DNA from: Spinacia oleracea
Taxonomy: Eukaryota; Streptophyta; Magnoliopsida; Caryophyllales; Amaranthaceae
DNA: 64,000 nt
Reading direction: 5' to 3'
Assembly (NCBI RefSeq): GCF_020520425.1
Contig: NC_079487.1
Coordinates: 42,477,219-42,541,218, forward strand
Position 1 is the stretch's first letter; each line of letters begins with the position of its first letter. Positions 1 to 64,000 of the stretch are shown piece after piece. The translations under genes and the position numbers were made by a program. The notes beneath the pieces are model-generated. The model was not told where the DNA came from. It saw only the letters and a list, made by a program, of their open reading frames with translations, and did no database searches.

Positions 1-762
1 CCCCCAAGTGGAATGTGCCGCATGACTAATCGGCTTCTAGGCTGTAAAGACTGGTGGTTAATTGTGTGGGTGAGCGAGAAGGGGCATTGATTAATTGCAT
101 GAAGGAATTAAAGGAACAACGGAGGAAGTGTATAGGATTTGTTTGCACAATAGATTTAGGTGTTGTCCACTAACTCAATTGACTAGTATGGCCCACATAA
201 TTATAATGAATCGTTAAAATACATTCAATATTAGAAACCATTGATGCTACACGCATAAACACTCGTTATGCGACCGCAATCTGAGAACCAATATAAAGCA
301 TTTATAATATATTTACGCTTTAGGACATGCCTTATTGTGTTTAATAAACTATTAATGTTTATAGTCGTCTATATAACTTGCTCGTCGTCGCATGTGGGTT
401 TTTTAGTCAATGTCTATCATCTGGAATCTCTACTGCAAAACTTTGGTGCATTAGACCAATTACATTCAAATTAATGGTACGCAGATATGGTCTGCGTACC
501 ATCAAATAGTAGTAATAGCACCAAAGAAGAAGCACGAAAGAGTAGCTTAAGGAAGAACTGCTACTCAAACTGTTGTCTGATCTGAGTTTGTGTATAAATT
601 GATCTAAACTACATTCAATATTAGCCTTTCCAGCTTTGTATTTAGCAACAAAATTTGCTATATTAGCAAATTTGAATCACTATATGAAGACAGTTTAGAT
701 CATCTAGATAATATTAGAATCCTTTTGCATCAATTTAACTAATTTAGTCTTTTCCAAGTTAA
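1..762. other. AT-rich stretch without recognisable gene
   Basis: No coding region or named repeat is recognisable. The phrase GACTAGTATGGCC near 182 and a GGTACGCAGA motif near 476 recur around 7840-8090 on the other side of the Copia complex, so this may be leader sequence of a related Copia element. That link is weak and was made by eye. Confidence 0.4.
474..502. repeat. Perfect 12-bp inverted repeat (hairpin)
   Basis: ATGGTACGCAGA at 474-485 is matched by its exact reverse complement at 491-502 with a 5-nt loop. Related words (ACGGTACGCAGACCGT, GGTGCGCATACC) occur near 7993-8060. Function unknown. Confidence 0.7.
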
Positions 763-1437
763 GGAATATGGCTGATTTTTCTACTTAAAAATCTTAGCTT
801 TTTATTGTGTGAATACTTGAAATTATCTATATAAATTATGAGCCTTTAACTCATATTTATAGGCCATGGAATAAGTAATCGAATCCTACTAGGATACGAA
901 TTAATTAAATTAGAATCCTAGTAGAACTCTTATTTAATTAATTTATCTTTTAGGATTAGGAATTTAATCATTAAACAAATCCTATACACTTTAGGTTTCG
1001 TATGTGAACACACACTCTACACGAGCATGACCCGCAAGCGTGCAGGCCATGCCCGCGCACAGCCCACACGGCCGCTCGGCCCACATGAGCTACAAGCCCA
1101 CGCGAGCGCAGCTGCACTGCTCGCAGCTGCGCGCGCTGCCACGACCTGCTGGGCCTGTCCTTGCGTTGGGCCTGGAGTGGCCTTGGCTGTTCGTGTGGCG
1201 TGCTGGCTTGCTGGACGTGGGCCTGGCTTCGTGCTGGGCCTTCGTCTAGCAAGCTCGTCCGATGCTAATTCGTACGATGCGCTTCCGATTAAATTCCCGA
1301 TTCCGGAATTTATTTCCGATACGAACAATATTTAATATTTCCGATTCCGGAATTAATTTCCGTTTCGAACAAATATTTAAAATTTCCATTTCCGGAATTA
1401 TTTTCCGATTCCGATTCCGGCAATATTTCCATTTCCG
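763..1437 (-). mobile_element. Inverted partial Copia LTR
   Basis: This stretch is the reverse complement of about 5580-6284, the middle of the Copia LTR at 5151-6559: same GC-rich island, same iterated TTCCG/CGGAA words, same AT-rich TATA region. About 35 bp of the CGGAA array are missing here. It sits directly before a short direct-orientation LTR end, so the left LTR of this Copia element appears to be internally inverted. Boundaries are by eye, about 5 bp uncertain. Confidence 0.8.
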
Positions 1438-1460
1438 TCATTTCCCCGTGTTGAGTCAAA

Positions 1461-1554
1461 ATTATGCTAAATGATTATGTGTAAATAGTAAGTTTCCTGG
1501 CTTTATGGTTTTTCCGCATGATTTATGTTTATTCATATGTATCATAACCTAACA
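1461..1554 (+). mobile_element. 3' end of Copia 5' LTR (direct orientation)
   Basis: This matches the last ~95 bp of the LTR at 5151-6559 and ends with the same CATAACCTAACA. It is followed at once by RT coding sequence rather than by a primer-binding site, so the leader, gag, protease, integrase and first part of RT are deleted. Confidence 0.8.
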
Positions 1555-3544
1555 GGAGAAAAATTGATTTTCTAGTATTATATGTCGACGACATATTACT
1601 TATCGGAAATGACATTCCTATGTTGAACTCTGTCAAGATTTGGCTTGGGAAATGTTTTTCGATGAAGGATCTAGGAGAAGCACAATACATATTGGGCATC
1701 AAGATTTACAGAGATAGATCTAAAAAGATGATTGGACTTACTCAAAGCACTTTTATCAATAAGGTGCTTGATAGGTTCAAGATGGCAGACTCCAAGCGAG
1801 GCTACCTACCCATGTCTCATGGAATGACTCTAAGCAAGACTCATGCCCAAAAACACTTGATGAGCGTAGATGAATGAATGGGATTCCATATGCATCATTG
1901 ATTGGTTCAATAATGTATGCTATGATATGTACACGCCCGGATGTTGCGTACGCACTCAGTGCTACGAGCAGATACCAGTCAGACCTAGGAGAGGCACATT
2001 AGACTGCTGCCAAGAATATTCTGAAGTACCTGAAAAGGCACAAACATGATTTCCTGGTCTATGGTGGAGATGATGAATTAATTGTTAAAGGCTATACGGA
2101 CGCAAGTTTCCAAACCGAAAAAGATGATTTCAGGTCACAGTCTGGGTTTGTCTTCTGCCTCAACGGAGGAGCAGTAAGCTGGAAAAGTGCTAAGCAAAGC
2201 ACTATTGCGGATTCTACAACTGAAGCGGAGTACATTGCTGCACATGAAGCAGCAAAGGAAGCTATATGGCTAAGGAATTTTATAGGAGAACTTGGTGTAG
2301 TCCCCTCCTTTAAAGGACCAATAGCCCTGTATTGTGATAATAACGGAGCTATTGCACAGGCAAAGGAGCCTAGACACCACCAAAGAGTCAAGCATGTACT
2401 TCGTAGATTTCACCTTCTACGAGAGTTCGATGAAAGAAAAGAAGTCGAGATAAGCAAGATTGGAACTGATGATGATAAGCGTATTTTCCGTCGTTGATAG
2501 AAAACCACCTATGCAAACAATATTTATAAAACCACTTCAACTACCGGCAAGCGGTAAGCAAAGGGATCGTCCCAAAGAAACGGTGAATTATTGAGTTGGA
2601 AGTCAATCTAGTTTGATCAAAGATTTGTTTTGAATTGTCACTTTTTAAGAGTCTAAAAACAAATAAAGAACTATGTAAAATTGAATCAAGAAAGGGAAAC
2701 GTTAGGGAGTCGGGGATAGCCTAGGGAAACCGGGGGAAATCAATTCAACTATTTAGCAATGGTGATCATGCAACGAAATAGTGATTAGGCAAATGGCATC
2801 TAAAGACGAACCCGCCACCTCTCGGATAGGGAACGCTAAGCGTCTAATCCACGGAAGAGCTTTCGCCTAATCCTAGACTAAACTAACTAGCATATAATAG
2901 GTACCGCCATTTGATCAACACAAGATAGGCCCACAATGTCTTGCCAAACCTATCCTATGGTTCCACGGAAATCTAATCGAATAACATTTGCAACTACCAC
3001 TCAACTAGCATGGATTTCCTATCATCAAATCTTATTTAATCACATGAATCAACCAACAATCAATAATCTATTTCCCCTAATTCATCCCTTAGTTTCTCTC
3101 CTTTCCCTAACCTAAAACTACTCACTAATCATCCTAACAATGAAGCTATCCATTAGTTCAAAACTAGCTAACATGAAATTAAAGGAGAAGAAGTAGAGAA
3201 TTGGAAACTCAATTGCACAATCAAATCAAAAACTGAAAATCAAAGTAACAAGCAAAATTGAAATCAAGAACTCAAGGTATTGAGGAATTGCAAAACAATT
3301 ATCAACTAAGCAAGTGCAAGAATTAAAGAACTAAGAATTCAATTGCATAAAGAAGAGAAGAGTTGAAGAAAATTACTGAATTGATGCTTGGAATTAAAGA
3401 GTTTCTCTCTCTAGATTGAAGAACAAAATCACAAAACCTCTAAAATGTATTTCTGAAAATGAAAGCGTAAAATATGAAAGCGTAAATTGAAAATAATCAA
3501 AATCCTATTTATACTAAACCCCAAAAATAAGAGATTTAAACTCG

Positions 3545-4020
3545 AAAACTGAATCCCGCACAGCCGTGCGAACGGGCAGACCCAGGTGCGATCGCATCGG
3601 TGCGATCGTGCTGTGCATCTATGCGAACGGGCCCTGCGACGATTCTTCTCCTTCGTGCCGTGCGAACGTGCCCAACAACCGTGCGATCGCACGGCTGTAA
3701 CTTTGCTAATTCTCATAAAATCCTCATGTGCTCGCACAGGAAATCCGTACGAGCACACGGAAATTCCGTGCGAGCGCACGCTTCTGTGGTGCGAACGAGC
3801 TACATCCCTTGGAGTTCCTGCCTCCTTTTTGCGGATTCGTGCGAACACACACATTTGGGGCACGAGCGCACCCATTGCCTTGGAGTTCCTGCCTCCTTTT
3901 TGCGGATTCGTGCAAACACACACATTCGGGGCACGAGCGCACACACTGCCTTGACTTTGGAGCCAACTTTGTAGATCCGTGTGAGCGCACGTAAATGCCG
4001 TGCGATCGCACTGGACCTGC
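3545..4020. repeat. TGCGAACG / GTGCGATCGCAC word array in solo LTR
   Basis: GTGCGAACG, GTGCGATCG and GAGCGCAC words recur about every 20-40 bp in both orientations, including a perfect 16-bp palindrome at 3679-3694 (CCGTGCGATCGCACGG). The array is upstream of the minus-strand TATA box, that is, in U3. It holds CpG-rich sequence inside an otherwise AT-rich LTR. Confidence 0.75.
3808..3949. repeat. Tandem duplication, 71-bp period
   Basis: Two near-identical 71-bp units starting at CTTGGAGTTCCTGCCTCC lie head to tail at 3808-3878 and 3879-3949 within the CpG-rich array of the solo LTR. Confidence 0.85.
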
Positions 4021-4287
4021 TCGAGAAAATCTCAGCTATTTTTTATCATTTTCAACATTATTACCTGAAAAGCTCAAAGATGGAAAAAGGGAATAAAATT
4101 GCAGCAAAACTATATAAAACTATCAAAAAATCATAATAAAACTCTATAAAATCCTAGCCTAGAGCGACATAAATGCCGCTCATCAGATGACAACATATCA
4201 GATCCATTGACTAAACCTCTGCCGCAGGCGAAGCACAACTCGCACACTGCAGCTACGGGAATCAAGCATATTGGAGAATGGATTTGA

Positions 4288-5139
4288 TGTCCTTGTTTAA
4301 TGCTTAAAAGTTTTAGAGTTTAATACTTTGTAAAACATTATTGGTTAATCATTCACAATAAATGAATATAATTCATTTTCCATTTAATTTGTAGTTTATT
4401 AAATGATGAGTCCTTTCAATTTGACGATATATTCAAGATAGACTGTCAGGACCAGTCCTGTGACTAAGAAATGTCTATCAAGTGAACTTGAATGTCAAAA
4501 GTTGAAAATGGTCCCTGGTCGGAGTTTTCTATAAAGATGGACGCATAGAAAACGTTAGACGACTAGAATGCAAGATGACTAGTAGTTCTGTTTCTTGAAC
4601 TATGTGGACAAGGCAATGTCTCAATCATTTGCATAGATACTTACTTTGGGAAGACTAGTATCGGACAGACCTATGAAACTTTACTGTAAGAGATGAAAAT
4701 CTGTCATAAGTAAATTTCATTAAAATTATTAGACACTAAATCCTCAATACCTGAGTGATTTGAGATTACTTGTTTGAGAACTGGTTACTTTGACGTTGAC
4801 CAACCGTCGCAACGTAAAAGGAGGCTATAAAGGCAACGCTCAGGTGATCACCTATCAAACGAAGTCTATTCTCAAGATCGCAAGATTGGGATTGTCCTCC
4901 CATAAATCGGGATGAGATGCTTAAAAGTTGTACAAGGCCACTCGGAGAGCTAGAAACTGTAAAATGCATTGCCGTGCTCGGATGAATCATAGGCTATAAT
5001 TATCTCTTTATTTGATCAGTTGAACTCTCAAACCGAGAAACACCTCTGGACATAATAAGGATGACAACTCTTACCTTATGTTCAAAAGCAAGCATCGAGC
5101 GACAAAGGAATTAGGAAATGCACACTTGTCCCTAAGGAC
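4288..5139. other. 3' noncoding region of Copia element
   Basis: No open coding region is seen between the Copia stop codon and the polypurine tract. It is AT-rich and shows no internal repeats by eye. Position between RNase H and the 3' LTR identifies it as the element's 3' untranslated region. Confidence 0.6.
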
Positions 5140-5150
5140 AAGTGGGGGAC
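5140..5150 (+). promoter_or_regulatory. Polypurine tract of Copia element
   Basis: AAGTGGGGGAC ends directly before the LTR start TGAAGGAAAT at 5151. This is the expected position of the plus-strand primer site. Confidence 0.75.
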
Positions 5151-5469
5151 TGAAGGAAATAATGCCCTTGGTCCAAGTATGCATATAATATTAAGTCTAA
5201 TAAATGCGGTTCAGTATTAATTAACAAGTTAATAATTCAGTGAGATCAAGTGAGCTGAATGCCTAGCTAGAGGTCGCTTCAGTTCAAGTGGAATTAATGA
5301 TATTAATCCACAGCTTACTCTTGACTGAACCCGTAGGGTCACACAAATAGTACGTAAACGGATCAAGTATTTAATGGAATTAAATACTCCATCTATGGAT
5401 ATTCGGAATCGACGGATTTTGGTTCTAGTGGGAGCTGAGATCGTTAAAGGCAAGAAATGAATACTCCGG

Positions 5470-5765
5470 AAACGATGATATTGCCGGAAACGGAAATATG
5501 GATCGTATCGGAAATATAAATATTATCCAAGTCGTAGATGTTGCCGGAAACGGAAACATGGTACGTATCGGAAAATATTATCGGAAATGGAAATATTGCC
5601 GGAATCGGAAATATTGTCAGAATCGGAAATATTATCGGAATCGGAAAATAATTCCGGAAACGGAAATTTTAAATATTTGTTCGAAACGGAAATTAATTCC
5701 GGAATCGGAAATATTAAATATTGTTCGTATCGGAAATAAATTCCGGAATCGGGAATTTAATCGGA
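5470..5765 (+). repeat. CGGAAA word array in Copia LTR U3
   Basis: CGGAAA and its variants (CGGAAT, and TTCCGG where it is palindromic as TTCCGGAA) recur some two dozen times with 10-20 bp spacing, interleaved with TATT/AATATT. It is also present at 16525-16860 and inverted at 1260-1437. It lies upstream of the TATA box and may be a binding-site cluster (inference). Confidence 0.8.
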
Positions 5766-6187
5766 AGCGCATCGTACGAATTAGCATCGGACGAGCTTGC
5801 TAGACGAAGGCCCAGCACGAAGCCAGGCCCACGTCCAGCAAGCCAGCGCGCCACACGAACAGCCAAGGCCACGCCAGGCCCAACGCAAGGACAGGCCCAG
5901 CAGGTCGTGGCAGCGGGCGCAGCTGCGAGCAGTGCAGCTGCGCTCGTGTGGGCTTGTAGCTCACGTGGGCCGAGCGGCCGTGTTGGCTGTGCGCGGGCAT
6001 GGCCTGCACGCTTGCGGGTCATGCTCGTGTAGAGTTTGTGTTCACATACGAAACCTAAAGTGTATAGGATTTGTTTAATGATTAAATTCCTAATCCTAAA
6101 AGATAAATTAATTAAATAAGAGTTCTACTAGGATTCTAATTTAATTAATTCGTATCCTAGTAGGATTCGATTACTTATTCCATGGCC

Positions 6188-6195
6188 TATAAATA
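6188..6195 (+). promoter_or_regulatory. TATA box of Copia LTR
   Basis: TATAAATA occurs in the AT-rich part of the LTR downstream of the GC island; the homologous box in the second LTR is at 17231-17238. Confidence 0.65.
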
Positions 6196-6559
6196 TGAGT
6201 TAAAGGCTCATAATTTATATAGATAATTTCAAGTATTCACACAATAAAAAGCTAAGATTTTTAAGTAGAAAAATCAGCCATATTCCTGCCCTATTAGCTG
6301 AAAATATATAGTACCTTAAGGGCGATTCTAGTTGGTCAATCTTAAGGCGGATCCGGACGTGCTGTGGACTATCTATGGAGGGACTACACTTGGAGTCCTA
6401 AAGACTTATTCTTGTTCGGTGCGGGCGCAGCTAGGGAGGGCACGCTACAAAGTGTATGCATCTGAATTATGCTAAATGATTATGTGTAAATAATATGTTT
6501 CCTGACTTTATGGTTTTTCCGCATGATTTATGTTTATTCATATGTATCATAACCTAACA

Positions 6560-7119
6560 CTCTTGAATTTCTCAAGCATTTCCATAACTTCACTGAATGT
6601 GTTCTCTTTCTGATTAAAGAGATAGTGCATCTTAAACCCCTCATAATCCCTATGAAGAGAGTTTAGCACAAGGGCTATAGCTATTGGCTCTTTGACGGAA
6701 CCACCAAATCTCTCAATTGTGAAGAACAATCCAATCATCATATTCACATGAGACCGAATTGGTGTGTTATAGTCCATCTTAGTCTTGTAAATGCGCTTTT
6801 GTGCCTCTAGAAGCTCAACTTCCAGACACGATTCATGTGGGGTAATGAGTTTGAGATTGCTCATTGAATTAGCCAATTCATCAACCCCGTTGCCAACAAT
6901 TTGGCCATTGGGTTGATACCTCACACGCCATCTATCCCTTAGATGACTTAGGAGTGCATGAGGCTCATAGGTAATGAACCTCCCTCTCCAATTTCCAGGG
7001 ACAAATTTTAGGATAAGTTCCGAGACAAGGTATTTGTGAAGTGCCCATCTTCTATACCTTTCTGGAGTCATACCCCTCGCATAATAGCTAGGGAAAGGTT
7101 GCTTGATAACATAGCTCAT
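6560..7119 (-). pseudogene. Ty1/Copia gag fragment (minus strand)
   Basis: On the minus strand an ATG at 7117-7119 opens a frame of about 185 codons that runs to the junction with the inserted LTR at 6559/6560. Residues such as SVKEPIAIALVLNSLHRDYE and FNQKENTFSEVMEMLEKFKS match the UBN2-type gag of plant Copia elements (RNA-binding capsid protein). The zinc knuckle and pol are absent because the other Copia element is inserted here. It belongs with the minus-strand LTR at 9730-10701. The 3' part would lie left of the insertion and is not recognised in this window. Confidence 0.75.
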
Positions 7120-9715
7120 GTCGTTAGCATTTAAAACTTCGATAAGTTTCCCTTCCCATTAAAGAAGGTTAGTCAAGTTAATTTAACTCGACATCCATAA
7201 TTTCTGATGCTTTGATTGTTGTTTCAGAAATTCTACAATTGAAAATAATTTGCAATAAATAACCATTCATAATCCTTTAATAACTTTGAAATAAAAGCAA
7301 CCATTCAATCATTAAAGCTATTAATCAATCATTCAATCATTCAATCATTCATGCAAAATAAAACATGGTCCATAATGAATGAAACGATTCCAAGACCCTA
7401 AAAGTCCTAAATTCTTAAGCATGCTTTGGCTTGTCTTAAGTCTTTTAAGATTCTAGGTAAGCAAAAACCAATTGTTAGTAATCTCCAAATTACTCTTGTT
7501 TAATAAATTAATACCATAATTTATCCCATTGCCACAACATATGCCAATGTTGTTTGAGTCAAAACCACAATCAACGTGTTCCTTTGGGATACCTTACCAT
7601 CTAAGTATACTAAAATAGCACCTCGCTTTGGCAGAAACCTAGCATCTTATGTCCTTAGATTTTTGTAAGTGCTTGATTTGGAAGGCAATTATAAACTCAA
7701 TATTACTTTGGACCTAGTTGTTTCTATGTTGGTTTGATTACTTAGTGAACTAAATCTTAATCAAACATACAAACGAAATTCATGCATAATATACATTCAT
7801 TCAATATATATAAGTGCATAAATAACTTTGGTGAACTAGTATGGCCCAAAACTTGGTCTTGAAGCATCCAATCTTCCCTTCACCTTGTTATCTTGGCATC
7901 GTCTTGAACTCCATTCAAAAGCTAGCTTAAAATTTTAAATAATCTAGAAGAACTTGAAATAATAATAACCTAATTATTACATCAAAACTTCAATGGTGCG
8001 CATACCATATTTAAAACTTTACATTCAAAGATAAAACGGTACGCAGACCGTATTTAACTATCCTAGATTGGCCATACTAGTCACCTTCAACACCTGCAAT
8101 ACATAAAATAATATATATGCATTCATCCATTCGTGTCCTAAAACGAATGGCCCAAGTAAATATGCAAGTATTTACATGATTTAATAAAAATCACGTTCAT
8201 GTAAACGCGTCCTAAAAGGATTAATCAATTCCGAATTATTAATCCTTAAAATTATTCTAATCAAAAAATAATTTAATTAAATTAAAGGTGCTCCACGAAA
8301 AATAATTAAAAATAATTATTTTAAATAATTTCATTTAAGCGGCTCCCACTTAAACCAATATTTAATTTGGAACTTTAATTTTAAATATTTAAATTCACGG
8401 CCTGGCCCAAGTCAAATAAAATAAAATAATCAAAAAGTCCACCGTTAGCCCCTTCGTGCAAAAATAAGTCCAAAGCCCCAAAATTGGGCTTTGTAATAAA
8501 ACAAAGCAAAAACTGCACAATCATGTGCATCGTGGGCTAGGCGAGTGCCCAGCCCATCGACGCGCATTGCCATCGTAGCATCGCACCCACGCGAGGGCGC
8601 AAGGCCCAGCGCGCAGGCACGACGCATCGCAGCGCACAGGCATTCGCGCCCATGCCGTTGTTGCTGCTCTCGTCGCTGCTCGATGCCTTGGCCCAGCTGC
8701 TGCTGGCCTTGGTGTGTGGCGTGCCGCGTGCCCGCCCGAGGGCTTCGCTCAGCTCTGCGCGCACCCACTGCCTTGTCGCAGTAAGCAGACATCGCACACA
8801 AGGCCAGCACCCATGTTGCCTTCGTGTGCGTGCCTCCCCTTTCGTCTCGCACGGGCATCAGCCCTTGCTTCATGCAAGTGGCTTGTTGTCCGATCAAAAA
8901 AAAAATAATTTTTTAATATCCGAAACGAAAATTGCTCGAAAATTATTTTTAATAATATTAACAAAATTAATCGTTTTAATTACGAAAAATAATGTATTGG
9001 GTGATTTTATTAAATTTCAAACAATCCAATTCGTGAAATTTATAAATCTTGGCTAACATATATTCAAATTTAACGTATGATTAACATCAACAAAAATTTG
9101 AATGATTTTGATAATTCAATCCAAAACTTTAAATCGTTCTAAACATTTAAAATTAGATTTTTATCAAATTTGGTTTAGGTGATCGATTAAAATTAACGAA
9201 TCCAATCAACATTTTAATCCATGAATTTTTAAATCAGCCATTTAAACATGAAATCATATCCCCCTTCTCACCTAAATAAATTTTCAGATCTAACCAATTA
9301 ATATAATTAATTTTCGATCCAAAATTCATTAAATTAGGTAAAAATAAAATTAGGGTTCATAGTTAATATTCATGAACGAAAAAATTTCCATAAGTTTATA
9401 ATATACCCAAGAACAGTAAGGAAAAATATCAATTAATTCCGAGTTCATTAGGTCGATCAATTAATTGAAAAAGTTTCCAAATTTAACGATTTAATTAATT
9501 AATTAACAAAAACGCCGAAAAGCTCGAACTTCGGGGAATGTTTTTGAGATTCTTTTCACATGAGTTGATCTTAAAACGCCGTTTTTAATCAGATTTATTT
9601 CTACGACTTATCCAATAATCCAGAAAGAATTCGAAAATTCACGAAAAAATTCAGAAAAATTCGACAATAATCACAAACATATAAAACATGCCAATAAGTA
9701 CTTTGAATACATGTT
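7120..9715 (-). other. Long leader of minus-strand Copia element
   Basis: AT-rich sequence without a coding region lies between the primer-binding site and gag. It contains short iterated words (TCAATCATTCAATCATTCA near 7310-7350), a GC-rich island at 8520-8880 similar in style to the LTR islands, and the motif pair GGTGCGCATACC / ACGGTACGCAGACCGT at 7993-8055. 2.6 kb is long for a Copia leader, so an additional decayed insertion is possible. Confidence 0.5.
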
Positions 9716-9729
9716 GCTCATGATTCCAC
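9716..9729 (-). promoter_or_regulatory. Primer-binding site of minus-strand Copia element
   Basis: Read on the minus strand it is GTGGAATCATGAGC, directly after the LTR end CCCCTACA. It resembles the TGGTATCAGAGC initiator-tRNA-Met site usual for plant Copia elements and the GTGGTATCACGAGCC at 17592. Confidence 0.7.
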
Positions 9730-10701
9730 TGTAGGGGTTCATAGTTAAATACATAACATGACAGCGGAATAAACCCAAAGTCAAGAAGCATGTATAAAGT
9801 ACAGATCAAGCAATACTTACGTTTGTAGCGTGTTTTCCCTAGTTCAATGTATCACGAACACGAACAAGAACTCTAGATGTCGTTCCTCTACTTGGTTCAC
9901 CAGCACGTTCAGATCCGTCCTGAGATCGATGGCTTAGAAGTCACTCAAGATAGTTTGCTTTAGGGAAGAACAATTCTAATGGAGGCACAGAGAGAGTTTA
10001 GGGTTTTTCTTGCCTTAGGTTAGAATCTGATTAGGGTAGTGTGTAGAAAATAACTTGTGTTGGATTAATGTTATAACCCTTAGGTTATAACACTATCAGG
10101 CAAAGGCAAAAGGGCCAAGAACCAGGCGGCAATCACCCGCGCAATCCCACACGCACAACCACACAGGCGCTGGGCCTTGGGCCGCGCTGTGTGCGCTGCT
10201 GCTGCTGCTCCGTGCACGCGTGTTAGCTCGCTGCTGCGCCTAGTAAGCCTTGCGCACCTTGGCTCGTTGATCCGGCAGCGTTGCCTTCTCGTATTTGCGT
10301 CCAATGCCTTACGGCGATTATTTACCGTATAGTACTTGACGATCCAAAGTCGAACTATACGGTTATTCGTTTTGCCTAGATTACGAATATACGCAATACG
10401 CTATACGATTCCGATCAAACGTCATATCGTATATTTATGTTTTCCGAGATATTTTCCCGAAACGCTATTAAATGAATTTCCGATTCATTTAATCTGGCGA
10501 TCTGTTGCATGCTAATGGTGTGACCTTATAGGTTCAATCAAGTGTAAGCTGTGAGCCTAATATAGATTAGAACTCACTGATCGGAAGCATTGCTCCAGCC
10601 AGCTGTTCCGATCACTTGATCTCACTGAATTAATTGTTCGTAATTAATCTGAACCTTGGTATTAGACTAATGCACATTGGGTGAAGGACATATTTCCTTC
10701 A
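9730..10701 (-). mobile_element. Copia 5' LTR (972 bp, minus strand)
   Basis: On the minus strand it begins TGAAGGAAATATGTCCTTC at 10701 and ends in ACA at 9730, followed by the primer-binding site. The start is related to the LTRs at 5151 and 16212 (TGAAGGAAATAATGCCCTTG), so this is a sister family. It has its own GC island at about 10090-10290. To the right it abuts gag of yet another Copia element. Confidence 0.8.
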
Positions 10702-11308
10702 AGGTTAGCAGTAGAAGAGGATTGATCATGAGATTTCCCTTTGGTTTGGATGTGATTCTGCTCTTTTATCTCGATCCTAGAAACCAACTTTTGGAGGGTG
10801 AAATCCTTCTGTCTATGTTTCATGGAGTGAATATAATTCTGCTAGGAAGGAGGTAGGTTTTCAAGAAGACAATTAGCTTGAAACTGATCACAAATCTTCA
10901 TTCCTTCAGCAATAATATCAGCACATAGATTCTCATACTCATGCACTTGATTCAAAATATGCTTATCATCAGTCATACAAAAATTTAACCAACAAGAACA
11001 AGCATACTTCTTAGTCCCAAAATCATCAGTACCATACTTAGACTTCAAAGAATCCCAAATATCTTTTGCATTCTTTGACTTACTATGAATCATGTAAAGG
11101 GAAGTAGTCATGTAATGCAACAACATACAGTCTTATTATCCTTATCAAAATCCCTAATAGAATTAACAGGAGGTACATCAACAAGAAGAGTATAATCTAC
11201 CCCAATCCGACCTAAGAAAATTTTCATTTTATCAGACCACATCCTATAGTTTTTCCCATCAAAATGTTGCATTTTCGACATATCAGGAATAAAAGCATGG
11301 GAAAGCAA
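10702..11308 (-). pseudogene. Ty1/Copia gag remnant with frameshifts
   Basis: The minus-strand frame from 11308 contains FDGKNYRMWSDKMKIFLG (DUF4219-like N-terminus of Copia gag). A frameshift near 11110-11126 moves the rest into another frame with KDIWDSLKSKYGTDDFGTKK and HEYENLCADIIAEGMKICDQ, typical of the UBN2 gag family. A further shift follows near 10842. The region ends at the LTR inserted at 10701. It encodes a broken capsid protein. Confidence 0.85.
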
Positions 11309-11905
11309 GGATTAGGAAATGGGTACAACAGTAGGGATATTATCAGCTCACGAATGAAAATAAATTCGACTTTACATTGTAGGAACTATGACTAATAACA
11401 ATAATTAGAACGAGCTTATATGTAACAATGTTGTAGCGTGACACCAATCACTTCTCTAAAGTCGAATTTGCCCCGCTAAGTACACGTAGACTTGTAGAAA
11501 TCGACCCCCAAGGATAAAACGACTTCAATCCTTCGCTGTACAACGAAGAACTAGATTGAGAACACCCTTAAGCAATGCCTAGAACAATGGTGGTTTTGTG
11601 TTTTTATTTCGGAGAAGAGGAAGAGATTATTTTCTGTGTATCTTATCTGGAAGGGAATGTGGTGCTTTATAGCAAAAACCGTCAAGCTAGAAAAACGGAA
11701 ACACAATCAATTAGTCTTTGATTCATTCCATAACTGAAGCAAAAATCGGGATAATATCTTTGATGGAAATCAAATCGTTAAAGAAATCAATTAACCGTTA
11801 AGTAAATCTTTCAAAGATTACACGACCAAAAATAATAATGGTCAGGAAAAAATAGCCCCACCAACACCCGAGAACGTGCTGCGCCACTCGCCCAGCCCGG
11901 CCTTT
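11309..11905 (-). other. Probable leader and LTR end of decayed Copia element
   Basis: Upstream of the gag remnant on the minus strand there is no coding sequence. Features such as GCTATAAAGCACC (TATA-like, + 11668-11680) followed by leader-like sequence, and TTGTTACA near 11425, suggest LTR and leader. Ends could not be fixed. Confidence 0.35.
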
Positions 11906-12054
11906 CTGTCTTATTGCAAATCATTAAAGGGTAGCGGTATATTTAAAAAAGGTAACACATGAGTTTTTTTTATTAATGTGGGACAAAGAAAATTTCCTTC
12001 TTTTGAAGCATAACTTTTGAGGAACATACTCCAACTGTTGGAATTTAAAGATGG

Positions 12055-12806
12055 AAAAGCGCTCAAAACCTGCCTGCCAGGTTTTCCGAAACTGGCAGGT
12101 TTTGAGTGTAAGTTGAAAGTCGGACTTAAAAGGCATTTTTTGAAGTGAACCGAAAACCGGCCGGTTTTGGAAAACCGGCAGGTTTCGAGATCGGTTCTTG
12201 GTGTTGTCCGTTTTTTATCTTCTCTTTGGATTCCTCCTTTATGATAACCTTTTAAGTATTATTTATGGACAATTATCATTCTGATTATGGTGATTAAGTT
12301 GGTCCATTATTTCTCTTGATTATGGGGGTTATCAACTCTTCATTATCATGGGTTTATGGTTGATTAATATCATTGAATTCCTTTGAAACCTTTGATTTCT
12401 TTGGATTGTTTTGTCTCCTCCACACATCCTATAAGTACTCTTCATTTTCTGAGTTGTTGGTACACACATATATTGAATTCTTCCTCTCCTCCTCCTTTCC
12501 CTTTTGTTTTGGATGGAAGAATTTTGGTTCATGATTAAGTCATGAATATTTGTATCTCTTCAAACCTTTTCCTTCTTATTCTTTTGGGCATAAGTTTATG
12601 TGGCTCCATCTCATCACCCAAAAGTGCCTTTGTGTGTTGAGAGTTGTGTAAACCTTAGGGAACGAATCGGTGGATACAATTGTGCACCCCGGTTGCACCG
12701 AATCTCGTTTTCAAGGCAGTGGTTTGGTTACCACGGCGCAACGATTTCCTAAACTCGTTCTTATTCTTATTCTAGTATTTGCCTTGAAAATCCAATTATT
12801 ACAACA
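12055..12806 (+). repeat. Unclassified dispersed repeat, copy 1
   Basis: About 750 bp from AAAAGCGCTCAAAACC to ATTATTACAACA are nearly identical to 17802-18594; both flanks diverge outside these points. It begins with imperfect inverted words (AACCTGCCTGCCAGGTTTT, AAACCGGCAGGTTT). No coding potential is seen. It may be an LTR or a non-autonomous element; the class is unknown. Confidence 0.75.
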
Positions 12807-15800
12807 ATTTGAAAACGAGATATATTTCAATGGCTAAATACTTCTTATGATTTTTGAGGAAATTTATATTTGTGAGTTTGAGTGAAAGATAAAGGGAATT
12901 TAAAGGGTTTCCAAAGATGTTTTTCATTCACGTTTTTCTGGGAGAAGTCTCAAAGATTGATCCGGATCGAGGGTCATCCGTGGTCCGATTGTCCTGAAAT
13001 TTTGACACAATATCCGGGACATCTTGGGCTTGATTTTCAACGGTCGGATTGTCATTGGATGATCGCGATCGTCAGTTACAACTTCAACAACGAACCTGAT
13101 TTTTCTGGGTACGGAAAGTCAAAAGTAACGTCATGGAAGAAGATGATTGATGAATGGTGGTCATCATATCGTGATGGAGGATTGATTGAAGATTTTGGAA
13201 TGTCTTACAATACACATACTTGATTTAATATCAAGGGAGGTTTATTCTAAACTACTTCTTTTAATAAGATATTATTCTAACATGTTCATTTCTAATAGTC
13301 ATTTCAACAAATTATATTTTGTGAAGATGACAATATTAAAATTGATTTTTATATTTTCAAATGATGTTTGTTGGAATGATTACTAGAAAGTAGAGTATTT
13401 GAATTATTTATGATGTATGAACATGTTATTGCACTCTACAGTTTACTTTGGTTTCATGCATGTTTAATTTCATGAGGAGACCTTAGTTTTATTAAAGTTA
13501 TGTTTTTAGTCTTTTAAAGACTAATGTGAATTATTTGTGCATTGTCATATTTTCCTTGGTAGAGGAATTTTGGGCTTGTGACTTTGTGTACTTGCTTTAC
13601 TAAGGGTATTTAGTAAGTAGTTTTATTCTAATAGTGATTAGATTATTAGCCTTGTACGTTGTCATTTCAAGCGCTAACTTGTCATAGTAATATTGGTGTA
13701 TACGTATGATTCCAAGTTCTTGTTTATCACCATGAATATTGGGTATGTAACTTCATAATCAATGGTTTCTTATGCATTGTTGGAAATATGCATATTTAAT
13801 TCCTTGGAGTTTTTTGTGTACCCATTGGAGCAAGTTATCATAAGCTTGTGATGACCCCCTAGAACATAAGTGTTTGAGTTTGTGGAAGCAAACTATGTTA
13901 ACCCTTTTCCTTGGAATATGTTGAGTGAGTTTTTACGTATAATATTTTCCTTGGATGTATACCTGATTATTCGAGTCACTACACTTTTGGGAATTTGACC
14001 ATTAATCTTGTCATGATTGGTATGGTGTTGTTTAATGAATTTTCTATGGTTGAGAATTAATAGCCTTTTTATTTGTGTTGGTGTTGGATTTTCATTAAAG
14101 TTGGCCAAAAGTTTTGAGACTTGAGTTTTAAGGGTTTATTGATCTTAAAATGGTTTTATGGGAATTGTTGAGTACATAATTTTATTATGGCATTTCTCAT
14201 AGTTTAACCTTGTTGAGTGATCATTTTATGATCTTAATTTTTGGGCTTATTATTTCCATGTGGGGGTTGTTTTTGAATGCTCATGTATTTTTGAGAGTTT
14301 CTCTTGGGAAACCTTTAGACCCCGGTGTTTTTTGGAATGTGGTTGTGAGTCCAAATATTCGAGATTCGAAATTTTTAGGTGTCATGTAAAAGAGACTTTT
14401 AAGTCCACTATATGGGAAGTGCCTAATATTTCAATGTTGGACTTGTTTTCTTGGTCCTTGTATTATTTGAGTGTACTCTTTTTATTATGCATGTAATTCC
14501 ATGACTTCTTGGGATGTTCATCTTATTGATGAGTTTTGGTATGTATTTTTTTGAGTATTCTCATTTTAACGGTAATTCTTCTTTTAGCATGTTTGTGCAT
14601 GATGCAATTAATTGTTTGGCTATGCATGTTGGGTTTAAAGTGTCTCTTGCTTGATTGTTCTATTTTCTTCTAATTCTTTTGTTAGTAGTGAACAAGTTGA
14701 ATTTAGAAGAGACTTGAAGTCAGAGTTTTCAAGGCATGAGAATTGCCCGTTATGCTAAAGGACGTTTTTATGTATGCCTTGAATTTGTGTTGTGTTTTCA
14801 ATTCCTATGAGTAAGACCTTAATTCCGTGATTTGTCAATGGAGACTTTTTGTCGTTAACCTTTGAGGGGAAGCTTTTGGGAGTAAGTTAAGCTTACTTTT
14901 GAGTTTCGCAACCTACCTAAGGAATATGAATATCTAGATGTTTTCTTGAAAGGGTTTGATGACTATTCACCGGATGGTTATTAGGAGTTTCAAGGCTATA
15001 CTTGAATTGGGAGAACCTTATCAACGTAAGGGAGTGGGATTTTCTTATTCTTATTATTTTGGGAACAAGTTTTATATCACTTAGATTTTTGAGCAGTTTA
15101 ATTTTCATTCCTATATTGCATGCTCTTTTATCATAGGTATGTAAAGTGATTGTTCTAAGTGGTAAAACCATGAGTGATGAGTTCCCATGCTTGAGGATAA
15201 GAATTATGTGTTTATGGAATTCATTATGTGTGTTGGAGTTATCACCATTGTAATGGTACATGTACCTTATCGATATCTTGATGCATATTGATTGTGTAGA
15301 ATTTGAATTCTCATAGTTGTTTAGATTAATAACTTGGGTGGAGAATTTCAATTCTTATTTTTCCAAGGTGATAATTATGTGTGGTTATTTTACTCGATAT
15401 GTGGATGATGTGCTCAAGTTATATTTACATCACATGTTGAATATTGAGTTTTAAACCTTCATTGAATTCTATGTCTTCTCCCTTGAAAGTTGAAAGTGTT
15501 ATTTAAGTAAATGGTTTTGAGTAATATATGAAAACAAATGTTTGGTTTTCATAGTAAGTCATTTTCTTAATTTTTGAGAAGATTTGTGGAAATATAAAAT
15601 CATATCATTTGTGGGTATGTGTGGAATGTAATTTTTAGCTTCAACCTTTAAAAGGACCTAAAACATGATTTAGGTTGTGGACGCTAGTATATTTTCCGCT
15701 ATGATAATGATATGTATTGTTGGTATTTTGACATAGCTATTATTTGTGAATTTACTGTGAAATAATTGAGTTGTTTTTAATTTCACAAATTTTTAGTGAA

Positions 15801-16211
15801 CGAGGGTTTGCTTCATTTTAAAGGTATCATGGATAAGGTCGAATGGTATTTATTTGCTATGTTTTCAAAGTATGTCGCTTTGAAGTTTTCGATGCAAATT
15901 ATAGAAGTTTGATATTGATGAAGTACTTTCACTAAAGTGGCTATGTTGATTTGAGCATCATACTTTATGAAGAACTTTTTGTAAAATTTAGTTTTACAAA
16001 ATTGTCCCATCAAATTTAATTGGTGTTAGTTGAACCAAGAACAAAGCATCTTATAATTTCTTTATCATGTGTGCTTTTGAGTGAGCATATACCATTTAAA
16101 TGTCCTTGCTTATGGTTATACTTTCTAACGGAAAATCTTAATGCAAGGTACGCTATGCACTATGGTACGAAGATTGAATTGGGAGATGTAATGATCCTTG
16201 ATGGTTGAAAT
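12807..16211. other. AT-rich region without recognisable gene
   Basis: Several short open frames (for example 12882-13223 and 14917-15351 minus) show no family resemblance I recognise and no splice-consistent continuation. The region has TTG/ATG-rich, slowly varying composition typical of old decayed repeat or intergenic sequence. No tandem repeats or terminal motifs were found. Confidence 0.5.
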
Positions 16212-17591
16212 TGAAGGAAATAATGCCCTTGGTCCAAGTATGCATTCTATGTTAAGTCTAATAAATGCGGTTCAGTATTAATTAACAAGTTAATAATTCA
16301 GTGAGATCAAGTGAGCTGAATGCCTAGCTAGAGGTCGCTTCAGTTCAAGTGGAATTAATGATATTAATCCACAGCTTACTCTTGACTGAACCCGTAGGGT
16401 CACACAAATAGTACGTAAACGGATCAAGTACTTAATGGCATTAAATACTCCATCTATGGATATTCGGAATCGACGGATCTTGGTTTCAGTGGGAGTTGAG
16501 ATCGTCACAGGCAAGAAATGAATACTCCGGAAACGATGATATTGCCGGAAACGGAAATATGGATCGTATCGGAAATATAAATATTATCCAAGTCGTAGAT
16601 GTTGCCGGAAACGGAAACATGGTACGTATCGGAAAATATTATCGGAAATGGGAATATTGCCAGAATCGGAAATATTGCCGGAAACGGAAATATTGTCAGA
16701 ATCGGAAATATTATCGGAATCGGAAAATAATTCCGGAAACGGAAATATTAAATATTTGTTCGAAACGGAAATTGATTCCGGAATCGGAAATATTAAATAT
16801 TGTTCGTATCGGAAATGAATTCCGGAATCGGGAATTTAATCGGAAGCGTATCGTACGAATTAGCATCGGACGAGGCCCGCTAGACGAAGGCCCGGCACGA
16901 AGCCAGGCCGTCGCCCAGCGAGCCAACGCACACCAGCGCACGCCAAGCCTCGACCAGGCCCAGCGCAAGGCTAGGCCCAGCCAAGGCCTTGGGCGCGCGC
17001 GCAAGAGCACAGCAATGGGCCGAGCGCTGTTCGCCTAGCGTGGGCCGCAAGGCTTGCGCGGGTGTACGGTGCTCGTGCAATGCTTGTGCGGGAATCCTGA
17101 AGCAATCGGGATTCGAAGTGTGATTAAATCCTAAAACTATTAGATAATGATTATTTAATTAGAGTCCTCGTAGGGTTATAATTAAATAAATTAGTATCCT
17201 AATAGGATTCCAAAACCCTTTCCATAACTCTATAAATAGGTGCCTAGGGTCACATATTTTACAGATTATTCAAGTATTCAAAGTGAGTTTTTGAGAGAAA
17301 ATTCAGACACATTCCTTGACTATAAGTGCCGAAAATCTTTAGTACCTTAAGGGCGATTCTAGTTGGTCAATCTTAAAGCGGATCCGGACGTGCTGTGGAC
17401 TATTTACGGAGGGACGACACTTGGAGTCCTAAAGACTTGTTCTTGTTCGGTTCGGGCGCAGCTAGGGAAGGCACGCAACAAAGAGTATGCATCTAAACTA
17501 TGCTATATGATTATGTGTAAATAATATGTATTCCTGGCCAAATGGTTTTTCCGCATGATTTATGAATTGTCATATGTATCATAACCTAACA
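16212..17591 (+). mobile_element. Copia LTR (1380 bp)
   Basis: It starts TGAAGGAAATAATGCCCTTG and ends CATAACCTAACA, as does the LTR at 5151-6559. The first ~650 bp and the last ~350 bp match that copy closely, but the GC-rich island (about 16870-17085) is largely different. TATAAATA is at 17231-17238. It is followed by a primer-binding site, so it is a 5' LTR; the internal region is then lost within ~200 bp. Confidence 0.85.
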
Positions 17592-17606
17592 GTGGTATCA
17601 CGAGCC
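17592..17606 (+). promoter_or_regulatory. Primer-binding site of Copia element
   Basis: GTGGTATCACGAGCC follows the LTR end and resembles the initiator-tRNA-Met site TGGTATCAGAGC with changes. About 195 bp of leader-like sequence follow before the dispersed repeat at 17802. Confidence 0.7.
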
Positions 17607-17801
17607 TCTTATTATTTTCATAATCTAAATTGCATGAACATGGTTAAATATTACAAATTTGCAAGAATTAAAAGGGGTGATTAATTTTCGTAATTGTTAA
17701 TTAATTGCAAATTGCGTTTATTTAATTATACGTACGCAGTTTTTCGGCAGTTTCTTCGTTACTCATCCAAATCGAGTGATTTTTGTGTCAATTCCGCATG
17801 T

Positions 17802-18594
17802 AAAAGCGCTCAAAACCTGCCTGCCAGGTTTTGGAAAACCGGCAGGTTTCTCAAAACCTGCCTGCCAGGTTTTCCGAAACCGGCAGGTTTCGAGTGTAAG
17901 TTGAAAATTGGACTTAAAAGGCATTTTTTGAAGTGAACCGAAAACCGGCCGGTTTTGGAAAACCGGCAGGTTTCGAGATCGGTTCTTGGTGTTGTCCGTT
18001 TTTTATCTTCTCTTTGGATTCCTCCTTTATAATAACCTTTTAAGTATTATTTATGGACAATTATCATTCTTATTATGGTGATTAAGTTGGTCCATTATTT
18101 CTCTTGATTATGGGGGTTATCAACTCTTCATTATCATGGGTTTATGGTTGATTAATATCATTGAATTCCTTTGAAACCTTTGATTTCTTTGGATTGTTTT
18201 GTCTCCTCCACACATCCTATAAGTACTCTTCATTTTCTGAGTTGTTGGTACACACATATATTGATCTCTTCCTCTCCTCCTCCTTTCTCTTTTGTTTTGG
18301 ATGGAAGAATTTTGGTTCATGATTAAGTCATGAATATTTGTATCTCTTCAAACCTTTTCCTTCTTATTCTTTTGGGCATAAGTTTATGTGGCTCCATCTC
18401 ATCACCCAAAAGTGCCTTTGTGTGTTGAGAGTTGTGTAAACCTTAGGGAACGAATCGGTGGATACAATTGTGCACCCCGGTTGCACCGAATCTCGTTTTC
18501 AAGGCAGTGGTTTGGTTATCACGGCGCAACGATTTCCTAAACTCGTTCTTATTCTTATTCTAGTATTTGCCTTGAAAATTCAATTATTACAACA
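17802..18594 (+). repeat. Unclassified dispersed repeat, copy 2
   Basis: Same repeat as 12055-12806. This copy has an extra ~45-bp unit at its start, because the word pair CTCAAAACCTGCCTGCCAGG / AAACCGGCAGGTTT is present twice. It truncates the Copia leader on the left and abuts the promoter region of the gene at 19120 on the right. Confidence 0.75.
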
Positions 18595-18991
18595 CCAACA
18601 ACCGCTTTACGTCGTATTTTCTATTCGGGTCAGTTTTAGACTTGTTTACTTAAGTGGCTAATTAGGGAGTTGTAGTGGACAAGAACAATTGAAATTAAGT
18701 GGAGCACGAGCTCCAGAGGTCGTTTATCTAACTATCTCTCATGTCTTTGATACTGTATAAGATTGTTTGTATTAATAAGGTCCAAAGTCGAAAGTGACCA
18801 CTATAATGCGTCCACCGCCACCGGTCAGTTTATTGGTGGTCCTATCCATATGAATAATTCAATCAGTATCACGTTATACACGAGTTTAATTTAGATGCAG
18901 GACCACAGACCACTCATCCTACATGATAGACTCCTCCGTCCATACGTATTTTGATTCTTGTATGCTAAAGTCTCACGTCCTGTACGTCTTC

Positions 18992-18999
18992 TATAAATA
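18992..18999 (+). promoter_or_regulatory. TATA box of JIP23-like gene
   Basis: TATAAATA lies about 120 bp upstream of the start codon; a start of transcription near 19025 would give a ~95-nt 5' UTR. CACGTCC and TACGTC words (ACGT cores) just upstream could be bZIP-type sites, which is inference. Confidence 0.6.
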
Positions 19000-19119
19000 C
19001 TGATCGAATTGATAAGCTCCTCCATAATCCATTCAGTGCAACAATAAGCAAGCATTCCCAAAAATCCTCAAAGTTAGAACTGTTAAAGCTAGCTATTAGT
19101 CAAAAGAATCACGGTGGAG

Positions 19120-21099
19120 ATGGAACCAAAGGTGTTGCATTTCGAGAACCCAGAAACTGATGATGAGACACTGATTAAAGAGTTGCAAGCTATGGTTCAG
19201 GCCGATTTGGATGATGCAACTCAATTACTAAACGGAGAAATAAGAGCCAACACCAATATCAGCAACCGTACCAACCACGTGCTCACAAAGATTGACACTT
19301 ATTTTTGGGCTGGAGAAATGGTTAATACGTGGTGGCCTGATTTGGTTTCAAACGCAGTTTACCTATTTGTCCAGAAAGGTACTCTCCCTCAAGGAATCAA
19401 GTGGGGTTTTTCCTTAGCTACTGGTACCGAATCCACTGATCGTAAATGGGTTGCGGCTTTTGATGTGCTTGCCAGAAAGGTATATACCAATTAACCTTCA
19501 ATTACTTCATATTATTTCTCCCACTCTCTTCAACTTGAGACTTAATTACCTATTAAATACGGAGTACGGAGTATTAGACTATTAGGTAGTATTACTTCCG
19601 GTTGAAAATATTCTTTACACATTTTATTTTAATCTGTTTTATAATGTTATTTACATTGATTTTTATACGAAGTACTATTTTTTGACATAAAATTTTACTA
19701 TCTTAAACTTCCCATTCACTATCCCAAAGGGCAGATCTAGGGTGTACAAGAGGTTTACTTGCCCCCCCCCCTTCCCCAAGATTCAAAAAAAACTGAATAC
19801 AGAAAAAACGGTTATGTATAATTAAATGCTTGTAAACATGTCAATGGCAATATCTAAACCCGTTGGTAGGAAGGATTTATGAAAATATGTTTTGGAGGTT
19901 GAGGGGTAGGGTTCGAATCCTACTAAAATCAATTTCCCATTTTTTTTTAAGCTTTTTAACTTACAACCAAATTGCTTCCTCTCTTTTTTTTTCTTCTTTT
20001 TCACTTACTACCATATATTTTTGGAAAATATTCCCCTTATATAAATTTATTTTTTAAACTAAAAGTGCCTAGAAAATGCTAATGGTCATATCTATTATTT
20101 CAATTCTTTTTGATTTCAATGTGGTCACTGTGTACATTAAAAGAGTATGACTACTTAAAATCAGGTAACGGTTTTATAAAATATTATCATTTTAGTAGTA
20201 CAATGTTTTAATCCGTACAGATGTATAACAAATAATTTTCAAATTAACATAAAAACATATAATTTTTTTTTTTTTTGGTTCTACTACGAGGAGTTCCCAC
20301 CGAGGTAATCTTCCGTGGGAGTTTGTATGGGTACCTCGATGGGCAGCATCCCTCCAAGTTGAGATTCTTTCCATTCCCAAGGCTCGAACCCGAGACCTTG
20401 GTTAAGGGTCTCTAACCACTTATGCCAACCTCAATTGGTTAAAAAAAATATATATATATAATTAATAACACTAAAAATGGATGGAAAACATAAAAGAAGT
20501 GAATGGTTTGTATTCTATTTAGACAAGAATGTTATATCAAGCAGAAATGGGACCTGTTTTTAAAAAAAGAAATTAGAGTTGTTTTGTACCCCCATTCTTC
20601 AATTCCTGGATCTGCCACTGCATTATCCCTTACATTATTCAATTTTTTTTTCTTACACTCACCCATCTTTGTACACATTTATCTTATTTTATCAATATTT
20701 TATTATATTCTCCCATCTTTTTCCATACTTTTCCACTTTTTCTTAATATTTGTACAAATAATAATTACAAACATCGTTATAACAAGGAAGTAGTACATGT
20801 TATATTTCATGTTCAACATAAAATACTAATAAATGTCAACATAAAATATATTATTCTATATTTTCATCACCACTTGGAATGAGCATTTTTAAATTAACTT
20901 TTGCTTTGGTCAATAAATTGTGTTTTAGGCTTACTGTGAATGCGGACCCATCGGTCCAGTGGACTGGAATGTAGTTGAAGATAGAATGGGTAAGTCTGGG
21001 AGCATCAGCGAGTATGTTGACCCTATTTTTGGAGGAAGTATCAAAGTTCAGTTCTATGAGGGACAATATGGTGTCATACCACACGCATCTCTCCAATAG
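19120..21099 (+). CDS. 23 kDa jasmonate-induced protein-like, two exons
   Basis: Exon 1 is 19120-19479 and exon 2 is 20929-21099, joined in phase 0 by a GT...AG intron of 1449 bp; the product is 176 residues. The first ATG is at 19120; the frame also has a GTG six bases earlier, but that is not a plant start. The pattern ISNRTN (47-52), YFWAGE (61-66), PDLVSNA (73-79), a W near 110 and DWNVVEDRMGKSG (132-144) follows the layout I know for 23 kDa jasmonate-induced proteins of grasses and Caryophyllales: soluble proteins of unknown biochemical role induced by jasmonate and salt. The match is from memory of the family pattern, so the name is tentative. No signal peptide or membrane segment. A TATA box and AATAAA flank it. 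It is the only host-type gene I see outside transposons. Confidence 0.6.
19725..20620. mobile_element. hAT-like non-autonomous element in intron
   Basis: Ends are CAAAGGGCAGATCTAGG on the left and CCTGGATCTGCCACTG on the right, which are imperfect inverted repeats. Flanks CACTATCC (19717-19724) and CATTATCC (20621-20628) form an 8-bp target duplication with one mismatch, as expected for hAT. A C-run near the left end is shared with the related element at 21880-22127. No transposase is encoded. Confidence 0.55.
20261..20441 (-). mobile_element. tRNA-derived SINE (minus strand)
   Basis: On the minus strand an A box (TGGCATAAGTGG, + 20416-20427) and a B box (GGTTCGAGCC, + 20381-20390) are followed by a ~110-bp body and a 14-nt poly(A) tail (T-run at 20263-20276). 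This is the layout of plant tRNA-related SINEs. It lies inside the hAT-like element within the intron of the JIP23-like gene. Confidence 0.75.
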
Positions 21100-21204
21100 A
21101 GTGGTAGCCTGAGATCATAACCACCATCCTTCCATTTTAAGTACTTTGTGTCCGTGAAATGTTTATCTTTGTTACCAAGCATACAATCTTTATATGAAAT
21201 TATA

Positions 21205-21210
21205 AATAAA
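21205..21210 (+). terminator. Poly(A) signal of JIP23-like gene
   Basis: AATAAA lies 106 bp after the stop codon, in an AT-rich tract. Confidence 0.5.
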
Positions 21211-21871
21211 CTGTATTTATTATTCGTCAATTGTGATTCATAAATCCCAAACTATCCATTTATAACTACGAAAATTATAAAGTTCGCACTTTGCGATGAC
21301 ATGGCATTCTTATGTGTCATTAACGTAATTGGAAGCTACAATAATTAACTTATACTTTCTCCGTTGTTTTTACTCTCAAAGTTGATTATTTTCGCGCATG
21401 CCAACATACAACTTTGATCATTAATATCTTCAATTCTCTTTAGATAAAAGTTTTAAAAAGTTGATATTTTGAAAATACACATTAAGACGAACCTAACAAG
21501 ATCATACATGACTATGTTTTATCTTACGTATAAATCACCTAACAATATATGAATAGTGTAAAAAGTTCAAACGTTGCGAATATTAAGAAACGGATGAAGT
21601 ATAATCTATTATATATGTTAAAGAAAATGTAGGAAAATCTTAATAATATAATTTATTATAAATATAATAAATATTTGTTTCCTCCTTTGTATCAACTACC
21701 TTATTTACATATTTTCATAGCAAAAATATTGCATTCATAAGAAAAATATTTTGATGACGCATGACCTACGTGGCGCATATATGTACCATTTAAAATCTGA
21801 CACGTAGGATTGCGACAACATTTTGTTGCGGCAACTTGCGACCTTTATCACCATCCCTATAACTTTACTAA
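21211..21871. other. Intergenic AT-rich DNA
   Basis: No coding region, RNA gene or repeat end was recognised between the poly(A) signal and the hAT-like element. Confidence 0.5.
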
Positions 21872-21879
21872 AAGAGAGG

Positions 21880-22127
21880 CATGGGAACTAGGGGCTGGCG
21901 GGGGCCATGAACACCCCCCCCCCCCCCCCCCCCCCGATTCTAGTTATAAATTAGTTTTGCATTAAGAAGATTATAAATGTGTGTAGCTTAGGTGGTTTGC
22001 AGAGGAGGATATGGTATTTGCCTTGAGTAGTACTCTGTACTACTTAAGATTTTGAAATACTATGTGCGATGAAATCTAGTCTTACATGGTTGGCCCACCC
22101 AAAATAAATTTTCTGGTTCCGCCACTG
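21880..22127. mobile_element. hAT-like MITE with 8-bp target duplication
   Basis: A 248-bp element is flanked by the perfect duplication AAGAGAGG (21872-21879 and 22128-22135). Its ends, CATGGGAACTAGGGGC and CTGGTTCCGCCACTG, are imperfect inverted repeats related to those of the element at 19725-20620. It contains a run of 22 C at 21914-21935. Confidence 0.65.
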
Positions 22128-22589
22128 AAGAGAGGTCCCTAAAATTTAAACCAACATTGTTTGCTATTTGGTTAAAAAAAAATTCCTCTATTTTGTCATC
22201 CTCTAATTAAACAAAATAATTATATACTTTACTTTTATGACAATAATTTCCCGTCTATAATTAAACAAAATAATGATATATATTTTACTTAGCTTGATTA
22301 TGTCAAACTTATTATATACTACCTCCATTTCTTAAAGTTCTTTACAATTACTATTTGCACGGATTCTAATGCAATATTCAACTACTAATATATCTAATTT
22401 TGTATGTGAAAAAGTTATAAAAAGTTGATATTCTTTAAATACACATCGAAACCAATCTAATTAACAAGATCTTACATGTAACGTTTTGATGTATATAATA
22501 GTGAGAATTTACGATCATAGTTTTCATACTTTGGACACATATTGCAAAGCGTAAAGAACTTTCAGAGGTAGTAGGAAAATTTGCAAATT

Positions 22590-22700
22590 ACTACGTACCT
22601 GAGTCTTTAGTGACGTTGCGAATTACTACCTACCTTGTTAAATGTTGTCAATTACTACCTAGCTATTTAGTTATTGTTGTCAATTACTACCTTAGCCCAT
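22590..22700. repeat. Short tandem words AATTACTACCTAC
   Basis: AATTACTACC-type units recur four times at roughly 40-bp spacing, with GTTGTCAATTACTACC repeated exactly twice. The surrounding 22136-22780 is otherwise AT-rich without a gene. Confidence 0.5.
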
Positions 22701-22782
22701 ATGTCGACTAATTAGTCACTAATTATATCATAATCAACTGTTAATCATAATTTAATTATTTTAATTAATTAATATCAAAGCA

Positions 22783-23095
22783 GTCATCCTGAAACTTGAT
22801 TTCCATAAGGCGTTCGACAGTGTCTCATGGAGCTACCTTGATTGGGTCCTTGAGAAAATGGCTTTCCTCCCCCAATGGAAGCAACGGATTAGCATCGGTG
22901 TCATGTCAGCTGCATCTTCCATTCTGGTTAATGGATCTCCGACTCCACCATTTAAACTACAACCAGGTATTCGCCAAGGCGATCCCCTCTCACCTTTTCT
23001 CTTTGACCTTGTTGTAGAATCTCTCAGTTTTCTATTTCAAAGAGGAATTTCTCTGAATCTATGGGAGGGCATAAAGTCGGTCGTAACAGAGTACC
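22783..23095 (+). pseudogene. LINE (L1-type) reverse transcriptase fragment
   Basis: One open frame reads KLDFHKAFDSVSWSYLDWVL, then NGSPTPPFKLQPGIRQGDPL and SPFLFDLVVESLS. These are the conserved RT blocks of plant non-LTR elements: an aspartate in the KLDFHKAFD block and the GIRQGDPLSP block. The catalytic YADD block, endonuclease and C-terminus are missing. The right end is cut by the LTR that starts at 23098. Confidence 0.9.
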
Positions 23096-23097
23096 AC

Positions 23098-24440
23098 TGT
23101 AATACCTCGTATTTTTCTGTATTTATAAATATATTTTATTATATTTATAAAGTATTTTGTTATATTTATAAAGTATTTTTATGAATTTAATTCCATTTAA
23201 TGAGAATTAAATGTATTTTATTTTTTAATTAATTTAATTATTAATTAATTACGAAAAACCGTATTTTTATTAAATAAATTCAACGAATTTATTTAATCGG
23301 GATTTGTTGGGTTGTGTTTTGAAAACGAATTTAATTTAATCAAAGCCCAGTTAAAATTCCATGACCAAACCCAACAAGGCTTGCAAGGATTAATTTTAGT
23401 TAAGCCTGAAAGTAAGCCCAACTCAAAACTCCCAAAACCTAGCCCATGTGGGAGAGAAAGACTATAAATATACCCCCTCATTAAACCCTGACAAATTTTC
23501 AGCAATCTCTCTCCTCTCTCCTCTCTCTCCTTTCGTCCCCCCTTTTCTTTCAGCCCAAGGCAAGAGCATTGTGCCGTGTGCCCAGCCTCGTGCGCGCACC
23601 CGCACTCCTCGAGTGCCCAGCCGAGCGCCCTACTCCCTCGCCTCACCTCGCAGCCCGCAGCGCAGCACTCGCGTGCCTGCTGCTGCTGTTGCCTTGCGCT
23701 CCGCGTGCCCTCACCCTCGCCCTTGCCCATCGTCCTCGCCCAGCGCCGTCGCTGCTGTGCCGAGCGCTGCTTGCGTGCGTTGTTGGTGTGCCGCGTGTGT
23801 GTTGTTGTCGTCGTTGCTTCGACGGCCCACACACACAACACATCAATTGTTGTGTGTGTGTGTTGTTGATTGGTGATAATCAAATTGTATACTTTTAAAC
23901 TTTTAATTTTCAGTTTTTAAATTGTTTTAATTATTTAATTGTGATTATTTAGTTGTTTTGGATTAATTAAATTGGTTGAAACGGTTATGAACACTGTGTT
24001 TTAATATTTAGTATTCGAATTGATGAGATTGTTTTTGTTTCAAAAGAATTATAATTTTCAGATTTCAAAGTCAATTAAAGTGTCAATTTTCAAGGCCAAA
24101 CATGGTTTTATTAATAATCTAATAGTAGGATTTTAATTCCGAGTGTTTAATATATTGATTCACATAATTTAATGACGATTTAAATTATGGGAATCAACTT
24201 AAATTTTCAGATTGTTTATAAGCTTTAAAGAGTCGATTTTAATGGTTTTAAAGCTAAAATGTCAATGTTTTTGTGCTAGGACTTGAGTTGACTATTTGAG
24301 ACTATTAATTTAATGAATAACGATTCATTTCTAATTAAACCAAGAGTTTTAGTTTCTTAAATAGTTGCTGGAAATTTAGTAAACATGATTAATAATAAAG
24401 TTTATCCTTTGTGTTTATAGGAGGTGATTTCTAGTGAGTC
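23098..24440 (+). mobile_element. LTR of the TGTAATACCTCG family, left part
   Basis: It starts TGTAATACCTCGTATTTTT like the solo LTR at 48685. A TATAAATA is at 23463-23470, followed by a GC-rich island at 23560-23840 with a (TG)n run. Near its end it aligns with 49640-49680 of the solo LTR, and there it is interrupted by the CACTA transposon. The continuation is at 44185. ACCAC at 23093-23097 may be the left target site. Confidence 0.75.
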
Positions 24441-24470
24441 CACTACAAGAAAATTTAGATACAGAGGCAA
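24441..24470 (+). repeat. CACTA left terminal inverted repeat
   Basis: CACTACAAGAAAA followed by GATACAGAGGCAA. It pairs with 44152-44181; mismatches are at positions 7, 14, 16, 17 and 25. Confidence 0.9.
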
Positions 24471-24474
24471 CACC

Positions 24475-25265
24475 TTGAGGCAATTCAATTTTTATGGCCT
24501 CTAAAAGTGTCTTTTAGCATTAGTTAATTATGCTAGCCTCTAAAAGTTACTTTTAGGGTCGGTGAAATTTATCCTGCCTCTAAAAGTACTTTTTAGCATT
24601 AATAAAATAATGGTTGCCCCTAAAAAGGTTATTTAGCATCAAAAAAAATTAAGTTGCCCCTAAAAAGTACCTTTTAGCATTAATGAAATAACAGCTGCCT
24701 CTAAAACTATTTTTTAGCGTCAATGAAATATACGTTGCCCCTAAAAAGTACTTTTTAGCATTAATGAAATAATGGTTGCCCCTAAAACATATTTTTAGCA
24801 TCAGAAAATAATGGTTGCCTCTATATAAAAAAGAATTAGCATCAGTTAAACTTTAGTTGCCCCTAAAAAGTACTTTTTAGCATTAATGAAATACTGGTTG
24901 CCCCTAAAACATGTTTTTAGCATCAGAAAATAATGGTTGCCCCTATAAAAAAAAATTAGCATCAGTTAAACTTTAGTTGCCCCTAAAAAGTACTTTTTAG
25001 CATTAAAGAAATAATGGTTGCTTCTAAAACATTTTTTTTAGCGTCAGAAAATAATGGTTGTCCCTATAACATTTTTTAGCATCAGTTAAATTGTAGTTGC
25101 CCCTAAAAAGTACTTTAACATTATTAAAATAATGTTTGCCTCAAAATGTTAATTTTTTACATTAGTGAAGTTTAGGTAGCCTCTAAAAGTCTTTTCAACA
25201 ATTATTGAAATTTAGATTGCCCTAAAAGTTGTTTGTAACACTAGTAAAATATAAATTACCATACT
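24475..25265 (+). repeat. CACTA left subterminal repeat array
   Basis: About 19 units of ~40 bp, each opening with GTTGCCCCTAAAA or GTTGCCTCTAAAA and containing TTTTAGCAT. Many carry CTAAAAAGTACTTTTTAG, a perfect 18-bp palindrome. From about 24740 to 25110 three consecutive unit types recur as a ~120-bp higher-order repeat. Such arrays bind the TNPA-type protein in En/Spm elements; the binding here is inferred. Confidence 0.85.
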
Positions 25266-25890
25266 AACTATCTTCTAAATATATGTTGCAAAAGTCTATA
25301 TAGAAAATTCAAGACATGATAATGTTGGGTTCCTCACATTTTAGCTTTAAAACAACTAACAAAACTATATCAAGCTCAACATCCTATTAAATATTGTTAA
25401 ATTATATAAGAGGGTAAGTATAAATATATATATCAAGTTGTGACCTCATGTGACCCGTTATTCTCGAACCATTTACAACCATTAACACGTGACCAATTTA
25501 AACTGATCCATTTACAATCTCAACTCATTTAACCCAACCTGAATCGATTGTAAATTTATTCAAATATTTTATCTCTGCTAAACTCAAACACAAAGCCTAA
25601 TCACAATTTAGCACCAATTTTTCCTTTGAATAAAATATAAGATTTATAGCTTGTTTTTTTTTTCCTTTTTGGGTATATAAGAAATTTTATTAACCAAAAA
25701 ACAAAGTAAAGTTTATACAAGCTCAACCAAACTTAGTCACACAACAAACTAAAGTCTTAATGAAATAAAGTTAGCCTACCAAAGCTAAACGAAGAAAATT
25801 ACAAAACAAAAAAAACCAAAAACTAGCAATCAACTTAGGTCTAAACTAGTTTTTACAAACTGAAAATTTCACGTTTCTTCTATATATGCT
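25266..25890. other. CACTA internal spacer
   Basis: AT-rich, no gene. A tract ending AAATTTTATTAACCAAAA near 25680 may mark the 3' end of the minus-strand segment to its right. Confidence 0.4.
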
Positions 25891-26698
25891 TCAACCATCC
25901 TTTGCAGCACTTTTAGTCCTCGCCGGCAGGTATTTGTGAAGTTGACCCACGTCATAACCCATAGCAGCACCATTGTGCAGAAGGAAGCAGATATATAGAA
26001 CTGAACCAGCAGGTGTGCAAGGACTCAGCCGGCACCCCATCATCAGCACAGTTATGCAGACAAGAATGGGTAATGTTTTGCAAAGCAGTATGCAATAGCT
26101 CAGATAAAGAAAGCAAATCAGCAGAACATAACAAGCCCATCTCAGCATGGACACCCAGACCAGCTGCTGCAACGCTGCATCATCTCTACATACACTAGGA
26201 GATTTAAGTACCACATAACATGTTGACCAGAAGAGTACCTGCTGATATGAGCTGAAAGCTAGAGATCAGACCCGAGATTGTAAAACAAGAGTAGAACTCA
26301 AATGACGATATGAGACTTTCAAAAGCTTGTATAAACCTGTATACTTGGTTGTGTAGGCAGAACATAATCATACAAATATGTGAATGTAAATCTCCACTTA
26401 ATAAATAGTGCTTCTAGTTCACAAAACTAAAGTAATACTCTGTTTAAGTATGTAAAATAGAAAGAAATAAAATTAAAAGCAATCAAGCATCCTACATAAA
26501 GATGAAACAAGACTTAAAGAAATCAAAAGTAAGCGTATAAGATAGCAAACAAAAGATAAAGAAAAAACGACACAAACATAGAAAGTCGATCAACTCTGGT
26601 AACGTTGACCAGAATTAACAGCAAGTAGGCAAGCAGTTATACAAGCAGGCAAGCGTTTGAGAAAAGTAATTATCTAACAAGAGTCTTCGTATTCTTAC

Positions 26699-26771
26699 CT
26701 TACAAACGGTTCATAGATATCCTCGCTTGCCAGTGATTTATCGTGAAACAGCCGGGCCCTTTTGGGGTTTG
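26699..26771 (-). other. Candidate internal exon in captured segment
   Basis: A 73-bp minus-strand segment is bounded by a strong acceptor (TTTCTGCAG) and donor (GTAAGAAT). One frame is open throughout and reads [20 protein letters not shown], which looks like protein rather than random sequence. The upstream 28-bp candidate exon 27531-27558 joins it in the same frame. Family unknown. Confidence 0.45.
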
Positions 26772-27774
26772 CTGCAGAAAGGGAAAAAGTTCAGAAAAAT
26801 AAGCCAACAATAAGTTAAACAAAATCAGATGACTAGATGTATCTGCATTTACCAGTGAGCATTTCATCGATCAAAGAAAGGACATATATAAACTGGTGAA
26901 AGGTTGGACATTTTAGCTACTGACGCCTCCTTCAGATAGTCTCACAGTAATAAGTAGGAAACAACTTATGGTCTATGCTATTTCTTTCTGTCAGAAAGCA
27001 GATTAAGCCGAACATGTTCTGAGAATGAACATATAACAAATTGTTACATTACAACTCAAGGCACCAAACATAATGAGAAACGGACAGTAGTCGAGCACAA
27101 CCAGGGTGGAAGTTGCAGTGCTTTGCTCAGCTAGTGCCATATAAACGCACTTCTAGCAATCGCTTAAAAACGAGAATCCAAACTGTCTTAAAAAGTTAAA
27201 AGCTCTGTTGAAGTAACTAAGATGAAAAAGAACACCAAAGTAAGACACCTATAAAGCATATTGAAACATATTATAAGTACTTGGTCTTAAAATCTCTCTT
27301 GTAGTAACCAAAATTCTAACGAACTACAGATGGCGTAAAGTTAAATTATTCAAGTCAAGCTTCTCATGCAACAAACTGTTTGCAGTTGCAGATAAGGCTA
27401 TAACATCTTAGTATCCGACCCCTGTGTGCTCACAACCAGAAAGAAAATAGTGTAGTGTTTACCATAAAATAAAAGGATAGTTCAACTCAGACATCAGACA
27501 TCAAGTAACCATTGAAGCAAAGAGGCGTACCTGGAAGTCTCGGGGAAGTTGATAACTACTGAATATTATTATTAAGACTAATATCAAGAGTTTAATATCA
27601 AGACTTTCAGAAGAAATATTAGACTAATATTCTTTTGTATTGAGTCATGTTGCATGAATATTAGTTTTTGGCTTTGCTGGTGAATATTAGTCTTTTGCAA
27701 AGACAGCAGAATTTTAAACGCAAACTGGTTTCAAAAGAAAAAGAAAATATTAAACGCAAGACAGCAGAATTTTC

Positions 27775-28411
27775 CTTTTGAATCCAGTTTCTCATGTTGC
27801 ATAAAACCTTAATTTATCTACACTCTTTATCAATATAAAGGAAATTATACCATCAAAAGGATTGGCAATAAACCAAGTCTGGTTATCAGACTGAATGTCC
27901 AATAGAAGGAGTTACCTCAGCAATGCAGAGGTCCCTAAGAAAAGCTGCAATGGCACACACTGCATAAGAATCGCAGTAGAATAAGCAGATAAATATATAA
28001 AGCAGAACAACAGTTGCAATAGACCAAAATAGTGATTAATGAAGCCAGTTTTATTCAATTTCCATCTCTTTTATTTCATCTATCATTACAAATAATTCAC
28101 AGGCTAACATCTAAGCTGAAGACTAAATGTCAGACCATCATCGGTAGTTGAATCATCTCAGACCTGACACGGTCCTCTTCTCAAACGGTTCTGAATCCAT
28201 CTTGTTCAAAAATTCAGTCGCAAAATTCAGTCGTGTATAAACAAAGTAAGCACGTAGTTTTTCCATTGTCGAAAAACCAACTTGCAAATGACAATAAACC
28301 AAGATAAAGATAACAACTTGCAAATATTGAACGCAAAGATACCATAATTTTCCTTTTGAATCCAGTTTCTCATGTTGCATGAAATCCTAATTTATCTACA
28401 CTCTTTATCAG
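27775..28411. repeat. Duplicated ~60-bp segment within captured region
   Basis: The segment TTTTGAATCCAGTTTCTC ... ACACTCTTTATCA occurs at 27775-27832 and again at about 28353-28410 in direct orientation with few changes. Part of the intervening sequence is also similar (AAACGCAAGA/GAACGCAAAG). Confidence 0.7.
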
Positions 28412-29220
28412 TATCCGGCTGCAAACCATTAAAAAATTAGAACAAATGTGAGAGAGAGCAGAAGCAACCAAACCCAAAAACAAGGACATAATTTCAATCT
28501 CTACCTGTTTCAAGAAAGAGTATGTTCTTCCTTGCTTCGTTTTCTCTTCATCGATATTTGGTGAGCTTCAACTGAGAAAATTTTCCTTTTACAAGTCAAT
28601 TACTTTAGAGTTTCAGATTCAAGTTGAGCCTTCAAAAACAGGGAACTTCTTTCAGATTTAGTACAATGAAGTTCATGAAGAAATCATAAGCAAAAACCTA
28701 TAGTTTGAAATTCAAATGGACTAAATCAGTAAATAGCTTCAAATACTAGTCCTTGTCAAGTTTCTGATTCAGCACTAAAAGAGGTAAAGAGAAGTAAAGT
28801 GAATCTGATTGAAATCGCGGAATAACAACCCTACGCCATCCCTATGAAACAGGAAAATTGGATCATTTTAGTAATCAAAATCGCAATTAAAAACACTGAA
28901 ACGAATAATATCTGAAACCCTAACGTCAACAATTGAAATTCGTTGAACTAGTCGAAAAAAATTTGAGCCCTAAATTTAGCAATCAACATAGCAAAAATCG
29001 AAACAAAATATCATACATATTACGTACGTACCTAGAAAATTGAAATGGGGGTAATCCCAAAGAAGGTGAAGAGCTTTGCAGGAACAGCGAAAATCAACCA
29101 ATTTGAAGAAGATGAAGTCGCACTATAGAGGATTTGCAAGAGCGGAGAGAAACTGAATGAAGAGATAAAACTTATGAAGAGTAGTATTATGAGAGGTTGC
29201 AGCGGCAAAACGAATGCAGA

Positions 29221-31126
29221 ATAGCGGGCTCTGACTTTTTTTTATTTTTGCAGAATAGCGGGCTCCTGAAATTTTCACTTATCGTATCCCCGCCAATTAG
29301 AAGAAAAATTTTAATAGGCTTGTTAAATTGGGAAAGGTGAGGGACAGAGGGAGCCATTGGGCGGGGTTATGAAAATTTTAATCTCCCGCCTAATGAATTT
29401 TAGATCAATAATATTGCTTAATAATATTGCTTAAACTCAATTTCGTACAATTTATTAATATTTTGTAATATGTATAATAAATTTATTATAACTCCTTGCA
29501 CACGTAATATGTATAATATATTTATTAACTCCGAATAAATTTTGCCTAAGAAAAAATTGATGGATAAGTATTATAAAAGGTTATATAGTTATATTTATAC
29601 ATTATTAATATTTTGAAATAATAATATTTATTATAATTTTAAAAAATAGATAACTTTTAAGCATTTTAAGTTAACTTTTACGACGATATATAATAATTAT
29701 TGTACACCATCTTTAAATAACAATTTACGTCTTGCTTAAATATTCAATGTATATTGTTCTGCCTCTCATGGCAAGAAAATCTGGTGAAAACAAATTTTGT
29801 CTATCTTAGTAAAAAGTGAATGTGCGGTAGGTCATTCTGATATATGTGAATGTATAGCATAAAAAACAAATATTATTCAGTTAGCTAGCTCTTCATATGA
29901 TAAGGTGTAATCAACAGAGAGCCAGGGACAACCTTTTCCCCGCAAAACATTGGCACAGAATAATACACACCAAAACAGCAGTGCGCAAACCTCAAAACTA
30001 GCAGAATCACAGTAAGCTACATTGTTTAATCTTTTAGGAATGGAATGAGTATGTATTTCATATCAAATAACAATTGTTATTATTATTGTTGTTGTTGGTG
30101 TTGTTGTTGTTAGTAGTGGTGGTGTAATTGTGATGCGAATGTTGTTTGAGCCATAATAATAAATAAACAAAAATATTAACAAAGTATTTCAATTCACATA
30201 ACCAAATTTGTCCATATAAAAAGCGGTCATGTCCAAATTAGCACCAGTTCTTTAAATGGACATGTTCCACACAAAATATATTGTGGACTATGCCTAAAAT
30301 CGTAATTCTAACAAGTTGTTTCAAGATCAACCAAAAAATCTAAACGGAAAATCAATCAGCTCGTATTCTATCACGGTATTATCTGTAATTTGTGCTTGAA
30401 CGGAAAATTGACAAGGATTTCCCAGTTTTTCAGTATTATCTGTAATTTGTGCTTAAACTTGTTTCGTTCATTCTTTATTTGAGTACGGTAATTTTTTGTC
30501 TCTACTAAGTCGACTGATTGAATTTCTTTTGGGAATTGGTTATGTATGCTTGATTGATTATGTTTATGCTCTGAATATGTTGAAAATAATAGAGGTTACT
30601 CGTTTGCTATTACGCTACAAAATTTGGTAGATGACAAAATATTGAGGCATTTAAGCATCCATTTTCTTTAATTTGCTCAACTAACTAGGTTTATGCAAAC
30701 CTTTTCTAAATCTTTGAGTTTATTATCTACAGGCCTGTGCAATTATTTTTTACTGGAATTGAGAAGCACACGTACCAAATTCAGCTATTGATTTATTTGT
30801 CGTCTATATGACCAGTACAAATGTTTACTCTGTCACATTGTAGGAATCGAGTATATTAATTTCTTGCTGGAGATAAGGGTTGTTCAACTAAGTGGATTGC
30901 AGAGGATGCTTAGAGTTAGAAAAATAACACTTGGGTACGTACTCAAGTTGCATATTTATATTTATCCAATAAAGACCTTGATTGGTGCAACTCGAGGGCT
31001 TGTCATTGATGTATTGTTGAGCAGACTAGCTCAAGTTACTCATGTTACACAAGAGATATAGTGTGCACAAAAGTAAAAGGTAAACCTAGCTTGCTCGTGC
31101 TACTTATGTATGTGCTATTATGCATA
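29221..31126. other. CACTA internal AT-rich spacer
   Basis: No coding region was recognised. GCAGAATAGCGGGCTC occurs twice 36 bp apart at 29216 and 29252. A (GTT)n/(TTA)n microsatellite tract lies at 30076-30125. Confidence 0.5.
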
Positions 31127-32018
<892 letters not shown>

Positions 32019-32019
32019 A

Positions 32020-32095
32020 AAATATACGCAGCAGGTGTCGAACCCAGGTTACACTGCTACAAATGGGTGTAGTTAACCAATGGGACAAAGTAAGT
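32020..32095 (-). mobile_element. Possible SINE fragment
   Basis: On the minus strand TTGGTTAACTACACC is followed by GGGTTCGACACC, a near B box, and then an A/T-rich tail. A TCGAACCTGGGTCGGAG remnant at 31375 may be a related piece. Weak call. Confidence 0.3.
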
Positions 32096-32532
32096 ATTGT
32101 GATTATTTTGTAATCGTTTGAAAATTAACCTTTCGCCTATGTTCTTATTTTGACGCAAAACCTTTAATTCGTCCATCTTCTTGATTGGAACTGAACTTTC
32201 CTCTTTTGTTCATCCGCGATTCTCGTTGTTCTTGTTGGAATATTATTTTATTTTTTTTAAGCAAATTCCTTATTCTGCTGGATTTCTTAAAATCGATTTG
32301 GAATTTTTTAATTTTCAACAATTGTTCCCTCCAAAAATAATCCCGCAATATGTGGGATATAGAAACTACAATTAGGGTTTTTTTTTTCTTTTCTCTGGGA
32401 TATAGAAACTACAACAAAATCGACTGGTTCCTTAGAGAGAATAACTGTTGACGATTAAAAACTTCCATCTCGATTTTGTGGACTTCGGAACTGAGTGACG
32501 GATTCGACTTGCTTGCACGAATTCAGGTATTT

Positions 32533-32850
32533 GCAGTAATTTCCATTATTTTTTCGTGAATTCGAGTTGGTTCCATAGCAGTGCAGTAATTTCCATTATT
32601 TTTTTCGTGAATTCGAGTTGGTTCCATAGCATTGCAGTAATTTCCATGATTTTTTCGTGAATTCCAGTTTGAACTAAAATCGACTGGTTCCTTAGCAGTG
32701 CGTTAATATCCATTATTTTTTCGTGTATTCGAGTTGGAACTAATGCAATTGATGTAATCTTCCATTAATTTTACGTATTCTTTGTGTTAATTTGTGAATT
32801 CGAGTTGGAATTATTGCAATTGATTATGCTTTGAATTCGAGTTGTAATTT
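32533..32850 (+). repeat. ~50-bp tandem repeats upstream of transposase
   Basis: Units starting GCAGTAATTTCCATTATTTT and ending GAGTTGGTTCCATAGC recur at 32533, 32583 and 32634, then more degenerate units follow to about 32850. They lie in the probable 5'-UTR intron of the transposase gene (donor CAG/GTATTT at 32526; acceptor AAATAG at 33311). Confidence 0.75.
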
Positions 32851-33317
32851 TTGCAATTGATTATTTGTGAAATTAATTTTACTGGACTTTGTGTTGATTT
32901 GTTAATGGAATTAGAAACTGTGACCAGGAATGAACTCAAACATACCCATTGGATTTTTTTAAAAAAAACTAAAGTTTACTTAGAACTATACTATAATAAT
33001 CAGTCAGATGATTTTGGGTATTACTGTATCAGTGAAGATTTTCTGGTGTTTATGATTTGATGCATAATAAGGTTGAATTATCTAGTATGTTGTTGATATT
33101 CTTGCTAAGATGTTTTTTTAATTTATCAAACTAAGCTTATAATGTCTTAGTTGTTTGTTGAGATGTTTTTTTTCATGATATTTGGTTCTCGGTTGATTTT
33201 AAATTGCTACTTGGTTGATCACATGTAGTGTGTTGTATATATGATTTCCACTTATGAGCTATAATTACCTTATTTTTCTTGTTTTTTATTTATTCTATGA
33301 TAATTAAATAGGACATT

Positions 33318-36300
33318 ATGGAGTCAAAGAGTCGTGAGTGGATGCAGTGCAAAAAAAATGACCCTAGGTATAAGATTGGTGTGAAACAATTTATAGAATT
33401 TGCTTTTTCACAAAAAAATGTCAAAGATGTGGTGCCTTGTCCATGTGTGAAATGCAACAACGAAAGGAGAAAATGTAGAGATGAAATAGAGTTGGATTTG
33501 CTTAAATTTGGAATTGTTAAGAGTTATACACGCTGGTTGCGGCATGGGGAAAGCATCATTGATCAGACAACTCATAACAATATCATAAACGAGTCAAATG
33601 AATTCCAGGAGCATGAGCATGATGAAATGTTAGATATGCTACATGAGGCATTTGGAGTACCGATAGAAAATTATGTTGAGGGAGAGAGAAATAAAGTGAG
33701 TGAAGGTGGAGATCCTAAAGATGCAGCAGAAGCTTTTTACAAATTGATGGGTGATCTTGAGTTGGAGCTATATCCTGGGTGTAAGCAATTCTCTAAGTTG
33801 TCCTTCTTAGTTAAGTTATTTCACATAAAGTGCTTAACTGGAATATCCGACAAAAGTTTGGAAATGGTTCTTAACCTATTCAAAGAAGCATTACCTAAGG
33901 ATAACACTTTGCCGGAATCTTATTATGAAGCTGAAAAGATCATAAAGAACTTGTCGCTTAAGTCCATTAAGATTGACGCATGTCCTAATAACTGCATCTT
34001 ATTTTGGAAGGAGCATGCCGATGCAAATGAATGTGTAAAGTGTCATTCTTCTAGATGGAAAAAGAATGAACCAAGTAGCGAATCTTCTACCTCACAATCT
34101 AAGCCTAAGAAGATTCCTAGCAAGACAATGCGTTATTTTCCGTTGATCCCTAGGCTTCAAAGAATTTTCATGTCAACCAAAACCGCTGCAAGTATGAGAT
34201 GGCATAGCGATGAACGTGTTGATGATCCTGATGGAGTAATGAGACATCCAGCGGACTCCAAAGCTTGGAAATCGTTTGATGAACAATATCCAACATTTGC
34301 CTCCGAGCCTCGAAATGTTCGCTTCGGTTTAGCAAGTGATGGGTTTAGCCCCTTTAGAAATGGACATATTCCCCACAGTACATGGCCGGTAGTTCTTATC
34401 CCGTATAATTTGCCTCCATGGCTTTGCATGAAGCAACAATCTTTCATTCTCTCTATGCTTATCCCAGGTCCTAAGGGGCCCAAAGATAAAATTGATGTTT
34501 ACTTGCAACCTCTAATAGAGGAGTTGAAGTTGCTTTGGGAAGTTGGTGTTGAAACATACGATGCCTCAAAAAAAGAGAATTTTAGAATGTTTGCTTCTTT
34601 GCTGTGGACTATAAGTGATTATCCTGCATATGGTGATCTATCTGGTTGGAGTACTGGCGGAGCTGTTGGTTGTCCTTCTTGTAACAGTGATACTTGTTCT
34701 AGGTGGTTGTCAAATGGGGGAAAACATTGTTATATGGGTCATCGTAGATTTTTACCTATGAGTCATATGTGGAGGTATGATGGAAGTACTTTTGATGGGA
34801 AGCAAGAGTTGAGACCAAAACCTAAGCAGTTATCTGGTGAGGAACTGCTACAACAGGTTAATGATGAACAAGCTTCTTCAAAACATACTTCAAAAAAGAG
34901 GCGACGCACAAAGAAGAAGCAAAAGGCAACAAAATTATGGCGAAAGAAAAGCATTTTCTTTGAATTGCCATATTGGAGTAGTCTTTTGATACGCCATAAT
35001 TTGGATGTGATGCACATTGAAAAAAACGTATGTGAAACTTTACTTGGGACATTGCTAGATATTGAAGGGAAAAGTAAGGATAATATGAAAGCACGTTTAG
35101 ATTTGGAGGAAATGAACATTAGAAAGTCATTGCATCCTATAAGAGATCCTAATAATCCAACAGAGATCCCAAAAGAGTTCCCACCAGCTCCTTTTACCTT
35201 ATCTTTGGAGCAAAAGAGGAATCTGTGTAACTTTTTGACTAGTGTGAAATTTCCGGATGGGTATGCTTCGAATATTTCACGAAATTCCTCACTTAAAGAG
35301 CGTAAACTCTCTGGGTTGAAAATTCACGATTATCATGTTATCTTGGAGCATCTATTGCCTCTTGCCATACGTGACTTGCCCGTATCATTGTCCGCTCCAC
35401 TTATTAAGTTGAGCGAATTTTTTAGAGAGTTATGCTCTAAAGCATTGAAGATTGACGAGTTAGAGAAACTCGAAGAGCAAATTGGTGTTACCCTTTGTGA
35501 GTTGGAACGAATTTTCCCACCATCATTTTTTGTGATTATGATGCACTTACCCGTACACCTTGCAAGTGAGGCTTTGATTGCCGGGCCAGTTCAGTATCGA
35601 TGGATGTACCCTATTGAAAGGTATGCGAAGTTATGTTATTTGGTATTTTTTTTTTTTTGGTTGATAATAGTAAAATACTTACTAGTGTTTCTACGTACTT
35701 AACAGATATCTTAGCAAACTAAAAGGGTATGTACGCAATAAAGGTCACCCGGAGGGATCAATGGAAGAAGGTTATCTTTTAGAGGAGTGCTTGACATTTT
35801 GTTCAAGATATATGGATGATGTAGAAACAAAATTCAACAAGCAAGATAGAATTTATGATGATGATGGTGATGATGATATTAGTTCAACTGACTGCCTTCC
35901 TATATTCGGGATAAGAGGTAGAGCATTTGGGAAGGAAAATCCTCGTTTACTTAGTACAAAGGAATGGGAAGAAATTCACTATTATGTGTTGAACAATTGT
36001 GAAGAAGTGCAACCATTCATCGAGTAAGTTTGTAGTTTGTGTTCCATTCTATATACTCTCCGTTTTATGGTAAAATTGTATAACTTTTTCGAAATATTAT
36101 CATAGTGAGTACAATCGCGATGCGACAAATGCCACGGGGATGGTTTCTTCACGTAAAAGAAAATTCATTCAATGGTTTAGAGATCAAGTAAGAATTTTAA
36201 AATAACGAAATCCTTTTTTAATAGTTTCTTTTTATAATTGTAGCAATCCTCTAAAACCTATATTTTGTTTATTTATAGGTCACAACATTGTCTAAGAGAA

Positions 36301-36773
36301 AACATCCAAGTGCTACCAATAATTTAATATCATTAGCACAAGGTCCAGATCGTGCGGTGGTGTCTGTCAATGGATACATGGTTAATGGGTCGATGTATCG
36401 CACTAAGAACAGTGAAAGGGAGAGAGAAACACAAAATAGCGGCGTTGTTGTGAAGGGAGAAAGTGGAGCTTCAAATCTAGAATATTACGGCCTTTTGCAA
36501 GAAATCATAGAAGTTCAATATATTGGAGGAAATCGGGTCATTTTGTTCAAATGCGATTGGTGGGATGTTCATACCCAAGGCCAAGGGATCATTACAGATT
36601 CTTTTGAGTTTGTAAGCGTCAATACCTCAAAAGTGTTGGCTAATGATCCTTACATTTTAGCTTCTCAAGCTCAACAAGTGTTTTATGTCGATGATGTTGT
36701 GAAGCCCAATTGGAAGGTTGTAGTTAAGACTACACCAAGAAACTCCTATGATGTCCCGGAGCTAAATGAATAG
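33318..36773 (+). CDS. CACTA transposase (tnp2 family), 4 exons
   Basis: Exons 33318-35620, 35706-36023, 36106-36187 and 36279-36773 join in frame at GT...AG introns to give 1065 residues with no stop. Residues 5-80 form the transposase-associated domain with PCPCVKCN and WLRHGE. The tnp2 domain covers roughly 220-600, including FGLASDGFSPF (336-346), DYPAYGDLSGWSTGG (434-448) and HNLDVMHIEKNV (560-571); D341, D440, D563 and E568 are candidate acidic residues. A basic KKRRRTKKK stretch (526-534) may be a nuclear signal. After the first intron YLSKLKGYVRNK and EECLTFCSRYM mark DUF4218, and the last exon is DUF4216-like. It catalyses excision and integration by binding TIRs. ATG 33318 lies 7 bp after a splice acceptor, implying a 5'-UTR intron. 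Confidence 0.92.
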
Positions 36774-37144
36774 AACGAAGCTGATTATATGCTCGATAAA
36801 TATTTTCCTATTACTCATTTTCATTGTTATGTTATAAATTATGAACTTCAATTGTGTTTCAATTTAAGCTTTCTACATTGAATATATTTGTGTTAGTAAA
36901 TTGCTCTTTTGTCTTGCCTTTTACCACGCCGTTTACGTTAAGAGTGACTGATTAGATTGTTTGATGAATTTGTTTGCCAACTTCTCTTGCCACCATAATA
37001 AAATTCTTCACGTGTTTGATAAGATGCAGTCTTCTGCCTACATTTTCATTAATGCAGACACAATGTTATGATTTTATTTTAAATTTGATGTATAATAATT
37101 GTATTCATTCTAACAACATCTTTTTTTTTTCTCTTAGCACTAAA
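36774..37144. other. Spacer between the two CACTA genes
   Basis: AT-rich 3' UTR of the transposase and 5' leader of the second gene. A polypyrimidine tract and CTTAG acceptor at about 37138 suggest that the second gene also has a 5'-UTR intron or is spliced from a common transcript, as En/Spm tnpA and tnpD are. Confidence 0.5.
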
Positions 37145-40100
37145 ATGTCCAGATTTGGAGGGAAGACGCCTTCTAATCATGATGATACGACTCCAAATGA
37201 TTATGAACAACAAAGACTCAGGCATATTAAATCTAACAAGCTGAAAATGCAAACTTTAGGTATAAAGCGCATTGCTGCTTGTGTGACAAGTTTGGTGGAT
37301 AGCTCAAAACCTCAGAAAAGACGACAAAAATGTAATTTTACACTTGAGAAAGATGGTGACTATGTGCCTGACGAGGATGAGGAAGATGAGCGTGAGGATC
37401 AAACTCAAATTATGACTACAAATAAAAAGGTACGTTCTACTTCCGTGTTTCATCTTGTTCACTGCCCATCCATTATGTTCCTCTCCTTCTTTTGTCTTTA
37501 TTTTTTTGTCTTTTCTTTATTTGATGCTTTCTTTCTCTCCATCTACTCTTTTGGTTATAACTTGCCTGTAGTCTCCTGTCGAATGCTATTATATTTCTTT
37601 CTTCTCAGTTGTTGATGTTTATTTTATATTTCTAGCCTAGAATTATCTTGAGTGCTATTCCTTGCTTATGTTTTATGCGCCTGGAAGTTGACTGTTAGTT
37701 TGGTTTTTGGTTTTGGGAAGCTGACTGTTAGTTTGGTTTTGGAAAGCTGAGTGTGAGTTTGGCTTTGGGAAGTTGACTGTTAGTTTGCTATTGCTTGCTT
37801 GCTTCTGTTACATGCGCCTCGAAGTTTAGTGTTGTTTTCCTGTTCTAAGTTGGTTTGTCTTGGTCTAATGGGATGCCTCTTGTTCAGTTGAGTAAAAGGA
37901 GGTTTATGTTGGACTTGCAGAACCCTGCACAAGCTGTTGTGTTGATGTTCCTGATCTTCTCATTTCTGTTTGCTGCTCTAATTTTGTTTTTAGAAATTAG
38001 AATATTGAACTGGGGGGAAAAACGGGGCATGCGTCTTAACTACCAAAATAAGTAAACCAGGAGATATAAGCAAACCGGGAGTCTAAATGATTTTTAGTAT
38101 GTTCAGTTTAATTACCTAATTCACTTACCCTTCCCTGTGAACTGATACACTTATTTTGACAAAATTATTTCATTCATCTAATCTTTATAGCTGAAAGATG
38201 ATTGCATAAAAGAGCTAAAGGCTTTTGATGATACAAAGATGGGAGTGAAAGGGGTAGTAGCTTCAGGTTTGTAAATTGTTCCTAAAATTTTCATTCGTCC
38301 ATCTGACGAGCTTTTAGAAGAACTGAGGACTCCATGTTGTCAATCTCCAAGTTCATGTGATAAATATCGAAGGATCTGTTTTCATATTTCCATCATTATC
38401 GGTTTATTAGTAGTGCACAACAATGCCATTAAGTTTCTGCAACTTGTTAACTCAAGCACTCATTGCCATCATTTCTTTTAGTCTTTAAATTTATATTACT
38501 AGACAAGGTTCACTAAATTTATCCTAAACTTGCAGCTCTTAGTTATGAGCAACTGTCAGAAGCTCAGAAATTCCAATTCTGCACTATTTGCCTCATATAC
38601 TTGATCACAGTAGCTAGAATACAGTTTGGAAGTTGCTAAAGGATGAAAATCCAAATTAAACATAAAAAATTTGCCTCTGAATCCAGCTCAGTGTCTACTC
38701 AGACTCGCAGGCCACACCACAAATCATGCTCAACCGAATTTAAGAACAGAATTTCGGGAGGAAGAGCTAAAGCAGAATAAAAGACTTCAACATACACCAG
38801 GGAATATAAGAGGAAATTCAACTGAATTCTCTTATCATGTTCTGGGCCATTTCTGACCTGTCAAGCCTTGCAACCTCTGTCTTTAGAGTTCAGACCCATC
38901 AGCCCCTAACTTGCAGTATTCTGTTCATTTCTGTAATGTTCAACTGAACATTGGACCAGCAATATTATCTCAACTGAGAGCTAGTAAAAGTCTTCCACAC
39001 AATGTCAGACCCATGACAGTTTAGCAAGAGACTTTTAGAATTAAGATCTGATAGTTCACTCCCTTTTCTTAAGTTGGTATAGCCTTAAAGTTCAAAGTGA
39101 AAGAGAGAACAAATCAACATTCAGATTACTAGGAGGGAAACAACAGGTCAGAGTCACTCATAAGAAGTCAGTGTCAACATGTACAATAATGTAAAAATAT
39201 CAAAATTGAAATTATCATCAAAGCTCATAAGTAGTCAGTTTTTCTAAACACTGACATGGCAAATAATCATAAGACTGATTGAGTCGGTTTGCGTAGCAAT
39301 TCCAGATTCTTTGTTGCAAACTGAACAACTTGCCTTGTTCAGTTTCAGCAAGCTGTGGTGTGGTAAGATTAACTGTGGTCTATTGCAGCAAGTTGAACAT
39401 AAACTTGTTTTGCTATGATTACAGATTTGAAAACCATCCAGAAGTTATTGTTGAACCTGCAAGAGATGATGTTGTTCAGGTTGCTAATTCTATGAAGCTA
39501 TTTTTTCCTTTTTGTTTCCTGCTGCATGAAATTGTTTGAGGCTTTATGATTGATCAAGTTTCTCCGGCTGCTTGCTGGTCAACTTATAGTAGTTTGTCCT
39601 GAAAATAGCATCTGAACTTGTGATTGCTGTCATGTTCAAAACAGATGTAATCTCTCACCAATTGCTTTTCTTATAACTTTAAGGTATTGGGGCCTTTTCT
39701 ACAACAGATAGTGGTTCTCTGCTCAATGACCGCATAGTTGTTTAACGCGAACCAAATAGTTCTTTGCCGAGTTGATTAAGAAAAAACTTCCAAGCACTTT
39801 CAGCTGTTGGGTCAAGTCTCTTGTTAATTTGTCTTATTGTGTTGTGACTCCCATTAACCAGTAAAATGAAGTAAAGTTGTGTATTTGATGAAAGTAGCCG
39901 AATTACCAAATTATACTAAAAAAGATGGGACTTTGCCACATTGGTATAAGAAAATCTTCAGTGGCTTTTTGGTAACTGAATAAGTATGCTGTCAAATAAA
40001 CTTGAATTTTAGCCAGAATAGTATCCATTCAATATTCTTAATTCTTCTATGCTATTATTTTCTGTCATTAGTTGTAACATTAACCTCATTGCTTAAGGAC

Positions 40101-42866
40101 CCTGTTACAATTAGGGAATTGTGGCCTGGTGCAGTTAGTGAGAGACAACTATACCTAGGAATAAGTAGGAATTCTACATAATTGCACGCGCCTCATCATC
40201 TTTCTTTTTCCTGGAAAATCTGGTTATTTAACGCAGTGCATTTTTATATTATAATTGACATCACTTTTATTTTTATACAATGTGGTACAAGAATTACAAG
40301 CCATAGACTGCAGTACTACAAAGAGTGAAAGAGCTATTCAAACATCATCACAAATTACGATCAGAGGATGAACCTCGGATGATGAACCAACTTACTTTTT
40401 ATTTGATTTTTTTTCAGGTTAAAAATAATGAGATCAAAGGAGGAGGGAAAAAAAACAAATTTATTGCACCGATGTCAGTTGCCAAGTTATTAAGATCAAG
40501 ACTGAACAAGGAAAAACAAGCAGCACATGGAACAAAAGAAGTGGGAACAATTAAAGAAACCCTCTCAACTTTACAAGAAGGTTTATTTATTTGCTCAGTA
40601 GAGTTTGAATGTTATTTCGTATATGATTAAAGTACACATTTATTAGAAATTGACGAATCTTTAATTCACGTTTGCTAGACCTTCAACGACAAAAGACGTT
40701 AAAGGATAGGCAAAGCAATAATCTCCATAGAGGTATAAGTTATTCTTTTTATTTGGTAAATAAGCATTATATTAATAATTGCAGCACATTCCCCCTACCC
40801 CACCCCCACCTATCAGGTAAAATATTTTATTTCATAACATGTATTAAATCTACATATTCTGATACTTAACATGAAAATACAGTTGATTTAGAGCATGATG
40901 AGAGGCAACTTGTTGAGAACAATGATAATAATGCTTTAGAAGATCAAGAAGGCGGTAAGGATCTAGACGAGACAAGAAACTATGGTTTAGAAAATCAAGA
41001 AAATAATATCATTTCAAACACGTTGAGAAATCATGACGAGGAGACACTTGCTGACAAGGAGGGGGGAGAGGATAATTCTGGTATGACTTATTTTATACTC
41101 TCTAATTTAATATTCTTTCTTCTTTGCAATGGTATTTAGTCAGGTTTAAACTATATATACATGTATTACAGCAAACAAGAAAAAGAAGAAAACATACAAG
41201 ACCGTCACTCCTAGAGGCCCTACAAGAAATCTTCAAATGGCAAGAATGAGACCCGGTGAGAAGAAAAAAGTGGATTTCAACATAAAAGGCCAACCTATTG
41301 GTGTGAATAGAGCTTGTCTTGCAAGTTATTGTGGCTCCCTTGTTAGAGATCCTCTTAATGCCCCACTTCAAAAGTTGAAAGTATTTTCAGAAATTCCAGA
41401 AGAGAATAAGGAGAAGATGTGGGATCTTGTTCTGGTATAAGTTTTTCTTGTTTAGTAATAAATATTTTTCATATACTTTTCGTGCCGTATTTGTTTTTAC
41501 TAAGAGTTGTACTTTTGTTTGCAAGGAAAAAATCGATATTGGACTTGAGGATGATCAAGATGAAGGGGAACGTGAAAAAATAAAAAAAGAAAGGAAAACA
41601 TACATCATGGGGTCTTTGAATAAAAAATACAGGAATTATCGTGCAAGACTGAAAGCTGATTATTATGATATTGAGAGCACAGACGAGGAGAAGCTTAAAG
41701 AAGAAAATAGGCCACCAAATGTTGACAAAGATGACTGGGAATGGCTTGTTGAGTACTTTGGATCAGACGAGTTTAAGGTAATTACGTATAATATTAATCT
41801 TTTTCCGTATATCCCTCCCCGATCTTTCTACTTCTCATTTTCCAATTATATTTACATAATATAGGGTAAAAGTACAAGAAATACCAAAAATCGATCTTAC
41901 CAAGATGCCGGACACACTTCTGGTACAAAGAGTTTTGCTCAAAAAGTTGAAGACATGGTAATACTCTCTGCTTGCTATGATTTTTGTATTAATAAAAAAA
42001 GAGTAAAATATCAATTTGCTAATCTATTTTTCGTTTGTAAAACTAGTTCGAACGTGACAAAGTAATGCCGACCATGCTGAAATTGTACGAAGAAACTCAT
42101 TCAAAAAATGATAAGACACCGGTTACTGAAGTGGCAAAAGAAACAATGGTAAGAAATGAATGCTTGATATATATACTAATTGCTAATTGTTAATGCATTT
42201 TAATTTTCCCATCAACACTTCTGTTAGTTACATAAGCCAATGTTAGAACTTGAAAAATAAAGGCTTCTATGAAACAATGTGTAGTGGTTATGTGTTTCTC
42301 AATCTTTTAGTAATGTTTAACGATTTTTTTTGCGCAGTCAAAAATGAAAGAGCTTTTAGCGCAACGTGAGGCGGGAGAAATAAAGATGACAGATGAAGAA
42401 ATCTATGCAAAAGTTAAACCCATTGGTAAACGCGGTCGTGATCGTGGCAAGGGAGTAAGCCCCTCTATTACATCATTATATGGGTCATTCAGTGAAGGAG
42501 AAAAACTGCGAAAAGAAGCTAATGAGGCAAAGATTGAGGCAAAGGAGGCCAATGAGAAAAATGAAGCACTTACTAAAGAGATGAAAGTGATGAAAAAAAA
42601 TATGGAACTTATGAAAGGGTTCATGGGAAAAATATTTGATCGTTTGGGTTTTGATATGGATGAGGTAATTTGTTAATTAAAACCATTATATGCTAGTAGT
42701 ATATTTAGTTTTTTCTTAATTTTTTTTAATTATTAATATATATTACATTATAATTCTATAATGGCAGTTGTATGCGGAAGGGGATGGGGATGGGGATGGG
42801 GATGGGGATGAGGATGAGGTTGAGGATGAGGATGTGGACGAAGAGCATGGTGAGGTGTTACGCTGA
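37145..42866 (+). CDS. TnpA-like CACTA protein (Transposase_24 family), ~12 exons
   Basis: Exons supported by frame and splice sites: 37145-37429, 38191-38266, 40418-40580, 40679-40732, 40883-41080, 41172-41434, 41526-41777, 41865-41957, 42047-42148, 42338-42664, 42768-42866 (TGA 42864-42866). A further exon at about 39425-39479 (open as HPEVIVEPARDDVVQ) joins the next exon in frame, but its link to the exon at 38191 needs another piece. The core (GPTRNLQMARMRPGEKKK, GQPIGVNRACLASYCGSLVR, NKEKMWDLVLEKIDI, SLNKKYRNYRARLKADYYD) matches the plant Ptta/En/Spm Transposase_24 domain. A C-terminal coiled coil (KLRKEANEAKIEAKEANEK) and an acidic GDGDGDGDEDE tail follow. TNPA-type proteins bind subterminal repeats and bring transposon ends together; that role is inferred. 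Confidence 0.8.
37672..37835 (+). repeat. ~36-bp tandem repeats in TnpA-like intron 1
   Basis: GAAGTTGACTGTTAGTTTGG and near copies (GAAGCTGACTG, AAGCTGAGTG) recur about four times. Confidence 0.7.
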
Positions 42867-43195
42867 TCTGTTGCTGCTGTTACGTTGATTTGCTTTTGTT
42901 GTTACGCTGTAAACTGCTGTTGCTGTAAGTGCTGTTGCTGTTGCTATTGCTGTAAGTGCTGCTGCTGTTGCTGTTGCTGTAAGTGTTGTTGCTGTTGCTG
43001 TAACTGTTGTTTCTGTTGCTGTCGTTGTTGCTATTGCTGTTGCTGTAACTGCTGTAAGTTGTTGCTGCTGCTACTGTTGCTGTAAGCTGCTGTAAGCTGC
43101 TGCTGTTGTTGCTGTAAGCTGCTGCTGTATGCTGCTGTCTTGCTGCTGCTGTTGTTGCTGTAAGCTGCTGCTGTATGCTGCTGTCTTGCTGCTAT
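42867..43195 (+). repeat. CTG/TTG triplet-type tract after TnpA-like stop
   Basis: GCTGTTGCTGTAAGTGCTG-type words run for ~330 bp straight after the TGA codon, in the probable 3' UTR. The last ~100 bp contain a duplicated TGCTGTATGCTGCTGTCTTG block. A GGGGAT hexamer repeat just before it (42780-42810) encodes the acidic tail. Confidence 0.85.
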
Positions 43196-43499
43196 TTTTC
43201 CGTTTTGTTAGACTTTTGGTTTGACTTTTCAGTGACTATTTTTATGCACCAATCTAGGGAAATTTAAACCGTCAGGAGTGATAGTAATATCCGAATATAC
43301 CAATCAGACATCTTCTAAGACATGTTATTTTTGTGGTTTTTGTTTGTTTTGGGCTTGCTCGTTGTTGCAAGCTCTAAGGTGTTTTTTTGTTTGAGATTGG
43401 ACAACAATTGATGTTTTTATTGTTAATAATATTATTGAAGTTGATAAATATTCGATTCTTATGAAATTTGGTGGTTACTTTTGTTATTTTATCAATACA
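43196..43499. other. Spacer before right subterminal array
   Basis: AT-rich, no gene. Probably the end of the TnpA-like 3' UTR and spacer. Confidence 0.4.
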
Positions 43500-44151
43500 C
43501 TAGCTTTATTTTCGCTACCTCTAAATACCTTTTATGACAATATAAAATTGCATCTAAATATCATTATTTTAAAAACAAGATGTTACCTCTAATTATATAT
43601 AAAGGCATAATTAAATGGTTGCCCCTAAATATACGTCGTTTTAGAAACAACCGTTTATACTGCCTCTAATTATATTTCGAGGCAAAACCATATGGCTGCC
43701 CCTAAATGTATAGTGTCTTTAGAATCAACTTTTACTATTGCCTCTAAATATATTTTGATGCAAGGATATATGTAGCCTCTAATTGTATTTTGTGACAAGA
43801 ATATACAGATGCCTCTAATTATATTTCGAGGCAATAATACGTGGTTGCTTCTAATTATATTTTGAGGCAAAGATATATTGTTGCCTCTAATTATATTTTG
43901 AGGCAAGTATAAATGGATGCCTCTAATTATATTTTGAGGCAATAATATGGAGTTGCCTCTAATTATATTTTGAGGCAAGGATATATGGTTGCCTCTAAAT
44001 ATATGGGATTTTAGAAGCAACACATTGTGTTGCCTCAAAAGGGGCCTTTAGAGGCAACCAATAATTAGCGACGGACTTATTAGAGGCATCCACTTTTTTG
44101 CTTCAAAAACCCATTAGAGGCTAAATCCCTATTTTTAGAGGCAATTATGAC
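43500..44151 (+). repeat. CACTA right subterminal repeat array
   Basis: About 12 units of ~45 bp. The typical unit is TTGCCTCTAATTATATTT followed by GAGGCAA, so each unit is itself a hairpin with a GCCTC/GAGGC stem. Spacers read ATATATGG. The GCCCCTA/GCCTCTA core is shared with the left array, but the hairpin design differs. Confidence 0.85.
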
Positions 44152-44181
44152 TTGCCCCTGTATCCGATTTTTCTAGTAGTG
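44152..44181 (-). repeat. CACTA right terminal inverted repeat
   Basis: Reverse complement begins CACTACTAGAAAA and continues GGATACAGGGGCAA. It is followed by the GTC duplication at 44182-44184. Confidence 0.9.
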
Positions 44182-44184
44182 GTC

Positions 44185-44475
44185 GTGATTCGCACATTGG
44201 CCCCCGTACTTAGGTATTCCAAGTATGTATAAGATAAGGGTGGCCACCCATCCCTTGAGGACTTTGTGAAGTGTATTGAATGCGAATCATGTGAACTTAT
44301 ATGTTGGGAATTCATGTTTGATGTGTAGACAAGCATGTGATTATTATTATTGAATCTATGTGAACGAGCATGTTATGAATTGAATTATGCTTTATAGATT
44401 CTGTTGAACTATCATGTTATGGACTTTTATAATCGTTGAATTATGTCAAGCATGTTGTTCAAATTGTATACCACG
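44185..44475 (+). mobile_element. LTR of the TGTAATACCTCG family, right part
   Basis: CGTGATTCGCACATTGGCCC resumes the LTR interrupted at 24440 and aligns with 49670-49930 of the solo LTR at 48685 (shared CTTAGGTATTC, CATGTTGTTCAA). Similarity stops near 44470, so the LTR lacks its last ~1.2 kb. Confidence 0.65.
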
Positions 44476-45070
44476 TGACACCCTCTTAAAAATTCCTTTT
44501 ATTTTAAGGAAAAATTGTGGAAAAGACCTTCTACAATACATTTTTTGTTAAAAAAAACTTTAAACTTTTTTTTGTGAAAAATCACCTTATATATTAATAT
44601 TATTACATGATTCCGACCAAAAAGCCAAGTTTTCGGGAAATAAATTTTAAAAGGTATTTCCTCACAAATTTGCGTTTTTAAAATAATGAAATCTTTCACA
44701 ACCTTCTCTAGATTTATAACTGAACGTTCTTTAACATTTTTTAAATCTCGATTCATCAAAAATCCACAACTTAGTAAATTGTCCTTTCAATTTCTATATA
44801 AACATCCAATTATTTAATCTACTAAAAATAATACTCGTGCATCGAACTAGCCTAAAACTAGTTAGTACGTATCTAATTTCTAATAATAATAATAATAATA
44901 ATAATGTAATACATAGTATTTTTGATAAATTTTTTTACTAAACTAGTTTATTTTTTTTTATTTTTTTTGGAAAGGAAAGATACAGTAAAAGTTAGGATAG
45001 TCTTCTCTCAAGAATATATCCTAACTTATCTAAAGATATAAAATAAGAAAATTTACTATCTACGTATGGA
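44476..45070. other. AT-rich DNA without gene
   Basis: No coding region. A (TAA)n microsatellite lies at 44881-44905. Confidence 0.5.
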
Positions 45071-45074
45071 TCAA

Positions 45075-45366
45075 TTTCTAGGTGCGTCTGTGACCTAAGG
45101 CGGCAACATAATCTGTTGCACAATTAGCTTCCCTGTAAACGTGGCGGGAATAAATATTGTCGAAATGATTCAGTAGTTGTTTGACATCATTCATTAATAC
45201 CTGTATCTTCCACGGGCATTGCGTTTTTCCTTGCAAAATATTTATGATTAATAAATTATCCCCCACAATGAAAATATGTCGTATGTTATTTTCGATGGCT
45301 AATAGAAGACCATTACGAAGAGCTATTGCTTCAGCAAGAAGTGGAGAGGAGGTTCCAAGATTGTAG
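45075..45366 (-). pseudogene. LINE-type RNase H fragment
   Basis: One minus-strand frame reads SSPLLAEAIALRNGLLLAIE, then FIVGDNLLIINIL and RHVYREANCATDYVAALGHR. This is the C-terminal half of the RVT_3 RNase H domain found in plant LINEs and in domesticated relatives (E, then D of VGD, then the NCATDYVA block). It lacks the first catalytic segment and any start codon, so it is a fragment. Confidence 0.8.
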
Positions 45367-45591
45367 GTTACTAAACTAGTTTATTATAGATGCAAAATAT
45401 ATGTGAAGAAGATTTAAATCATCTAGAGGATAAATAAGAAAACATACGGAGTATGTTGAAACATGATACGGAGGAGTACTATTTATAGGTATTTTTGAAA
45501 AGATATTGGCAACTTATTTTTTTTAGTTGAAATGTTTTTTTCCCCTAAATAAGTAAATAACTTACAATCTATCTATATATCTATATAATAT

Positions 45592-46020
45592 ACTAAAAGA
45601 GAGGAAATCAATGTGATGATAACAAATGTCACTCCATGATTCGCCTCTCTTTTAATATAAAAAATAATTAAAAATATTAGTCAAAATTTGTTTGTTTTAT
45701 TTAAGGAAAAATATGCACAAAGAAAATATTATTGATTGGCATTATAAATCTTTAGATTGTGTTGATAATAAACATCTTAAAATATAACATAAAAATATAA
45801 CTTACTAAGATTTTCATTTTTAAAGATTCTTATAATTACGTATAAATAGTTTAATACACAATACGTTATTTTCCCCTCAAACTCCAAATCTATTACATGG
45901 TGCTGACAAGTGTTGTTTTTTATTTGATTATCTTATAATATAAAAAATTATACTAAAAGAGTGGAAATCAATGTAGTGATGACAAATATCACTCATTGAT
46001 TCACCTCTCCTTTAATATAA
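45592..46020. repeat. Two ~66-bp foldbacks of Helitron-end type
   Basis: ACTAAAAGAGAGGAAATCAATG ... pairs with its inverse ATTCGCCTCTCTTTTA at 45592-45657. A diverged second copy is at 45953-46015. They look like two Helitron 5' ends placed head to head. Confidence 0.5.
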
Positions 46021-46021
46021 A

Positions 46022-46327
46022 CTAGTTTTTAGGTCCGGGCGATGCTCCGGGTTACTGCATTAGTAACATTTATATTATTCTTACTTTGTATTTGAAAATA
46101 TTATTAATCAGTTCCTTTTTATTACATTTATTAGTATATTTTTTTTTACAATGATGGCATACAATGTGTTATAGCTCAATGGTATTTAAACGTGAGGTCG
46201 TGGGTTCGAGTCTTACACATGCTACATTTTTAAATATATGAAGTTTACGTGAAAAGAAATAATCACAAACAGAGCGTCACGTGGCACATAAACTTGTTCG
46301 GAAACGCCTTTTAATATATAGTATAGA
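46022..46327 (-). mobile_element. Small Helitron (306 bp, minus strand)
   Basis: On the minus strand it starts TCTATACTATATATTAAAAG (46327, preceded by A) and ends with a CCCGGAGCATCGCCCGG hairpin-like segment, then CTAG (46022-46025, followed by T). A-T target insertion, TC start and CTRR end are the Helitron signature. It is too short to encode anything. Confidence 0.6.
46165..46220 (+). other. tRNA-like segment inside the small Helitron
   Basis: TAGCTCAATGG (A box, 46171-46181) and GGTTCGAGTC (B box, 46203-46212) lie between partly complementary ends TGTGTTA and TTACACA. At ~55 nt the anticodon arm is too short for a functional tRNA. It could be a tRNA relic or a SINE head. Confidence 0.5.
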
Positions 46328-46879
46328 TAATTAAACTTAACAATAATTTATAACAACAAATATTTTACAGCCGTATAATCTCACGCAAATAGTATATTCC
46401 GAAAATACGGGCCGAGAATCGTAATATCAAATGGTTCATTGTTTTTTACCAAATATAATATGCATAACTAACACTTACTAAAGGTTCTACCACGTTAGTT
46501 ATGAATATATAAAAAATTTACTAAAAACTTTCCTATTATAATTTTTGCTTATTTACTTAATTATTCTAATCAAACAAAAGAATTGTCAAATACTCTAGAA
46601 TAGAGTTTTAAAATTCAAAACTGTCTTACAAAAAAAAAAGTTGAGGCTAGGGGTGGGTTTGAGGCGGGTGTGGATACACGGGGGAGGGTGATGAAGAGGG
46701 GATGCATTTTATTTTGCACCTCTCAAAACGGGGATTGGAAGGGATGAAAATCATTCCTATCATTGATGGAGGGGGTATGGATGAGAATAATAGACGGGTG
46801 CGGATGTGCAGGCTAAAAGTTGATTATTTATCGAATATAGGGATGTTAAATTGTTAAATTGGGACAAAGCCAATAACTA

Positions 46880-47270
46880 ACTTTATAAGGGTTAAGAATT
46901 TAAAATCGGTAATGGGATTAAACGGTTTATGGTTTGTAAACGATTCGAATCAAACGAGTTACGGGTTGTAAATGGTTCGATTAAGCGGGTTACGGGTTAA
47001 AACAGTTCGGGTTGTCAATGGGTTTTCCTCGGGTTCAACGGTTCGGATTTAAGCGGATTGGGTTATTAACGGGTTTCAGATCCATTCCGTTCTGGTTGTT
47101 GCTGGAATGGTTTGTTATCGGGTTTCAAATCTAATTGGGTTAATATTTTTCGGTCGGTTCGGGTTGAATATAATCGGATCTGGTTTTGGGTTCCAGCTCG
47201 CGAGTTATTAACGGTTTGGGTTCTAAACGATCGAACCAACCCGACGGGTTCAACGGTTCAGGTTTAGAAT
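46880..47270 (+). repeat. Degenerate CGGGTT / ACGGTT word repeats
   Basis: GGGTT, ACGGTT and TTCGGGTT words recur irregularly over ~390 bp within the Helitron candidate. No coding frame. Confidence 0.6.
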
Positions 47271-47448
47271 TGACATCTCTCATAGTATAGGATGATAACT
47301 ATACCTAATATGAAATCATGGGTAATGCGTGAAAAAGAATAAAATAATCTACGTATTTTTCTATACATGTTTCTTTTTTCTAAATTAAATTAACTTTGCA
47401 CTTAAAGTTAAAATATATAAACCGTGCATCGCACGGGTCCTATACTAA

Positions 47449-48541
47449 TTTCTTTTCTAAACTTTTATCTTCCAGAATTTTATTTTTAAGAATTTGTTCC
47501 GTCCAAAAATATAAATCAAAAGGGGTAGATTTCGTTCAATGAAAACACTAGCGTTTTTCATTTTACCTTCTTCTTACTTGCACACTTACCGAGTTACCGA
47601 CTACATTGCATAGAATTACTCGTAGATGTGCAAGGAGCTTTGTATTAAAAAATAATTGATGTAAATAATTATCTCCGTTCTATGTGTTTAGTGAATTGAA
47701 CTTTTCTTCCTATATTTATTGTGTTGTCTAGTTTTAAAACCAACAAGACAAATACATTGAACATATTTTCCAACCTGAGTATGTATTTACTAGGAGTATA
47801 TACTACTCCGTAAAAAATACATGAGGAATGACACGTGTCACGTCTTGGTGAGTCCTTAGTATTTTTTTAAAAAAAAAAAAATTTAAGAATCTTTTAAAAT
47901 ATTCGATTTTCTGATTTTTTTTTCTTATCCTTTCCTTTAATTTAATATAATAAAAGTATATATATGAAAAAATAAATTATGATTTCATGTATTATGATAA
48001 GGATAAAAAAAATATTATCACAGTTTTTTTTTGATATTACTGTTTCTATAATATACGTAGTAAGCTATTAAGGAAACTCCGTAAAGAAAAATAGCAAAAT
48101 ATTTTTTTGATTTTCATATAAAATTTTCAAAAAAATGTATTACACTCTTAACCTACAAAAGTTAATAAATAAATAAATAAATAACACTGAAATGTATTAT
48201 TATACGACAATACCCAAACAATGTAAAACAAGTGTTAAAAAGTGGGTCAAACAAAATTACTTATAAACCTGAAATCATGTTATATACCCAATTCAGAAAA
48301 TAGAGTAGTATAACTGATATGGTTATCAAATCAATACCATATCCAAAATTTTGGATAGATCGAGGGCACGGGTATGGTTACGGCTATGGATACTATTCAA
48401 ATTCCAAAAGAAAATGATATCTTCTTTATATTTTTCCAACTTAAGTATTTTTATTGAAAAGCTAAACTCCTGAAATCGCACTAATCACTTTACAATCCAA
48501 ATCTAATATATATATATATAATATATATATATATATAATAT

Positions 48542-48606
<65 letters not shown>

Positions 48607-48679
48607 TTACACTCAAATGAAAAAACACCTTAAAATAAGAAGAATGAGAAGGAATCCGGAGCATCCACGTGGTCGGTCA
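47449..48679. other. AT-rich DNA without gene
   Basis: No coding region. A compound microsatellite (AT)n then (AG)n lies at 48509-48605, just before the solo LTR. Confidence 0.5.
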
Positions 48680-48684
48680 AGATC

Positions 48685-51177
48685 TGTAATACCTCGTATT
48701 TTTATAATATTTATAAGTATATTTTATTATATTTATAAAGCATTTTACGATTAATTCGCATTTAAATAATATTTAAATGTATTTTATTTAAATGTATTTT
48801 AATTAATTAGAATATTTATTATTTTAATTAATTACGAAACGAATTTAATTCTTGAGTCGGAAAATTAAATGGGTTGCAAATGATTTTTAAAGGCTTCAGG
48901 TTTTAAATGAAAAGTCCAATTCGTTTTATTAAACGAGCCCAATTAAAAGAATTTAATTCCAAACTCTTGGCTAGCCCAATCATTTAATTGCTAAGCCCAA
49001 TCCTATTTTCCTAAGCCTAGCCCATTAAAAATAAGGAGCCTATAAATAGGACTCCTCATCATTAAATGAGCCCCTAAAATTCATAAACCCTATTTTGCTT
49101 TGCTTTCCCATCACTCTTCCTCTCTCCTCTCCATCTCTTTGCTCGGCCTCACGCCCAATCGGCCTCACGCCCACTCGTGCTGCACCGCACGGCCTTGTGC
49201 CCTCGTGCTGCACGCCCTCGGCCTCGTGCCCTCGTGCTGCACGCCCTCGGCCTCGTGCCCTCGTGCTGCACGCCCTCGGCCTCGTGCCCTCGTGCTGCAC
49301 GCCCTCGGCCTCGTGCCCTCGTGCTTGTCTCTCGCCCACACTCCCTCTCGTCTCTCTTCTCTTGCCCGCAGCCCGCAGCGAGCACTCGTTCCCTGCGCTG
49401 CTGCCGTCCCTTGTTGTTGCTCGTGTGCTCGCGCACACCTTGCTCGTCCCCTTGCTTGTGTGCTCAGCGCACACCCTTGCTCGCCCCTCTCACTCGCACG
49501 CTGCGCCAGCCCGCGCGCGCTGCCCTGCCCCTTTGTTCGTCGCCTTGCCGTGCGCGCACCCACACACGGACGTGTGTGTGTGTGTGTGTTGTTCGTGTTC
49601 GTAATTCAATTCTTGATTGTTCGTGATTGTTCCGTGCTACAGGCTGGATTGGAGGTTATTTCTAGTTGAGTGCTCGTTATTGCAAAGTGGCCCCTACGCT
49701 TAGGTATTCAAGGTACGTACAAGTCTAGGGCGACCACACCTTTTGTCAATGACATTACATGATTGTTGATGATCTGAATTATATTATGTGGATTCATATA
49801 TGCTTTGGTGAACGATCATGTGGATTAATGTTATTGGAATTATTGAATTGTTGGTTGAACAAGCATGTTGAGATTATTATGAGTATGGATTTCATTGTCA
49901 ATCATGTTGTTCAATATTTATGCATGTATGGTTTGTTTCACATGCAAGGGATGATCATTTAATTGTATGCTATGGTACGGGTTGTCTAGCATACTTTGAG
50001 CCAATTATTCGTACCTCGTTGTACTGTTTATTTTACCACATGTGAAGGGTTAGCTCATGTAAGCCACCGCACATGTAGGGTTCAGTTGGGAGTATTATGT
50101 ATGAAATGAATTAGGATTTGTCGTGCAAGGGCACAACCCCTCATGTTAATGTGCATGATGTGGAGTCTCACTTTGGTGAGGAGGAACATGGTAGTAATTT
50201 CACAAGAGTCTTGCTTGGTTGATCACAAGTCTTAAAGCATTAAAATGAGATTGTTTTGGTTGTCGTTTATTAATTGTATGTGTGTATATTGTTGAGTGTT
50301 GAGTTCGCCTTCAAATAAAATATTAATAAACGTAAAGTGCAACCGGAACAAGCTTCAAAACTCTTGGAACGTATATACCTTGAGTATGAACAATGGGGGG
50401 GAGTCTTGCCGGAAAGCTCGTACTCCTACTAATGATACAAGACGTTGTTTCATTTATAATATGCGCAGGAATTCCGTCGGTATGGCCCGACACTCGGTAT
50501 GGTCCGATTTTATTATTTATTATTTGGTGTATGGTTGGCTCCCATCACCTTTTCCTTTATGGAACTTTCTTTTGGCCCGTTCAAAGCTTATTCTAATTGA
50601 ATTGTGAGTCAAGAGTCGAGTCAAGAGTCGAGTCTTGTATTCATGATTGATTGTTTATTATTATATGGATTTTGCATGTTGATTAGTACTTAGTGAGTGA
50701 TGCATGTTTTAGTTTCACTCACTCTATGCTTGTAAGTACTCAGCTTTTGCTGACTACGTGCTTTGTGTGTTTTGGTCATGGCCTTTACCTTAATGACCCT
50801 ATGATGATCTATCATTTGCACTTGCATTGATGGGGAGTAGAATAATATAGCAGGTTGGTAGATCGGAATCATGTGGCTTGGGATGATCGAGAGAGTTGCA
50901 TGTTTTCGTATACTTTGAAACTATTTAATAATACTTTAATTATGTTTGAAATGTTTGAACTATTTATGTTTTGGTTTTGGGCCATTATGGTTCCGAATTG
51001 TAGGAGGCCTCGATATTTCATTTATTATGTTTTTAAAAGTTAGTTGACATTAAATTCCGCTGCGTAATTCTGGTAATAGCCTTAACCGTTATCACGGTGG
51101 CGGTAATACTTTAGTAATTCCTTTATTTTAAGTTGGAAAATGATTTTATAAAAGCAAGGAATTATTAGGGTGTTACA
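48685..51177 (+). mobile_element. Solo LTR (2493 bp), TGTAATACCTCG family
   Basis: It starts TGTAATACCTCG and ends GGGTGTTACA, flanked by AGATC on both sides (48680-48684 and 51178-51182), a perfect 5-bp duplication. TATAAATA is at 49041-49048, followed by a GC-rich island at 49140-49560 that would be transcribed. No gag or pol inside. It is related to the CACTA-split LTR at 23098. Confidence 0.85.
49203..49325 (+). repeat. 29-bp minisatellite in LTR GC island
   Basis: CTCGTGCTGCACGCCCTCGG plus CCTCGTGCC recurs four times nearly perfectly, with a partial fifth unit. Because 29 is not a multiple of 3, each reading frame cycles through the same repeated peptide. Confidence 0.85.
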
Positions 51178-51182
51178 AGATC

Positions 51183-51310
51183 AGATTTGCTCATTTGAAA
51201 TTTTTGCTCATTTAAATATTTTTTTACTCATTTGAATTTTTTTTTGCTCATTTGAGTTTTTTTTGCTCATTTAAACTTCGTTTTGCTCATCTTGCCGAAA
51301 TGAGCAAATT
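51183..51310 (+). repeat. TTTGCTCATTTGAA tandem words
   Basis: TTTGCTCATTTRAA with T-runs recurs about six times at ~22-bp spacing, ending with an inverted ATGAGCAAA. The LTR at 48685 inserted at its edge. Confidence 0.7.
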
Positions 51311-51922
51311 TTACAAAATCTTCTTTACTACTGAAACCAACTTTTGTGCCCAAAGTACGGAACGACTTTCCATCGGCCCACAGGTGAACGAGTTAGCTCA
51401 AGACCTATAAAATTACAAAGTACAAACCCAAAACACAGTACAAGACTCACCATGCCAGCGCGAGGCCGCTGAGACAAGTGCCAATCCGGCCGAAACACCA
51501 GGTCGGAAGGGATCCAACCAGTACTAGGGAAAGCGGGCGCATCTCAGGGAACCATACCCCCGCCTGGCGCTTTTATTGTAACCGCTTCATCATCCGAAGA
51601 ATCTTCCTCGGCAGCTCGAACCACAGATGATTCAGCGAGTTTCCTCCGGGTGTGACGAGGCATACTAAATCAAGTAGCATACAAAGTGTCAAAATTCTAA
51701 ACTGGGGGCTATCCTACGCTGGCCTATGCAAAGTATTCGAAACAACAATCCCCAGTGGATCTCTAGTTCAAGATACAAATTCCTACACCAACGCCTAGGG
51801 TACCCACGCCGAAGCAGGTATACGAGTTCTACATCAACGCCTAGGCTATCCATGCCGAAGCAGATACAAGTTCAAAACAATTCAAAAGTACAAGTTCCAA
51901 CAGTTCAAGTTCAAGTGGCTAT
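51311..51922 (-). pseudogene. Fragment resembling Tat leader and gag start
   Basis: On the minus strand ATG at 51664-51666 opens MPRHTRRKLAESSVVRAAEE and stops after ~37 codons, with no known domain. Between it and the LTR lie duplicated 40-bp words (TACACCAACGCCTAGGGTAC / TACATCAACGCCTAGGCTAT at 51780-51860) and ATCCCCAGTGGATC at 51748, which resembles the primer-binding site ATCCCCAGTGGAGTCACCA at 63567. It may be the 5' internal end of another Tat copy sharing the LTR at 51923. Confidence 0.35.
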
Positions 51923-52781
51923 TGTGAGGGGGTCGAAAAAGCACGAGGCTAATGCGTGACCTCGTCCCTCGTGGGTGTGACGATTCTTTTTATTCAATCA
52001 AGTGTAATTGGATTCCATGTGAGTATACACCCAATTGACTAGTAATATAGGAGTCGCCATTCAGTTTTTAATGACAATGAGAAAAACTGACAAAACCCGG
52101 TTAACGTGACATAAAGGGAGTGAAATTATGTTTAACCACGACGGCCGTAGGTTCCCTTGTGATCCCTGGTGTGGGGATCTATCAATATACACCCACAAGG
52201 TAGAGATTGAGGGTTCGGGGGACTGTAACTACCGAGAGGAGTACTTCGCTCGTCGATAACTCCAGAGGCAGGATATCCTTACTAGCTCAGCATAAATCAT
52301 TGAAGGAACATGCGTTAACTATTAAACTAATCTGAGTTGATTTTAGCAATATGCAACATATAATACTAATTCGATCGTGATTATCTGATTTAAATAGCAT
52401 TAAGGGACCTAGCATGATAATCCGATTTCCCAAAAATATTATATTTGTTAGGCGTGATAGAACAATCAGATTAGGTTAGTTTAACAGTTCATAAAAAGGG
52501 CGAGGAAAGCAGTTAAATCATCGAAAAGGGACACATTACGACGCACCCTTGAGAGGTGCGTCACGGTTCTCAGAAAACTAACCACTTTGACTTTGCTATT
52601 TCTCCTTTTTATTTAACGAATCTCAATTATGGGACAGGATACGTTCTGTTCGATTTATGGATCGATTGCGACAGAACGCGTGAACAATTTCGCAGCGAGA
52701 GGCTTAAGCTAAGGGTTGGAGTCAATACTCAGAATATAGTTATGTGTTGTGTGTGTTCTTTTCACGTCGAATTTAGGGGCC

Positions 52782-52789
52782 TATTTATA
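52782..52789 (-). promoter_or_regulatory. TATA box of Tat LTR
   Basis: TATAAATA on the minus strand within CCCTATAAATAGGCCCC. The double-dyad motif copy A lies 75-135 bp upstream. Confidence 0.65.
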
Positions 52790-52863
52790 GGGAAGAGTTC
52801 GTGGAAAGATAGAATTGCAGAGTTCTAATCCACAAAGAATTAGGAAAAAACACGTACCCAGGT

Positions 52864-52924
52864 ATTTTCAGCGCCCAGGCCTGGGCGCCGAAGATTTCGG
52901 CGCCCAGAGCCAGGCGTTGAAAAT
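52864..52924. repeat. GCGCCCAG double-dyad motif, copy A (LTR U3)
   Basis: Outer arms ATTTTCA / TGAAAAT enclose GCGCCCAGGCCTGGGCGC (a perfect 18-bp palindrome) and a second dyad GGCGCCCAG-AGC-CAGGCG, joined by GAAGATTTC. Three other copies lie in the same retrotransposon. It could fold as two hairpins closed by a common stem. Confidence 0.85.
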
Positions 52925-53384
52925 AGGGTCTGGGCTGTTTTCTTTAGTCAGATTCGGATTCCTGAAATCCGTAGAGTTTGAGATTAATTCGAGTCTTTTA
53001 GCGCGTACCAATTTTGTGACGGAATGCGTCTGGGCCCGTTACGAACTCTAGGCTCGTTAGGATTTCAATTAATACGTAACTCTTATTTCCGAATCATATA
53101 AGGAATAGGATTCTCGCAGTTTTCTATCTCATTTAGGATTTATGTTGGAATGCAACACCTAATTCTGACAGGTTTCTATCTTTTATGATTTGCCACTTTT
53201 AGAAGCTACCTTTTACGGCAGTTACTGTTTTTAGCAGGTTTTCATAAATAGCAGGTTTCGGGTGAAATGAAAAGGGGAATTGAGATTCATTTATTTTATA
53301 GGAGATGCGTTGTCAAGTGGAGATTTATGTTTTCATCATCGAACCTTTCCCTTGCGGGAATGGGGACAAAAGTAGGTGTCTACA

Positions 53385-53401
53385 GTTAGCCCCCACTTTG
53401 A
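53385..53401 (-). promoter_or_regulatory. Polypurine tract of Tat element
   Basis: On the minus strand AAAGTGGGGGCTAAC lies directly upstream of the LTR start TGTAGACACC. Confidence 0.75.
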
Positions 53402-53779
53402 CTGAGTCTTGGAGTAAGACGATGGTCAAAGTATTAGACGGAGTGCGTCACACAAGCCATGGTGTATTGTGACCTGTTTTGCGAGGGTCTCACGAGCCCC
53501 CGAGTGATAACATTTGACTTAAGGGTCATCACTTGAAATGATGACATATCCCTCACGTGTCATTGGGACTTGTCAACTGATAGTATAGAAACTTCCTCAC
53601 TTTTTCATTGGAAGGATCTAAAGGTGCGTAGAAACTCCCTTACTTTGTCATTGGGAGTAGCTACAGAGTTTTTCGAAATCAAAGCTGTAAAGTGTAATTG
53701 GGCCTGGCCAAGCCCAATCACGAGGTAAAAACGTTTTGTAAAGATTCTCATTTTCAGGGCTAGCTAAACGAGAAAACCC

Positions 53780-53900
53780 CCTTGTTTTTATAGGACGTAA
53801 AACGAAGGAAAATCCAGCACCCTTGTTTTTATAGGACGTAAAACGAAGGAAAATCCAGCACCCTTGTTTTTATAGGACAGAAAACGAAGGAAAATCCAGC
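53780..53900. repeat. 41-bp minisatellite (3 copies) in Tat 3' UTR
   Basis: CACCCTTGTTTTTATAGGAC followed by GTAAAACGAAGGAAAATCCAG recurs three times with one or two changes. Confidence 0.85.
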
Positions 53901-53921
53901 AAAAGTTATCACCGCAGCGAC

Positions 53922-54330
53922 TAAGGACCTGTGCGGTTTAATGGCGCAGACCCCGCCGGCTAAAGATGGCGAGCCTGTCCGCTAAGGGTGGACACGCCGT
54001 CCGATAGAAGTGGACGAATCTGTTTTTGAAATTTGAAAATAAGGACCTACGCGATTTGTGACGTAGACCCCGCCGGCTAAAGATGGCGAACCTTGTCCGC
54101 TAAGGGTGGACACCCCGTCCGACAGAAGTGGACGAATCTAATTTGAAATTTGTTTTGCTTTTTTGAAAATAAGGACCTACGCGGTTAGTGACGTAGACCC
54201 CGCCGGCTGAAGATGGCGAGCCTATTTTAAATTTGAAGACTTTATTTCTTTCGAAAACTGAGGACCTGCGCGGCTACTGACGCAGACCCCGCCGGCTGAG
54301 GGTGGGCGAGCCCATTTTGAATTTCTTATT
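53922..54330. repeat. ~90-125-bp tandem repeat (4 copies) in Tat 3' UTR
   Basis: Each unit opens AAGGACCTRYGCGG, continues GACCCCGCCGGCTAAAGATG and, in the first two units, GTCCGCTAAGGGTGGACA. Later units lose the second half. Ogre/Tat 3' UTRs are known to breed such repeats. Confidence 0.85.
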
Positions 54331-54551
54331 TTGCCTATGTAGAAGGGCTTTTGTGATTACAACCTGTTGGTGGGTCGTAATATTTCCTGATTAGATGTGT
54401 CCTATAAGTGGGTCCACACTGTGTATATTTTTGTTTAACAATTTTTTTTTTTTTTTTCAAAATACCTTTTTTTTTTGGGGAAGAAATATCAAGATAACGG
54501 ATATCTTACACAAAATAGGGGAGTACGCGTGCCCGACTCGCTGTCTGGGAA

Positions 54552-54616
54552 GCATTTTCAGCGCCCAACTGTGGGCGCGAGAATTTCTAACGCCCAGAGT
54601 TGGGCGTTGAAAATGC
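54552..54616. repeat. GCGCCCAG double-dyad motif, copy B (antisense promoter)
   Basis: Outer arms GCATTTTCA / TGAAAATGC enclose GCGCCCAACTGTGGGCGC and AACGCCCAGAGTTGGGCGTT, joined by GAGAATTTC. It ends 17 bp before the TATA-like box of the antisense gene. Confidence 0.85.
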
Positions 54617-54632
54617 GAAGGGGGGGCTGGTC

Positions 54633-54640
54633 TTTAAATA
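54633..54640 (+). promoter_or_regulatory. TATA-like box of antisense gene
   Basis: TTTAAATA is followed by a pyrimidine-rich leader (54650-54773), then GTAAGT at 54774, which can splice to the TGATCAG acceptor just before ATG 55274. Confidence 0.55.
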
Positions 54641-55273
54641 CGCGGACCGTCTCCTTCCTTTCCCATTTCCACCATTTTCGCTCAAACTCTTCACTTCTTT
54701 CTACTGATTTTTGCTCGTTTCCTTCACTTTTCTTCACGAATTCTACTCCAAATCACTTCCTAATCTTCCCAACGTAAGTAATTTTCAGTAATTTTGAGCT
54801 TTTTTGTCAATTTCAGTATTTTTGTCAAGTATTTTTGTGCATGAAATTGATTTGGGGTTTTTTGATTTTGTGCCCCTTTCCTTCAATTAGATAGTTGGAA
54901 ATGTTCCACATAACATGTTAATTAGTTTGTGCATGTTAATTTTTGCAAGTATGTTGATTTTTGTTGAATTTGGGCATTTTCATGCTAGCCCCCAAGTATA
55001 CCTACGACCCTAGTTTTTTCTTATAATGTAGGTGTTCTTGGTATATTGCTTGCGTTCCTCATAATTCATGGGTGACAAATTATGGAAGAATTTTTATTTT
55101 GCTGGAGTTAATTTTTACTTAGGGAATTTTTCTAAGTATGAACTTAGTATCATGTTTTTAGGGAACAAAAATTGTATGACTCCATTTCATGAGTGAAATG
55201 CACTCTTTTTTAAGGATCGGTGTGAGTGCCGATTTTGTCAAAGGTATAATGCCTTGTTGTATTGTTGATCAGC

Positions 55274-57548
55274 ATGTCTGACGAGTCGTTACCCCATCCT
55301 GGTGGCCACGAGGAGCGTGGCATGACGCGTCAGTCTACTGGCGCGGGTCCCCTATGGGTGGGCCCTGAGCTCTACGACGGTCGTGATCTGCACTACGACC
55401 TAGAGCACCACGTGACTTCCCGCCTTCACGCGAGGAGAGAGACTACGGTTCGCGGCTATGGCGCAGCGACGAGTGAGACCGTTTTTAGCTACCTAAGCTC
55501 GGATGCCCAGGCCTTGGTGAGGGCGAGCTCACTGTTTCCGGTGGTTGAGACCTTCTGGGAGATACTGCGGCTTAACATTTCCCTGTCCTTTCTGCGGTCG
55601 TTTATGAGGTGGTGGTGGGATACCACCAACACCTTCCATTTTCCTTGGGGCGAGATGACGATCACTCCTAAGGACTACACGGCTTTGACGGGGTTGACCT
55701 TTACAGGGAACCCCGTTCGTCTGAGGTCGGATGGCCCATCGCCGACTGTTGCTGAGGGTACCAGGCTCCTGGGCTCGTGGATGGGTAGTAGATTACCTTC
55801 GTACCAGCCCCGTGGGATACCTTTCGCTGACCTGATGTGGGCTTTGGAGCATGGGGTAGAGGAGTCGCCTTCGAGACAGGCTCGGCTGTTCTACCTCCAT
55901 TTTATTACTTCCACTTTTCTATCGGGTCCGACTGACACCTTTGACCCGAGGTGGATAGGCATGGTGGAGGACGTGTCTACACTGGGTGACTATCACTGGG
56001 GCGATTTGGGCTATGCGACGCTTGTCGGCCAGATGAGTTTGTCGGTGCGCGACTCGGACCCGAGTAGACGTCACTTTGTAATTACATTAGCGGGAGTGCC
56101 GCGTTTGATCGAGGTATGTGCCTAGACTTTCTTTTATTTTCTCGCTTTTACCGGGCCTCTTTTTTTTAATGTTTTATTGTCCTTTTCTTTTTGCAGCTGT
56201 GGGCCTTTGAGCACTTACCTTGGCTGGCTCCCCGAAAGGGGTAGAGGCCTTTGGAGTTCCCTGCCGGTCGCCGTTGGGGTTGGAAGAAGAAGCTGACAGT
56301 GCGTCCACCGCCCGATACCGTGTGGGATCTTATCCGGGACGGGAACCCTGAGCATGTACAAAATCTTATCCTCTATCTCGTATTTCGTCATTCTTTTTTA
56401 TTTTCTATGTGCGAGATCTGACTGCGTTTGTACAAAAACAGGTGGTTTGGACCCCATGGCTCTCTTTTAGGGGTACCCATGCTTCGGTCGGGGATAATTA
56501 TGCCCTGAGCCAGATGCGGGTCTTGTTCGTTGGCCACCGGGACCCTGTCTGGTACCTGGGAGAGCGGGTACGTATGCAGACGGTCGGGGCTTTTTCGGTG
56601 CCCAGGCCTCCGCCTGCGACCATGCTGTCTACTCGCTCGATAGGAGAGTCGTGGAGGGTCCACTCGAGGACTGGCGTGCCGGCGACGGAGTTGGTGATAG
56701 AGGGAGCTAGCTATTACCAGTTTATCCAGGATTCTCTTCGTCTCCCGGAGCCTGGCGCTGTAAGTTGCCTCCTCTCTTCGTATTGATTTTAGTGTTTTCA
56801 TGCTCGTGCCCATGTGTTTATGCCTACTGTGTTTTGTGCAGGAGTGTCCAGACCCTTCGTTGGGGGGATGGGTGCTTCCCGATGCTCGGATCTCGTATAC
56901 CGGAGAGAGTGGATCCGAGATTGTGGAGACTTTCCCGGAAGACCGGGTTTTCCATGCTCCGCTCCCTGAGGGAGTACAGGCGGTATGCACCTTTTATTTG
57001 TGTACTCTTCTTATATTTTTTCTTTCTTTTTTACTAACATTCCTGTTTCAGGTTCCGGCCCGTACGACCAATGCGATGGTGGGGGTGATCAACCGGTTGA
57101 AGTCCGCGTTGGTTCGAGCTCGGTCTGCACTTTCTTGCAGGAGCCCCCACTCTACTCGGGTAATGTGCCCTCTTTTTTCTTTTGATCTGTACCTTTTGTT
57201 TGGCTTTCGGTTATTCACTCTCTTTTTTGTCCTTTTTTGTAGACGGCGGCTGGACGTGCCGGGGCCGACGACGCGAGTCCCTCGGGCGGGGGACACGGTC
57301 GTGAGAGAGAGAGGGCGCGACACTCGCCCCTACGGCATCGCCGTTCCGACGCGGGGGTGAGTTCTTCCGGGGAGAGGTCCGAGCCGGAGCGTAGGCGACG
57401 TTCCGTGTCGGTGGCCCGAGAGCCTAGCCCCGAGTTGCAGTCACAACCTCATTTTTGGGGTGACTCTGGCTGGGGGCCCTCATACCACGGGGAGTGGAGT
57501 GGATGGACCGGCGAGGCTTGGAGACATGGAGCCGATGACGAGTCTTAG
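55274..57548 (+). pseudogene. Plant mobile domain (PMD) gene antisense to Tat pol, one nonsense codon
   Basis: Six exons join in phase 0: 55274-56113, 56197-56355, 56442-56759, 56842-56982, 57052-57159 and 57243-57548 (624 codons with stop). FPWGEMTITPKDYTALTGL in exon 1 and LWAFEHLPWLAP in exon 2 are typical of the plant mobile domain (aminotransferase-like, PMD), shared by MAIL1/MAIN-type host proteins and transposable elements. The tail of exon 6 is Arg/Ser/Gly-rich and low complexity. A TAG at 56242-56244 (codon 296) breaks exon 2; all introns keep clean GT/AG ends. Upstream are a TATA-like box and a probable 5'-UTR intron (54774-55273). PMD genes antisense to pol are described for Tat elements; their role is unknown. 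GC content is higher than the surroundings. Confidence 0.85.
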
Positions 57549-58230
57549 GCTTACCTCCTGTTTTGTACATATTCATTCTTGTATTCCGCGTGTATATATA
57601 TATTTTTTTTGCGATTTTTGGTGCAAGAATGTTTTGAGCCTTCCGTGGGCTTTGTTTTAACATATTATAGCAATATTAGCTTTCTAAACCAACGACGAAT
57701 TTTGAAAAGGAAAAGACTTTCGTAAAAATAATGAGTTCATATAAGAGTGCACACATATTTTTAGACTAACCGACTACTTGGGGTATTACATATGCATGTT
57801 CACTATTTTTTTGTTTTTTGCCGATTCGTGCCATACTCCTTTGTTGGGCTTGTTCCTGGAAATTCTTGTGGCTTTGTTTTTTTTTTTTTCATTCTATTTG
57901 GTCTTGCCCGTGCATGGGTTAGGGTAGAGTGCCCTTTGCAATATCTTTTCTTCTTGATGCGTTGCATGACTTTATTATTTTTTTAATTTTTATTGGACCG
58001 AATCCTTGAGAAGGATTGCCTACGTATCTTGTCAGAATTAGGTCGCGCGTAGTTCTAGCTTTTGAGAAAATTTTTGAAAGGGTGTTCATTACACGTCTGC
58101 TTCCCCCCCCCCCCCCCCCCCCCCAAGTGTTCGTGGCTCTTTTGAGGGTTAGAAAAAGGAGTACGAACACTTGCAGAAGCGGGAGGGTAGGTGGCAAGAG
58201 AGAATGACGCCCGACCAAGGGCGAAGGAAA
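57549..58230. other. Region between antisense gene and pol
   Basis: 3' UTR of the antisense gene and noncoding spacer. It contains a short (TA)n tract at 57592 and a run of 22 C at 58103-58124. No gene. Confidence 0.5.
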
Positions 58231-58290
58231 TATCGGCGCCCAGGCCTGGGCGTGAAAAATAACAGCGCCCAGTCCTGGGCGTTAAAGTTT
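58231..58290. repeat. GCGCCCAG double-dyad motif, copy C (after pol stop)
   Basis: GGCGCCCAGGCCTGGGCG and CAGCGCCCAGTCCTGGGCG, joined by TGAAAAATAA; the outer arm is weaker than in the other copies. It lies ~45 bp beyond the pol stop codon. Confidence 0.8.
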
Positions 58291-58333
58291 TGTCCTTCAC
58301 TTTTTCTACCTTATCGAGTTTTATGCCGTTTGC

Positions 58334-61300
58334 TTAGAGTAATGCGCATAATGTTTTCTTATAAGTCTTAATGTGTTTTATTAGATGCCTTAACTCTGGA
58401 CTGAATTTTATTAAATATGGTACTTTTTTAGTTTGGTCTAAGTTCGTGAGGTTAGCGAATTCCGCTCCATCTATGTCAGCTAGTTGGACTGCTCCGCCAG
58501 GTAGGATGGTCTTTACAAAATACGGTCCTGTCCAGTTAGGCCAGAATTTTCCTCGAGGGTCTGCAGTAGGTGCGCGGACTTCTTTTAATACAAAATCGCC
58601 TTCTTTGATATTTTGAGGTTTGACTCTTTTGTTGAATTGCCTTGCGATGCGCTTTTGATACACTTGCACGTGATGTAAAGCTCTCAACCTCCGTTCGTCT
58701 AAAAGGACGAGCTCGTCGTACCTAGCTTGAACCCAATCAGCTTCGGGTAGCTTGCTTTCTAGGACGATCCGGAGGGAGGGAATCTCCAACTCGACCGGTT
58801 GAACTGCTTCCATTCCGTATACCAAGGAGTAGGGTGTTACTCCAATGGAGGTGCGGATTGAGGTTCGATAGCCCCATAATGCGAAGTATAATTTGTTGGG
58901 CCAATCCTTATAATTTTCGGCCATTTTTTCGATTATGACTTTAATATTTTTGTTGGCCGCCTCTACCGCGTCGTTCATCTGCGGCCTGTAGGGAGAGGAT
59001 TTATGGTGTTTGACATGATATTTTTCGAGCAGGTCTTGGACTTCGGCCCTGAAGTGGGAACCTTGGTCACTTATGATTTCATGTGGAGCCCCGTGTCGAC
59101 AGAATATGTTCTTTTCTAGGAATCGAGCGACATGTTTGGCCGTTAATTTTGCATAGGAGACTGCCCCTACCCATTTAGTGAAGTAATCAATTGCGACTAA
59201 AACGTACTCGTGTCCCCATACGCCTGTTGGTGTTACCTTGCCGATTATATCTATACCCCAGGTGGAAAAGGGCCATGGAGAAGTGAAGGTGTATAGTTCT
59301 GAGGGAGGCAAATGGTTAAGGTTACTGAAGATTTGGCATTTTGGGCAAGTTTTTACAAAGTGATGACAATCAGTTTTCATAGTGGTCCAATAGTACCCTG
59401 AGCGGGATATTTTTCGGGATAGCATTTTTCCGTTCATATGGGGTCCGCACACGCCGTTATGGTATTCCTCCATTAGTCTTTGGGCTTGGTTTTGATGGAC
59501 ACAAAGTAACTTGATTTTATTCGGCGTGTATTTGAACAGTTCTCCCAGAATTATGCTATATTGTGAAGCGAGGAGGCGTAGGGCCTTTTGTGCTCGCGGG
59601 GAAGTGTTTGGGGGGAATTCCCCACTTGTTTTGTAACGAAGGATGTCCGTGTACCATGGTTCTTCTTCGGTGTTTTCAGGTTCGGAGTCTATGGAACAAC
59701 AATAAGCCGGCTCTTTCCTTCGCTCGACCCGAAGGGTCATTCCGTCCCATTCATTCGGGATGTTGAGCATTGAAGCTAGCTTTGCTAGTGCATCCGCGAA
59801 TTGGTTGTCGTCTCTTGGCAAGTACGTATACTCGATTTTTTCAAATTGCTCGACTATTTGGTCTAAGTGAGCTTGATATTTTGAGAGACTAGTGCTTCGG
59901 ACCTTCCATCTTTTGGATATATGGTTGATTATTAGGGAAGAATCCCCGAAGACTTGTAGATGTTTGACTCCGAGGCTAACTGCGGCCTCTAGCCCAACTA
60001 TGCAGGCCTCGTATTCGGCGGCATTGTTCGTGGCCTCGAAGTCAAGTTTGACGAAAATTGGTATATGAGCTCCTTCGGGACTGACTAGGAGAACTCCGAC
60101 GCCGCATCCTTTTTGGTTGGACGCGCCATCGAAGTATAGTGTCCAATAGTCGTCTCGTATCATCAGAAGTTCCTCCTCGGGGAGGAGGTAAGCTTCCGTG
60201 GTTTCCTCATTCGTGGCATGCTCGGCCAGGAATTCGGCTACCACTCTTCCTTTGATTGTTTTTTCCGGCATGAATTTTAGGTCGAATTCTGAGAGCATGA
60301 CTAGCCACCTGGACAGGCGACCATTTAGGGCGGGCTTTTCGAACATGTATTTTAAGGGATCTAGTTGTGACACTATATGAACAGTGTGGGCCAATAGGTA
60401 ATGTCTGAGTTTTTTGGATGCCCAGACAAGGGCGAGACAGGTTTTCTCACGTTCTGTGTATCTCGTCTCGTACTGTATGAACTTCTTGCTCAAGTAGTAA
60501 ATGGCTCGCTCGGATCCATGTACACACTGTGAGAGCATAGCTCCTGCTGCAGTATCCGTGACGGTTAGGTATAGGCGTAAAGGGATTCCAGGCAAAGGCG
60601 GGGAGAGGACGGGTGGTTTGCTTAGGTATTCTTTGATTTTATCGAAGGCAGTTTGGCATTGTTCATCCCATTCGATCTTTTCTTCATTTCTTAATTTTTT
60701 GAATATTGGCTCACAAGTCATAGTAAGCTTGGAAATGAACCTACTAATGTATTGCAGCTTTCCTAGGAAGCCCCTTATCTGTTTTTCAGTTTTTGGTGGG
60801 GGCATTTCGGTAATGGCTTTGATCTTAGATGGGTCAATCTCGATTCCTCGCGTACTAACAACATATCCTAGCAATTTTCCCGAGGTTACCCCGAACACAC
60901 ATTTTTGTGGATTTAGTCTCATGTTATGTTTCAAGATTCGGGTGAAGAACTTTTTAAGTGTCGGGAGGTGACCGTGCCGGTCTTTAGATTTGACGATCAT
61001 GTCGTCCACATAGACCTCGATTTCTTTATGTATCGTGTCATGGAGTAACGTGGTGGCTGTTCTTTGATAGGTGGCCCCCGCGTTTTTCAAACCAAAAGGC
61101 ATTACAGTGTAACAATATGTTCCCCAAGGGGTTATGAAAGTTGTTTTTTCCATGTCTTCTTCTGCCATGAGTATTTGGTTATATCCGGCGTACCCGTCCA
61201 TAAAGGAGAGGAGCGCGTGCTCTGCGGTGTTGTCTACTAGTATGTCAATGTGAGGTAGAGGGAAGTCATCTTTGGGACTGGCTTTGTTGAGGTCTCGAAA

Positions 61301-62326
61301 GTCTACGCACATTCGCACTCGTCCATCTTTTTTAGCTACGGGGACAATATTGGCCACCCATTCTGGGTAGTTGGAGACTTTTATAAAGCCGGCGTCTAAT
61401 TGTTTAGTGACTTCTTCTTTTATTTTCAAGGCTATCTCTGGTTTGAGCCGCCGTAGCTTTTGTTTTACTGGCGTCATTTTGGGATCTAGCGGAATTTTAT
61501 GCTCAGCGATTTCTCGATCTATTCCTGGCATGTCTTTGTAGGACCAAGCAAAGACACCCTCGAATTCCCGCAAAGTGGAGATTAGATCGGCCTTTTCAGT
61601 GGGAGTTAAGGTGAGGCCAATTTTAATAATTTTAGGATTTTCTTCCGTTCCAATATTTACCGATTCTGTGTCCTCAATTATAGAAGTTTTGAGTTCTTGT
61701 TCACTTACATCTTTTATTAGTTCGGTATATTCCTCTTCTGGCTCTTTTTCGTGCTCATTAGTGGCGAGACATTCTGCATTATTACTCGGATTTTTAAGCG
61801 GCACATACTCAAAAGTTTTGTTTATCTTATTAAAGTCATGAAGCATTACATCAAAAAGATCTCCCGGGGTGGAGATTTCCAAGTCTAAACTATTTTTGGG
61901 AGGGGTTACAATTTTGCTAGGTTCGGACACGGAGTCAGACTCGGATTCAGACTCTAATTCTTCGTACATCGGACCCTCTCCCGCAGATATCTTGAACTTC
62001 ATCCCACGAGCGTTAGTCCATTTGAAAGTCTTGCGCCACCCTCGTTGGATTTGGTCATCTTTTGAGGGTGATGGAGCGATCAATTTAGTAGGATCGAACA
62101 CTTCATCTTGGAGAGCTAATGCCATAATTTCTGTTTCTTTCTTCGCTCTTTTCTTTTCTAACCCAAACAATAGCCCGAAAGCGTGTGAGTTGGGGAGCGT
62201 TTTTGGCATAGCATGGTTCTTTGGGGCGAGTGGCCTTTGAGAACGTAAAGGGTCGTGTCCCAGAGCATGCATCTCTTGGGTTTGTGCGACCTCTAGGTAT
62301 AGATGTTCGGGATATGCTTCTTCCAT
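58334..62326 (-). CDS. Tat-lineage Gypsy pol polyprotein, 1330 codons
   Basis: One uninterrupted minus-strand frame. An acidic linker (residues 120-240) precedes reverse transcriptase (about 290-490; MCVDFRDLNKASPKDDFPLP, YVDD at 439-442), Ty3 RNase H (about 585-690), then a second, archaeal-type RNase H (about 728-850; YFDGASNQKG, E771/E773, D795, D845). Integrase follows: zinc finger H956/H963 with C994/C997, core D1026, D1087, E1122, and a C-terminal GPYFVKTILPGGAVQLADID segment. It copies the element's RNA into DNA and inserts it. RT with two RNase H domains is typical of the Tat lineage. The frame starts after the usual gag-protease position, and no protease DTG motif is seen, so this copy needs those functions from elsewhere. 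No frameshift suggests fairly recent insertion. Confidence 0.93.
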   Translation of the reverse strand: MEEAYPEHLYLEVAQTQEMHALGHDPLRSQRPLAPKNHAMPKTLPNSHAFGLLFGLEKKRAKKETEIMALALQDEVFDPTKLIAPSPSKDDQIQRGWRKTFKWTNARGMKFKISAGEGPMYEELESESESDSVSEPSKIVTPPKNSLDLEISTPGDLFDVMLHDFNKINKTFEYVPLKNPSNNAECLATNEHEKEPEEEYTELIKDVSEQELKTSIIEDTESVNIGTEENPKIIKIGLTLTPTEKADLISTLREFEGVFAWSYKDMPGIDREIAEHKIPLDPKMTPVKQKLRRLKPEIALKIKEEVTKQLDAGFIKVSNYPEWVANIVPVAKKDGRVRMCVDFRDLNKASPKDDFPLPHIDILVDNTAEHALLSFMDGYAGYNQILMAEEDMEKTTFITPWGTYCYTVMPFGLKNAGATYQRTATTLLHDTIHKEIEVYVDDMIVKSKDRHGHLPTLKKFFTRILKHNMRLNPQKCVFGVTSGKLLGYVVSTRGIEIDPSKIKAITEMPPPKTEKQIRGFLGKLQYISRFISKLTMTCEPIFKKLRNEEKIEWDEQCQTAFDKIKEYLSKPPVLSPPLPGIPLRLYLTVTDTAAGAMLSQCVHGSERAIYYLSKKFIQYETRYTEREKTCLALVWASKKLRHYLLAHTVHIVSQLDPLKYMFEKPALNGRLSRWLVMLSEFDLKFMPEKTIKGRVVAEFLAEHATNEETTEAYLLPEEELLMIRDDYWTLYFDGASNQKGCGVGVLLVSPEGAHIPIFVKLDFEATNNAAEYEACIVGLEAAVSLGVKHLQVFGDSSLIINHISKRWKVRSTSLSKYQAHLDQIVEQFEKIEYTYLPRDDNQFADALAKLASMLNIPNEWDGMTLRVERRKEPAYCCSIDSEPENTEEEPWYTDILRYKTSGEFPPNTSPRAQKALRLLASQYSIILGELFKYTPNKIKLLCVHQNQAQRLMEEYHNGVCGPHMNGKMLSRKISRSGYYWTTMKTDCHHFVKTCPKCQIFSNLNHLPPSELYTFTSPWPFSTWGIDIIGKVTPTGVWGHEYVLVAIDYFTKWVGAVSYAKLTAKHVARFLEKNIFCRHGAPHEIISDQGSHFRAEVQDLLEKYHVKHHKSSPYRPQMNDAVEAANKNIKVIIEKMAENYKDWPNKLYFALWGYRTSIRTSIGVTPYSLVYGMEAVQPVELEIPSLRIVLESKLPEADWVQARYDELVLLDERRLRALHHVQVYQKRIARQFNKRVKPQNIKEGDFVLKEVRAPTADPRGKFWPNWTGPYFVKTILPGGAVQLADIDGAEFANLTNLDQTKKVPYLIKFSPELRHLIKHIKTYKKTLCALL

Positions 62327-63566
62327 CGCATTCCTTGATGGCTATCACGGGCAAGTACTTAGGGGCCCTGCATTATTGTTGTGGAGTAGGAGACACATTA
62401 GTTTGTTTCGTGAGTCGGTTTTTTTAGACATTCTATGACTACCCTTAAGTCGGACTAGTATATTTGGACTGCTATGTGTGCACTTTGAACTCTTTATGTT
62501 TTCGAAAATCTCTGCCCGTGTGACATTCATGATTATTTGCATGGTCGACTTTTAGTGTCGAGCATTGCCGTCGTAGGAGGCCTAACAACGACGCAAAGAG
62601 TTATTAATTTTTTCGCGAGTTGCTTTTGAAATCGAGTGCTTTTCTTACGCCCTTGTAGCAATTCTTTTTATGAACATTTTTTTGCGCTACATATTTTCCT
62701 TTCGCGCGGGCACCGAGGCTGCTGCGCCTGACCAGAAGGCCAAGCAGCAACTTCAGCGCCCAGCGAGGGGCGTGAGAATTTCTGGCGCCCAGCCAGGGGC
62801 GTTGAAAATGCGTCCCTGGCTGGTTCTCGTTTTCTGTCTTCTGTTTATGCGACTTCGATTTGCGTGCTTTCCTGATAACATCCTTTACGCGTGGCAGCGT
62901 TTGTGGGATTCGTTACAGGCCATCCCGAGCGTCGCTTATTTTTGTGGCGATCATTCGGGTTTGCGGAACACGTGTTTCGGTATAACTCTTTGGCAAATTA
63001 GTCTATGAATGTTTGGGCAATTTTTAAGGTCGTTGGTTTTCTAGGATAGTTTGTCACACACAATCACATATTTCGCTACACATAACTACATTACAAACAT
63101 GGATTTGAAAATTAAATATGCCACGTAGTTTGTGATAGGCTTCTATGGGTAGTTTATTTGCGCCTGGCTTGGTACCGCTTCTATCGTAGATCCAACACAT
63201 GCCCCGGTCGAGGTAGTGTCTTCAACAGACGAATTTCGCTCAAGAGGCCAACCCGCAAGTGCAAGCCAAGGGGGCATGCAGGCGAGAGGGACCTAATGGG
63301 CGAGCGATTGGGTTCGGGATAGGTGTACTACCTGCACAAGTACCGAGTGGGAAACATGCGCGGCGTATGCACACCCCTATTGGCGAAAAAATGTATCCTT
63401 AGTCCCAACTCCCGAGGGAGCCGAGATTCGTTATGCGGTTCTGCCCGTTCACATTAATATGCTTATTTTCAGGTCGCCCCAACTTGATGGGGAAATAAAC
63501 GCGGGGTAGGATCGTTTCACCCTTCGGCTATTTTGATTACCTACAAGCACGAGTATTTCCTTCACT
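62327..63566 (-). other. Tat leader, gag/protease missing
   Basis: Only short frames occur between the primer-binding site and pol. A frame just upstream of the pol start (62354-62103, minus, PVIAIKECDGRSISRTSI) overlaps it and may be a frameshifted remnant of the linker. No capsid, zinc knuckle or protease motif was recognised. Confidence 0.6.
62751..62810. repeat. GCGCCCAG double-dyad motif, copy D (leader)
   Basis: CTTCAGCGCCCAGCGAGGGG, then GAGAATTTCTGGCGCCCAGC and GGGGCGTTGAAAATG. The joiner GAGAATTTC is identical to copy B. Confidence 0.82.
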
Positions 63567-63585
63567 ATCCCCAGTGGAGTCACCA
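63567..63585 (-). promoter_or_regulatory. Primer-binding site of Tat element
   Basis: On the minus strand TGGTGACTCCACTGGGGAT begins one base after the LTR end. The TGG...ACTGGGGAT pattern fits Tat/Ogre-type sites; the matching tRNA was not verified. Confidence 0.75.
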
Positions 63586-63586
63586 T

Positions 63587-64000
63587 TGTGAGGGGGTCGA
63601 AAAAGCACGAGGCTAATGCGTGACCTCGTCCCTCGTGGGTGTGACGATTCTTTTTATTCAATCAAGTGTAATTGGATTCCCTGTGAGTATACACCCAATT
63701 GACTAGTAATATAGGAGTCACCATTCAGTTTTTAAAGACAATGAGAAAAACTGACAAAACCCGGTTATCGTGACATAAAGGGAGTGCAATTATGTTTAAC
63801 CACGGCGGCCGTAGGTTCCCTTGTGATCCCTGGTGTGGGGATCTCTCAATATACACCCGCAAGGTAGAGATTGAGGGTTCGGGGGATTGTAACTACCGAG
63901 AGGAGTACTTCGCTCGTCGATAACTCCAGAGGCAGGATATCCTTACTAGCTCAGCATAAATAATTGAAGGGACATGCGTTAACTATTAAACTAATCTGAG
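63587..64000 (-). mobile_element. 5' LTR of Tat element, cut by window end
   Basis: The same sequence as 51923-52336, with 11 substitutions and no indels by eye. The start of this LTR lies beyond the window, so the target duplication cannot be tested. Confidence 0.88.

Follow-up and report, generated by a model that had tools for sequence, protein, structure and literature searches.

In an LTR retrotransposon of Spinacia oleracea, short units made up of palindromic dyads are repeated at fixed noncoding sites, with a fixed period and, in U3, at a fixed distance from the TATA box; their conservation is limited to the half-site cores, and the arms of the dyads have mutated independently at the pairs tested. 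Judging from these sequence features, each copy is probably a double-stranded DNA operator, i.e., a putative dimer site, common to the sense and antisense promoters. Each dyad, consisting of two facing half-sites (about TTTCRRCGCCCAG), would be recognized by a dimeric protein, and two dimers would be placed side by side with a fixed 29-bp period. The operator would be repeated at the U3 sense promoter, at the antisense promoter, in the leader and where the convergent genes meet, and a single protein could thus control the entire element together with its non-autonomous partners. We infer that a protein binds to the dyads and that its effect would be activation or anti-silencing. The idea put forward in an earlier note on this DNA, that the motif is a control element shared by the sense and antisense promoters, is supported by the promoter-proximal placement of the units in two element families and by the conservation of the half-site cores only.

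Organization of the element and its units

The window, i.e., the whole stretch of 64,000 nucleotides analyzed, contains a 3' LTR on the minus strand (51921..53384), the 5' end of which, at 53384, is TGTAGACACC; the first 20 LTR bases have 12,094 exact copies in the genome. The 5' LTR, on the same strand, is partial (63585..64000) and extends beyond the window to about 65019. The two LTRs show 97.4% identity over 416 bp, and 98.2% in two additional stretches (665 and 490 bp). The unit of this 5' LTR (L035, just beyond the window) contains a single dyad, 29 bp being missing, and the fact that the very LTR which would drive transcription is down one dyad speaks against an operator. The pol frame (58334..62326, minus strand), analyzed in two pieces by a Pfam search, includes reverse transcriptase, RNase H, and integrase, and is of the gypsy type in view of the RVT_1, RNase H, and rve matches. 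The 4.9-kb region between pol and the 3' LTR (58334 to 53384) includes an antisense gene on the plus strand, the first coding exon of which (55274..56125) matches the plant mobile domain (PMD; PF10536, E 2e-11). Probable further exons and introns of this gene, with putative splice sites placed by eye, occupy 56126..57548 on the same strand, where no Pfam match was obtained in two frames at E 0.01.

The four repeated copies previously reported in the window are real. They are 67 nt long, ungapped, composed of two dyads each, and not assigned to a strand: unit A (52861..52927, dyad centres 29 bp apart) is located in U3 of the 3' LTR, unit B (54551..54617) in the antisense gene's promoter, unit C (58226..58292) between the facing 3' ends of pol and this gene, and unit D (62746..62812) in the leader, between the 5' LTR and the pol frame. 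Identity to B is 70% for A, 64% for C, and 81% for D. The 20-nt dyad pattern, with up to three mismatches, matched three times, versus a mean of 0.00 in shuffled sequences, which excludes chance as the origin of the dyads. A weight matrix built from the four copies gave them scores of 74.8–81.2 bits, and the top score outside the element was 4.1 among the matches listed (the best 12 per strand). On the plus strand, the next best site (at 58197, with 38.0 bits), which adjoins and overlaps C, corresponds to a decayed third dyad (58208..58223, no strand assigned) at a distance of 29 bp from C's first dyad. The decayed third dyad beside C was also found in locus L024.

Some details of the earlier description have to be corrected. 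Stems are kept in some of the dyads, but the uninterrupted core, as judged by eye, is only 5 bp long in both D dyads and 4 bp in the second A dyad. The TTTTCA and TTGAAAA ends are not common to all the copies, since C begins with TATCG and finishes with TTAAAG. The unit is nearly strand-symmetric; its outer G/T asymmetry is alike in the four window copies but is reversed at the post-gag site of a gag-only family, so that a common strand sense does not hold in general. The TATA-like boxes of U3 (TATAAATA, 52782..52789, minus strand) and of the antisense gene (TTTAAATA, 54633..54640, plus strand) lie 82 and 26 bp from the last dyad arms of A and B, respectively, and not at about 75 and 17 bp. 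The 26 bp between B and its own TATA box, versus about 85 bp, speaks against an operator.

Distribution of the units in the genome

The 894-Mb genome contains 28,489 exact CGCCCAG-NN-CTGGGCG dyads, versus none with the reversed control. A motif search of the viral_contigs collection gave no match, and the nine matches in the prokaryote collection were taken to be due to chance. In a sample consisting of 20 loci picked around dyads, ten 4-kb stretches, and the window, 77 units were called, 76 of which have at least two dyads. Two calls were spurious by eye; 74 of the other 75 fall into nine clusters defined by masked flanks, the last one being an LTR at a locus edge. The unit occupies nine noncoding sites across three families with a common LTR: the pol-bearing family of the window with its antisense PMD gene, the gag-only family, whose antisense gene is related, and a noncoding family. 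When places were located by their flanks alone, the unit was found to be kept in 74 out of 75 (22/23 at the LTR site of A, 3/3 at the antisense promoter site of B, 2/2 at the C site, and 12/12 at the leader site of D).

Dyad centres are exactly 29 bp apart in 68 of the 77 pairs among the genome places listed, and the same holds for neighbouring dyads in 67 of 77 cases in the 20 loci and the window, spurious calls included. In 21 of 22 LTR alignments, 81–84 bp separate the last dyad arm from the TATA box, the remaining alignment having no recognizable core, and the corresponding distance is 86–88 bp in the three antisense promoters of the gag-only family that were measured, out of five in the cluster. 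Outside the dyads, these antisense promoters and U3 have no common match longer than 20 bp. The units of the leader and of the post-gag site adjoin no known promoter, which speaks against an operator.

Promoter-proximal placement is also what would be expected if a host transcription factor, and not an element protein, bound the dyads, which would then be ready-made promoter sites, the antisense gene being incidental. This explanation, which we regard as rather doubtful, would fit with the retention of the units in the noncoding family, where no frame of 120 aa occurs in the two loci checked. However, of 100 dyads among the matches listed, 95 have an exact LTR start no more than 12 kb away and four of the other five are in element sequence, and the units of the leader and of the gene junction do not resemble simple promoter sites. 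With its three bases between TTT and CGC, the half-site is presumably not an E2F site.

Conservation of the half-site cores

At eight of the nine sites, the divergence of the half-site cores is at least five times lower than that of the flanks. At seven sites, CpG loss per column was 0.011 in the cores versus 0.093 in the flanks (54 and 264 columns), the values for other C/G were 0.015 versus 0.098 (78 and 867 columns), and the positions between the cores behaved as the flanks did, these column tests not being independent because the copies are related. In the leader cluster (n = 12), none of whose copies had been selected for containing an exact dyad, the values were 0.017 in the cores, 0.159 between them, and 0.132 in the flanks. 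The loci were picked for an exact dyad, and 35 of the 77 units contain one of the places listed; when these units are set aside, the core advantage persists, in few copies, at the LTR (n = 5, 0.040 vs. 0.192), F3-a (n = 4, 0.033 vs. 0.172), and post-gag (n = 2, 0.050 vs. 0.118) sites, F2-mid having too few. At F3-b, a site of the noncoding family (n = 5), the core advantage is nearly absent (0.075 vs. 0.095), which speaks against an operator. Whole units, unlike cores, are at best slightly better conserved than the flanks at F3-b, at the F2 antisense promoter, and in the leader, which likewise speaks against an operator.

These data make it very improbable that the unit is a neutral repeat homogenized by conversion or template switching among sites: the copies of one element resemble each other and the number of units varies, but every site retains its own signature between the cores and the cores are fixed, whereas homogenization should spread the whole unit. 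Even less probable is the insertion into these elements of a tiny mobile palindrome similar to the double-hairpin elements of fungal mitochondria. The same unit does occur at many unrelated sites, and the F3-b unit with its immediate flanks (89–105 bp in total) resembles the post-gag unit, so that units can be copied; however, none of the 75 places defined by flanks is an empty site, units are gained and lost in steps of 29 or 43–44 bp, as in slippage or unequal exchange, and the sample yielded no unit lying outside the elements.

Pairing between the arms of the dyads

The genome counts gave 24 compensated double changes at pair 5, versus 22.7 expected, and two double changes at pair 6, versus 1.5 expected. 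Among 107 distinct dyads, no double Watson-Crick change was observed at pairs 0–5; at pairs -1, 6, and 7, there were 15, 5, and 8 double changes, respectively, and pairing (47 vs. 53.7, 56 vs. 54.3, and 35 vs. 35.9) roughly equalled or fell short of what independence would give. The outer R/Y pairs G.T and A.C are equally frequent in these dyads (29 each). The RNA structure envisaged previously is not supported, since the stems decay genome-wide without excess compensation at the two pairs tested (5 and 6); this independent mutation of the arms argues for a double-stranded operator. An RNA hairpin or cruciform as the selected feature is the explanation we find hardest to credit: all the units are near-palindromic and foldable, but the arms mutate independently, and region 50000–64000 gave no Rfam match at the gathering threshold. 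The statement that no described motif matches the unit holds only within the Rfam search of this region and among the papers listed by the literature searches.

Candidate binding protein and comparison with known systems

The element's own antisense PMD protein is a reasonable candidate for binding the operator, though short of a probable one, and a host transcription factor is a more tentative candidate. The first PMD exon has 138 best-scoring copies in the genome at 95–100% identity, out of 3,204 first-look candidates. The PMD protein of the window and the antisense protein of the gag-only family match at 23% over 82 aa (E 3.6e-6), and are therefore related. The noncoding family lacks an antisense gene, so that in it an element protein could act only in trans, which counts against the operator as proposed. 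The DUF1985 similarity of the antisense protein is below the threshold (20.8 and 21 bits in two copies, with a cut-off of 35.1), and the frames of the gag-only family gave no DUF1985 match among the matches listed. The predicted structure of the first PMD exon (seven sequences) had a mean pLDDT of 38.1 and was unusable.

VANDALs are Mutator-like DNA transposons. In the available portions of the papers on VANDAL21, the VANC proteins, which carry DUF1985, are associated with sequence-specific anti-silencing, and the VANDAL motif, nine bases long, is arrayed in one orientation (PMC5735166; PMC10398659). In both that system, as described there, and the present elements, a short motif is repeated in the noncoding parts of one element group (including introns and regions upstream of genes in the case of VANDAL21) and repeat units are gained and lost. 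The VANDAL motif is recognized by an element-encoded protein, the counterpart of which would be the candidate antisense protein, which perhaps binds the units as VANC binds its motifs. Unlike the high-density, one-orientation arrays of VANDALs, the present motifs are palindromic and occur mostly two per unit, in elements with LTRs, reverse transcriptase, and integrase, and the antisense protein is a PMD protein with sub-threshold DUF1985 similarity only.

In the available portions of the work on Retand/Tat elements, the antisense gene is proposed to be a DNA-binding regulator, TRP28 is present in 97% of the clusters (PMC11963269; PMC7264820), and the region from pol to the 3' LTR spans 2.9–6.6 kb (PMC11963269). 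The window element resembles them in its gypsy pol, its long pol-to-LTR region, and its antisense ORF, but PMD was found instead of TRP28 (PF04195), for which no match was obtained in this ORF at E 0.01 across three frames. Palindromes are mentioned only in a reference in the portion of PMC11963269 available. Grande gene23, an antisense gene with its own promoter and a nuclear product, is similar in these respects, but no shared operator is mentioned in those portions (PMC7264820; PMC11963269). The PMD proteins MAIN and MAIL1, according to the part of the source available, are required for genes with a common promoter motif, "DOWN" (PMC7156037); these are host genes, however.

A retrotransposon counterpart of VANC, in which the antisense PMD protein would bind the dyads throughout the element and keep both promoters open against silencing, the gag-only and noncoding families living off it and keeping their sites, is a doubtful reading of the operator. 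If true, it would explain an antisense gene of no known function as well as the abundance of the group. According to the portions available, no function is known for the antisense genes of plant Tat/Retand elements (PMC7264820; PMC11963269); in the present element, such a gene is accompanied by a candidate target that is precise and repeated many times. Should the link prove true, regulation by element-coded products via repeated noncoding motifs would be a property of LTR retrotransposons as well as of DNA transposons, and the existence of noncoding families might be explained by the cis-sites they have retained.

Copies of the Unit in the Window

The four copies of the unit, a pair of palindromic dyads of about 60 bp, which the earlier note had placed at 52864 (A, in the LTR U3), 54552 (B, at the antisense promoter), 58231 (C, after pol), and 62751 (D, in the leader), are all present, and chance is excluded. 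They align without gaps across 67 nt, and the dyad centers are 29 bp apart in every copy. A third, decayed dyad lies 29 bp away from C, and no further units were found elsewhere in the 64-kb window. The 3' LTR is located at about 51921–53384 on the minus strand; the 5' LTR of the same element extends past the window edge, and its unit consists of one dyad only, 29 bp being missing. No description of the motif was found in Rfam or in a limited literature search.

The layout of the element resembles that of Retand/Tat elements, apart from TRP28, which is missing from the antisense frames given here. Between the 3' LTR and B, at 53779–53905 and 54017–54312, there are three copies of a repeat of about 41 nt (by eye) and three of a 77-nt repeat (the later copies at 87 and 64% to the first), which resemble the repeats reported in the pol-3'LTR regions of Retand elements. 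Other features observed in the window include a run of 22 C near unit C (58103–58124) and a GC-rich tandem repeat (49190–49334), the period of which is also 29 bp and which is by eye unrelated in sequence to the dyads. Two arrays of 8–12 nt repeats (31218–31421 and 31743–31948) contain arms (about 98 nt) with 98% complementarity to one another, and an inverted repeat of 654 nt (762–1415 and 5634–6287, 99% complementary) is present again over 162 nt at 16713–16874.

Genomic Distribution and Element Families

In the genome searched (894 Mb, 242 contigs), GCGCCCAG-N0-30-CTGGGCGC and CGCCCAGNNCTGGGCG gave 13,726 and 28,489 exact matches, respectively (control 0 in both cases), and CTGGGCG-N4-34-CGCCCAG gave 16,770 (control 7). 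Among the matches listed for the last of these patterns, the gap was 13 nt, corresponding to the 29-bp period, in 68 of 77 distinct places, 14 nt in three, and 27–28 nt in six. Exact LTR starts number 12,094 genome-wide: 40 of the first 100 dyads listed lie within 1 kb of one, compared with a random mean of 4.1, and at 12 kb the figure rises to 95, compared with a random mean of 33.5 and a maximum of 50 in 2000 draws. Three of the five more distant dyads fall within units of the sampled loci L009 and L013, and one is a post-gag site of the gag-only family. Among ten 4-kb stretches sampled from five contigs at round-number positions, three contain units; a stretch without units, L026, carries a different gypsy pol (65–2080, 34% identical across 702 aa). 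Ogre/Tat is described in PMC6337768 as the most abundant Gypsy lineage in spinach.

The sample comprised 20 loci picked for their listed dyads, together with the ten stretches and the window. It yielded 77 called units, of which 69 are double, six triple, one quadruple, and one single; two of the 77 are spurious by eye. Masked flanks place 74 of them in nine sites, and one further unit is an LTR unit at a locus edge. The sites are the LTR (22 units), post-gag (13), leader (12), F3-a (6), F2-mid (6), F3-b (5), F2 antisense promoter (5), B (3), and C (2); the families have the LTR itself and the leader site in common. The window's family (F1) carries pol and an antisense plant mobile domain (PMD) gene; the 138 best-scoring of 3,204 candidate PMD copies are 95–100% identical, and most are free of stops. 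By eye, the antisense gene at 55274–57548 seems to contain introns, which the sense RNA would retain at transposition. F2 carries gag and an antisense gene, the frames of which match DUF7745, exceeding the cut-off in one copy out of four, and have a sub-threshold match to PMD; the halves of the window's pol match the F2 internal region of locus L012 along one N-terminal stretch only. F2 units lie upstream of the antisense frame, between its two frames, between the 3' ends, in the leader, and in the LTR, which is the window's layout plus one. The gap between the two antisense frames, which holds a unit, is probably an intron. In F3, the noncoding family, no frame of 120 aa was found at the two loci checked. 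Three F3-b units, taken with their immediate flanks (89–105 bp including the unit; L005 5744–5848, L016 2769–2865, and L017 6416–6504), are 85–88% like the post-gag unit of L045, so local duplication may be a source of new units.

Conservation of the Half-Sites

The unit is kept at 74 of 75 homologous places located by their flanks alone (duplicate rows of one place excluded), the exception being the L024 LTR, where a 29-bp step is lost. The core, i.e., the dyad half-site columns, diverges less than the flanks in the LTR (0.024 vs. 0.166), post-gag (0.042 vs. 0.226), leader (0.017 vs. 0.132), F3-a (0.025 vs. 0.191), F2-mid (0.017 vs. 0.109), F2 antisense promoter (0.020 vs. 0.143), B (0 vs. 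0.071), and C (0 vs. 0.089) sites; F3-b is an exception, with a small gap only (0.075 vs. 0.095). Whole units show a weaker contrast (LTR 0.103 vs. 0.161, post-gag 0.115 vs. 0.228, leader 0.119 vs. 0.132, F2 antisense promoter 0.132 vs. 0.145), with a reversed direction in F3-b (0.154 vs. 0.087), and the columns between the cores behave like flanks when seven sites are pooled. A caveat to the conservation test is that 35 of the 77 units contain a place picked for an exact dyad. The effect is nevertheless present in the leader cluster, where no unit was so picked, and once picked units are removed the direction is unchanged in the LTR, post-gag, F3-a, and B clusters, where 2–5 copies remain in each, F2-mid having too few.

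Absent methylation alone would account poorly for this pattern, since in the seven pooled sites other C/G columns (loss 0.015 in the core vs. 0.098 in the flanks) are as well preserved as the CpG columns (0.011 vs. 0.093). Selection on the half-sites appears to be the simplest cause of the conservation.

DNA Site or RNA Structure

The RNA structure proposed in the earlier note found no support in compensatory changes. Genome-wide, both arms had changed 24 times vs. 22.7 expected at search-pattern pair 5 (C to T, G to A; left 823, right 787), and twice vs. 1.5 expected at pair 6 (A-T to G-C; left 198, right 218). These are pairs 4 and 5 of the 0-based count used for the 107 distinct dyads (out of 138) in the stem-pair test, where no double Watson-Crick change was found at pairs 0 to 5, pairs 0–3 being nearly invariant and thus little informative. 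Double changes occur at pairs -1 (15), 6 (5), and 7 (8); independence would predict a total pairing of 53.7, 54.3, and 35.9 at these pairs, compared with the observed 47, 56, and 35. G.T is as common as A.C at pair -1. The two arms mutate independently, a pattern which fits two protein half-sites and equally neutral decay; the evidence for selection comes from the conservation test and not from this independence.

Promoters and Candidate Protein

In U3, the TATA box lies 81–84 bp from the last dyad arm in 21 of 22 LTR alignments, the remaining one having no recognizable core. The distance is 86–88 bp at the F2 antisense promoter in the three copies measured (cluster of five) and 26 bp at the window's antisense promoter. 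The F2 antisense promoter and U3, dyads excluded, show no common match over 20 bp.

Under the favored reading, the unit would be a double-stranded operator occupied by two adjacent protein dimers, acting on the sense and antisense promoters and the internal junctions, presumably by activation or anti-silencing. The protein might be the element's own antisense product, a candidate because both coding families keep related antisense genes adjoining a unit, and because VANC proteins, as described in PMC5735166, contain DUF1985 and bind motifs that recur in noncoding parts of the elements encoding them. The match of the window's antisense protein to DUF1985 is sub-threshold (20.8 bits, cut-off 35.1), and alone it proves nothing, since DUF1985 has 149 matches elsewhere in the genome. 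The fact that the noncoding family keeps its sites would be compatible with trans action of a protein encoded by the element or with a host factor. The system is not VANC by membership: the element class differs, the motif is not arrayed in one orientation, and the DUF1985 match is under the cut-off. It may nonetheless work like VANC.
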